A program made the position numbers and the translations under genes. Positions 1-47,777 of a DNA stretch of 47,777 bases are shown one piece after another. Origin of the DNA: an uncultured Alphaproteobacteria bacterium (lineage in GTDB: Bacteria > Pseudomonadota > Alphaproteobacteria > HIMB59 > GCA-002718135); contig CACEMP010000010.1 in the NCBI GenBank assembly GCA_902560675.1, forward strand, positions 1-47,777, written 5' to 3'. The notes beneath the pieces are model-generated. The model was not told where the DNA came from, did no database searches, and saw nothing but the letters and a program-made list of their open reading frames with translations. Position 1 is the first letter of the stretch. Each line of letters opens with the position of its first letter.

Positions 1-2
1 CT

Positions 3-146
3 AACAACAAAGACGGAATGGGTTTAGGTATATTTATAGCTAAGAATCTTATAGAAAATATGGGTGGAAAAATTGAATTTTTTAACTCTGCTGACAATAA
101 AGCAGTAGTTGAAATAAATTTTAAGAACTCTATTTTAATAATATGA
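3..146 (+). CDS. regB: Sensor histidine kinase RegB/PrrB/ActS, C-terminal end only
   Basis: This is the last 47 residues of a histidine kinase whose start lies outside the window. The frame opens at the window edge and reads NNKDGMGLGIFIAKN, which is the G2 box of the HATPase_c ATP-binding domain, followed by the usual short final strand. The TGA stop at 144-146 overlaps the ATG of the next gene in an ATGA arrangement, so the two are translationally coupled. Since the next gene is a clear RegA/ActR/PrrA, this is inferred to be its cognate redox-sensing kinase RegB/ActS/PrrB, which controls respiratory and energy genes in Alphaproteobacteria. The redox-active cysteine and the membrane domain are not visible here, so the identity rests on the G2 box plus context. 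Confidence 0.8.
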   Translation, partial: NNKDGMGLGIFIAKNLIENMGGKIEFFNSADNKAVVEINFKNSILII

Positions 147-670
147 ATGCTAAACTGCTTATAGTAGATGATGATTTGCCTTTTAGAGAAAGGCTATCTA
201 GATCAATGGAAAAAAAAGGTTTTGAGGTTTATTCTTCACCAAATTTCAAGGATTCTGTTATGATAGTTGAAAAGCAAAAATTTGACTACGCAGTGGTTGA
301 TATGAGACTTGAAGATGGGTCCGGTTTAGAATTAATTAAAGAAATACAAAAAATTAGTCCAAATACAAAATCTTTATTGCTTACTGGATATGGTAATATA
401 GCAACGGCTGTTGCAGCAATTAAATCGGGAGCAATAGATTATTTACCAAAACCAGCAGAAATTGATCAAATATATGATGCTCTAACAAATTCAAAGGAGA
501 TTTTACCACCACCACCTGAAAACCCAATGACCGCAGATAGAATTAGATGGGAGCATATTCAAAGGGTTTTTATTCAGTGCAATCGAAATGTTTCTGAGAC
601 TGCAAGAAGATTAAGAATGCATAGAAGAACTCTGCAGAGAATTTTAAATAAACACGCACCCAAAGAATAA
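143..670 (+). CDS. regA: Redox response regulator RegA/PrrA/ActR
   Basis: A 175-residue response regulator, close to the usual length for this family. The receiver domain has the acidic pocket D9-D10-D11, the phosphoacceptor D53 in VVDMRL, and the conserved LTGYG and LPKPA segments. After a proline-rich linker (PPPPENP) the C-terminus carries the Fis-type helix-turn-helix ETARRLRMHRRTLQRIL, which is nearly invariant in RegA/PrrA/ActR and is the reason for this call. It acts in the cytoplasm as a global transcription regulator answering the redox state of the respiratory chain. The ATG overlaps the stop of regB by 4 bp. It ends 15 bp from the convergent O-antigen ligase gene, with no hairpin terminator between them. 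Confidence 0.95.
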   Translation: MNAKLLIVDDDLPFRERLSRSMEKKGFEVYSSPNFKDSVMIVEKQKFDYAVVDMRLEDGSGLELIKEIQKISPNTKSLLLTGYGNIATAVAAIKSGAIDYLPKPAEIDQIYDALTNSKEILPPPPENPMTADRIRWEHIQRVFIQCNRNVSETARRLRMHRRTLQRILNKHAPKE

Positions 671-685
671 ATTATTTTGAAATAA

Positions 686-2032
686 CTAAATTTTTTTTTC
701 TGATTTATATATTTTTGAAGTTTTTGCGACAATCAAACATAAGCTAATAATTAAAGATATAAAAACCATATTCCAGTTTTTTAAGAAACTTCCAGTTGAC
801 ATTACTGGCCAAAAAATTGTTAATAACGCTGAAAATAAAAAAATCTTAAATTCGATTATTCTAGATTCATAAATCTTTTTAAATAATAAAAATAAAATAA
901 ATATAAATATTATTAATCCTATAAAACCAGTTTCTACAAGGAATTGAATATAAATATTATGTGGGTGAGTAGTACATCCAAATTCTTGATTAAATTTTTT
1001 ATATTTTATTTCATTTGTACAAACAGCTTCAAAATTATTCAAACCTATTCCAGTTAATTTATAATTTGTCCACATGTGTAAAGCTGACATGTAAATTTGT
1101 CCATAAGCAGAGTCTTTAAAATTTTTTAAAATCTCGATCATACTTGGCTGTAACTTAAATTCTTTATTGCATAAAATATTTTCACCACAATTAACTTTTC
1201 TTTCAATAATTAATCCTTCATGATTTGGTGATGAATTTATTACTTTAAAGTCTTTATAAAATGGATGATAGTTCAGATTAGCAATTATAAAAATTGTAGA
1301 AATAATAAGTAGAGAAAAAATAAGTCTTCTTATTTTTTTATTATAAAGAAAACTTAATATAAGCCCCAAAAGAGTTGTTGCTAATGCCATTCTTTCTCCT
1401 GAAAAAAAAATTACAGAAAATATTAAACTTAATAATATGCTAAAACTTAAAAAAAACTGTTGTTTCTTATGAGGTTTATCAATTTCGATAAGGAACAATA
1501 TTAATATGAAAAAAAACAATCTTGAAAGATATGAGCCTGGAACTAAATCACTAAAAGGCCCACTTAGTCTACCATATAACCCCTCTGGTTCTCTTCCTAG
1601 AAAATCACTTCCAAAACCAAAATTATCTGAATAGTTATAAAATTGATAAATTGTATCTGCGGAAACAAAAATACATAAAACATAAATCAAATATAGCAAA
1701 ATTTTAATTTTTCTAAAGCTTATTGACGAGAATATAAAATAAGAGAAAATTATAAAAAGTATAAATCTTCCAAATATTACACTCTCAATAAATGAAGTTT
1801 TAAAATCATAAGCAAAAAAACTGAGTATATAAAACCATAATAAAAGCACACCTAAAATAAAACTTATTTTCAATTTTATTATTTCAATTAATTTTTTTCT
1901 ATAAATAAATAGAGATAAAATAGTAAATATATTTAAAAAAATATCTGGTAACGCAGGTCCGGTAATTAAAAGTAGAAAAATTAAAGAGTAATTTACAAAT
2001 AGTAAATTATCCCAGTTAAATTTCAAAAACAT
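686..2032 (-). CDS. O-antigen ligase/polymerase-like membrane protein (WaaL/Wzy family)
   Basis: A 448-residue, very hydrophobic protein with about ten to twelve predicted membrane segments and one large loop at about residues 255-360. Features of the Wzy_C/WaaL family are visible: SGERMA around R214 after a membrane helix, and HPHNIYIQFLVETGFIGL at residues 356-373, where the loop ends and the next helix begins. In WaaL, an arginine and a histidine at these places are needed for ligation of O-antigen to lipid A core. The protein would act at the periplasmic face of the inner membrane. It lies 1 bp downstream of an ABC ATPase gene on the same strand, so the two are probably co-transcribed. 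Ligase versus polymerase cannot be decided from sequence alone. Confidence 0.8.
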   Translation of the reverse strand: MFLKFNWDNLLFVNYSLIFLLLITGPALPDIFLNIFTILSLFIYRKKLIEIIKLKISFILGVLLLWFYILSFFAYDFKTSFIESVIFGRFILFIIFSYFIFSSISFRKIKILLYLIYVLCIFVSADTIYQFYNYSDNFGFGSDFLGREPEGLYGRLSGPFSDLVPGSYLSRLFFFILILFLIEIDKPHKKQQFFLSFSILLSLIFSVIFFSGERMALATTLLGLILSFLYNKKIRRLIFSLLIISTIFIIANLNYHPFYKDFKVINSSPNHEGLIIERKVNCGENILCNKEFKLQPSMIEILKNFKDSAYGQIYMSALHMWTNYKLTGIGLNNFEAVCTNEIKYKKFNQEFGCTTHPHNIYIQFLVETGFIGLIIFIFILFLLFKKIYESRIIEFKIFLFSALLTIFWPVMSTGSFLKNWNMVFISLIISLCLIVAKTSKIYKSEKKI

Positions 2033-2033
2033 T

Positions 2034-2957
2034 TCATTGTCTTATAAGTTTTAAAAAAATATCCTCTAAATCACTTTCTTGTGTCTCAATTTCAATAAAA
2101 TTAATATTATTTCTATTTAGAATATTGATTATTTCTTTGAGATTTGTTTTTTGCTTATCATATGTTAAAGTAATTTCATTATTTTTATAAATGGGGTTAT
2201 ATTTTTCAAGTCCTTTGCAAAAATTTTTATTTTGATCAATTATAAATTTTACAGTTTTTTTTGAAATTATTTCTAATAAATTTTTTTTGCTATCGTCTTT
2301 AATTATTTTTCCTTTATTAACAATTGTAATATAATCACACAATTGCTCAGCCTCTTCAAGATAATGAGTTGTAATACAAATAGTAGTACCTAGCTTATTG
2401 ATTTTTTTAATATAATTCCAAACAGATGCTCTAATATCAATATCTACACCGGCAGTTGGTTCGTCAAGTATTAACATTTCAGGACTATGAACCAGAGCTT
2501 TAGCAATCAACAATCTTCTTCTCATGCCTCCAGATAATGTTCTGGCATATGCATTTTTTTGTTCTAAAAGTCTTAAGTTCTCCAAAATTTCTTCTGTCTT
2601 TCGATTTTTTTTTGGAATACCATATAAACCTGCCTGTAGTTCCAATAATTCCGCAGGTGTAAAAAAAGGATCTATATTAAGTTCTTGAGGAACTATACCT
2701 ATTTTAAATTTACTTAATTTAGAATCTAAATCAATATCTATCCCACATATTCTTACTTCACCAATGTTTTTCTTAACTAATCCTCCAAGAATATTAATGA
2801 ATGTTGATTTTCCAGCTCCATTTGGGCCTAAGAGACCATGTATTGATCCTTTTTTAATTTTAATATTAAAGTCAGTGAGAGCATTAATTTCTATTGATTT
2901 TTTATAAAAAATTTTATTTACATTTTTTGCTTCTATTGAATATTTATAATCTGACAT
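2034..2957 (-). CDS. ABC-2 type transporter ATP-binding protein
   Basis: A 307-residue nucleotide-binding subunit. Walker A is GPNGAGKST (44-52), the signature is LSGGM (141-145), Walker B is ILDEP (163-167) and the switch histidine is in ITTHYLEEAEQ near residue 198. The long C-terminal tail ending in ETQESDLEDIFLKLIRQ is typical of DrrA/YadG-type exporters of the ABC-2 family. These ATPases normally work with a separate ABC-2 permease encoded next door. None is adjacent here: upstream is divergent polA, and downstream 1 bp away is the O-antigen-ligase-like gene. Substrate unknown; linkage to a ligase hints at export of a polysaccharide or lipid, but that is inference. The ATG at 2957 gives a normal N-terminus. 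Confidence 0.9.
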   Translation of the reverse strand: MSDYKYSIEAKNVNKIFYKKSIEINALTDFNIKIKKGSIHGLLGPNGAGKSTFINILGGLVKKNIGEVRICGIDIDLDSKLSKFKIGIVPQELNIDPFFTPAELLELQAGLYGIPKKNRKTEEILENLRLLEQKNAYARTLSGGMRRRLLIAKALVHSPEMLILDEPTAGVDIDIRASVWNYIKKINKLGTTICITTHYLEEAEQLCDYITIVNKGKIIKDDSKKNLLEIISKKTVKFIIDQNKNFCKGLEKYNPIYKNNEITLTYDKQKTNLKEIINILNRNNINFIEIETQESDLEDIFLKLIRQ

Positions 2958-2997
2958 TTTAATTATTTCTTATATATTTAAATTTAGATTGAACAAC

Positions 2998-5739
2998 ATG
3001 AATAAAAAAAACAGATTAATATTAGTCGATGGTTCAGCATATATTTTTAGAGCATACTATGGTCTGCCCCCTATGAATAGAGCTGATGGTACACCTATAA
3101 ATGCTGTATTTGGATTTACCAATATGCTCGTTAAACTTATAGAAGATTATAGCAATGATAAGATGATAGTTATATTTGATGCTGCAAGAGAAAATTTTAG
3201 AAATGAAATTTATCCAGAATATAAAGCAAATAGAGGAGAAGCTCCTGATGATTTAATACCTCAATTTCCCTTAATCAGAGAGTGTGTGAAAAGTTTTAAT
3301 ATACCTCAATTGGAAATAGAGGGGTTTGAAGCTGATGATTTAATTGCTACTTATGTTAGCTTAGCAGAAAAAGATAAAACCGAAACTATTATAGTTTCCT
3401 CAGATAAAGATTTAATGCAGTTAGTTAGTAAGAATGTAACAATGCTTGATCCAATGAAAAATAAAAAAATTGAAATTAAAGATGTTGAAGAAAAATTTGG
3501 AGTAAAACCAGATAAGGTTATTTTCATTCAAGCGTTAACTGGAGACAAAGTAGATAATATTCCTGGTGCTCCTGGTATTGGGCCTAAAACTGCGTCTCAG
3601 TTAATAAATGAATTTAATGACATTGACGGTCTAATAAAAAATCTTAATAAAATTAAGCAAGAAAAAAGAAGAAATATTCTTACAGAATCAGAAAATAATA
3701 TCAGATTAAGTTTGGAACTTGTAACACTAAAAAATGATATAAAAATACCTGGAGGTATTGAGAAAATAAAAACATATAATGAATTAAAAAAGGAAAATAA
3801 TAATATCTTTAAATTTCTTAAAGAACAGGGCTTTAGATCAACATCTGAAAGATTAAAATCCAATTCTTTTATATCTAGTAACAATGACAATATTATTCAA
3901 AAAGAAGAAATAGAACCAAAATACAAATTAATTAATTCAAAGAAAAATTTTGAAAAGGTTATAAGCGAAATTGAAAAAAAAGGTATGTGCGCTATTGATA
4001 CTGAAACTAACTCACTCAATATAGAAAAAGCTAAATTAGTTGGTATATCAATTTGTTATAGTGAAAAGATTTCATACTATATTCCAATAAACCATACTAC
4101 TTCAGATGGTTCAAAAAAAATAGAAAATCAATTAGAGGAAAATTATGTAATTAATCATATTAATAAAATTTGTAAAAATGAATCAATCTTAAAAATTGGT
4201 CAAAACATAAAATATGATATTAGAATTTTAAAAAAGTACGGAGTAACTTTTAATTCAATTGCAGATACAATGTTAATTTCCTACTCAATTGATAATGGAA
4301 TTTATAAGCACAATTTAGATGATCTTTCATTTAATCATTTAAATCACACAACAATTAAATATAAGGAAGTTGTTGGTACAGGAAAAAACGAAATTACTTT
4401 TGATAAAGTAACTATTGATAATGCAATTAATTATGCTGCTGAGGATTCTCTATTAACATTCAGGCTTTTTCAAAATCTTTATCCTCGTTTAATAAAAGAA
4501 AAGGCTAATTTTGTTTATCAAAACATCGATTTGCCTCTTGTAGAAGTATTATCTTCAATTGAAGCAAATGGCATCGAAGTAAATAAAAAGTTCTTAACAA
4601 GTCTGAGTAAAGAATTTGAAAATGAAAGTAAAAAACTTGAAAAGAATATTTATAAACTTTCAAAAGAAGAGTTCAATATTGGTTCACCCAAACAATTAGG
4701 AGAGATACTATTTGTTAACCTTAAAATTCCTGGCGGTAAAAAAACAAAATCAGGTACTTATTCTACTGATTCTTCAACTTTAAATAATTTAGCCTCAGAT
4801 GGATTTGAAATTGCACAACTTGTTCTTGATTGGAGGGAATTAACAAAACTTAAATCAACTTATACAGATGCTTTATTTAGATTAACAGATGGTAAAAGTA
4901 GAGTTCATACATCATTTGGCTTAGCTAATACTTTAACAGGAAGATTAAGCTCTACGGATCCAAATCTTCAAAATATCCCTATTAGAACTGAAAATGGAAA
5001 AAAAATAAGAACAGCTTTTGTTAGTGGAAAAGGGAAAAAATTAGTCAGTTTTGATTATTCTCAAATAGAGCTTAGATTAGCTGCAGAAATTTCTAGTGAT
5101 AAAAATTTTATTAAAGCTTTTAAAAACAATGAAGATATTCATGCATCAACTGCTAAAGAAATATTTAATTTAAACGATAGTCAAATAAACAATGATTATA
5201 GAAGAAAAGCAAAAGCAATTAATTTTGGTATTCTATATGGAATTAGTCCATACGGTTTAGCTAAACAACTTGATATTTCTAATACTGAAGCAAAAGATTA
5301 TATAAATGAGTATTTTATTAAATATCCAAAAATAAAAAAATATATGGACCAGCAAATTGATTTTGCAAAAACAAATCAATACGTTGAAACAATTTTTAAA
5401 AGAAAAATTAATATTAAGGGAATTGCTGATAAGAATTTTGCTGTTAGGGGGTTTGCTGAAAGACAAGCTATTAATGCCCCAATACAAGGTAGTGCAGCAG
5501 ACATTATTAAATTAGCAATGATTGAAATTTATAAGGAAATAAATCTTAAAAATATTGAGGCTGAAATGCTTTTACAAGTACATGATGAACTAATTTTTGA
5601 AGTCGAAAGTAAAAAATATGATAACTTAGTAAGTAATGTAAAAAAGATTATGGAATCAGTACATTTAAAATATAAAGATTTTTCAGTTCCACTAACTGTT
5701 GATTATGGTGCTGGTGATCATTGGGGACAGGCTCATTAG
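2998..5739 (+). CDS. polA: DNA polymerase I
   Basis: A 913-residue three-domain polymerase. The 5'-3' exonuclease domain shows LVDGSAYIFRAY, FEADDLIATY and the GDKVDNIPGAPGIGPKTA helix-hairpin-helix. The 3'-5' proofreading domain keeps its acidic residues (D334 and E336 in DTETNSLN, plus YAAEDS), so editing should be active, unlike in some AT-rich bacteria where this domain has decayed. The polymerase domain has DPNLQNIPIRTE, motif A VSFDYSQIELR with D686, the motif B region KAINFGILYG and motif C QVHDELIFE with D863. It fills gaps and removes Okazaki RNA primers. A TTG nine bases upstream at 2989 is also in frame; the ATG at 2998 places VDGS at the usual distance and is preferred. It is divergent from the ABC ATPase gene. 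Confidence 0.97.
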   Translation: MNKKNRLILVDGSAYIFRAYYGLPPMNRADGTPINAVFGFTNMLVKLIEDYSNDKMIVIFDAARENFRNEIYPEYKANRGEAPDDLIPQFPLIRECVKSFNIPQLEIEGFEADDLIATYVSLAEKDKTETIIVSSDKDLMQLVSKNVTMLDPMKNKKIEIKDVEEKFGVKPDKVIFIQALTGDKVDNIPGAPGIGPKTASQLINEFNDIDGLIKNLNKIKQEKRRNILTESENNIRLSLELVTLKNDIKIPGGIEKIKTYNELKKENNNIFKFLKEQGFRSTSERLKSNSFISSNNDNIIQKEEIEPKYKLINSKKNFEKVISEIEKKGMCAIDTETNSLNIEKAKLVGISICYSEKISYYIPINHTTSDGSKKIENQLEENYVINHINKICKNESILKIGQNIKYDIRILKKYGVTFNSIADTMLISYSIDNGIYKHNLDDLSFNHLNHTTIKYKEVVGTGKNEITFDKVTIDNAINYAAEDSLLTFRLFQNLYPRLIKEKANFVYQNIDLPLVEVLSSIEANGIEVNKKFLTSLSKEFENESKKLEKNIYKLSKEEFNIGSPKQLGEILFVNLKIPGGKKTKSGTYSTDSSTLNNLASDGFEIAQLVLDWRELTKLKSTYTDALFRLTDGKSRVHTSFGLANTLTGRLSSTDPNLQNIPIRTENGKKIRTAFVSGKGKKLVSFDYSQIELRLAAEISSDKNFIKAFKNNEDIHASTAKEIFNLNDSQINNDYRRKAKAINFGILYGISPYGLAKQLDISNTEAKDYINEYFIKYPKIKKYMDQQIDFAKTNQYVETIFKRKINIKGIADKNFAVRGFAERQAINAPIQGSAADIIKLAMIEIYKEINLKNIEAEMLLQVHDELIFEVESKKYDNLVSNVKKIMESVHLKYKDFSVPLTVDYGAGDHWGQAH

Positions 5740-5749
5740 ACCATAGTAT

Positions 5750-5878
5750 ATGGAAATTAAAAAAAAAATTAAGAAACGAAATCCCTATGCTCAAGATTTA
5801 AAACTGCCTAAGTATAAACAACGAATTGTTAGGAGTAAAAAAGCTTACACGAGAAAAGGAAACAAAAAGGTTACTTAA
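5750..5878 (+). CDS. Small basic protein resembling ribosome-rescue factor ArfA (42 aa)
   Basis: A 42-codon ORF starting 10 bp after polA. About 19 of 42 residues are lysine or arginine. Its middle, KYKQRIVRSKKAYTRKG, follows the pattern of the conserved core of ArfA: proline, aromatic, basic-Q-R-hydrophobic, a lysine pair, then Y-x-R-K-G. ArfA brings release factor RF2 to ribosomes stalled on mRNAs without a stop codon; its basic tail sits in the empty mRNA channel. The resemblance is by eye from remembered family features and the protein is shorter than E. coli ArfA (72 aa). It may instead belong to an uncharacterised family of small basic proteobacterial proteins. There is no Shine-Dalgarno, so coupling to polA is likely. 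Its stop overlaps the convergent grxC stop by 4 bp. Confidence 0.6.
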   Translation: MEIKKKIKKRNPYAQDLKLPKYKQRIVRSKKAYTRKGNKKVT

Positions 5879-6114
5879 AATTCTTCGTCAAAGGTATTCA
5901 TTTCAAACCATTTTTCAAGTTCATGATAACCTCCAATTTTTTCACCATTTAAAATTATTTGAGGAAAAGTTTTTGCATTCGGAAACTTCTGAAAAAAATC
6001 TTCTCTCGTATAATCTGTATTAAGCATATAAATTTTTGGATTATATTTAGCTAACCGTAGCTTAGCTCTATCACAGTACCCACAATTAGTTTTAGAATAT
6101 ATCTCTGCTTCCAT
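5875..6114 (-). CDS. grxC: Glutaredoxin (class Ia RNR partner)
   Basis: A 79-residue glutaredoxin with the redox motif C11-G-Y-C14 and the cis-proline segment KTFPQIILNGEKIGG. It is reduced by glutathione and passes electrons to disulphides; its position directly after nrdA and nrdB makes ribonucleotide reductase the likely main client. The ATG at 6114 overlaps the nrdB TGA by one base (TGATG), so translation is coupled; a TTG one codon upstream is in frame but less likely. CGYC in place of the commoner CPYC is a small variation. It is convergent with the ArfA-like ORF, with a 4-bp overlap and no terminator. The grxC symbol is by class; a nrdH-type name is possible. Confidence 0.88.
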   Translation of the reverse strand: MEAEIYSKTNCGYCDRAKLRLAKYNPKIYMLNTDYTREDFFQKFPNAKTFPQIILNGEKIGGYHELEKWFEMNTFDEEF

Positions 6115-7103
6115 CAAAATGCTTCATCAAAACTTAAAGCTCTATCTGTAGGTCTTTGATACTCAGATACTCTTTTTTCAAAAAAGTTTGTAACATTTTG
6201 AACGTCCAAAGCTCTCATAAAATCAAAAGGATTCTCGGTATTAAACACTCTATCAAATTCAAATAAATCTGCAATTCTATCTGCAACAGCTTCGATATAC
6301 TGACACATTAAATCAGCATTCATACCAATTAAATCTACAGGTAGCGCATCTTTTACAAATTCTTTTTCAAAAGCTACTGCTTCTCTAACAATTTCTTCAA
6401 ACTGTGCTTGAGGCACGTCTGAAGGTATCAAAGATAAATCACTAATGTCTGCATCAGTTAATGTTTTATTATTAAACTTGTCTCTTAAAGTCCTAAACAT
6501 TAACGATGAGAAGCTAAAGTGCATTCCTTCGTCTCTTGCAATCCAATCGTTAGATAGGGCTAATCCAGGTAACAAACCTCTTTTTCTAAAATAATATATG
6601 GCACAGAAAGAGCCTGCAAAAAACAAACCTTCAACCAATCCAAAACCTATTAATCTGGTTAGGAGGTTTTGACTACCATTAAGCCATTTTGATACCCATT
6701 GTGCTTTATGGTTAATGCAAGGCACATTTTGAATTGCATCAAAAAGCATATCTTTTTCTTTTGCATCTTTTACATAAGCTTCTATTTGAAGACCGTACAT
6801 TTCTGCATGAATTGATTCATTTAACATTTGCATTGAGATAAAACATCTTGCTTCAGGTATTAGTATTTCTTTGTAGAACCTACTTGCTAAGTTTTCATTA
6901 ATCATTGCTTCAGAATTAGCAAAATAAGCAAGTACATGTTTTATAAAGTGCTTTTCACCATCATTTAAGGTTTCAAGATCTCTTAAGTCATCTTGTAATG
7001 ATACTTCCTCTGTTGTCCAAAAGGCTTGAATATGTTGTTTGTATCTATCCCAAATTTCTTGGTTTTTTATTGGAAATATTGATTTAACGCCTTTTGATAT
7101 CAT
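6114..7103 (-). CDS. nrdB: Ribonucleoside-diphosphate reductase class Ia, beta subunit
   Basis: A 329-residue R2 subunit that houses the di-iron/tyrosyl radical cofactor for making deoxyribonucleotides. Metal ligands are visible: D39, E96 and H99 in ESIHAEMY, E in VEGLFF, and E and H in RDEGMHF. The radical tyrosine is Y103 of EMYGLQ, so this is a tyrosyl-radical enzyme and not the tyrosine-free subclass. The overall motif set looks closer to the eukaryotic-like Ia type than to E. coli NrdB. A strong Shine-Dalgarno (AAGGAG on the minus strand, plus-strand positions 7111-7116) lies 7 nt before the ATG, in the 15-bp gap after nrdA. It is downstream of nrdA and overlaps grxC by one base. Confidence 0.97.
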   Translation of the reverse strand: MISKGVKSIFPIKNQEIWDRYKQHIQAFWTTEEVSLQDDLRDLETLNDGEKHFIKHVLAYFANSEAMINENLASRFYKEILIPEARCFISMQMLNESIHAEMYGLQIEAYVKDAKEKDMLFDAIQNVPCINHKAQWVSKWLNGSQNLLTRLIGFGLVEGLFFAGSFCAIYYFRKRGLLPGLALSNDWIARDEGMHFSFSSLMFRTLRDKFNNKTLTDADISDLSLIPSDVPQAQFEEIVREAVAFEKEFVKDALPVDLIGMNADLMCQYIEAVADRIADLFEFDRVFNTENPFDFMRALDVQNVTNFFEKRVSEYQRPTDRALSFDEAF

Positions 7104-7118
7104 TCTATTACTCCTTCT

Positions 7119-9872
7119 TTATGCACTGCAAGTTTCGCAATCTTCTGGCTCATTGTTTTGATTGATAGTGGTATTTATATAAGCATCTTTAGCTGCTTTT
7201 TCTGATGAAACTGTAACTTTTACAGCATCAACAGCTGATCTACTTCTTAAATAATACATTCCTGTTTTAAGACCTTTTTTCCATGCATACATATGCATTG
7301 AATTTACTTTTCCAAATGTAGGTGTTGAAAGCCAAAGATTCATTGATTGAGTTTGATCAATAAATGGAGCTCTATCTGCGGACATGTCTATTACAGTTTT
7401 CTGAGACACTTCCCAAACTGTTTTATAAATTTCCTTAAGTTCGGTTGGAACTTCATTTATGTTTTCAACAGATCCATTTTCTAAAATTATTTTGTCTCTC
7501 ATTTCTTTATTCCACAACCCTCTATTAGAGAGTTCATTCACTAAATATCTATTTACGAGTAGAAACTCACCAGAAAGCGTTTGTCTTTTATATATGTTAG
7601 AGGTTTGTATTTGGAATGTTTCAGTATTGCCCAATATAATACCTGTTGACGCAGTTGGCATACAAGCTGTAGTTAATGAATTTCTTACTCCATACTTTTT
7701 TATTTTATTTCTAAGTTTATTCCAATCCCATTTTGATGATGGATTAACATTCCAGAGATCAAATTGAAACTTACCTTCTGAAATAGGCGAATTTTTAAAA
7801 GTTTCATAAGCTCCTTTTTCTTTTGCTAACTCACATGAAGCTTCTAAAGCGCCAAAGTAAATTGTTTCAAAAATTAGTTTATTTATTTCTTTAGCCTCCT
7901 CAGATTCATAGGCTATTCCTAATTTAAAGTAAACATCTGCTAGACCCTGTATTCCTAAACCTATTGGTCTATGTTTATTGTTTGATCTTTCCGTTTTATT
8001 GGTTGGATAAAAATTAATATCAATTACTTCATCTAAATTTTTTGTAGCTAACTTGGCAGTTTCATAAAGAGCGTCATAGTCATATATTAGTTTTTTATCA
8101 GATTTTTTTACAAATTTTGGCAGAGCTATGGAGGCTAAATTACATACAGATGTCTCATTCTTATCAGAATATTCAACTATTTCTGCACAAAGATTAGATG
8201 ATTTAATAACACCAATGTTTTTTTGGTTAGACTTATTATTAATAGAATCTTTGTAAAGCATATAAGGTTGTCCAGTTTCTATTTGCGCCTCTATAATTTT
8301 AGACATTAAATCTCTTGCCTTAATTTTTTCTAAATGCTTCATTTCATCTTCATACTTTGTGTAAAGTTTTTCAAACTCATTTCCATATACATCTGATAGG
8401 CCTGGACATTCATGTTCACTCATAAGTGTCCATTCTTCGTCATTTTCTACTCTTTTCATGAATAAATCTGGTATCCATAAGGCATAAAATAAATCTCTTG
8501 CTCTGAATTCTTCGGCACCTGTGTTTTTTCTAAGTTCTAGAAATTTTTCAATGTCTGCATGCCAAGGCTCTAAGTAAACAGCAAAAGACCCTTTTCTTTT
8601 GCCTCCACCTTGATCTACTGATTTAGCAGTCTCATTAAAAATTTTAAGAAATGGAATGAGGCCATTAGATTTTCCATTTGTTGATTTTATCCTACTTCCA
8701 CTACCTCTAATATTGTGAGCGTGCATCCCAATGCCGCCTGCAGTTTTAGATATTAAAGCACAATCTTTTATAGTATTAAATATACCTTCTATAGAATCAT
8801 CTTCCATTCCAATTAAAAAACAGGATGATAGTTGCTGCATCTTTAATCCGCTATTGAACAATGTTGGAGTAGCATGTGTATACATACCACTTGATAAACT
8901 ATTATAAGTTTCTTTTATTTTATCTAAATTAAACTTTCTACCAGTTACTGTTAAAGCTACTCTCATCCATAAGTCTTGAGGTCTTTCGATAGTTTTATTA
9001 TCAAACTTTAATAAATAAGCTCTGATTAGTGTTGTAAGAGCAAAATAATCGAAAGTATAATCTTTATCATAATCAATAACTGACTCTATTAAGTCAGCAT
9101 TATCCATCACTTTTTTGTAATAATCTTCTCTAAGTAAACCATCATCATATAAGTTTTTTGTTGCTATTATGAAACCTGGAGTTTCTTTATGTAGAGAATT
9201 GACTTTTATCCTCGCAGCTAGGTAAGAATAATCAGGATGTTCCACTGTTAGAGCAGCTGCTGTTTCAGCAAGATAAGTATCAATCTCAATGGAACTAATG
9301 TCACTATATAATCCTGGAACAGATTTTTGGACAACAACAATAGGATCAATATTTAAACCAGTTGATAAAACAGAAACTCTGTTTGTAATTTTATCAAGTG
9401 AAATTGGTTCTTTACTTCCATCTCTTTTAGTTACCATCATCGACGAAGCTTTCTCCCCAACTTGTTCTTTTAATTTTTTAGTGTGATATCTAGATGCTGC
9501 TCGCTGCTCTCTATATAAAACATATGCCCTAGCTACTTTATGATGTTCATCTCTCATAAGTGCTAATTCCACTTGGTCTTGTATATCTTCTATATGAATC
9601 ATGTCACCATCAGCAATTCTTCTAGTGAGTGCAGAGACAACCTTATGAGTTAAAGCTTCTACAGTTTTATGAATTCCATCTTGCTGTTCTTTTTCTTTAT
9701 TTTTATCATTTCTAATTTTTGTTTGAGCTAAGAAAGCTTTCTTAATAGCGTTTGATATTTTATCTGATTTAAAAGGAGTAATCGCTCCATCACGACGCAC
9801 AACACTTAATGTTAAAATATTTACACTTTTTGATTCTGAAATTTTTGCTGATACCTGTAGATTGTCTGCCAT
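7119..9872 (-). CDS. nrdA: Ribonucleoside-diphosphate reductase class Ia, alpha subunit, with two ATP-cones
   Basis: A 917-residue R1 subunit that reduces ribonucleoside diphosphates. The N-terminus has two ATP-cone-like regions: one at about residues 20-130 (VVRRDGAITPFKSDKI) and another at about 145-235 (VTKRDGSKEPISLDKI). The second matches the single cone at the start of E. coli NrdA, so the first is an extra allosteric module and explains the greater length (E. coli about 761). The catalytic core shows LSSCFLIGME, NLCAEI and CNLASIAL, and the C-terminus ends with the redox-shuttle cysteines C912 and C915 (DCETCSA), which exchange with glutaredoxin. It is first in a nrdA-nrdB-grx operon, preceded by a putative NrdR box. 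Confidence 0.97.
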   Translation of the reverse strand: MADNLQVSAKISESKSVNILTLSVVRRDGAITPFKSDKISNAIKKAFLAQTKIRNDKNKEKEQQDGIHKTVEALTHKVVSALTRRIADGDMIHIEDIQDQVELALMRDEHHKVARAYVLYREQRAASRYHTKKLKEQVGEKASSMMVTKRDGSKEPISLDKITNRVSVLSTGLNIDPIVVVQKSVPGLYSDISSIEIDTYLAETAAALTVEHPDYSYLAARIKVNSLHKETPGFIIATKNLYDDGLLREDYYKKVMDNADLIESVIDYDKDYTFDYFALTTLIRAYLLKFDNKTIERPQDLWMRVALTVTGRKFNLDKIKETYNSLSSGMYTHATPTLFNSGLKMQQLSSCFLIGMEDDSIEGIFNTIKDCALISKTAGGIGMHAHNIRGSGSRIKSTNGKSNGLIPFLKIFNETAKSVDQGGGKRKGSFAVYLEPWHADIEKFLELRKNTGAEEFRARDLFYALWIPDLFMKRVENDEEWTLMSEHECPGLSDVYGNEFEKLYTKYEDEMKHLEKIKARDLMSKIIEAQIETGQPYMLYKDSINNKSNQKNIGVIKSSNLCAEIVEYSDKNETSVCNLASIALPKFVKKSDKKLIYDYDALYETAKLATKNLDEVIDINFYPTNKTERSNNKHRPIGLGIQGLADVYFKLGIAYESEEAKEINKLIFETIYFGALEASCELAKEKGAYETFKNSPISEGKFQFDLWNVNPSSKWDWNKLRNKIKKYGVRNSLTTACMPTASTGIILGNTETFQIQTSNIYKRQTLSGEFLLVNRYLVNELSNRGLWNKEMRDKIILENGSVENINEVPTELKEIYKTVWEVSQKTVIDMSADRAPFIDQTQSMNLWLSTPTFGKVNSMHMYAWKKGLKTGMYYLRSRSAVDAVKVTVSSEKAAKDAYINTTINQNNEPEDCETCSA

Positions 9873-9909
9873 TTATATTTTATCCATTTTTAAAAATTAT
9901 TGTCGAAAA

Positions 9910-9925
9910 ACACAATATGTAGTGC
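9910..9925. promoter_or_regulatory. Putative NrdR box upstream of nrdA
   Basis: The 16-mer acacaatatgtagtgc agrees with the NrdR box consensus (acaCwAtATaTwGtgt) at 14 of 16 positions. It lies 38-53 bp before the nrdA ATG. A second, weak half-matching 16-mer at 9941-9956 (atacaacatttgctta) is exactly 31 bp away, the spacing of about three helix turns seen for tandem NrdR boxes. NrdR represses ribonucleotide reductase genes when dATP is high. The first box overlaps a possible -10 element. Confidence 0.75.
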
Positions 9926-9941
9926 CGCCGAAAAGGGACAA
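9912..9941 (-). promoter_or_regulatory. Candidate nrdA promoter overlapped by the NrdR box
   Basis: Reading the minus strand, TTGTCC (9941-9936) and TATTGT (9917-9912) are separated by 18 bp, a plausible sigma-70-type -35/-10 pair. The -10 falls inside the best NrdR box, as expected for repression by occlusion. An alternative is TTGACA (10008-10003) with TATGTT (9986-9981) and a 16-bp spacer, farther upstream. Neither is proven. Confidence 0.4.
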
Positions 9942-10119
9942 TACAACATTTGCTTAATATCGCAATAAGAACAAAATAAGAACATAAATATTTTTTTTTT
10001 CTTGTCAATCTATTACTAAATTTAAATTTTATAGATGCAAACAAGTTATTGAAATAATTACATTTACTTATCAACTTAAGTCACAATTTATTAAATTTAA
10101 TACACGTGTCATTTTTGCT

Positions 10120-10148
10120 TTGAACTTAAATATGCCATAAATTATTAA
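10120..10148 (+). promoter_or_regulatory. Candidate chvI promoter with very short leader
   Basis: TTGAAC (10120-10125) and TATTAA (10143-10148) are 17 bp apart. A start of transcription about 7 nt downstream would leave a leader of only about 5 nt before the chvI ATG at 10160, so the mRNA may be nearly leaderless; no Shine-Dalgarno is present. The 8-bp palindrome acacgtgt at 10102-10109 lies just upstream. This is a by-eye match only. Confidence 0.35.
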
Positions 10149-10159
10149 TAATAAGAGAC

Positions 10160-10873
10160 ATGCCTACTATTGCCCTAGTTGATGATGAACAGTCGATTCT
10201 AACATCTGTATCTCTATCTCTTGAAAGCGAGGGATTTAATGTTGATACTTTTTTGAATGGTATCGATGCATTAAAGGCATTAGAGAGCAAAGAATATGAT
10301 CTCGGCTTGTTTGATATAAAAATGCCAAAAATGGATGGAAATGAATTACTTTCTAAGGTTAGAGCTAGTAAAATAGAAAAATTAAAAGACTTGCCAATTA
10401 TTTTTTTAACCTCAAAAGATCATGAGCAAGATGAAATTATTGGTTTAAGAATGGGAGCATCTGATTATATTACCAAACCGTTTTCGCAGAAATTACTAAA
10501 CGAAAGAATAAGGACTGTATTGAGAATACATGCAAACAGAATAGGTAAAACAGAAAATATTATCGAAAACAAAAATAAATTCATTAGAGGTGATTTAATT
10601 CTTGATGAAGAAAAACAATTATGTTTTTGGAAAAAAATTGAGATTGAACTTACAGTTGCTGAATTTAATTTAATTAAATCACTTGCTCAATATCCAGGTG
10701 TTGTTAAAGATAGAAATCAATTAATGGATGCCATGTATGGAGACTCCATATATGTTGATGATAGAACTATTGATAGTCATGTAAAAAGGTTAAGAAAAAA
10801 ATTTAGATCATATGATAAAAATTTTGACCAAATAAGAACTAGATACGGTTCTGGATATTCTTGGCGTGATTAA
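10160..10873 (+). CDS. chvI: OmpR-family response regulator ChvI
   Basis: A 237-residue regulator with a receiver domain (D8-D9-E10, phosphoacceptor D52 in LFDIKMP, LTSKDHE, ITKPFS) and a C-terminal winged helix (about residues 140-237) ending DDRTIDSHVKRLRKKF and RTRYGSGYSW, the OmpR/PhoB DNA-binding pattern. Together with the following kinase it matches the alphaproteobacterial ChvI/ChvG (ExoS) pair, which responds to acid and envelope stress and, in Rhizobiales and Caulobacter, controls exopolysaccharide and outer-membrane genes. The ATG is immediately preceded by agagac, not a good ribosome site. The stop overlaps the GTG of chvG by 8 bp. It is divergent from nrdA across a 287-bp intergenic region. 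Confidence 0.88.
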   Translation: MPTIALVDDEQSILTSVSLSLESEGFNVDTFLNGIDALKALESKEYDLGLFDIKMPKMDGNELLSKVRASKIEKLKDLPIIFLTSKDHEQDEIIGLRMGASDYITKPFSQKLLNERIRTVLRIHANRIGKTENIIENKNKFIRGDLILDEEKQLCFWKKIEIELTVAEFNLIKSLAQYPGVVKDRNQLMDAMYGDSIYVDDRTIDSHVKRLRKKFRSYDKNFDQIRTRYGSGYSWRD

Positions 10874-12563
10874 TTTTAGATTTTTTTCCTTATCAAACTA
10901 CTCACTTACAAATCAACTTTTGTTTATAAACTTTTTTGCTGCTTTTATTGGTTTAGTTATCTTTTTATTAATAAATCTATATTTAATTTCATCAGATATT
11001 ACTATTGATAAAAAGATTGAAAATACAAAAGATAAATTACAATCTACAACAATTTTTTTAGAAAATAATTCTATTGCAAGAATTCCACTATTTAAAAATT
11101 GTAGAATTAATAATTTGATAAATGAAAATTGTGAATTTGAAAATTTTAATGATGAAATTAAATTATCATCTTTAGAATTAGAGCCAACAAGTGCACAAGA
11201 ATATATAATTCAAAATTTTTTAAACACAGATTCTGAAATCAAAATTAGTATTTATAATAATAATATGATAGAAATTATTAATTCCAGTACATTATATTTA
11301 GGTAATAAAAGTGCTACAGATATAAAAGTTATTGAAATTACTGAAAATATAAAAAATCAACAAAAACCATTAGAAATTTATCGAAATAATTATATCAACT
11401 TTTTTAACATTTTCTATTCTAAGCTTATTAGACAGAAATACATTCATGATATTGTAAAAAAAAAAAATAATATTAAAATTTTCAAAGATACAAATAAAAA
11501 AAGAAGATTAATAAGTTATAAATTCATAGATGAAGAGGATAACATTATTCATCTATCTTCAGCACCTATTATAAAAAATAATAAAGTATTTGGTATTGTA
11601 ATAGCCTCTCTATTAATAGAAGAAAAAAATAATAGTTTAGGTTTAACATCATTTATACTTTTTAATTTTTTTATTTTATCTATTTTTGTAACAATTTTTT
11701 TATCTCTTTTTTACATAAGAGATTTAATTACTTCATTACAGCAATTAACCAAACTAACTTTAATTGAAAGGCAAAAAATCAATACTAAATCTGATTTAAT
11801 TTATCCAATTAGAAAAGATGAGATTGGAATATTATCAAATGAAATACAAAAGATGTCTGATGATTTAAAATTGCAAATTAATCAACTAGAAAAATTTACT
11901 ACTGATGTCGCACATGAATTAAAAAACCCTTTAACAGCTATTAAATCATCTAGTGAACTTTTATTAAAGAAAAATATCAGTGAAGAAAATAAATTTAAAG
12001 TTTTAAAAAATTTTAATAAAGAAGTTGATAGAATGAATAGACTAATCTCAGATATTTCAAATTTTTCAAAGATTATTTCAGAAATTGAGAATGAAAAATT
12101 TGAATTAATCGAATTAAATAAATATTTTGAAAATTTTATAAAAATTTATTTTATAAATTCAAAAAATATAAATTTAATTCTAGATAAAGCAGATGTAAAT
12201 TTAGATGTATTGATAAATAAAGATAAATTTACTCAAGTTCTGATTAATTTAGTAGAAAATAGTATTTCTATGTCTGAAGACAACACTAGTATTTTAATAA
12301 ATATAGATAAAAACAATCAACATTTTGCTCAAATAAAAGTTTATGATCAGGGTAAAGGGATTAATTTCGATCACAAGAATAAGATTTTTAATCGATTTTA
12401 TACAGATAGAGATATAGATAGAGAAAAACATTCTGGATTAGGTCTAGCTATATCTAGAGAAATTTTAAAATCCTTTAATGGTTCAATAGAATTAACAAAA
12501 AGTGACAATTTAGACTTTTGTGGTGCTTGTTTTATTATTGAATTACCTTTAGAAACGTCATAA
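10866..12563 (+). CDS. chvG: Sensor histidine kinase ChvG/ExoS
   Basis: A 565-residue membrane kinase. One membrane helix lies near residues 18-41 and a second near 260-284, enclosing a periplasmic sensor domain of about 215 residues. A HAMP region follows, then the dimerisation H-box [15 protein letters not shown] with phospho-histidine H350, N-box LVENSIS, G1 DQGKGI and G2 HSGLGLAIS. The [10 protein letters not shown] form is typical of ChvG. The start is GTG at 10866, inside the chvI gene; the frame gives the expected cytoplasmic N-terminus (about 17 residues) before the first helix. The sensor loop is rich in Asn, Lys and Ile and diverged beyond recognition by eye. In Rhizobiales hprK-EIIA-ptsH follow chvG; here ahcY follows after only 22 bp. 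Confidence 0.87.
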
Positions 12564-12585
12564 TAAATTTCAGACAAGGAATATA

Positions 12586-13875
12586 ATGAGTGAAGATTAT
12601 AAAGTTAAAGATATAAGTTTAGCAGATTTTGGTAATAAAGAAATAGCTATTGCTGAGACAGAAATGCCTGGATTAATGGCAATTAGAGAAGAATATGGAA
12701 ACACTAAGCCACTTGATGGCGCAAGAATAGTTGGCTGTTTGCATATGACAATTCAAACAGCCGTTCTAATCGAGACATTAGTCTATCTTGGAGCAACTGT
12801 AAGATGGAGCTCCTGTAATATATTTTCAACTCAAGATCATGCGGCAGCCGCAATAGCAGCGAAGGGTATTCCAGTATTTGCTTGGAAAGGTCAGACTGAA
12901 GATGAATTTTGGTGGTGTATAGAAAAAACTCTAGAAGGTCCAAATGGATGGCAACCAAATATGATTTTAGATGATGGAGGAGATGCAACAAAAATTATTC
13001 ATGAAAAATATCCAAAAATGCTTGATGACATTTTAGGCTTATCTGAAGAAACAACCACTGGAGTCCATCGTTTAAAAGAAATGGAAAAAAAAGGTTTACT
13101 TAAAGTACCAGCAATTAATGTAAATGATTCTGTTACTAAATCTAAATTTGATAATTTATATGGCTGTAAAGAAAGTCTTGTAGATGGAATTAGAAGAGGT
13201 ACAGATGTAATGATGGCTGGTAAAGTTGCAGTAGTTGCCGGTTATGGAGATGTTGGCAAAGGTTCAGCTGCAAGTTTAAGAGGTGCTGGAGCAAGAGTTT
13301 GTGTAACTGAAATTGATCCAATTAATGCATTACAAGCTGCAATGGAAGGTTATGAAGTAGTTACAATGGATGATGCATGTGAATACGGGGATATCTTTGT
13401 TACGGCAACTGGAAATTTAGATGTTATTACTCAAGATCATATGAGAAAAATGAGAGATCGTGCTATTGTTTGTAATATTGGTCATTTTGATAACGAAATA
13501 CAAACTGAAGCACTTCAAAACTATAAATCTGATGAAATTAAACCACAAGTTAGAGAAGTTGAATTTCCAGATGGCAAAAAAATATTGTTACTATCAGAAG
13601 GTAGGCTTGTAAATTTAGGAAATGCAACTGGTCATCCAAGTTTTGTTATGAGTGCATCATTTACAAATCAAGTTTTGGCCCAAATAGAGTTGTGGAATAA
13701 TTCAAAGAACTACGAAAATAAAGTTTATGTTTTGCCTAAACATTTAGATGAAAAAGTAGCATCATTGCATTTAAAGAAGGTTGGAGCAAAACTTACTGAA
13801 TTAACAGATAAACAAGCAGAGTATATCGGTGTTAGTAAGAATGGTCCATTTAAAGACAATACATATAGATATTAG
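12586..13875 (+). CDS. ahcY: S-adenosylhomocysteine hydrolase
   Basis: A 429-residue enzyme splitting S-adenosylhomocysteine to adenosine and homocysteine, which removes the inhibitory product of SAM-dependent methylation. The NAD-binding loop [15 protein letters not shown] starts near residue 219. Other family segments are [42 protein letters not shown] and the C-terminal [14 protein letters not shown]...[10 protein letters not shown], with the terminal Lys/Tyr region that completes the neighbouring subunit's site. Length and ends are normal. AAGGAA lies about 7 nt before the ATG. It is followed by metK after 8 bp, so the SAM cycle's recycling and synthesis steps are made together. No SAM or SAH riboswitch fits in the 22-bp gap upstream. 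Confidence 0.98.
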
Positions 13876-13883
13876 GAGTTAAA

Positions 13884-15053
13884 ATGAGCAGATCTTATTT
13901 ATTTACAAGTGAATCAGTTTCTGAAGGTCATCCAGACAAAGTTTGTGATAGAATTTCGGATATGGTAGTTGATACTTATTTATCATCAGGAGATCCACAA
14001 ACCCGTGTTGCTTGTGAAACACTTACCACTACTAATAAAGTAGTTTTAGCTGGAGAAGTAAGAGGACCTTCAATTTCTAAAGACCAAATCATCTCCCAGG
14101 TAAGAGATTGTATTAAAGATATTGGATATGAACAAGATGGTTTTCATTGGAAAAATTGTGATGTTGATAGTTTCCTTCATGAACAATCATCCGACATTGC
14201 GATGGGTGTTGACTCAGGAAGTAATAAAGATGAGGGTGCAGGAGACCAAGGAATTATGTTTGGTTTTGCATGCAAGGATACTGAAACTCTTATGCCTGCC
14301 CCAATTCATTACTCGCATCAAATATTATATAAAATGGCTCAAGCAAGAAAAGATGGATCAGCTAGTGGTTTAGAACCAGATTCAAAGAGCCAAGTAACAA
14401 TGCTTTACGAAAATGGCAAACCTACTAAAGTTACATCCTTGGTAATTTCCTCTCAACATAAAGAAGGCCTATCACCCGCTGATGTAAAAGAAATAGTTAA
14501 GCCTTATGTTTATGAATGTATACCTAATGAACTATTAGAAGGATTAAAAGATGAAGAATTTTATGTTAATCCAACAGGAAATTTTGTAATTGGCGGACCT
14601 GATGGAGACTCAGGTCTAACAGGTAGAAAAATTATAGTTGATACATATGGAGGTGCCGCACCTCACGGAGGAGGAGCGTTTTCAGGAAAAGATCCATCTA
14701 AAGTAGATAGATCAGCAGCTTATGCAGCAAGATATTTAGCCAAAAATATTGTTGCAGCTGACCTTGCGGATCAATGTACAATTCAATTATCATACGCAAT
14801 TGGTGTGTCTAAACCTCTTTCAGTTTACATAAATACTAATGGCACAAACAAAGTAGATGAACAGAAAATAGAAAAATCTGTTCAAGATTTGTTTGACCTT
14901 AGTCCAAGAGGAATAAGAGAACATTTAAAATTAACTAATCCTATTTATGTTCCTACTTCTGCATACGGTCATTTTGGTAGAGAACCTAGTGACAATGGAC
15001 ATTTTAGTTGGGAAAAAACAGATTTAGTTGATGCTCTTAAAGGAATAGCATAA
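13884..15053 (+). CDS. metK: S-adenosylmethionine synthetase
   Basis: A 389-residue methionine adenosyltransferase that makes SAM from methionine and ATP. The N-terminal ATP/methionine motif is [16 protein letters not shown] (G15-H16-P17-D18); further hallmarks are [10 protein letters not shown], the glycine-rich [24 protein letters not shown] loop with metal and phosphate contacts, and the C-terminal YGHFGR. Full length. A clear Shine-Dalgarno AGGAG (13874-13878) sits 5 nt before the ATG and overlaps the ahcY stop, so the pair is one operon. The TTG start of tsaE follows 6 bp after the stop. Confidence 0.98.
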
Positions 15054-15059
15054 TTCAAT

Positions 15060-15503
15060 TTGTTCAATCTTGAGAATCACATTGCAGATATCTCAGAAAT
15101 AGAAAAAATAGCTCTAAAAATTTGTAAAGCTATTAGTGTTGGTGATATTATAATGTTACAAGGAGAGTTGGGTGTTGGTAAAACTACTCTTTCTAGATCT
15201 ATTATAAATAATCTTCATTTATTAAATGGATCTCAGAGACCTGACTCTATAAATAGTCCAACATATCCAATTTTGTTAACCTATGATTTAACTATTTATC
15301 AAATTTACCATTATGATTTTTATAGAGTTAAAACTATAAAAGAATTAGATGATCTGGATTTTTTTGAAAATACGAAAAATAATATCACTCTAATTGAGTG
15401 GCCTGAACTATTAATTGATTCTTCTTTTGATAGTAAATATTATTTGATTAATATAGATTTTCAAAAAGAAAATAAAAGAATTATAAATATTAAATACATC
15501 TAA
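15060..15503 (+). CDS. tsaE: tRNA threonylcarbamoyladenosine biosynthesis ATPase TsaE
   Basis: A 147-residue ATPase needed for the t6A37 modification of ANN-decoding tRNAs, working with TsaB and TsaD. The P-loop is GELGVGKTT (35-43). SPTYPILLTYD and LIEWPELL match the family's switch and Walker-B-like segments, and YHYDFYRV matches its conserved HxDxYR motif. The start is TTG at 15060; the only nearby in-frame ATG lies just before the P-loop and would remove the N-terminal strand, so TTG (or another non-ATG codon) must be used. No clear ribosome site. It begins the tsaE-amgK-murU order common in Alphaproteobacteria. Confidence 0.93.
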   Translation: MFNLENHIADISEIEKIALKICKAISVGDIIMLQGELGVGKTTLSRSIINNLHLLNGSQRPDSINSPTYPILLTYDLTIYQIYHYDFYRVKTIKELDDLDFFENTKNNITLIEWPELLIDSSFDSKYYLINIDFQKENKRIINIKYI

Positions 15504-15510
15504 TATAATT

Positions 15511-16425
15511 ATGATCATATCTTTTCAAAATTTAGATCAAATAAAAGGAGGATTATCAAAAAAAAAAATTTTCAGACAAACTCAAGGGAAATTTAATAAA
15601 ATATTAGTTGATTTTTCTCAATGTGAAAATGATTTTGAGAACTTTCTTTTTGTTTATGATATCTTAAAAAAAATTAATATTTCAATACCTAAAATATACG
15701 AAGTTTATTCAAGTAAAAAAATAATCGTGATGCAGGATTTTGGACAAAATTCTTTTGATAAAATTAATAGAGAAGAACAAATATATGAATTATTAAAGTT
15801 AGCAGTAGATAATTTAATTGTAATACAAAATTCTATAAGCAATACTTATTTAACTAATTTAAAAAAATATAATTTTAATGAATTAAAAAAAGAAATAAGT
15901 GAATTTGTTGATTACTATATTCCATATAAAAAAATAACTGATTTTCCACTAATTGATTATTATGATATTTGGGAAAATATTTTTAAAAGTCAAAATTTTG
16001 ATTTTAATTCTTTTGTGCATAAAGATTATGAATTTATTAATTTAATCTTAATAAATGATAATAAACATCATTTAAGATGTGGTATTATTGATTTTCAAAG
16101 TGCTTTTATTGGCTTCAAAGGATGGGATCTTTTTTCAATTCTTGAAAATCCCAGATTAGATTTTCCAAGAAAATTCAACGAAGAATTAATAAAATATTTT
16201 TATGATAATACTCATTTTTCCATAGATTATAATACTTTTCTTGAGCAATATCATATTTTAAATTTAGTTAGGCAGACTAGATTAATTGGAAGATGGACTA
16301 AATTATTTAATTTAGGAAATGAAAAATATATAAAATATCTAATTCCTACTAAAAAAAGAATTACTTATTGTCTTTCTAATATTAAAGAAAATAATTTAAA
16401 AAAAATATATGAAAAATATTTGTAA
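15511..16425 (+). CDS. amgK: N-acetylmuramate/N-acetylglucosamine anomeric kinase AmgK
   Basis: A 304-residue aminoglycoside-phosphotransferase-fold kinase. The Brenner motif is H170-K-D172-YEFI-N177 and the metal-binding aspartate is D194 in IIDFQSAFIG, followed by WDLFSILENPR, which is the form seen in AmgK proteins. With the neighbouring MurU it converts recovered MurNAc to UDP-MurNAc, a peptidoglycan recycling shortcut that bypasses fosfomycin-sensitive synthesis. The gene lies 7 bp after tsaE and 4 bp before murU. Very AT-rich, with many Lys/Asn/Ile residues. The family is sure; the sugar specificity is inferred from the tsaE-amgK-murU context. Confidence 0.87.
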   Translation: MIISFQNLDQIKGGLSKKKIFRQTQGKFNKILVDFSQCENDFENFLFVYDILKKINISIPKIYEVYSSKKIIVMQDFGQNSFDKINREEQIYELLKLAVDNLIVIQNSISNTYLTNLKKYNFNELKKEISEFVDYYIPYKKITDFPLIDYYDIWENIFKSQNFDFNSFVHKDYEFINLILINDNKHHLRCGIIDFQSAFIGFKGWDLFSILENPRLDFPRKFNEELIKYFYDNTHFSIDYNTFLEQYHILNLVRQTRLIGRWTKLFNLGNEKYIKYLIPTKKRITYCLSNIKENNLKKIYEKYL

Positions 16426-16429
16426 ATAG

Positions 16430-17110
16430 ATGATTAATTTTTCTTTATTAATTTTATGCGCAGGATTTGGAAAGCGAATGCTTGAATTGACTTTGGAAAA
16501 ACCGAAACCTCTTTTAAAATACAAAAATATTATTTTGTTATATAATACTATAAATTTTTTCCAAAATATCGGTTGTAATGAATTTTTTGTTAACACTCAC
16601 TACTTACATAAAAAAATTCAAAAATATACAAATAAAGAATTTAATAATTATCCGTTAAAATTAATTTATGAACCTTTTTTATTAGGTACTGGCGGTGCAA
16701 TAAAAAATATATTCAACTATACAAATAATAAAAATATATGTGTAGTTAATGCTGATATATTTTGGAGATCTGAAAATATATTTGATATTCAAAATTTTTT
16801 AATGCATTTAAATGAAATAGAGTATTGCAAAATTCTATTATCAAAACATAATTCTTTTTATGGTTTAAAAAATAAAGAAGGTGATTTTAGCATTAAAAAT
16901 GGAATTGTATCAAGATGGAAAAAAGGTGATGAAATCATTTATTATTCAGGTATTCAAATAGTTAATAAAAATATTTTTGAAAATAGTACTAAAATTTTTC
17001 CCATGAATGATGTGTGGAATAAAATCATTGATAATCAACAATTAAATGGTTCAATAATGGAGTCTAAAATTTTGCATATTGGGGATAAAAATTCATTTGA
17101 TAATCTATAA
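16430..17110 (+). CDS. murU: N-acetylmuramate 1-phosphate uridylyltransferase MurU
   Basis: A 226-residue nucleotidyltransferase. The N-terminus LCAGFGKRMLELTLEKPKPL is the G-x-G-x-R...K-P-K/R-P pyrophosphorylase signature; EPFLLGTGGAIKN and VVNADIFW (metal-binding Asp) match the rest of the active site. It would join UTP and MurNAc-1-phosphate to UDP-MurNAc after AmgK, feeding MurC. The ATG at 16430 is 4 bp after amgK. In many Alphaproteobacteria addB and addA follow this gene; here trxA follows after 47 bp of AT-rich DNA. Confidence 0.88.
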   Translation: MINFSLLILCAGFGKRMLELTLEKPKPLLKYKNIILLYNTINFFQNIGCNEFFVNTHYLHKKIQKYTNKEFNNYPLKLIYEPFLLGTGGAIKNIFNYTNNKNICVVNADIFWRSENIFDIQNFLMHLNEIEYCKILLSKHNSFYGLKNKEGDFSIKNGIVSRWKKGDEIIYYSGIQIVNKNIFENSTKIFPMNDVWNKIIDNQQLNGSIMESKILHIGDKNSFDNL

Positions 17111-17157
17111 ATTTTTTTTTAGCTTGAATAACATTTTAAAATTCTTAAATAATAACC

Positions 17158-17478
17158 ATGACTACTTATGTAACCAACGACCAAGATTTTGAAAAAGATA
17201 TATCTTCACAAAATTTGCCTGTGTTAGTAGATTTTGGAGCAGAATGGTGTGGACCATGTAAACAACTTGAGCCTATTTTAGAAGAAATTGCATCAGCAAA
17301 TTTAGAGAGCTTAAAAGTTTACAAAATTAATATTGATGAAAACCCAATGACACCTCAAAAATTTGGAGTTAGAGGAATTCCAACATTAATGTTTTTTAAA
17401 GAAGGTAAACTAGTTGATAGTAAAGTTGGCAGTCTTCCTAAATCTGCTCTAGAAAATTGGATAAAATCTAATTTATAA
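17158..17478 (+). CDS. trxA: Thioredoxin
   Basis: A 106-residue thioredoxin with active site W30-C31-G-P-C34-K and the cis-proline segment RGIPTLMFF, ending GSLPKSALENWI. It is a general cytoplasmic disulphide reductase and an alternative electron donor for ribonucleotide reductase. It is convergent with folC: the stops overlap by 6 bp, and there is no room for a terminator. It stands 47 bp from murU and may have its own promoter there (AT-rich, no confident match). Confidence 0.97.
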   Translation: MTTYVTNDQDFEKDISSQNLPVLVDFGAEWCGPCKQLEPILEEIASANLESLKVYKINIDENPMTPQKFGVRGIPTLMFFKEGKLVDSKVGSLPKSALENWIKSNL

Positions 17479-18732
17479 AAACTTACTTCTAATTTTACCA
17501 ACTAAATATAATGAACCTGTTACTAAAATATCGTTTTGTTTTGACATCTTGATATATCTTAATGCTTCATTTATATTTCTTATTTCCAAGCATTTAATTG
17601 AGAGCAAACTACATCTTTTACCAATTTCTTCTGTAGTAAAGCAATTTTTTTGTTCTGGTATTTCAATTGCCAATACATTTTTAATTTGATTTTTAATAAT
17701 CTCTAAAAAAATATCTATTTTTTTATTATTTAACATTCCAAATACAACAATAGGTTTAATTTTTATTGATTTTAAATATTGATTTAGCTTTTTTGCTCCA
17801 TCAATATTATGTGATCCATCTAAAATAATATTTTTATTATAATAATGAAGCCTTTCAATTCTACCTGGCCATGAAGTTTCCCTTATTGCTTTATTGGTTA
17901 AATTAAAATTTAATTTAAGTTTTTTTTGACTCATAACTTCTGAAAAGGCTAATGCTACTGATGCATTTTCAATTTGATGATAACCATTTAATAAAGGTCG
18001 ATAAATTTTTCTTCTTTTTTTATTAAATTGAAATTCAATTTTTTGTTTATTTAATTCGCTTATTTTGTAGTTCTTCCCATAATAGTAAATTTCTTTAGAC
18101 TTAAATAATTTACTTTTAATTATTTCGTCTACCTCTTTATTCTGTTTACTTATTAAAACAAACTTATTATTTTTTATAATACCTAGTTTTTCATTCGTAA
18201 TGTTACTAATTGTTTTTCCAAGAAATTCTTCATGATCATAGCTAATTGGTGTTATAATACTGCACAGTTTTTTGGGGATAACATTTGTAGCATCAAGTCT
18301 CCCTCCTAAACCTGTTTCAAGAATTAAAAAATCCGAATTAGACCTTTGAAATAATACAAACGCAGCTGCTGTTGTAATTTCAAAAAATGTAATAGGTTTA
18401 TTATTATTAATTTTTTTTACAAATTTTAAGGTATCCAATAATTTTCTTGTACTAACATCTTTATTATTAATAACTATTCTTTCGTTAAATTTTGATAAAT
18501 GTGGAGATATATAAGCATCACAAGTATATCCATTGTTAGTTAGAATATTTCTTATAAAACTTTGAATTGAGCCTTTACCATTAGTACCCGCAATATGAAT
18601 TGTCTGTGGCAAATCTAAATGTGGATCACCAAGTTTTTTCAATAATTTTTTAATTCTATTTAAAGATAAATCGATATATTTTGGATGTAGTTTTAAAAGT
18701 TCATCTAATAACTTGTTAGTCTTAGATTTCAC
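17473..18732 (-). CDS. folC: Bifunctional folylpolyglutamate synthase/dihydrofolate synthase
   Basis: A 419-residue Mur-ligase-fold enzyme that adds glutamate to (dihydro)pteroate and folates. The ATP loop is GTNGKGS (49-55); SPHLSKFNERI, ETGLGGRLDATNV, DHEEFLG and LDGSHNIDG are family hallmarks. The start is GTG at 18732, directly abutting the accD TAA with no gap; it gives the usual short N-terminus before the conserved DLSLNRIKKLLKKLGDP. It is the last gene of the 15-gene minus-strand run and shares 6 bp with trxA at its end. C-terminal domain (about 290-419) is diverged but collinear. Confidence 0.95.
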   Translation of the reverse strand: MKSKTNKLLDELLKLHPKYIDLSLNRIKKLLKKLGDPHLDLPQTIHIAGTNGKGSIQSFIRNILTNNGYTCDAYISPHLSKFNERIVINNKDVSTRKLLDTLKFVKKINNNKPITFFEITTAAAFVLFQRSNSDFLILETGLGGRLDATNVIPKKLCSIITPISYDHEEFLGKTISNITNEKLGIIKNNKFVLISKQNKEVDEIIKSKLFKSKEIYYYGKNYKISELNKQKIEFQFNKKRRKIYRPLLNGYHQIENASVALAFSEVMSQKKLKLNFNLTNKAIRETSWPGRIERLHYYNKNIILDGSHNIDGAKKLNQYLKSIKIKPIVVFGMLNNKKIDIFLEIIKNQIKNVLAIEIPEQKNCFTTEEIGKRCSLLSIKCLEIRNINEALRYIKMSKQNDILVTGSLYLVGKIRSKFL

Positions 18733-19578
18733 TTATTTGCTTATGTGCTTTATAACTTTAAGTAATGTCTGCCTAAGGTCTTTACGATGAGATACAATAT
18801 CTACCATTCCATGCTCTTTTAGATATTCTGCTTTCTGAAAATCTATAGGTAGCTCCTCTCGTATAGTATCTTGTATAACTCTTTTCCCAGCGAAACCAAT
18901 AGTTGCTCCTTTTTCAGCTATAGTTATATCTCCCAACATTGCAAATGAGGCAGTCACACCTCCAGTAGTTGGTTCAGTTAAAATTACTATATAGGGGATA
19001 TTATTCTCATTTAGCATATCAACAGCGGCGATTGTTCTTGGCATTTGCATTAAACTAATTATTCCCTCCTGCATTCTTGCTCCACCTGATGAAGTTACGA
19101 CAACATAAGGAATTCTTTTCTCAACTGATATTTTAGCACCTTTTACAATTGCAGCTCCTACAGCCCTACCCATTGAGCCACCCATAAATTCAAAATTCAT
19201 AAGCCCTAGAATTAGTTCTTCATTTTCTATTTTTCCATTCAAAAGAATAAAAGCATCCTCTCTTTTGGTTTTTTTTCTATATTCTTTAAGTCTGTCTTTA
19301 TATTTTTTTTTATCTGTAAAACTTAATGGATCATCTGAAGTCTTATCTAATTCAATTTCACTATACTTATCATTTTTAAAAAAAAGTTTGATTCTATCTT
19401 CAGCTGGCATTCTAAAATGGTAGTCACAATTGATACACACTCTCAAATTTTCATTTAAATCTTTATGATGAATCATATTTCCACACGCTACACAATTACT
19501 CCATAATTTTTCAGGAACCTCTCTTCTTTTTACAAGAGATGAAAGTTTTGGTTTTACAAAATTTGTTAACCAATTCAT
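18733..19578 (-). CDS. accD: Acetyl-CoA carboxylase carboxyltransferase subunit beta
   Basis: A 281-residue subunit that, with AccA, transfers carboxyl from biotin to acetyl-CoA to start fatty-acid synthesis. The N-terminal zinc ribbon has C29-x2-C32 and C48-x2-C51. The crotonase-like domain shows MGGSMGRAVGAAI, VVTSSGGARMQEG and LTEPTTGGVTASFAMLGD, the acyl-CoA-binding signatures. Its ATG overlaps the trpA TGA by 4 bp (ATGA), and its stop abuts folC. The trpA-accD-folC order is conserved across Alphaproteobacteria. Confidence 0.98.
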   Translation of the reverse strand: MNWLTNFVKPKLSSLVKRREVPEKLWSNCVACGNMIHHKDLNENLRVCINCDYHFRMPAEDRIKLFFKNDKYSEIELDKTSDDPLSFTDKKKYKDRLKEYRKKTKREDAFILLNGKIENEELILGLMNFEFMGGSMGRAVGAAIVKGAKISVEKRIPYVVVTSSGGARMQEGIISLMQMPRTIAAVDMLNENNIPYIVILTEPTTGGVTASFAMLGDITIAEKGATIGFAGKRVIQDTIREELPIDFQKAEYLKEHGMVDIVSHRKDLRQTLLKVIKHISK

Positions 19579-20369
19579 ATAATAGTACCTTGTTTTAATT
19601 CTTTTATAAAACTCTCAATTTTTTTTAGCATTACTTCTTTATTATAAAGATTTTCTTCTATTATTTTTATTATACTTGATCCTACAATTGCACCGTCAGC
19701 AATCTTGCATATTCTATTAACATCTTCTGCATTTTTAATTCCAAATCCTGGCAAAACAGGCAAATTTGTATGCTTTTTTATAAAATTGATTGATTTTTCT
19801 AATTCATTAATATTAGCTGATTTTTGACCTGTTATACCCATAACACTCACGTAATATAAAAAACCACTTGCATTCTTAAGTATTAATTTTAATCTTTCTT
19901 CATTAGTAGTCGGTGTTATCAATCTGATTAAATTAATATTATATTTATTTAATTCTTTTATTAATTCATCATCTTCTTCTGGTTGTAAATCTACTATAAT
20001 TAATCCATCAACCCCAAATTTAAGACAGTTTCTTACAAATATACTAATTCCATAGTGCAAAATAACATTATAGTATCCCATTAAAATAATTGGTAACTTG
20101 TTATTCAATTTTTTTGCATTTGAGGCTAATTTAAAAATATCATCTAAGTTAATCCCACTATTTAATGCTCTATTGCTTGATAATTGAATTGTCGGCCCAT
20201 CAGCCATGGGATCTGAAAATGGCATACCTATTTCTAAAATGTCAATTTTACTTTCAACAATAGTATTTATAATTTGAATACTTGTTTCAAAATCAGGATC
20301 ACCCCCAGTAACGAATGTTATCAGTTTTTTATCACTATCTCTAAAACACTCGTTAATTAAATTAGTCAT
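19575..20369 (-). CDS. trpA: Tryptophan synthase alpha chain
   Basis: A 264-residue TIM-barrel subunit that cleaves indole-3-glycerol phosphate to indole, which passes through a tunnel to TrpB. Catalytic residues are E46 (LEIGMPFSDP) and D57 (MADGPTIQ), matching E49/D60 of E. coli. YYVSVMGITG and LPVLPGFGIK with GAIVGSSIIK give loop 6 and the phosphate site. The start ATG shares one base with the trpB TAA (TAATG) and the stop overlaps accD by 4 bp, so both junctions are coupled. Confidence 0.98.
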   Translation of the reverse strand: MTNLINECFRDSDKKLITFVTGGDPDFETSIQIINTIVESKIDILEIGMPFSDPMADGPTIQLSSNRALNSGINLDDIFKLASNAKKLNNKLPIILMGYYNVILHYGISIFVRNCLKFGVDGLIIVDLQPEEDDELIKELNKYNINLIRLITPTTNEERLKLILKNASGFLYYVSVMGITGQKSANINELEKSINFIKKHTNLPVLPGFGIKNAEDVNRICKIADGAIVGSSIIKIIEENLYNKEVMLKKIESFIKELKQGTII

Positions 20370-21577
20370 TATATTTTAATCTTTAACTCATCTGCAATAG
20401 TGAAGATGTCTTTATCTCCTCTTCCACACATATTCATAACAACAATTTTATCTTTACTATAGTTTTTTGCTATTTTTTTTAAAACTGACAATGCGTGTGC
20501 TGGTTCAAGGGCTGGTATAATACCTTCGAGTTTGCAACAATACTGAAAAGCTTCTAGAGCTTCTTCATCAGTCGCTGACATATATTTAACTCTTTTTTCT
20601 TCAAATAAAAAAGAATGCTCTGGTCCAATTCCAGGATAATCCAAACCAGCTGATATAGAATGAGCTTCTTGTATCTGACCATCCTCTGATTGTAATAAGT
20701 ATGTCTTGTTTCCATGTAAAACCCCAGGTTTCCCTCCAGTTAAACTTGCAGCATGTTTAGAACTATTAATACCATGACCTGCAGCTTCTACCGCAATCAT
20801 TTCTATATCTGCATCATCTAGAAATTCATGAAATAAACCCAGTGCATTTGATCCACCACCAATACAAGCCATTAATAAATCAGGCAATCTTCCCTCAAGA
20901 TCTTCAATTTGACTTCTTACTTCTTTTCCAATTATTGATTGAAAATCTCTAACCATGGCAGGATAAGGATGAGGACCAGCAGCAGTTCCAATTATATAAA
21001 ATGTATCTTTTACATTTGTAACCCAATCTCTTAGCGCTTCATTCATAGCATCTTTAAGTGATTTTGATCCGGTAGATACACTTCTAATTTCTGCACCTAA
21101 AAGCTTCATTCTAAAAACATTTGGAGATTGTCTTTCAATATCTTTCTCTCCCATGTAGACTACACATGGTAAACCAAATAATGCACAAACGGTAGCAGTT
21201 GCCACACCATGTTGACCTGCACCAGTTTCAGCTATAATTCTTGATTTACCCATCTTTCTTGCTAGAAGAATTTGACCCATACAATTATTAATTTTATGAG
21301 CTCCTGTGTGATTTAATTCATCTCTTTTAAAATATATTTTTGGTCCATTTAAATCATCTGTAATTCTTTTAGCAAAGAATAGAGGGCTTGGTCTTCCAAC
21401 ATAAGTTTTTAAATAATATTGAAATTCCTCCAAAAATGTTTTGTCATTTTTAATTTTATCATATTCTTTTTCAACCTCGAGAATTAATGGCATTAAAGTT
21501 TCAGAGACATATCTTCCACCAAATTGTCCAAAATAACCTTTTTCATTTGGATAATTTTTATATGAATTTTTAAGCAT
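20369..21577 (-). CDS. trpB: Tryptophan synthase beta chain
   Basis: A 402-residue PLP enzyme joining indole and serine. The PLP lysine is K95 in HTGAHKINN, and [10 protein letters not shown] holds the cofactor phosphate; [12 protein letters not shown] at the start and [24 protein letters not shown] are typical of the classic TrpB1 form that pairs with TrpA. The ATG lies 8 bp inside trpF. Only trpF, trpB and trpA are here; trpEGDC are expected elsewhere, as is normal in Alphaproteobacteria. Confidence 0.98.
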
Positions 21578-22199
21578 TGTTTAATTGATCTATAAAATTA
21601 TTTATAATGTCATTATCTTTAATGCCAAGTTTTTTTTCTACACCAGAGGATAGATCAACACCAAAAGGATTAATTTTTTTTCTAATATATTGAATATTGC
21701 TTGAATTTATACCGCCTGATAAAAACCAAGGTTTTTTAATATCTAGATCTTTAATTATATCCCAGTTGAAACTTCTCGCATTTCCTCCTGGTAATTCATT
21801 TTTTTTTGGACTGTAATCAAATAATAAGTAATCAGAACTTGGAAATTTTTCAATTTTTTTTAAATCATCAGAATTTTTAATCGATATTTTTTTAATTATA
21901 CTTACATCTAAACTTTTTATATCTTTAATGTAATTCTCATCCTCATCTCCATGGATTTGTATATATTCAAGGCTTAATTTATTAATTAGAGTCTTTATTA
22001 TCTCAATTTTTTCATTAACAAATACTCCAACACCTTTGATATTTAATTTCTTTGCATAAGACTGAAGTGTTAGTGCATCTTCCAACTTTATATTTCGTGG
22101 ACTTTTATCATAAAATATCATTCCAAAAAAATTGATATTATTATTACTACAACAAATTAAAGTATCAATCTTCTGTATTCCACAAATTTTTATTAACAT
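21570..22199 (-). CDS. trpF: Phosphoribosylanthranilate isomerase
   Basis: A 209-residue TIM-barrel isomerase for the third step of tryptophan synthesis. KICGI at the N-terminus carries the general base C6; [21 protein letters not shown] contains the general acid Asp and the conserved [15 protein letters not shown] and [16 protein letters not shown] provide the phosphate-binding loops. It ends 8 bp inside trpB and begins 5 bp after pyrF. More diverged than TrpA and TrpB but all active-site segments are in place. Confidence 0.94.
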
Positions 22200-22204
22200 A
22201 TTAT

Positions 22205-22888
22205 TTATAAAGTTTTATTTATTTCTTTAATTGTTTGTAAAGGATCTGATGCTTCTGTTATTGGTCTTCCAATAACTACTAAATCAGCACCATATTTAAT
22301 AGCTTTAGAGGGAGTCAAAACTCTTTTTTGGTCATCTTTAAAGATATTTCTGTTAACAGGTCTAATTCCTGGAGTAACGATTATAAAATTTTCTCCAACT
22401 TCTTTTCTTACAAGCTTGATTTCTTTTGGACTACATACAATGCCATCCAATCCAATATTTTTAGCCTGTTTAACCATTTTTTTTACTAGCATGCTTATAT
22501 TTTTATTGTTGTAATACTTCATACATTGACTTTTATCTAAACTTGTTAAAATAGAAACACCTAGAACTTTTGTTGTGCCTTTCTTTAATACACTTGCCTT
22601 CATCATTTCATCACCACCAGATATATGTATTGTAGTTAGAATTGGCTTTAGTTTTTTAATTGCAAAAATTCCCTTCTTTACTGTGTTAGGTATATCATGT
22701 AATTTGAGATCTAAAAAAATTTTGGGTGAAATTTTTGATAATTGATTATATCCGTTTATCCCAAAATTAAAAAAGAATTCATATCCAATTTTAAAAGCAT
22801 AAACTTCTGATTTTATTTTTTTGGCAATCTTTAGAGTATTTTTGAGATTATCACTATCAAGAGCTACTATTACTCTTTTAGTGTTCAT
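22205..22888 (-). CDS. pyrF: Orotidine 5'-phosphate decarboxylase
   Basis: A 227-residue enzyme that makes UMP from OMP, the last step of pyrimidine synthesis. The catalytic array is D60-x-K62-x2-D65 in FLDLKLHDIPNT. VIVALD at the start, TIHISGGDEMM, VTPGIRP and GADLVVIGRPITEA are the other group I hallmarks. Its ATG lies 11 bp inside ihfB and it is followed by trpF after 5 bp. Its place between ihfB and trpF is consistent with operon fusion; the lapA-like small membrane protein often found after ihfB in Alphaproteobacteria is absent. Confidence 0.97.
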   Translation of the reverse strand: MNTKRVIVALDSDNLKNTLKIAKKIKSEVYAFKIGYEFFFNFGINGYNQLSKISPKIFLDLKLHDIPNTVKKGIFAIKKLKPILTTIHISGGDEMMKASVLKKGTTKVLGVSILTSLDKSQCMKYYNNKNISMLVKKMVKQAKNIGLDGIVCSPKEIKLVRKEVGENFIIVTPGIRPVNRNIFKDDQKRVLTPSKAIKYGADLVVIGRPITEASDPLQTIKEINKTL

Positions 22889-23174
22889 TGCTCTTTTCTG
22901 GGTTTAGTATCTTATGGAATATTTTTCCTATTTTAAAATGGATTTTGTAACTTTCCTCTTTAAATATTTTTTCATTTGTTTTAGGATTTCTTACATACTT
23001 TTCTTTATTAACTCGTTTGCTTATTGTTCCAAAACCTCTAATTTCAATTTTATTACCTTCTTGAAGTGAATTGGAAATTTTTTTTATTAAAAGATTAAAT
23101 ATATTTTCAATGTCATCTTCTGATAAATTACTGTATTTTTTATGTAATTTCGAAAGAATTTCTGATTTCAGCAT
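22878..23174 (-). CDS. ihfB: Integration host factor subunit beta
   Basis: A 98-residue HU/IHF-fold DNA-bending protein. The DNA-binding arm contains R-N-P-K-T with the intercalating proline (VRNPKTNEKIFK), preceded by IEIRGFGTISKR. The call of IHF-beta over HU rests on its position directly after rpsA, an order conserved in Proteobacteria, and on the longer C-terminal tail. IHF-beta needs IhfA as partner; ihfA is often next to pheT, but here lepA follows pheT instead. Overlaps pyrF by 11 bp. Confidence 0.9.
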   Translation of the reverse strand: MLKSEILSKLHKKYSNLSEDDIENIFNLLIKKISNSLQEGNKIEIRGFGTISKRVNKEKYVRNPKTNEKIFKEESYKIHFKIGKIFHKILNPEKSNEH

Positions 23175-23179
23175 TAATT

Positions 23180-24880
23180 CTATTTTTTTAGAACAGATCC
23201 TAGAATATCTCCTAAAGATGCACCTGAGTCACTAGAACCATATTTTGAAAGCGCTTCTTTTTCATCTTGAATTTCAAGCTCTTTAATAGATAGATTAAGT
23301 ATTCTTGTTTTTGTGTCTAGAGATAAAATAATAGAGTCTATATTTTCACCTATTGCAAATCTTTCTGTTCGTTGTTCATTTTTATCTTTTGATAGATTAG
23401 ATTTTTTTACATAACCGTAAATATTTTTCTCTTGTCCAAATTCTAATTTAATACCTTTTTCATCAATTTCTTTAATAGTTCCAGTAACTTTAGATTTGAT
23501 CGGATTATTTGTTATAAAATCTTGAACAAAATCATTTTTTAAATGTTTTATTCCTAGGCTAATTCTTTCTTTTTCAACATTAATATCAAGAATTTTGACT
23601 TTTAATTTATCACCTTTTTTAAAGTTTTTAAGCATTTCTGAACACTCATCCTCACTCCAGCTTAAATCTGATACATGAACCATACCATCAATTTCGTCTT
23701 GAACTTTTACAAAAATACCAAAATCAACCACATTAACAACTTCAGTATCGAAAGAGTCATTTATTTTATAATTTTCTTGTAACTTGCTCCAAGGATTATC
23801 TTTCATTTGTTTTAAGCTTGAAATTAATTTTCTTTTTTCCTCATCTATTTCTAAAACTTTAATTTCTATAGTTTCATTTAAAGAAACAATTTTTGATGGG
23901 TGGGGAGGTTTTTTTAACCAAGTTAATTCATTAATAGATATTGTTCCATCGAATGAGTCATTTACAATAATATTAACAAAATTATCACTAATACTAACAA
24001 CTTTTGCTGATGTTACATCGTTGACCTTAATATTATCATTAATCTTATCCCAAGGATTATCAGTTAATTGCTTTATTCCTAAACTTAGTCTAGAAAGCTC
24101 TTCATCAAATTTTAAAACCTTTACTTTAATATTTTGATTAAGTTCTAACTTGTCACTTGGATGATTAATTTTTGTCCATGAAATATCAGTAACATGAACG
24201 AGACCATCCATGCCGCCTAAATCGATAAATGCTCCATAATCTGTAAGATTTTTTACCTTACCCTCAATAATTGATCCTTCTTCTATAGAATTAAGCAACT
24301 CTTTTCTTTGTTCTTTAAGCTCATTTTCAGTAATTGCTTTTCTTGATACAACAATATTTCCTCTATATTTGTCCATTTTTAAAATTAATAGTTCCAATGG
24401 TTTATTTAAAAGTTCCTTTGTATCTTTAATAATTTGCCTAGTATCTATTTGACTTCCCGGTAGGAATGCAATTACTCCATTTAAATCAACACTCATTCCG
24501 CCTTTAACTCTATTAAATGGAACGCCAACTACCACTTTGTTATTTGAAAATGAGTCTTGAAGATCATGCCATGCTTTTTGTTTAACGGCCTTTTCTCTTG
24601 ATAAGCTTGTTTCTCCATTTGAATTATCAACATGTTCAATATATACATCTGTTTCATCACCAATATTTATCTCTGTTTTTTGACCAGGTCTTGAAAACTC
24701 ATTGATTGGTATCCTGCCCTCACTTTTGAGACCAACGTCAATTGTAACTATATCGTTTTCAATTGAAACAATTTTGCCGGTTATAATACTTTTTTCTTTA
24801 ATATTAGTATTTTTAAAAGATTTAGATATTAATTTTTCATACTCTGAGTTTGATAGCTTTAAATTTGTTTCTTGGTTCAT
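23180..24880 (-). CDS. rpsA: 30S ribosomal protein S1
   Basis: A 566-residue protein with six S1 (OB-fold) domains: about 30-100, 110-180, 200-265, 285-355, 370-440 and 455-525. Domains 3 to 6 bind mRNA and help the 30S subunit load mRNAs with weak or absent Shine-Dalgarno sequences, which is relevant in this window where most genes have none. Domain 3 (EGKVKNLTDYGAFIDLGGMDGLVHVTD) is the most conserved. It starts 3 bp after cmk and ends 5 bp before ihfB. Domains 4 and 6 look more diverged. Confidence 0.98.
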   Translation of the reverse strand: MNQETNLKLSNSEYEKLISKSFKNTNIKEKSIITGKIVSIENDIVTIDVGLKSEGRIPINEFSRPGQKTEINIGDETDVYIEHVDNSNGETSLSREKAVKQKAWHDLQDSFSNNKVVVGVPFNRVKGGMSVDLNGVIAFLPGSQIDTRQIIKDTKELLNKPLELLILKMDKYRGNIVVSRKAITENELKEQRKELLNSIEEGSIIEGKVKNLTDYGAFIDLGGMDGLVHVTDISWTKINHPSDKLELNQNIKVKVLKFDEELSRLSLGIKQLTDNPWDKINDNIKVNDVTSAKVVSISDNFVNIIVNDSFDGTISINELTWLKKPPHPSKIVSLNETIEIKVLEIDEEKRKLISSLKQMKDNPWSKLQENYKINDSFDTEVVNVVDFGIFVKVQDEIDGMVHVSDLSWSEDECSEMLKNFKKGDKLKVKILDINVEKERISLGIKHLKNDFVQDFITNNPIKSKVTGTIKEIDEKGIKLEFGQEKNIYGYVKKSNLSKDKNEQRTERFAIGENIDSIILSLDTKTRILNLSIKELEIQDEKEALSKYGSSDSGASLGDILGSVLKK

Positions 24881-24883
24881 TTG

Positions 24884-25519
24884 TTATAGTTTACTAATAA
24901 GTGTATTTATTATTTTAATTGTTTGAGTAAATTTTCCATTATTATCAATAACAATTGCTCCATTAGGAACAACCAATGGTGATATTTTTCTAGATTTATC
25001 TTTTTTATCTCTCAATTTTATTTCCTTCAAAATTTGTGCGTATATAGACTTTTCATTAGTATCAATCAACTGTTTATATCTTCTTTTTGCCCTATTTACT
25101 AAACTGACATCTATATATAGTTTCAGATCGGCATTTTTAAAAACAACAGAACCAATATCCCTTCCATCTATTACAAAACCATGATTTTTTATAAATCTTC
25201 CAACAAAATTTTTTTGGAAGAGATTTACATGATTTCTTACGAATTTATGCACAGCAATTTTTGAGGCGATTTTACTAACTTTTTCAGTTCTTAACTTTTT
25301 TTGTGATTTAAATGAGTTGAATTTATAATTTTTGATAAATATTTTTAATTCTTTATCTAGATTAAAATTTATCTTTTCATCTATTATTCCTAAAGCTAGT
25401 TTTCTATATAAAACTCCAGAATCCAAATGTTTTAATTTCCATTTTTTACTTAAATAATTTGCAATTTTACCTTTACCAGAAGCTGCTGGACCATCAATAG
25501 TAACTAAAATATTTTTCAA
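24884..25519 (-). CDS. cmk: Cytidylate kinase
   Basis: A 211-residue (d)CMP kinase. The P-loop is GPAASGKGKIANYL near the N-terminus; LDSGVLYRKLAL, IDGRDIGSVVFKNADLKLY and AKRRYKQL with the DKKDKSRKISPL lid region are family segments. It phosphorylates CMP and dCMP, recycling products of mRNA decay. The ATG overlaps the aroA stop by 4 bp and rpsA follows after 3 bp: the aroA-cmk-rpsA order is widespread in Proteobacteria. Confidence 0.96.
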   Translation of the reverse strand: MKNILVTIDGPAASGKGKIANYLSKKWKLKHLDSGVLYRKLALGIIDEKINFNLDKELKIFIKNYKFNSFKSQKKLRTEKVSKIASKIAVHKFVRNHVNLFQKNFVGRFIKNHGFVIDGRDIGSVVFKNADLKLYIDVSLVNRAKRRYKQLIDTNEKSIYAQILKEIKLRDKKDKSRKISPLVVPNGAIVIDNNGKFTQTIKIINTLISKL

Positions 25520-26814
25520 CTTAGATTACCACCGATTCCATTAAACTCTTTTATGAAAGTTGGAAAACTTGTATTTATTGAAAGTGAATCCTCTATAATT
25601 AAACTGCCTATTCTCGTTCCCATTATTGCAAATGCCATAGCAATTCTATGGTCAAAATCCGTTTTAATATTTGGATTTACAACATTGTATTCTTTTGATG
25701 GATATATATATAAATCATCATCTTGTACTTCACAACTAACACCACAGTTTTTTAAATTATGTTGTATTAATGACAATCTATCACTCTCTTTAACTCGTAA
25801 TTCTGAAAGACCTCTAAAAATACTTGGTGAATTTGCAAATGCAGCTGCTATTGAAATTATAGGATATTCATCAATCATTAATTTTGAAATATCCTCATCT
25901 AATTCACACCCTTTAAGTTCTGAACTCTGTACTTCTATATCACATACATCTTCATTGTTTACTTTTCTTGTATTGTTAAATTTTATATTTGCACCCATTT
26001 TATTTAATGCAATTAGAATTCCATTCCTACTAGGATTAATATTAATATTCTTTAAAATTAAGTTAGAATTTTTATTAATTAACGCACCTACTATGAAAAA
26101 AGCAGAGCTTGATAAATCACTTGGGACATTTATATCTTTTGCAGTTAGTTCTTTTTTTCCATTAATCTTAATAATTTTTTTATTTCCTTCTTTTTCAAAT
26201 GTAATATCTGCTTGAAAATCTTCTAGCATTATTTCGGTGTGGTCTCTTGTAATATTATTTTCTATTATTTTTGTTATACCGCTTGTATTTAACGCTGCTA
26301 ATATTACACCAGATTTAATTTGTGCAGATGGAATTGATATTTCAATGTTTGTACTAATTAAATTTTGACCTTCAATATACATAGGTAAACATCCATTTTT
26401 CGTATTTATAATTGCATTCATTTTAGATAATGGATCAGAAATTCTTTTCATTGGCCTTTTTGAAAGAGAAGCATCTCCAGTTAAAACTGACTTAAAGTTT
26501 TGAGATGATAATAAGCCAGCTAAAAGTCTTGCACTTGTACCAGAGTTGCCAAGATATATTTCTTTTTTAGGTTTTTTTAATGAATTGAGTCCTTTTCCAT
26601 TAATTAATATTTTATTTTCAAACTCCTCAATATTTACACCCATATTTTTAAATGCATTTAATGTATGTAATACATCTTCAGATTTCAGAATATTATTAAT
26701 TTCACAATTACCATTGGATATTGATGGAATAATTATGGATCTATGAGAAATGGACTTATCGCCGGGTATCACTGGATTTCCAACGAGTCCCCCAACTATT
26801 TTAGAACTTATCAT
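25516..26814 (-). CDS. aroA: 3-phosphoshikimate 1-carboxyvinyltransferase (EPSP synthase)
   Basis: A 432-residue shikimate-pathway enzyme. PGDKSISHRSIII is the N-terminal substrate motif; GNSGTSARLLAG and SLSKRPMKRI follow, then PSDLSSSAFFI, DEYPIISIAAAFA and LRVKESDRL in the C-terminal lobe. The GNSGTSARL sequence, with Ala where class I enzymes have glycine-alanine-methionine, suggests a class II, less glyphosate-sensitive form like other alphaproteobacterial enzymes; this is family-based inference. It starts 3 bp after lptB and overlaps cmk by 4 bp. Confidence 0.97.
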   Translation of the reverse strand: MISSKIVGGLVGNPVIPGDKSISHRSIIIPSISNGNCEINNILKSEDVLHTLNAFKNMGVNIEEFENKILINGKGLNSLKKPKKEIYLGNSGTSARLLAGLLSSQNFKSVLTGDASLSKRPMKRISDPLSKMNAIINTKNGCLPMYIEGQNLISTNIEISIPSAQIKSGVILAALNTSGITKIIENNITRDHTEIMLEDFQADITFEKEGNKKIIKINGKKELTAKDINVPSDLSSSAFFIVGALINKNSNLILKNININPSRNGILIALNKMGANIKFNNTRKVNNEDVCDIEVQSSELKGCELDEDISKLMIDEYPIISIAAAFANSPSIFRGLSELRVKESDRLSLIQHNLKNCGVSCEVQDDDLYIYPSKEYNVVNPNIKTDFDHRIAMAFAIMGTRIGSLIIEDSLSINTSFPTFIKEFNGIGGNLS

Positions 26815-26817
26815 ATT

Positions 26818-27561
26818 TTAAAGTTCAAATTGCTTTCCTAGATAAAATTTTTTAATCTTTTCATCTTCTACAGCATCCTTTGGATTACCTTCAAAAAATA
26901 TTGCCCCCTCATTAACAATGTAAACTTTATCTACAATTTTAAGTGTCTCTCTTACATTATGATCTGTTATTAAAACTCCAATATTTTTACTTTTTAATTT
27001 ATTAATTATTAATTTTATCTCTTCAATTGAAACTGGATCAATACCTGTTAGTGGCTCATCTAGAAGTAAATATTTTGGGTTTGATGCAAGAGTTCTTGCT
27101 ATTTCTAATCTCCTTCTTTCACCACCTGATAAAACTATAGATTTTGATTTTCTTACATGGTTTATATCAAATTCATTTAGTAAGTTTTGTAAAATAATCT
27201 CTTGTTTATTCTTATCATTTTCAAATATTTCAATAATAGATAATAAATTATCCTCAACATTCATACCTCTAAATATTGAAGCCTCTTGTGGTAAATAACT
27301 TATTCCCATTTTACCTCTGGTATAAATAGGTGCATCTGAGATTTCAATTTTATCTAGATAAATAGAACCATTATCTGGCTTAACTAAACCAACAATAACG
27401 TAGAAAGTACTAGTTTTCCCAGCTCCATTTGGACCTAATAAACCAACTATTTCTCCTCTTTTGATAGATAAACTTATATTTCTAATTACTTGTTTATTAC
27501 CATAAGTTTTAGATATTTTATTTATAACTAATCCGTCATCCAAAACTTTAAATTTACTCAT
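26818..27561 (-). CDS. lptB: LPS export ABC transporter ATPase LptB
   Basis: A 247-residue ATPase that powers lipopolysaccharide extraction from the inner membrane together with LptFG. Walker A is GPNGAGKTS, the signature LSGGERRRLEIARTL, and Walker B LLLDEPLTGID, followed by ITDHNVRETL, which are diagnostic of LptB. The ATG lies 8 bp inside lptA. In most Alphaproteobacteria rpoN and hpf follow lptB; here aroA follows after 3 bp. Confidence 0.97.
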   Translation of the reverse strand: MSKFKVLDDGLVINKISKTYGNKQVIRNISLSIKRGEIVGLLGPNGAGKTSTFYVIVGLVKPDNGSIYLDKIEISDAPIYTRGKMGISYLPQEASIFRGMNVEDNLLSIIEIFENDKNKQEIILQNLLNEFDINHVRKSKSIVLSGGERRRLEIARTLASNPKYLLLDEPLTGIDPVSIEEIKLIINKLKSKNIGVLITDHNVRETLKIVDKVYIVNEGAIFFEGNPKDAVEDEKIKKFYLGKQFEL

Positions 27562-28318
27562 TGCTATTTGATATAATCACTTTTACTTTTTTGGTATTTT
27601 TTGATTTAACTTTATACGAATTTGATTTTGTATCAAGAGTTCCATAATCACCAGTAACTATTTCTCCATTTCTTATAATTCTAACGTTTTCATTTAATTC
27701 TATCAAAGATGTCTCTTTATTATATTCTATATTTTTTGCATACAAATCAGTTTCATCACTTTTTACATAACTTTCCTCTTTATCAGTTACATTTAAATAA
27801 TTAATTTCTTTATTTTTATTTTCTTGAGAAAAAATTCCTTTTATATTTTCACCTATTATGATGATATCTTCATTTAATAATTTTGAATTTTTTCCATTAA
27901 TAAAAAAATTACCACTTTTATTATTAACATTTATTAATCCATCTGAACTCATTTCGAACTCATCAGTAAATAGTTTAGACTTTAATCCTTTAATAGTGAC
28001 TTCCTCATTTACTGTATTAAACAAAAGAAATGAACCTAGTGCATTTATATCATTAACTACTGATTTTAGTTTTACATTTCCTACAGCTTCTATTTCTGTG
28101 ATATCATACATATCTTTATTGAAATAAATTTTAATATTATCACCAGAAAGACTAAATTTATCTGATTCGATAATTACATTTTTTTTTAAAAGATAATATT
28201 TTTCATTACTGAAGACTTCAATACCTTCATCAGTTGTTATTTGAGTTTCTCCAATATTTCTTGAATGAGATACATTTAAGAAAATTAAAAAAAACAAGAT
28301 TGTATAAAAATATTTCAT
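27554..28318 (-). CDS. lptA: LPS transport periplasmic protein LptA
   Basis: A 254-residue periplasmic protein with a signal peptide (MKYFYTILFFLIFLNVSHS, cleavage near residue 19-20) and repeated beta-strand segments of the OstA/LptA jellyroll (for example VFSNEKYYLLKKNVIIES, VRIIRNGEIVTGDYG). It bridges LptC and LptD to carry LPS across the periplasm. It is longer than the usual 170-200 residues, so it may have extra jellyroll strands. Primary sequence is weakly conserved; the call relies on the signal peptide, strand pattern and location between lptC and lptB, overlapping them by 4 and 8 bp. Confidence 0.85.
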   Translation of the reverse strand: MKYFYTILFFLIFLNVSHSRNIGETQITTDEGIEVFSNEKYYLLKKNVIIESDKFSLSGDNIKIYFNKDMYDITEIEAVGNVKLKSVVNDINALGSFLLFNTVNEEVTIKGLKSKLFTDEFEMSSDGLINVNNKSGNFFINGKNSKLLNEDIIIIGENIKGIFSQENKNKEINYLNVTDKEESYVKSDETDLYAKNIEYNKETSLIELNENVRIIRNGEIVTGDYGTLDTKSNSYKVKSKNTKKVKVIISNSNE

Positions 28319-28764
28319 TTCAAAATTATATTAGTTTTCCCATAAAAATTAATTTTATTTCCTTTATCATAAATATTAAAACCCTCTGATGTAATTATTG
28401 TTTTTTTTGATTTAAATATTGATTTATTATTACTATTAGCCGTTTGATTACTTCGATCAAATGTAACATTATCAGAAATTATACTAAAATTATTTGATGT
28501 GAACTTCACATTATTTTCTAATAATATTTTATCTTTTTCAACAAAGTTTCCTTCTTTTGCAGTAATAAATATTTTTTCATTATCATTACTGATTGCAAAT
28601 CTTGGTTCGATTATATCAGACGATGATATCTCTAATTTTATTTCATCTATTGTATTGAGATTTAAGCTAAAATATTTAATTGAAACAAATGTTAAAAAAG
28701 GAAACAAGATTAAAATAGTAGCAATTAAAATATATCTTTTATTTATAAAGAGTAAAAAATTCAA
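28315..28764 (-). CDS. lptC: LPS export protein LptC
   Basis: A 149-residue protein with one N-terminal membrane anchor (about residues 9-32, RYILIATILILFPFLTFVSIKYF) and a periplasmic beta-jellyroll domain. LptC sits on the LptBFG complex and hands LPS to LptA. Sequence signal is weak, as usual for this family; anchor, length, EPRFAISNDNEKIFITAKEGN and the kdsD-lptC-lptA-lptB order carry the call. It starts 1 bp after kdsD and overlaps lptA by 4 bp. Confidence 0.82.
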   Translation of the reverse strand: MNFLLFINKRYILIATILILFPFLTFVSIKYFSLNLNTIDEIKLEISSSDIIEPRFAISNDNEKIFITAKEGNFVEKDKILLENNVKFTSNNFSIISDNVTFDRSNQTANSNNKSIFKSKKTIITSEGFNIYDKGNKINFYGKTNIILK

Positions 28765-28765
28765 T

Positions 28766-29725
28766 TTAACTTGTTAACCTTAATAAATCATGAATATGAA
28801 TTATACCTATTGGTATTTTATCTTCACATACAAATAAACTTGTTATTTTTTTATTGTTCATTAAACTTAATGCTTCTTCAACAATCATATTCTTAGAGGC
28901 AATAGTAGGATTTTTTGTCATAATCTCAGATGCTTTTTTTTCAAAAAATTTTGAATTAATTTTTCTTCTTAGATCGCCATCTGTAATTATACCAATAATT
29001 TTTTTATTTTTATTGACAACACCTAAGCAACCAAAGCTCTTTTTTGTCATTATAATTATTGCATTAGACATTTTTTCATCAAATTTTACTAAAGGTATTG
29101 ATTTTCCAACGTGCATCAGCTCGGTTATATTTTTTAGATCTTTACCTAAGTTTCCGCCAGGATGGTAATTTTTAAAGTTTGCACTTTTAAAACCTTTCAG
29201 TTCTAATAAACTTATTGCAATACAATCACCAATAATCATAGACATTGTTGTAGATGTTGTAGGAGCCAAGTTTAAAGGACATGCTTCTACTGGTTTTTTG
29301 TAAACAATTCCCACATTTGAATTTTTATATAAACTGCTTTTAGAATTACTAGTGATACTAATTAATTTTATATTAAATCGTCTTGTAAATTGTACTATAT
29401 TTCTCAATTCTGATGTTTCCCCAGAATTTGAAATTGCCACAACACAATCATGTTTAGTTATACTTCCAAGATCTCCATGACTTGCCTCTGTAGCATGAAT
29501 AAAATAAGATGGAGTTCCTGTAGATGTTAATGTAGCTGATAATTTTCTTCCTATATGAGCACTTTTTCCAACACCTGTAACAATTACATTACCTTTTAGA
29601 CTATAAATAATATTTACTGCATTATAAAAATTTTCATTAAATAATGTTGAAAGACTTTTAATACTACCTAGCTCTTTTCTAAAAGCTTGCTTTGCGCTAT
29701 TCAATATTTTTTTCTTAATATTCAT
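28766..29725 (-). CDS. kdsD: Arabinose-5-phosphate isomerase (KdsD/KpsF/GutQ)
   Basis: A 319-residue isomerase making arabinose 5-phosphate for KDO, the first core sugar of LPS. The SIS domain (about 35-185) shows GVGKSAHIGRKLSATLTSTG, HATEASHGDLG and AISNSGETSEL, with LAPTTSTT before the linker. Two CBS domains follow (about 205-260 and 270-319). Its ATG shares one base with the rnd stop and lptC follows after 1 bp, placing KDO precursor synthesis and LPS transport in one transcript. Confidence 0.95.
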   Translation of the reverse strand: MNIKKKILNSAKQAFRKELGSIKSLSTLFNENFYNAVNIIYSLKGNVIVTGVGKSAHIGRKLSATLTSTGTPSYFIHATEASHGDLGSITKHDCVVAISNSGETSELRNIVQFTRRFNIKLISITSNSKSSLYKNSNVGIVYKKPVEACPLNLAPTTSTTMSMIIGDCIAISLLELKGFKSANFKNYHPGGNLGKDLKNITELMHVGKSIPLVKFDEKMSNAIIIMTKKSFGCLGVVNKNKKIIGIITDGDLRRKINSKFFEKKASEIMTKNPTIASKNMIVEEALSLMNNKKITSLFVCEDKIPIGIIHIHDLLRLTS

Positions 29726-30333
29726 TAATGTTTAAAAATATCTTGATCCATCCACCCACTTATATCTAAATCAGTTCTATGTTCAATAAAATCAAAACAT
29801 GCTTTAGCAAGTTTGTCTCTTTTTTCCCTTATAAGCATATTGTCCAGCTTTTCTTTTATTTTATGAAGATATAAAACATCCGTAGCTGCATATTTTTGTT
29901 GCTCACTTGTTAATTCCCCACCCCAATCAGAGGACTGTTCGGTCTTAGAGATATTTTTATTTATTAGCTCACTACATAGATCTTTATATCCATGCTTGTC
30001 AGTGTATGTACGAACTAATTTAGAAGCTATTTTTGTGCAATAAATATTTTTAATATTTATTTTAAAATTGTATTTAAAAACTGATACATCAAATCTAGCA
30101 AAATGAAATATTTTCTGAATTTTGTTATTTTTAAGAATTTTAATTAAATTTTTTGGTTTTTGATTGGATAAGTCAATTTTTACCAAATAACATATTTCAT
30201 CACCATTAGAAAGTTGCACTAAACATAATTTGTCCCTTTTTGGATTCAAACCCATTGTTTCACTATCCAAAGCAATGATACTACTTGGCTCAAAGTATTC
30301 TGGAAGATCTCCATGATAAAGCTTTATTTTCAT
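29725..30333 (-). CDS. rnd: Ribonuclease D-like 3'-5' exonuclease (no HRDC domain)
   Basis: A 202-residue DEDDy exonuclease. D23 and E25 (IALDSETMGLN), the second-motif Asp in HFARFDVSVFKYN and the YAATDVLYLH motif with the catalytic Tyr and Asp are intact. It lacks the C-terminal HRDC domains of E. coli RNase D, which is common for alphaproteobacterial homologues of about 200 residues. A likely role is tRNA or structured RNA 3'-end trimming; DNA activity cannot be excluded. It is the first gene of the 15-gene minus-strand run, and its ATG is 62 bp from the divergent NDUFA9-like gene, so the main promoter must lie in that short gap. Confidence 0.9.
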   Translation of the reverse strand: MKIKLYHGDLPEYFEPSSIIALDSETMGLNPKRDKLCLVQLSNGDEICYLVKIDLSNQKPKNLIKILKNNKIQKIFHFARFDVSVFKYNFKINIKNIYCTKIASKLVRTYTDKHGYKDLCSELINKNISKTEQSSDWGGELTSEQQKYAATDVLYLHKIKEKLDNMLIREKRDKLAKACFDFIEHRTDLDISGWMDQDIFKH

Positions 30334-30395
30334 TTTGATTTTATTACCTGTAAAATTTATATTTTTCCTCTATATCATTTATTTAATTAAAGGTC

Positions 30396-31301
30396 ATGAA
30401 ATCAATAGTAATTTTTGGAGGGGCAGGTTTTGTAGGTAAACATTTAATAAGGCGTCTTGCTAAAAATGGCCATAAAATCATTGTTCCATATCAAAGATCT
30501 GTACAAGAAGCTAAAATTCGACTTTTAGGTGTAACAGGACAGGTAATTCCATTTCGTTATTCTTCATTAGAAGACAAAAGGCTAAAATCTGTTTTAAATA
30601 ATGCCAACGTATGCATTAATTTAAAAACCACGTACGATCAAAAGAAGAGTGATTTTAATAATACAATATATAAATTTAATCAGAAACTTATTAGAATTTT
30701 AAAATCTAGTAAGGAATTAAAACAATTCATTCTTTTTTCTGGTCTTGGAGTAGATATTGATAAAAATTCAACAAGAAGCATTGCAGTGCATAAATCAGAA
30801 AAAGAAGCTTTTAAACAACTAGATAATGTAATTATTATTAGGCCAGGCGTTATTTTAGGTGGTGGTGATATTTTCATGAAAAGACTTTTACCAATATTTA
30901 AAGCTTCATTTTTTGTCCCACTTTTTGGAGATGGTTCAACAAAATTCCAACCAGTATTCATTGATGATGTATCTTTAGCTGTTGATGAAATAATTAACTC
31001 TAAAATTGATGGGAAAAATATTTATGAGCTTGCCGGTCCCAGAGTCTATTCTTACAAAAAATTTTTTAATCATATTTCTGAATTTTTAAAAAAAACTAGA
31101 GTTTTAGTTCCTGTTCCTATGGCAGTAATGAAACCTATGATAAACATTGCTGAAAAAACACCATTTTCTCCTCTTACCTCAGAACAGCTAACACTATTTG
31201 AAAAAGATAATCTTATCGTAAACGTTGATAAATCATTCCAAAATCTTGATATTAATCCACAGGACACACTACAAATACTTAAAAATATTGTTGTAAATTA
31301 A
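30396..31301 (+). CDS. NDUFA9-like NAD(P)-binding protein (complex I accessory type, atypical SDR)
   Basis: A 301-residue Rossmann-fold protein. The N-terminal nucleotide site is FGGAGFVGKHLIRRL, followed by a basic residue region HKIIVPYQRS, and the later segments FSGLGVD, IIRPGVILGGGDIFM and FQPVFIDDVSLAV match the atypical extended SDRs related to mitochondrial NDUFA9/39-kDa subunit. The SDR catalytic YxxxK is not evident, which agrees with a structural or assembly role. In Alphaproteobacteria these proteins are thought to associate with NADH dehydrogenase, but the nuo genes are not in this window. ATG at 30396 with a weak AAAGG before it. Confidence 0.83.
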   Translation: MKSIVIFGGAGFVGKHLIRRLAKNGHKIIVPYQRSVQEAKIRLLGVTGQVIPFRYSSLEDKRLKSVLNNANVCINLKTTYDQKKSDFNNTIYKFNQKLIRILKSSKELKQFILFSGLGVDIDKNSTRSIAVHKSEKEAFKQLDNVIIIRPGVILGGGDIFMKRLLPIFKASFFVPLFGDGSTKFQPVFIDDVSLAVDEIINSKIDGKNIYELAGPRVYSYKKFFNHISEFLKKTRVLVPVPMAVMKPMINIAEKTPFSPLTSEQLTLFEKDNLIVNVDKSFQNLDINPQDTLQILKNIVVN

Positions 31302-31316
31302 AGGTTTTCTTATTTT

Positions 31317-31335
31317 TAGTACATAAGTGGTACTA
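31317..31335. repeat. Small inverted repeat in the gltD upstream region
   Basis: TAGTAC (31317-31322) and GTACTA (31330-31335) form a perfect 6-bp inverted repeat with a 7-base centre, in the 118-bp gap between the NDUFA9-like gene and gltD. It could be an operator or a weak transcription end; there is no following T-run. The rest of this gap is AT-rich with no convincing promoter pair. Confidence 0.35.
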
Positions 31336-31419
31336 TTATTACAAAATTATTGTTTCCTTTTTCATCTTGAATGTGTATTTGATTCGATCTAGTTAAAATA
31401 GTAAACAAATGATAACTAA

Positions 31420-32865
31420 ATGCTAAAATTTACAAAAATAAACAAGGAAAATCCTAGTAAAATATCTGCAAAAGAAAGAGTTAAATCATTTGATGAAATT
31501 TATGCAAAATATGCCTCACAAAAGGCAGAAGAACAAGCTTCCAGATGCTCTCAATGTGGTGTGCCTTTTTGCCAAGTTCATTGTCCTTTACACAATAATA
31601 TTCCAGATTGGTTAAAACTAACTGCTGAGGATAGAATGCAGGAGGCATTTGAAATATCCAGTTCTACAAATAACATGCCTGAAATTTGTGGTCGTATATG
31701 TCCCCAAGATCGTTTGTGTGAAGGTAACTGTGTAATTGAACAATCTGGGCACGGTACTGTTACTATAGGATCGATAGAGAAATATATTACGGATAAAGCT
31801 TGGGAAGAAGGTTGGGTTAAAAATATAGAACCAGTTGAAGAAAGAAATCAAAGCGTGGGAATTATTGGCTCTGGTCCTGCTGGATTAGCTGCTGCAGAAG
31901 AACTTCGTAAAAAAGGATTTCAAGTTACAATATATGATCGCTACGATAGACCAGGAGGTCTTTTAATTTATGGTATTCCAAATTTTAAACTAGAAAAAGA
32001 TATTGTAATAAGAAGAACAAATCGACTTAAAGAAAGTGGAATTAAGTTTGAATTAAACTGCGATATTGGCAAAGATATTACTTTTGATGATATTAAAATT
32101 AAGCATGATGCAGTTCTTATAGCAACTGGGGTTTATAAATTTAGAGAAATTAATTTAAATACATCTAATTTTAATAATGTAGTACCTGCCTTAGATTTTC
32201 TAATAGCAAGTAACAAGATTGGTTTAAAAGATAAAGTTGAAGATTTCACAAATGGAAGATTAAACGCAAATGGTAAAAATGTAGTTGTCATTGGTGGTGG
32301 TGATACAGCTATGGATTGCGTTAGAACAGCTGTAAGACAAGGAGCAAAATCTGTTAAGTGTCTTTACAGACGTGATAAGACAAACATGCCTGGTTCGCAA
32401 AGAGAAGTTCAAAATGCAATAGAAGAGGGTGTTGATTTTCAATGGTTGACTTTACCAACTGAATATTCGGGAAACGGTTCACTGAAAAACGTCAGGACTG
32501 TTTTAATGCAACTTGGAGAACCAGATGAGTCAGGTAGAAGAAAGCCAGAGCCAAAAGAAGGTACACAAAAAGACCTAGATGTTGATTTAGTTATAGAAGC
32601 CTTAGGTTTTGAACCTGAAAATTTGCCTAAGCTTTTTGATAATAATGACTTAACAGTTACAAGATGGGGTACACTAAAAATTAATTATAAAAACATGATG
32701 ACATCAATTGATGGAGTATTTGCAGCTGGAGACATTGTTCGTGGTGCAAGTTTAGTTGTTTGGGGAATCAAAGATGGCCGGGATGCAGCAAAAAATATTA
32801 ATGAATATTTAGAAAACAATTTTGCCGATCAAAATAATATTAATAAGAAAGCAGTAAATGCCTAA
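31420..32865 (+). CDS. gltD: Glutamate synthase (NADPH) small subunit
   Basis: A 481-residue flavoprotein that takes electrons from NADPH and passes them to GltB. The N-terminal region has the cysteine clusters CSQCGVPFCQVHCPLHNNIPDW and CGRICPQDRLCEGNC for 4Fe-4S centres. FAD binding is IIGSGPAGLAAAEEL, NADPH binding VVIGGGDTAMDCVRTA, and the second FAD segment is GVFAAGDIVRGASLVVWGI. Complete and normal in length. Its stop is 8 bp inside gltB, so the order is gltD then gltB with coupled translation. Confidence 0.97.
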   Translation: MLKFTKINKENPSKISAKERVKSFDEIYAKYASQKAEEQASRCSQCGVPFCQVHCPLHNNIPDWLKLTAEDRMQEAFEISSSTNNMPEICGRICPQDRLCEGNCVIEQSGHGTVTIGSIEKYITDKAWEEGWVKNIEPVEERNQSVGIIGSGPAGLAAAEELRKKGFQVTIYDRYDRPGGLLIYGIPNFKLEKDIVIRRTNRLKESGIKFELNCDIGKDITFDDIKIKHDAVLIATGVYKFREINLNTSNFNNVVPALDFLIASNKIGLKDKVEDFTNGRLNANGKNVVVIGGGDTAMDCVRTAVRQGAKSVKCLYRRDKTNMPGSQREVQNAIEEGVDFQWLTLPTEYSGNGSLKNVRTVLMQLGEPDESGRRKPEPKEGTQKDLDVDLVIEALGFEPENLPKLFDNNDLTVTRWGTLKINYKNMMTSIDGVFAAGDIVRGASLVVWGIKDGRDAAKNINEYLENNFADQNNINKKAVNA

Positions 32866-35800
32866 TCATTTTATTGAAAAGTATAAAAAGGATAAAAAAT
32901 TCTTAGAAGAAAATCATGTTTATAATGATCAAGATGAACATTCATCATGTGGTGTTGGATTAATAGCATCTTTAGATGGCTCTGAGACAAGAGAAATAGT
33001 TGAGTTAGGAGTTCAAGCTTTAAGAGTTTTGTATCACCGGGGAGCAGTTGATGCAGATGGTAAAACAGGTGATGGTGCAGGAATACAGTTATCCATACCA
33101 AAGAATTTTTTTACTCAACAAATAGAAAGAACTGGTCACACTCCTAATGATTTCCCTTTCGGAGTCGGTATGATTTTTTTACCACGTACAGATTTTGCCG
33201 CTCAAGAAAACGCTCGTACAATTGTTGAATCTGAAATAATTAAAGAAGGTTTGAAAATATATGGTTGGAGACACGTTCCAATTAATTCATCCATTATTGG
33301 TGATAAAGCAAAAGCAACAAGGCCTGAAATAGAACAAATACTAATTTGTAATGAAGAACTAGAAGATGAAAAGCAATTTGATAATAAACTTTATATAATT
33401 AGAAAAAGAATAGAAAAAAAAATTAGAAATCAAAATATTTCCGACTTTTATATTTGCTCATTATCTTGTCAGTCTATTGTTTATAAAGGTATGTTTTTAG
33501 CAGAACAGCTTTCCAATTTTTATCCAGACATCCAAAACAAAAATTTTATTTCTAGATATGCGGTTTATCACCAGCGTTATTCAACTAATACATTTCCTAC
33601 ATGGTCCTTAGCACAACCTTTTAGAGTGATAGCCCATAATGGTGAAATAAATACACTTAAAGGTAATAAAAATTGGATGGCTGCTCACGAGCCAAGAATG
33701 GATCATAAAAATTTTGGCAATAATATAGATGATTTAAAACCAATAATTGATGCTAAAGCATCTGATTCTGCTGCATTAGATTCAACAATAGAGTTATTAG
33801 TCAAAGCTAATCGCATTTTACCTATGGCTAAAATAATAACAATTCCAGAAGCTTGGTCCCATAGAAGAGATTTTCCAAAAAAAATAAAAGATTTATACGC
33901 TTATGGTGGAGCAGTTATGGAGCCATGGGATGGTCCAGCAGCAATATGTGGTGCCTACGGTGACTGGGCTATTGCTGGAATGGATAGAAATGGCCTTAGA
34001 CCAATGAGATATACATTAACAAAAAATCTTCTTATTGCTGGTTCTGAAACTGGAATGGTTGATATTAGAGAAAATGAAATAGTAGAAAGAGGTAGGGTAG
34101 GCCCAGGTCAATTAATAGCAGTTAACTTTAAAGAGAAAAAATTCTTTAAAGATCATGAGATAAAAAAGTATTTAGCAGAAACAAAACCATTTGGTGATTG
34201 GACTAAAAAAATTACATATATTGATAAACTTGTTCAATCTGTTGATGAGGAATTTAGAGATTTAGACTCTGGAGATCTTCGAAAAAGAATGGCATGCTTT
34301 GCTTGGTCAGTAGAAGACATTGAATTAATACTTCATCCTATGATTGCTGAAAAAAAAGAAGCAACTGGATCGATGGGAGATGACACTCCATTAGCTGTGC
34401 TATCAAATAAATATAGAGGACTCCATCACTTTTTTAGACAAAATTTTAGTCAAGTTACAAACCCACCGATTGATTCATTAAGAGAAAGAGTTGTAATGAG
34501 TCTTCGAACTAGAATTGGAAACTTAAGTAATATTCTTGATGAAGATGAAGACCAATGCGATCATTTACAATTGAACTCCCCTGTTCTTTCAATTGAGCAA
34601 TTCAAATCTATGCGCAGATATATGAAAGATACTGTCAAGATCATTGACACTACAATGGATAAAACAAATCCTGAAAATAATTTTGAGACAGAAATTTTAA
34701 GAATAAACCAAGAAGCAGAACAAGCTGTTAGAGAAGGGTATGTTCATATAATTTTAAGTGACAAAGAAATGTGTAAAACAAGAATAGCTCTTCCTATGAT
34801 ATTAGTTACAAGTTCTGTTCATCATTATTTAATTAAACAAAATCTTCGAACTTTTATTTCCTTAAATGTTCAATCTGCAGAATGTTTAGATGTACAATAT
34901 TTTGCAGTTCTTATCGGAGTAGGAGCAACAAGTGTGAATGCGTATATGGCACAACAAGCCATAGCGGAAAGGCATAAAAAGGGATTATTCAAAAATCTCT
35001 CATACGAGGAATGTGTAGAAAGATTCATTAATTCCATAAATAATGGTTTGCTTAAGACTATGAGTAAGATGGGAATATCAGTGATAAATTCATATCGAGG
35101 TGGTTGTAATTTTGAAGCGATTGGACTCAGTAGAAATTTAATGAGCAAATATTTCCCTTCTATGAGCTCCAAAATATCTGGTATCGGAATCAGTGGTATT
35201 GAAAGAAGATCAAGATTAGCTCATGATAACGCTTATGAAGAAAGTGTTATTACACTGCCGATTGGAGGAAACTATCGCTATAGATTTGGCGGTGAAAAAC
35301 ATGCTTTTGAAGCAAGATCAATTCACATGCTTCAAACTGCAGTAACTTCAAATAATTATTCTTTATTTAAAAAATATTCTTCGATGATTGATGAAATGGA
35401 TCCCATAAATATTCGTGATCTTTTAGACTTCAAAAAGAATAATGATAACAATAACTCTATCACGGTAGAACCTTCTCAAGAAATTAGAAAAAGACTTGTT
35501 GCACCAGGGATATCTCTTGGAGCCTTAAGTCCAGAAGCGCACGAAACTCTTTCTGTAGCGATGAATAGGATAGGAGCAAAATCAGATTCCGGCGAGGGTG
35601 GTGAAGATCCAATTAGATTTAAACCAAAGCCAAATGGAGATAATGCATCATCAAAAATTAAACAAATTGCAAGTGGACGATTTGGTGTAACCGCGGAATA
35701 TTTAAATAATTGTGAAGAAATTGAAATTAAAGTTGCACAAGGTGCAAAACCTGGTGAGGGTGGACAATTGCCAGGAGGAAAAGTTACAGAATTAATTGCT

Positions 35801-37375
35801 AAATTAAGACATTCAACTGAAGGTGTGACGCTTATTAGTCCTCCTCCTCATCATGATATTTATTCTATCGAAGATTTAGCTCAGTTGATTTACGATTTGA
35901 AACAAATAAATCCAAAAGCTAAAGTATGTGTTAAGTTAGTTGCTCAGTCAGGTATTGGGACAGTTGCAGCTGGTGTAGCAAAAGCAAAAGCTGATACGAT
36001 ACTCATTTCTGGTCACAATGGTGGAACTGGAGCAAGTCCACAAACAAGTATTAAGTATGCAGGACTTCCTTGGGAACTTGGATTAAGCGAAGTACATCAA
36101 GTTTTATCTCTAAATAACTTAAGGGATAAAGTTGTTCTTAGAACTGACGGAGGTTTGAAAACAGGAAAAGATATTGTTATTGCGGCTATGCTTGGAGCAG
36201 AAGAATATGGAATTGGGACAGCAAGTTTAGTCGCTATGGGCTGTATCATGGTTAGACAATGCCATTCAAATACTTGCCCCGTTGGAGTTTGCTCACAGGA
36301 TGAAAAACTTAGAGAAAAATTTACCGGAACACCTGAAAAAGTAATTAATCTTTTCAGTTTTATTGCTGATGAAGTAAGAGAAATTTTAGGATCACTAGGC
36401 TTTTCTTCTCTTGATGAAGTAGTTGGAAGATCTGATCTTTTATATCAAGTCAGTAGAGGAAGTTCTGATCTTGATGATTTAGATTTAAATCCAATTATTC
36501 AAACAATTGATTCTTCAGTTGGAGAATTTGATATAAAGAAAAATACAATTAATAAAGTTAGTGATAGTCTTGATGTTAAAATCATAGAGGATGCCAAGTC
36601 TTTCTTTGAAACAGATCAAAAGGTTGAACTAAACTATAATATAAAAAATACTGATAGAGCTATTGGTACAAGACTTGCATCAGAAATTACTACTTCAAAA
36701 GGAATGAGTTTTCTTCCAGAGGATTTCTTTAAAGTTAATTTTCATGGATCTGCAGGACAATCTTTTGGAGCCTGGAGTGTACAAGGAACTACACTTAGAA
36801 TTTTTGGAGACGCTAATGACTATGTAGCAAAAGGATTGTCAGGTGGTAAAATTGTCATTCAACCAAATACATCTTCACAACTACAAACAAACAAAAACGT
36901 TATAATTGGGAATACTGTTCTATATGGCGCAACACGTGGTAAACTCTTTGCAGCTGGAACTGCTGGTGATAGATTTGCTGTTAGAAACTCTGGCGCACAT
37001 GCTGTTATTGAAGGATGTGGTGATAATGGATGTGAATATATGACTGGAGGAAGTGCTGTCATTCTTGGCGAGGTAGGAAATAATTTTGGAGCTGGAATGA
37101 CAGGAGGTATGGCATTTGTTTATGACAAAGAAGGAACTTTACCACTTCGAATCAATCTTGAGGATATTTTCTATCAGCAACAAATGACAAGTTATTGGGA
37201 GAAAATTTTATATCAAAAAATTGAGGAACATATCAAAGAAACAAATTCACGGTATTCAAAAAATCTTCTTGAAAATTGGGAAAATGAAAAATTACTCTTC
37301 TGGCAGATTGTACCAAAAGAAATGATTAATAAATTTGATCAGCCTGTCTTAATACAAGAAGAAAAATCTGCTTAG
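32858..37375 (+). CDS. gltB: Glutamate synthase (NADPH) large subunit
   Basis: A 1505-residue GOGAT alpha subunit that makes two glutamates from glutamine and 2-oxoglutarate. The N-terminal glutaminase nucleophile is C31 in EHSSCGVGLIA, so about 30 residues of propeptide must be removed. The FMN/synthase domain shows GRFGVTAEYL, PGEGGQLPGGKV, SGHNGGTGASP and the 3Fe-4S ligands in CIMVRQCHSNTCPVGVC. The C-terminal beta-helix is visible in the glycine-rich turns (GLSGGKIVIQP, GATRGKLFAAG, GGMAFVYD). With gltD it is the main ammonium assimilation route with GlnA. It ends 4 bp inside the convergent hydrolase gene. Confidence 0.98.
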   Translation: MPNHFIEKYKKDKKFLEENHVYNDQDEHSSCGVGLIASLDGSETREIVELGVQALRVLYHRGAVDADGKTGDGAGIQLSIPKNFFTQQIERTGHTPNDFPFGVGMIFLPRTDFAAQENARTIVESEIIKEGLKIYGWRHVPINSSIIGDKAKATRPEIEQILICNEELEDEKQFDNKLYIIRKRIEKKIRNQNISDFYICSLSCQSIVYKGMFLAEQLSNFYPDIQNKNFISRYAVYHQRYSTNTFPTWSLAQPFRVIAHNGEINTLKGNKNWMAAHEPRMDHKNFGNNIDDLKPIIDAKASDSAALDSTIELLVKANRILPMAKIITIPEAWSHRRDFPKKIKDLYAYGGAVMEPWDGPAAICGAYGDWAIAGMDRNGLRPMRYTLTKNLLIAGSETGMVDIRENEIVERGRVGPGQLIAVNFKEKKFFKDHEIKKYLAETKPFGDWTKKITYIDKLVQSVDEEFRDLDSGDLRKRMACFAWSVEDIELILHPMIAEKKEATGSMGDDTPLAVLSNKYRGLHHFFRQNFSQVTNPPIDSLRERVVMSLRTRIGNLSNILDEDEDQCDHLQLNSPVLSIEQFKSMRRYMKDTVKIIDTTMDKTNPENNFETEILRINQEAEQAVREGYVHIILSDKEMCKTRIALPMILVTSSVHHYLIKQNLRTFISLNVQSAECLDVQYFAVLIGVGATSVNAYMAQQAIAERHKKGLFKNLSYEECVERFINSINNGLLKTMSKMGISVINSYRGGCNFEAIGLSRNLMSKYFPSMSSKISGIGISGIERRSRLAHDNAYEESVITLPIGGNYRYRFGGEKHAFEARSIHMLQTAVTSNNYSLFKKYSSMIDEMDPINIRDLLDFKKNNDNNNSITVEPSQEIRKRLVAPGISLGALSPEAHETLSVAMNRIGAKSDSGEGGEDPIRFKPKPNGDNASSKIKQIASGRFGVTAEYLNNCEEIEIKVAQGAKPGEGGQLPGGKVTELIAKLRHSTEGVTLISPPPHHDIYSIEDLAQLIYDLKQINPKAKVCVKLVAQSGIGTVAAGVAKAKADTILISGHNGGTGASPQTSIKYAGLPWELGLSEVHQVLSLNNLRDKVVLRTDGGLKTGKDIVIAAMLGAEEYGIGTASLVAMGCIMVRQCHSNTCPVGVCSQDEKLREKFTGTPEKVINLFSFIADEVREILGSLGFSSLDEVVGRSDLLYQVSRGSSDLDDLDLNPIIQTIDSSVGEFDIKKNTINKVSDSLDVKIIEDAKSFFETDQKVELNYNIKNTDRAIGTRLASEITTSKGMSFLPEDFFKVNFHGSAGQSFGAWSVQGTTLRIFGDANDYVAKGLSGGKIVIQPNTSSQLQTNKNVIIGNTVLYGATRGKLFAAGTAGDRFAVRNSGAHAVIEGCGDNGCEYMTGGSAVILGEVGNNFGAGMTGGMAFVYDKEGTLPLRINLEDIFYQQQMTSYWEKILYQKIEEHIKETNSRYSKNLLENWENEKLLFWQIVPKEMINKFDQPVLIQEEKSA

Positions 37376-38103
37376 TTTTTTATTATTGATTTAATAGACT
37401 CATTTATTATATTTAAGTCAAACGGTTCTGATAATCGATGATCACTATTTTTTAATAATTTAATTTGTATTTGATTACCTTTAATTTTTTTAACTATTTT
37501 TTCTGGAAGATCTGGGGTAACAACATTATCTTTGAGGCCTTGTATTAAAATTAAAGGCTTATTCCATTTGAATTCTTTATTTAAAATTTTATTTTTTCTA
37601 CCATCAATAATATATTTTTTTTTAATAAGATAACTAAAACCATAGGAGGAATATTTAATAATTCCTCTTTTGTTCATTTCTTTTTTTTTCTTAAATGGAA
37701 GTTTTTTATAAAACTCATCGATATAATCGGGTGCCGCAGCAAGTCCAACTAATCCCACAATTCTTCTTGACCTCGATTTAGCAGCCAAAAACATTAACCA
37801 CCCTCCCATACTGCTACCAACTAGTATTTGTGGTCCTTTGGCAATATTATCAATGATATCAATTAAGTCTTTTTTCCAATCGGAAATTGTAAAATCTTCA
37901 AATTTTCCATCAGATTTACCATGTCCTCTGCATTCGAAACGGATAAATCGTAATTTGTTTCTTTTTGCAAATTTTTCTAAGGACAAAGCTTTTTGACCAC
38001 TCATATCTGAGTTAAGACCATGTATAAATATGATACCAGGCCACTTACCTTTTATAGATTTATAGTGAATTCTTTCTTTTTTCTTATTAATAAAGTAAGG
38101 CAT
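37372..38103 (-). CDS. Alpha/beta hydrolase (thioesterase/ABHD10-like)
   Basis: A 243-residue single-domain hydrolase with a complete triad: S98 in VGSSMGG, D192 in QGLKDNVV, and H222 in NSDHRLSEP. The oxyanion segment is FIHGLNSDMSG. No signal peptide or membrane anchor, so it is cytoplasmic. The short lid and the FECRGHGKSDG segment resemble the ABHD10-type acyl-protein thioesterase/serine hydrolases common in Alphaproteobacteria, but the substrate cannot be read from sequence. Convergent with gltB (4-bp overlap) and divergent from the glycosyltransferase gene 30 bp away. Confidence 0.85.
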   Translation of the reverse strand: MPYFINKKKERIHYKSIKGKWPGIIFIHGLNSDMSGQKALSLEKFAKRNKLRFIRFECRGHGKSDGKFEDFTISDWKKDLIDIIDNIAKGPQILVGSSMGGWLMFLAAKSRSRRIVGLVGLAAAPDYIDEFYKKLPFKKKKEMNKRGIIKYSSYGFSYLIKKKYIIDGRKNKILNKEFKWNKPLILIQGLKDNVVTPDLPEKIVKKIKGNQIQIKLLKNSDHRLSEPFDLNIINESIKSIIKN

Positions 38104-38133
38104 TTTTGATACAAATACTTATATTTTAATAAA

Positions 38134-39261
38134 ATGTCATCATTTAATGTCGCTCAAATTATACCTTCTTTAGATTCTGGTGGTGTCGAAAGAGGCACTA
38201 TTGAAGTTGCAAATTATTTGTCTGAACTAACACTAAAAAATAATATTATTTCCAATGGAGGTCGTCTAATTAATGAAATTAATAAAAATTACACTAATCA
38301 TTTTCAATTATCAGTCAATTCAAAAAATTTTATTATTTATCCATCAATAGCAAATCAATTAAAAAAAATAATTACAAATCAAAATATAAATATAGTACAT
38401 TTGCGATCTAGAGCACCTGCATGGATACTAAGTTTTATAAAAAATAAAAACTTTAAAACAATATCTACATTTCATAATGTTTATAGTGGAAACTCTCTTT
38501 TTAAAAAAATTTATAATAAACAATTATCAAAAGTTGATCAAATTGTTACTATTTCAAATTATGTAAAAAGTGAGATCTGCAAAAAATATAATTTGGATTC
38601 AAAAAAAATTAAAGTCATAAACAGAGGTGTTGATGTTAAATATTTTGAAAAACAAATCTTAGATTCAGAAATTGATAGAATAATTAAAAAGTTTCAAATT
38701 GATATAACCAAAAAACTTATTTTGTATCCTGCGCGGTTAACGAACTGGAAAGGTCAGCTTGAGTTTTTAGATATTTATAACAAGATACATAATAACAATT
38801 ATAAATTATATTTTGCAGGAGATACAAAAAATCAATCTTATACTGAAAAATTACAGAATAAAATTCATAGTTTAAACCTCAGTCATAATTGTAAAATCAT
38901 AGGTAATTTATCAAGAGATGATTTAAAAATTCTATACCATTTATCTTCAATTATTATGTCATTTCCTTTGCAAGCTGAAGGATTTGGAAGAACGATAAGT
39001 GAAGCTTTGATAATGAAAAAAAAGTTACTATCCTTTAATTATGGTGGTGTTAGGGATCAATTAGAGCAATTAGATGACATTTATAAAGTAGATCCTCATA
39101 AATATAGTCATATTCCTACAAAGCTTTTAAATATTATAAAATTAGATGATGAAAAATTTTTCAATATTTCTTCTCAAAGTAAAGAATATATATCAAAATC
39201 ATTTTCAAAATCCCAAATGGTAAAGAGCTACGTTGCCTTATATGAACAACAATCAATTTAG
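38134..39261 (+). CDS. GT4-family glycosyltransferase (LPS core type)
   Basis: A 375-residue GT-B fold glycosyltransferase. The N-terminal acceptor domain has SGGVERGTIEVANYL; STFHNVYSG, ITISNYVKSEI and VINRGVDVKYF lead to the donor domain with YPARLTNWKGQLEFL and the E-x7-E motif AEGFGRTISEALIM. It transfers a sugar from a nucleotide-sugar donor, probably to LPS core or another surface glycan, on the cytoplasmic face. The neighbouring heptosyltransferase-like genes support LPS core synthesis. The last 20 bp overlap the next gene. Donor and acceptor are unknown. Confidence 0.88.
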   Translation: MSSFNVAQIIPSLDSGGVERGTIEVANYLSELTLKNNIISNGGRLINEINKNYTNHFQLSVNSKNFIIYPSIANQLKKIITNQNINIVHLRSRAPAWILSFIKNKNFKTISTFHNVYSGNSLFKKIYNKQLSKVDQIVTISNYVKSEICKKYNLDSKKIKVINRGVDVKYFEKQILDSEIDRIIKKFQIDITKKLILYPARLTNWKGQLEFLDIYNKIHNNNYKLYFAGDTKNQSYTEKLQNKIHSLNLSHNCKIIGNLSRDDLKILYHLSSIIMSFPLQAEGFGRTISEALIMKKKLLSFNYGGVRDQLEQLDDIYKVDPHKYSHIPTKLLNIIKLDDEKFFNISSQSKEYISKSFSKSQMVKSYVALYEQQSI

Positions 39262-40177
39262 CAATATACTTATTGTAAAGCATGGATCGCTTGGTGATAT
39301 TGCCTTTTCTATACTCGCTATGGCATCAATTAAGCAAAAATTTAGTAATGCCAATATTGATTTACTCACTGAAGAGAAATATGTAAATTTTTTGAGAAGT
39401 TCTAATTATTTTAATACTATTTATAAGGATAATAGAAGAGGATTAATTTATTCTTTAAAGGTTATTTTTAAAATTTATCAAAATAAATATGATTTAATAA
39501 TAGATTTACAAAATTCTAAAAGAACAAATAATTACTGGGCATTATTAAAACTATTTTCAAAGGTAAAAATTAATGGATCAAGATCTAATTGTGATATTCA
39601 ATATATTATTCCACCACAAGGAACTGAATCTCCACAGATCGGGTTATATAATCAATTAAAATTAATAGGTATAAATAAAATTGATCAAAATATTGATTGG
39701 CTTTCGACTAATAATTCAGCAATTAATAAAAATAAAATAATTTTAATAATACCCGGGGTTTCTAAATCAGGAAAACATAAACAATGGTCGCCTGATAATT
39801 TTGCAAAACTTGCAAGTTCATTAGAAAAAAAAGGCTATCATATCTGTGTTGTGGGACAAAAAACAGATAAAGAAACTATAACTACTATAAGTAATGAATG
39901 TCGACAGATAATTGATTTAACAGATAAATCACCTCCTAAAGTCATCTATTCTGTGGCAAAAAAAAGTAATTTTGTAATTAGCAATGATACTGGACCAGGT
40001 CACATAGCAGCTCTGAGTAAATCACCCATTCTTTTTTTAGCTAAAGATAATGTTATATCAAAATCAAATTTGTCTGAATATGAGAACGGACATTTTATCC
40101 TTAGCGAAAATATGGATTCAATATCAGTTAATTATGTATTAGATTTCTTAAATGACAAAAAATTACTTAATAAATGA
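39242..40177 (+). CDS. GT9-family heptosyltransferase-like glycosyltransferase
   Basis: A 311-residue protein of the ADP-heptose:LPS heptosyltransferase family. ILIVKHGSLGDIAFSI is the N-terminal motif; IIPGVSKSGKHKQWSPDNFAKL and ISNDTGPGHIAALSKSP give the donor site, with the Asp-x-Gly-x-x-His pattern of GT9. An in-frame TTG at 39233 lies upstream, but the ATG at 39242 is the better start and still overlaps the GT4 gene by 20 bp, so the pair is coupled. Whether the sugar is heptose is unproven. Its 3' end overlaps the next, convergent GT9 gene by 15 bp. Confidence 0.87.
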   Translation: MNNNQFSNILIVKHGSLGDIAFSILAMASIKQKFSNANIDLLTEEKYVNFLRSSNYFNTIYKDNRRGLIYSLKVIFKIYQNKYDLIIDLQNSKRTNNYWALLKLFSKVKINGSRSNCDIQYIIPPQGTESPQIGLYNQLKLIGINKIDQNIDWLSTNNSAINKNKIILIIPGVSKSGKHKQWSPDNFAKLASSLEKKGYHICVVGQKTDKETITTISNECRQIIDLTDKSPPKVIYSVAKKSNFVISNDTGPGHIAALSKSPILFLAKDNVISKSNLSEYENGHFILSENMDSISVNYVLDFLNDKKLLNK

Positions 40178-41170
40178 AATTAATTCTTTTTCTAAATTTT
40201 GATTATTTGAGAATATTTTAGTATATTTTTTCTTCCATGGCGCATATTCTTTTGCAATCATTTTTGGAACATTATCTGCATCATAAATTACACAAAGTTT
40301 AGCTTCAGAAAGTGAAGCAATATGTGTACATCCACATTCAGGTGTAATTACATACGTTGATGAATTAACTATTGATGTCCAATTATCAAAGTTTAAGTTA
40401 TTTAAGATTAAAATTTTATTTATATTATTCAGATTCTTTAAATCATCATTACTTATAATATCATATTTTTTATAAATTTTATCAAATACATCTCTTGATG
40501 TATTATCGGTTGTCATTACAATATTAATACTTAAATCTTTTAAATTTTCTAATAGATTAATAAAGTTATCTTCTGAAAAATATTTATTAATCCATTTAGA
40601 GGATAAGTGTATCGTGCATAATTTGCTAGAATTGAAATCTATTTTACTCATTTCAAATATATTTTTTACTTCAGTGTTATTATTAAAATCTAATCCATTT
40701 TTAGCAACTAACTCCATCATAATTTTAGTTTGATTTATTTGATTATTTTGTGAATATCTTAATTTTCGATCAACTATTAAACATTGATTAAAAAAAACTT
40801 TACCAAATAATCTTTCAATCAACTTCCCTGTATGCTTTTTGTTGTATCTTGATTTTAAAATCAGAAGGGATTTTATTCTACTTTTAGAAAAAATAGATAT
40901 TAATATACTTACTATTCCAGGGCTAAATGTGAAAATATGATCATATTTTTTTTTTCTTAATTTTGAAATTACTTTTAAAATCTCAAAAAATTTATTTTGA
41001 AGTATAAAAATATTATTAATAGATTTAAAATTATTACAAATTTTCTGATTTGCAATAGAGCATACAACATCAATTTGATAATTTTTATTAACATCTTTTA
41101 ATCCTTGTACAACTGGAAGTGTTAGTATCATATCACCCATTTTATCAGTTCTAACTATACATATTCTCAT
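40163..41170 (-). CDS. GT9-family heptosyltransferase-like glycosyltransferase (second copy)
   Basis: A 335-residue GT9 relative with the N-terminal motif ICIVRTDKMGDMILTLPV and the donor-site segment YVITPECGCTHIASLSEAKLCVIYDADN followed by YAPWKKKY. It differs considerably from the neighbouring GT9 protein, so it is not a recent duplicate. It probably adds a core sugar to LPS from the cytoplasmic side. It lies tail to tail with that gene (15-bp overlap) and head to head with infC across 157 bp. Sequence is very rich in Ile, Lys and Asn. Confidence 0.85.
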   Translation of the reverse strand: MRICIVRTDKMGDMILTLPVVQGLKDVNKNYQIDVVCSIANQKICNNFKSINNIFILQNKFFEILKVISKLRKKKYDHIFTFSPGIVSILISIFSKSRIKSLLILKSRYNKKHTGKLIERLFGKVFFNQCLIVDRKLRYSQNNQINQTKIMMELVAKNGLDFNNNTEVKNIFEMSKIDFNSSKLCTIHLSSKWINKYFSEDNFINLLENLKDLSINIVMTTDNTSRDVFDKIYKKYDIISNDDLKNLNNINKILILNNLNFDNWTSIVNSSTYVITPECGCTHIASLSEAKLCVIYDADNVPKMIAKEYAPWKKKYTKIFSNNQNLEKELISFIK

Positions 41171-41281
41171 AATTTTTATTTAATAATTTAAAAACAATTT
41201 AATTTTTTTACAAAATCAGGTCTTGAATTTAATTTCATTTGAGATTATATCCTAACAAAATATGACAAAACACTTAATTTC

Positions 41282-41310
41282 TTAATATGCTATTAAATAA
41301 TAGCTATAAT
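41282..41310 (+). promoter_or_regulatory. Putative infC promoter with a palindrome filling its spacer
   Basis: A perfect TATAAT (-10) is at 41305-41310, with TTAATA (-35, 4 of 6) at 41282-41287, 17 bp apart. The spacer bases 41289-41304 form a perfect inverted repeat, GCTATTA-AA-TAATAGC (7-2-7), which looks like an operator placed between -35 and -10. Transcription would begin near 41317, leaving a leader of about 10-15 nt. The rest of the 157-bp gap (41171-41327) is AT-rich and shows nothing else that I can support. Confidence 0.55.
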
Positions 41311-41327
41311 ATAATCTCTTTATAATC

Positions 41328-41867
41328 TTGGCCATTAACTTTAAATCAAAGAAAGATATTGGTCCAAGAATCAATGAGCAAATAACCGCTAGTGAAGTTA
41401 GGCTAATATCAAGTAATGGAAAACAGTTAGGAATATTAAGTATTCGTGAAGCCCTTATTCAAGCCGAAGATGAAGGATTTGATCTGGTTGAGGTTTCTCC
41501 AGAGGCAAACCCACCAGTTTGTAAAATTATTGATTATGGGAAATTAAAATATAGAGAACAAAAAAGTAAAAAAGAGGCAAAAAAGAAACAAAAAACAATA
41601 GAAGTTAAAGAAATCAAAATGAGACCTGGCATAGATACACACGATTATAATGTAAAAGTCAAAGCTCTTTCAAAATTTATTGGAGGAGGAAATAAGGTAA
41701 AGGTATCAATGCGTTTTAAAGGTAGAGAGATGGAGCATCAAAATTTAGGTTTTGATCTCTTAAAAAAACTTACAACAGAGGTCGAGGAATACGCAAAGGT
41801 AGAGGTGGCTCCAAAATTTGAGGGAAAACAAATAATGATGATTTTAGTCCCACAAGTTGCAAAATAA
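41328..41867 (+). CDS. infC: Translation initiation factor IF-3, non-ATG start
   Basis: About 178-179 residues. GPRINEQITASEVRLI starts the N-domain, and the C-domain has VKEIKMRPGIDTHDYNVK, VSMRFKGREMEHQNLG and the final IMMILVPQ. IF-3 keeps 30S subunits free and checks the start codon. No in-frame ATG exists between the upstream stop TAA at 41307 and residue 98, so translation must begin at a poor codon: TTG 41328 (used here), ATC 41325, ATA 41322 or ATT 41334. Poor start codons let IF-3 limit its own synthesis, as known for E. coli infC (AUU). It heads the infC-rpmI-rplT-pheS-pheT group, with 101 bp before rpmI. Confidence 0.95.
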   Translation: MAINFKSKKDIGPRINEQITASEVRLISSNGKQLGILSIREALIQAEDEGFDLVEVSPEANPPVCKIIDYGKLKYREQKSKKEAKKKQKTIEVKEIKMRPGIDTHDYNVKVKALSKFIGGGNKVKVSMRFKGREMEHQNLGFDLLKKLTTEVEEYAKVEVAPKFEGKQIMMILVPQVAK

Positions 41868-41904
41868 TTCTAAATATTGCAAAAGATCTATTTTTCAGTA
41901 TAAG

Positions 41905-41943
41905 CCGTTAAAACTTGTTATGGCCTGCGGGGCAGCCTAACGG
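41905..41943 (+). promoter_or_regulatory. Structured GC-rich leader of rpmI-rplT (candidate L20-type autoregulatory RNA)
   Basis: The 101 nt between infC and rpmI contain the most GC-rich non-coding stretch of the window. A hairpin can form at 41917-41941: GUUA pairs with UAAC, GGC with GCC and UGC with GCA, with single-base bulges at 41921 and 41925 and a three-G loop. An alternative stem pairs CCGTTA (41905-41910) with TAACGG (41938-41943), and the two pairings exclude each other. The hairpin ends 15 nt before the Shine-Dalgarno of rpmI. Ribosomal protein L20 represses this operon through mRNA structure in E. coli and Bacillus, so an analogous switch is plausible. Structure is by eye only. 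Confidence 0.6.
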
Positions 41944-41956
41944 TAAACTTAAAATA

Positions 41957-41962
41957 AAGGAG
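41957..41962 (+). promoter_or_regulatory. Strong Shine-Dalgarno fixing the rpmI start
   Basis: AAGGAG lies 6 nt before ATG 41969. It shows that the true start of rpmI is this ATG and not the in-frame TTG at 41915, which would translate through the leader hairpin. Confidence 0.85.
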
Positions 41963-41968
41963 ATATCA

Positions 41969-42169
41969 ATGCCCAAGCTTAAAACTAAGAGTAGTTTAAA
42001 AAAAAGATTTTCAAGAACAGGAACGGGCAAAATTAAATTTAAACCTGCTGGAAAAAGGCACGGAATGAGTAAACGCTCCAACAAATTTATTCGTAACACT
42101 AAAAGATCAGCAATAATGTCATCTGGGGACTCCGCTTTGATTGATCACATGTTACCATATAATAAGTAG
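41969..42169 (+). CDS. rpmI: 50S ribosomal protein L35
   Basis: A 66-residue basic ribosomal protein of normal length. [14 protein letters not shown] at the start, [20 protein letters not shown] in the middle and the [10 protein letters not shown] end are the L35 pattern. It is placed by a strong AAGGAG site and preceded by a GC-rich hairpin that could control L35/L20 synthesis. rplT follows after 12 bp containing GGGGAG. Confidence 0.97.
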
Positions 42170-42181
42170 GGGAGATTAATT

Positions 42182-42535
42182 ATGGCAAGGGTATCAAGAG
42201 GTGTTACAGCAAGAGCAAGACACAAGAAAGTTATTAAAAGAGCAAAAGGTTATTACGGTAGAAGAAAAAATGTATTCAGAGTAGCAGTTCAAGCTGTTGA
42301 GAGAGGAATGCAGTATGCCTATAGAGATCGTAAAAAAAGAAAAAGTGATTTTAGAGGTCTTTGGATACAACGAATCAATGCTGGAGTGAGGATGCATGGC
42401 ATAACATATTCTCAATTTATTTCAGGCTTAAAAAAATCATCTATTGAAATTGATAGAAAGATTTTAGCTGATCTCGCAGTTAATCAGCCTGATGTATTTA
42501 AGGCATTAGTTGATAAAGCTCAATCTGCTAGATAA
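42182..42535 (+). CDS. rplT: 50S ribosomal protein L20
   Basis: A 117-residue protein needed for early 50S assembly. [28 protein letters not shown] is the long basic N-terminal helix; [24 protein letters not shown] and the globular end ([21 protein letters not shown]) are canonical. L20 is the usual repressor of its own operon through mRNA binding. GGGGAG lies before the ATG. pheS follows after 31 bp, a gap containing a perfect TATAAT at 42551-42556 that might give an extra promoter, though no good -35 accompanies it. Confidence 0.98.
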
Positions 42536-42566
42536 TTTTAATTAATAAAATATAATAGACTATATA

Positions 42567-43622
42567 ATGGCTTTAGCTGAAGATAAAAACGATATATTGA
42601 ATAAAATTAAGAGCGCCAACTCTATTAATGATTTAGAAAAAATAAGAATTCATTACCTAGGAAAAAAAGGTCTAATTCCTGAAGCATTAAAAGGTTTAGG
42701 AAATTTATCTATAGAAGAAAAGAAATCTAAGGGACAAGAATTAAATATAACAAAAAAATTAATTGAAGAGACTGTTAAATTTCAAAAAATAAATATTGAA
42801 AATGAAGAAATAGAACAGAAACTTAAATCAGAATCCATCGATGTGACATTACCTCCTAATATGAATGAACAAGGTAAAATACATCCTATTAGTCAAACAA
42901 TTTTTAGTATCATAGAGATTTTTGGTAATCTTAATTATATTGTTGAAACTGGTCCAGACATAGAAACTGATTTTCATAATTTTACAGCATTAAACATTCC
43001 TGAGCATCATCCTGCAAGGGAAATGCAAGATACATTTTATGTTGATGGAGAAGATAATAATATTTTAAGAACTCATACTAGTCCTGTGCAAGTCAGAACA
43101 ATGTTAAATACAAAACCTCCAATAAAAATTATTGTGCCTGGTAGAACCTACAGAAGTGACTCAGATGCTACTCATGCTCCAATGTTTCATCAAGTAGAAG
43201 GTTTGGTTGTTAATGAAAGTTCTAATATGGTAGACTTAAAATCAACCTTAGTTACTTTTTTAGAAGAATTCTTTGAGGTTAAAAACTTACAATACCGTTT
43301 TCGTCCAAGTTATTTTCCTTTTACTGAACCAAGTGCAGAAATGGATGTGGCATATACTAAAGTAAATAATAAAATTAAAATTGGTGAAGGAGATAGTTGG
43401 TTAGAGATTTTAGGTTGCGGAATGGTAAATCCAATCGTACTTGAAAATTGTAATATAGATTCAAATAAATATCAGGGCTTTGCTTTTGGTATGGGTATTG
43501 AAAGATTATCTATGCTTAAATATGGAATTAGTGATCTGCGAAGTTTTTTTGATCCAAATTATAGGTGGCTAGACCACTATGGCTTTAGTATTTTAGATAG
43601 TCAAACTAGATCTGGTTTATAA
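42567..43622 (+). CDS. pheS: Phenylalanyl-tRNA synthetase alpha subunit
   Basis: A 351-residue class II aminoacyl-tRNA synthetase subunit with the active site. An N-terminal coiled coil (about 1-90) precedes the core; VETGPDIETDFHNFTALNIPEHHPAREMQDTF is the first catalytic segment, RTYRSDSDATHAPMFHQVEG contains motif 2, YFPFTEPSAEMDV follows, and GFAFGMGIERLSMLKYGI is motif 3. It ends exactly where pheT begins (TAA then ATG, no gap). It forms the (alpha-beta)2 enzyme with PheT. Confidence 0.98.
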   Translation: MALAEDKNDILNKIKSANSINDLEKIRIHYLGKKGLIPEALKGLGNLSIEEKKSKGQELNITKKLIEETVKFQKINIENEEIEQKLKSESIDVTLPPNMNEQGKIHPISQTIFSIIEIFGNLNYIVETGPDIETDFHNFTALNIPEHHPAREMQDTFYVDGEDNNILRTHTSPVQVRTMLNTKPPIKIIVPGRTYRSDSDATHAPMFHQVEGLVVNESSNMVDLKSTLVTFLEEFFEVKNLQYRFRPSYFPFTEPSAEMDVAYTKVNNKIKIGEGDSWLEILGCGMVNPIVLENCNIDSNKYQGFAFGMGIERLSMLKYGISDLRSFFDPNYRWLDHYGFSILDSQTRSGL

Positions 43623-46013
43623 ATGAAATTTACATTAGATTGGCTAAAAGATCATTTGGAAACATCAATGGATCTTAAAACTATAACTGATACACTTACA
43701 AATATTGGTTTAGAAATAGAAAGTGTACAAGATAAGTCTGAAGATTTTAAAAACTTCACTGTAGCTAAGGTAATTAAAGCTGAAAAACATCCTAATGCTG
43801 ATAAACTCAAAGTATGTAAAGTGAAGACAATAGATGGCGAGTATCAAGTAGTATGTGGTGCTCCTAATGCTAAAACAGGTATGCTAGGAATTTTTGCTCC
43901 TGAAAATAGCTACATTCCAGGTACAGATTTACATTTAAAAAAAACAAAAATTAGAGGTGTTGAATCATGTGGTATGCTTGTATCAGAAAGAGAGATGGGT
44001 ATTTCAGATGAGCATGATGGAATAATAGAGGTAAAAGATAGTTTTAAAGTCGGAGATCAATTTAGTAAGATTTTTAAACTAGATGAACCAATTATAGAAA
44101 TAAATTTAACTCCCAATAGATCAGATTGTTTATCAGTTAGAGGTATTGCAAGAGATTTAGCAGCTGCAGGTGTTGGAAAATTAAAAGAACTTAAATTAAA
44201 AAAAATTAAAGAAACTTTTAAAAGTCCAATGAAATGGAATAAAGAATTTAAAGATAATAAACTATGTCCCGGAGTAGCTGGAAGGTTTTTCAAAAATGTT
44301 AAAAATATTGAAAGCCCCAAGTGGCTTCAAAAAAGATTAATAGCTATCGGTTTAAGACCAATCTCAGCTTTAGTTGATATAACGAATTACGTTACTTTTG
44401 ACTTAGGACGTCCACTCCATGTTTATGATGCTGATAAAGTATCAGGAAATTTAACAATGAGATTAGCTAAAAATAACGAAGAATGCATAGCATTAAACGA
44501 AGAAAATTATAAGTGTGATGAAGACATGATTGTTATTTCAGATGATGAAAAATCGCTTCATGGAATTGGTGGTGTAATGGGTGGATTGAATAGTGGATGC
44601 AGCATGGATACAAAAAATGTTTTTTTAGAAGTAGCTTTATTTGATCCAATTTCTGTAACAAAAACAGGAAGAAAATTAAATTTACAAAGTGATGCAAGAT
44701 ACAGATTTGAAAGAGGTATAGACACGGAGTCTATATATTGGGGTGTAGATGTAGCAAGTCAAATGATAATTGAATTATGTGGTGGAGAGGCGAGTGAATA
44801 TGTATCTTCAGAAATTCATATAGAACAAAAAGAAGCAATTTCCTTTGATACAAATATGATAAAAACATTTGGAGGTATTGAAATTGATATAAAAGAGCAG
44901 ATTAAGATCCTTAAGTCTCTAGGATTTGCTGTTAAAGAATTAAAATCTAATCTTGAAATTAAAACCCCGACGTTTAGACCTGATATCGTTGGTGAAGCTG
45001 ATATTGTTGAAGAAATCATTAGAATATATGGTTTTGATAAAATACCTTTGAAAAATATAAATTATGAAGATGATAAAAAAGAAATATTAAATAATTCTAT
45101 TAAAACATTTCATAAAATAAAAAGAATTATTGCGTCTAAAGGATACAATGAAATTGTTACGTGGTCATTTATGGATAAAAACAAGGCTAAAATTATATCT
45201 AATGAATTAATAGGTTTAAAAAATCCAATCAGTAGTGATTTAAACACAATGAGACCATCTACAATTCCAAATTTATTAGCAGCTATTAATCAAAATAAAG
45301 CCCGCATGTATTCAAGTGCAAAAATATTTGAAGTAGGTCCAAATTTCTCTAAAATCCTTCCCAACTTACAAGAAAATGTTGCTACATCCATTTCTTATGG
45401 CTTAATTGATGAATCAAACTGGTTATCAAATAAAAAAAATAGTGATGTTTATTCTATAAAAGCTGATTTATTTTCAATCTTAGCTAGCCTTTATGTGCCT
45501 ACTGAGAATTTACTTTATGAAAAAATAAATGGTCAAATTTATCATCCTGGTAAATCTTCCTCATTAAGATTGGGAAAAAATAAAATTGCTAATTTTGGAG
45601 AAATTCATCCAATTTTACTAAAAAATTTAGATATTACTTTTAAAGTATTTGGTTTTGAAATCTACATAGAAAATATATCTCAATTTCAGGAAAAAAAATC
45701 TTCATCAAAAGGTGCTTTTGTAAATAATCCATATCAGATGGTTGAAAGAGATTTTGCTTTTCTTTTTCCAAGTGAAGTTCAAGCAAATGAAATAATAAAT
45801 TTGGTTAAAAAAATTGATAAAAATTTAATTCAAAAAGTCACTATTTTTGATGTATATGAAGGAGATAAATTACCAGATAATAAAAAAAGCATCGCATTTA
45901 GAGTTTTAATGCAACCTCTAGATAAAACATTTAGTGACCAAGAGATTGATTATCTATCTAATCAAATCATTAACAAAATATCTAATTCATTTGAAGCTTC
46001 TATAAGAAACTAA
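43623..46013 (+). CDS. pheT: Phenylalanyl-tRNA synthetase beta subunit
   Basis: A 796-residue subunit. The N-terminal EMAP-like tRNA-binding domain shows [44 protein letters not shown] and [13 protein letters not shown] belong to the B3/B4 editing domain, which removes mischarged tyrosine; [23 protein letters not shown] is the B5 region; the C-terminal anticodon-binding (FDX-ACB) domain includes [12 protein letters not shown] and [11 protein letters not shown]. Complete. Its stop shares one base with the lepA ATG (TAATG). ihfA, which follows pheT in Gammaproteobacteria, is not here. Confidence 0.97.
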
Positions 46014-47777
46014 TGACGGAACTAAGTTCTATTCGTAATTTCTCAATTGTAGCACATATAGATCATGGTAAATCAACTCTAGCAGATAGACTTATACAAT
46101 TTTGTGGAGGTTTAACTGATAGAGAAATGAAAGAACAAGTATTAGACTCTATGGAATTAGAGAGAGAACGTGGCATCACAATTAAAGCACAAACTGTAAG
46201 ACTTTCTTATGAATCTAAAGATGGCAAAACTTATATTCTTAATATTATGGACACGCCAGGACATGTTGATTTTTCATATGAGGTTTCTAGATCTTTAGCT
46301 GCATGCGAAGGATCTTTATTAATTGTTGATTCAACACAAGGTGTAGAAGCACAAACATTAGCAAATGCTTATCAGGCTATAAATAATGACCACGAAATAT
46401 TACCTGTTTTAAATAAAATCGACCTACCTTCTTCTGAACCAGATAAAATAAAATCACAAATTGAAGATGTATTGGGTATCGAAACTAATAATGCTTCACT
46501 TGTTTCAGCTAAAACTGGAGATGGTATAGATGACTTATTAAATAAAATTATAAAATTACTTCCCTCACCATCTGGCGAAAAAAACAAAGAACTAAAATGT
46601 ATGTTAGTAGATAGTTGGTATGACAGTTACCTTGGTGTTGTAGTATTAGTAAGAGTAGTAAATGGAGAATTAAAGAAAGGACAAAAAATTCGTTTTATGG
46701 CAACTGGTGCAACATATAATATAGATCGAGTTGGAATATTTTCTCCTAAAGCAACAGAAGTTGATACATTAGGTCCTGGTGAAATTGGTTTTATAAACTC
46801 AGGTATTAAAAGCGTTTCTGATTGCAAAGTTGGAGATACTATTACAGATGATAAACTTCCTACAGATGAAGTGCTTCCAGGTTTTAAACCTTCTCAACCT
46901 GTTGTTTTTTGCGGAATGTTTCCTGTAGATTCTGATGATTATGAACACTTAAGAGACAGTATGGCAAAGTTAGCATTAAATGATTCTAGCTTTTCATATG
47001 AGCCAGAAGTTAGTCCTGCCCTAGGTTATGGTTTCAGATGTGGTTTTTTAGGATTACTACATTTAGAAATTATAAGAGACCGTTTTGAAAGAGAATTTAA
47101 TTTAGAATTGGTAACTACAGCACCATCTGTAGTTTACAAAATTTTAATGAAAGATGGTTTGACTATTAACTTACATAATCCTACTGATATGCCTGATCCA
47201 GTAAAAGTAGAAAATATTTCTGAACCTTGGATCAAAGCAACAATAATAGTACCAGAAGAGTTTTTGGGTTCAGTTCTTGAATTATGTACTTCAAAAAGAG
47301 GTATTCAATTAAATATGAGTTATGCAGGAAACAGACCATTAGTTGAGTATAAACTTCCACTTAATGAAGTTGTTTTCGATTTTTATGATCGATTGAAATC
47401 ATTAACTAAAGGATACGCTAGTTTTGATTATGAAATTACGGGTTATGAAGTAAATAATTTAGTTAAAGTAGGAATTCTTATTAATGGTGACCCAGTTGAT
47501 GCACTATCATTAATTGTGCATAAGGATAGATCAGAGCAACGTGGAAGAGCTTTATGTGAAAGGCTTAAAGATTTAATTCCTAGACAACAATTTAAAGTTG
47601 CAATTCAGGCAGCAATTGGAGGTAAAATAATTGCCAGAGAGACTGTAGCCTCATTTAGAAAAGATGTAACTCAAAAATTATATGGTGGTGATGTAACGAG
47701 AAAAAATAAACTTTTAGATAAACAAAAAAAAGGTAAAAAAAGAATGAGACAGTTTGGAAAAGTAGATATACCGCAAA
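46013..47777 (+). CDS. lepA: Elongation factor 4 (LepA), truncated by window end
   Basis: 588 codons of an open frame that runs off the window; typical LepA has about 600 residues, so only about a dozen are missing. G1 is AHIDHGKST (14-22), G3 [22 protein letters not shown]4 NKIDLP and G5 SAKTGDG. Domains II-IV follow, including [14 protein letters not shown], and the LepA-specific C-terminal domain with [18 protein letters not shown] and [13 protein letters not shown]. It is a ribosome-bound GTPase acting in translation or ribosome assembly under stress. The ATG overlaps the pheT stop by one base, tying it to the infC operon. Confidence 0.98.

Follow-up and report, generated by a model that had tools for sequence, protein, structure and literature searches.

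The L20 translational operator of the rpmI-rplT operon of E. coli is the one reportedly described by Guillier in 2002 and 2005. In E. coli, L20 represses this operon (PMC10931766, PMC6962249), while in B. subtilis it represses the infC operon, with a transcription attenuator upstream of infC (PMC10931766). The E. coli leader combines an irregular hairpin with a long-range pseudoknot whose end lies six bases upstream of the rpmI start (PMC10931766, PMC6962249). L20 sites are said to share two consecutive G-C pairs and the docking of an AA dimer, as in helices 40-41 of 23S rRNA, and the L20 leaders listed in a survey of ribosomal leaders come from Gammaproteobacteria, Firmicutes, and Deltaproteobacteria, none of them being alphaproteobacterial (PMC7247131).

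Here, we consider the 101 non-coding bases between infC and rpmI in a stretch of 47,777 nucleotides (the window), whose genus counts about 100 species in the genome collection and whose nearest named relatives are single-cell genomes of uncultured marine Alphaproteobacteria. The sequence comparisons indicate that the leader upstream of rpmI-rplT is a real RNA structure, common to most Alphaproteobacteria, and that it consists of a hairpin whose loop pairs with the start and second codons of rpmI (Table 1). It is very probable that we are dealing with a class-wide, undescribed operator of the L20 type, which base-pairs across the start codon as far as codon 2, co-evolves with residue 2 of L35 (Pro or Ser), and is lost together with the leader, as in SAR11. 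Somewhat less firmly, but still with good probability, the element can be assigned as a cis-acting translational operator of rpmI-rplT, that is, a pseudoknot repressed by L20, where the binding of L20 and the direction of control are what we infer. The initial annotation had suggested a structured alphaproteobacterial leader, possibly of a distinct class, and the strong compensatory change and the lack of an Rfam match bear this out.

Table 1. Features of the infC-rpmI-rplT region, with positions in the window
Feature	Positions	Strand	Remarks
infC	41328-41867	+	gene order infC, rpmI, rplT
-35-like hexamer TTGCAA	41877-41882	+	promoter conserved in genus leaders
-10-like hexamer TATAAG	41899-41904	+	kept in the genus and across the family's other genera
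CCGTTA	41905-41910	+	spacer between -10 box and predicted transcription start; rejected as pairing partner
Predicted transcription start (+/-2 nt)	41911	+	placed 7 nt past the -10 hexamer
P1 outer stem, 5' strand GTTA	41917-41920	+	covaries with 41938-41941; U41921 bulged
P2, 5' strand GGC	41922-41924	+	alignment A1
Anti-start GGGCA, hairpin-loop strand of pseudoknot	41930-41934	+	complementary to UGCCC 41970-41974
P2, 3' strand GCC	41935-41937	+	directly adjoins the anti-start
P1 outer stem, 3' strand TAAC	41938-41941	+	covariation in the genus
Shine-Dalgarno AAGGAG	41957-41962	+	inside the long pseudoknot loop; read from the sequence
rpmI, ribosomal protein L35	41969-42169	+	PF01632, 69.7 bits
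TGCCC of rpmI start (Met-Pro), start-codon strand	41970-41974	+	pairs with GGGCA
rplT, ribosomal protein L20 (presumed repressor)	42182-42535	+	ORF with L20 start, assigned by reading the sequence

Comparison with Known L20 Systems

The leader resembles the E. coli operator in that it belongs to the same operon, places a pseudoknot at the rpmI initiation region, and is presumably repressed by L20. However, the pseudoknot is here local (about 60 nt): the loop of a single hairpin pairs with the first two codons of rpmI. The E. coli pseudoknot begins at the 3' end of infC, whereas the conserved region starts here after the promoter, and no second L20 site was identified. The L20_leader of Firmicutes (RF00558) shares the infC-rpmI-rplT genes and the ligand L20, but it lies upstream of infC and operates by transcription attenuation (PMC10931766), while the present leader precedes rpmI. 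The deltaproteobacterial candidate is similar in that it, too, has two consecutive G-C pairs and was put forward as an independent L20 scaffold; it relies, however, on the AA dimer, which is inconsistent in the alphaproteobacterial element (PMC7247131).

One half of the L20 signature is present here, namely two consecutive invariant G-C pairs (columns 15-35 and 16-34, with zero variation in the 66 rows of alignment A1). An AA dimer within 4 nt 5' of the anti-start is found in 42 of 99 leaders, and no clear likeness was apparent between the leader and helices 40-41 in the 23S rRNA of the same genome. L20 is proposed as the ligand because it is encoded in the operon and is the known repressor of the same operon in E. 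coli and of the infC operon in B. subtilis. By this analogy, the likeliest reading is that the element works like an L20 operator, with at most a putative place among the rRNA mimics.

We have also considered that the pseudoknot is real but responds to a signal other than L20, such as L35, another factor, or temperature, or that it sets a fixed low level of initiation by slowing the binding of the 30S subunit. The covariation proves the pairing and not the ligand, and the hallmarks of L20 sites are only partly present, which leaves this option some weight; it is nevertheless unlikely, considering that L20 regulates this operon in two distant groups (PMC10931766) and that the two invariant consecutive G-C pairs constitute one half of the L20 signature (PMC7247131).

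In Rfam, neither the window nor 20 alphaproteobacterial loci gave anything at the gathering score, and RF00558 was absent among the matches up to E 10. The element is not reported in the alphaproteobacterial and SAR11 RNA surveys (PMC1273637, PMC2704228), and no alphaproteobacterial rpmI leader was found in the literature searched, whose coverage excluded subscription journals. The switch has probably not been described so far.

Promoter and Leader Hairpin

In 41 of the 44 distinct genus leaders, TTGCAA or TTGATT is followed after 16 nt by TATAAG or TATAAA, with the stem 12-13 nt further on. A strict sigma-70 consensus scan did not report the TTGCAA promoter, and a scan for intrinsic terminators found none. 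With the promoter just upstream, the leader would start with the hairpin. The CCGTTA stretch is hypervariable, with 29 variants among the 44 genus leaders and CCGTT in only two of them, unlike CUUGUUAUGGCCUGCGGGGCAGCCUAACGG, which is preserved across these leaders. Since CCGTTA comes right after the -10 box and belongs to this hypervariable stretch, it can be regarded as promoter spacer that is probably not in the mRNA.

This result bears on the two-state switch that the initial annotation had put forward, in which TAACGG has CCGTTA and GTTA as alternative partners. The three motifs do occur where it located them, with TAACGG at 41938-41943 and the Shine-Dalgarno sequence 13 nt 3' of it; both pairings are possible on paper, and the one with CCGTTA appears in the minimum-energy fold of 41900-41968. 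However, the location of CCGTTA in the variable spacer, probably upstream of the transcription start, makes such a switch very improbable. The proposal also omitted the key pairing, in which the loop sequence GGGCA binds the start codon of rpmI.

The other pairing of that proposal, GTTA/TAAC extended by GGC/GCC, is conserved, and its covariation is evident even between leaders of the genus. P1 is GUUA/UAAC in 35 of the 44 distinct genus leaders, GCUA/UAGC in 6, GUUA/UAAU in 2, and GUUG/CAAC in 1, and the forms ACUA/UAGU and GCUA/UAGU occur elsewhere in the family. Two G-C pairs of P2 are constant in A1, and the third shows one change from C-G to U-A. The inner UGC/GCA pairing that was suggested to continue this stem is retained in 43 of the 44 genus leaders but is missing from other genera of the family (L037, L098, L099), and the bulge of the window hairpin lies at a position unlike that of the class consensus.

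The covariation in related leaders that the initial annotation had proposed to look for is thus found within the genus, and it extends to the class. Double changes occur in 10 of the 12 stem pairs of the class hairpin, amounting to 159 double-change cells versus 74.6 (sd 8.4) in shuffles, and the covariation score is 0.380 as compared to 0.161 for shuffled alignments and at most 0.213 for slid versions. The folding energy, proposed as a second check, turned out otherwise: the window leader, taken alone, folds no better than dinucleotide shuffles (z of -0.08 for 41868-41985 and +0.24 for 41900-41968). By the energy yardstick of the initial annotation itself, this would refute the finding. The covariation overrides this outcome, and the element is accordingly visible by comparison only.

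Predicted Pseudoknot at the rpmI Start Codon

The class loop ends in GGGCA(U), which reads as the reverse complement of AUGCCC, the Met-Pro start of rpmI. None of the 44 genus leaders has lost GGGCA, not even the one relative in which UGC is broken. In the window the pairing comprises only 5 pairs, the A of AUG being without a partner. Of 127 leaders, 66 contain a 6-nt stretch perfectly complementary to their own start hexamer, as compared to 4.6 expected from dinucleotide shuffles.

The pattern used to pick the motif rows requires G at X5, C or U at X3, and AU at X2-X1, which leaves the X4 and X6 columns as the only free tests. At X4, the match to the first codon-2 base is complete, with 95 C-G and 4 U-A among the 99 loci. 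X6 matches the third base in 88 of 99 loci, with 11 mismatched, versus 64.3 when the codons are shuffled; with one locus per family, the match is 68 of 77 versus 50.8 expected. In alignment A2, pairing holds in 98.4% of the cells, with 13 double-change cells versus 1.7 (sd 1.2) expected, while slid partners pair in 3 to 47%.

The pairing follows changes in the second residue of L35. With a Met-Ser start (AUGUCC), the leader reads GGACA(U) in seven families (f6, f36, f52, f86, f112, f130, f134), and since f6, f36, f52, and f112 also hold CCC/GGG members, the GGACA/UCC double change must have arisen repeatedly. One Ser2 locus (L239) has no recognizable motif. The starts AUGCCG, AUGCCA, and AUGCCT are often paired with the loops CGGCAU, UGGCAU, and AGGCAU, respectively. 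The calculated duplex energy is -9.2 kcal/mol for the window and -10.3 kcal/mol for the class form, but only -3.1 kcal/mol for the mismatched GGACAU/AUGCCC. These changes are difficult to reconcile with a hairpin that merely protects the 5' end of the mRNA and whose GGGCAU match is fortuitous; such a role would suit a hairpin with which the predicted transcript begins, but considering that loop and start codon show compensatory changes in seven families and that a 6-nt start complement occurs at about 14 times the expected rate, it can hardly be credited.

No nucleotides separate the anti-start from GCC, and loop 1 shrinks to 1 nt in several species. This arrangement, together with the Shine-Dalgarno sequence in the long loop, points to a classical H-type pseudoknot. 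In the genus leaders, GCA (41932-41934) can alternatively pair with UGC (41926-41928), and an exchange between hairpin and pseudoknot may thus be possible in the window's genus.

In a frequent variant (L070, L072, L092, L094, L214, and others), GGGCUGCC replaces GGGCAUGCC, by which the pairing with the start codon would shrink to GGGC/GCCC. Separately, the TTG-initiated in-frame extension of rpmI (41915-42169) can be read through in the window and some relatives and was judged non-coding. A short upstream ORF that uses the AUG in GGGCAUGCC, or an L35 lengthened at its N terminus from TTG 41915, can be dismissed as the least probable reading of all: the class consensus does contain the AUG and the window an in-frame 84-codon frame, but the window's family (GGGGCAGCC) and the GGGCUGCC form lack the AUG and most relatives have an open frame of only 69 aa.

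Codon 2 of rpmI reflects the same pairing. In the long frames of the window, 26 of 393 Pro codons are CCC, and yet CCC is codon 2 of rpmI in 44 of 44 genus leaders and in 31 of 31 leaders of the sister family f2. In the AT-rich SAR11 (Pelagibacteraceae), codon 2 is CCA in 19, CCT in 5, and CCC in none of 24 cases. The comparison indicates that this rare codon is retained in AT-rich relatives where the pairing exists.

Distribution in the Class

The upstream regions of rpmI were taken from one or two genomes per alphaproteobacterial family (set 1) and from the sister family f2 of the same order (set 2). A blind pattern recovers the element upstream of rpmI in 99 of the 127 class loci, corresponding to 77 of the 99 families sampled, and the named carriers include Rhizobium, Roseibium, Stappia, Pseudovibrio, Sneathiella, and Methylorubrum. 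The common class leader is a hairpin closed by GGC/GCC with the loop end [N]GGCA(U) immediately 5' of GCC. Many class leaders (L199, L235, L193, and others) have an extra hairpin between GGC and the anti-start, with the GGGCAU-GCC core kept.

The class element is lost in SAR11 (Pelagibacteraceae loci L285-L327), where rpmI is almost leaderless and directly follows infC, its ATG being about 10-17 nt past a -10 box (TATAAG or similar). The element is also missing in an OCS116 cluster genome, the Rhodobiaceae MAG MED766, and a Hyphomicrobiales MAG (L269, L276, and L282), in which Pro2 is encoded by CCA or CCG.

A search of 120 genomes of the phylum gave no rpmI-like match outside the class, as judged by reading the matched sequences. 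A covariance search of the window's own whole genome yielded no match, and the window leader itself (E 0.17 in another search) was also missed, so that further copies may exist in this genome. The loose pattern GGGCATGCC..ATGCC was rejected, as chance matches dominate in GC-rich genomes, and of the matches to GGACAT..ATGCCC or GGACAT..ATGTCC outside rpmI, three were checked and none was rpmI.

Proposed Mechanism

The mechanism that we propose is as follows. As the comparisons show, P1 and the GGC/GCC P2 form an irregular hairpin, and the 5-6 nt at the end of its loop, GGGCA(U), pair with AUGCCC. In the resulting H-type pseudoknot, the start codon is hidden and the Shine-Dalgarno sequence lies in the long loop. 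Free L20 in excess would bind and stabilize the pseudoknot, closing the start codon to the 30S subunit and lowering the synthesis of L35 and of the coupled L20. When rRNA is available, L20 would depart and the start codon would open.

Conclusions

If feedback by L20 holds true, the element would fill a gap, as such regulation is known in Gammaproteobacteria and Firmicutes while the Alphaproteobacteria, which include many model and marine organisms, had no listed case. The element would represent a functional leader that single-sequence folding misses entirely, and a regulatory RNA that constrains the first codons of a ribosomal-protein gene.
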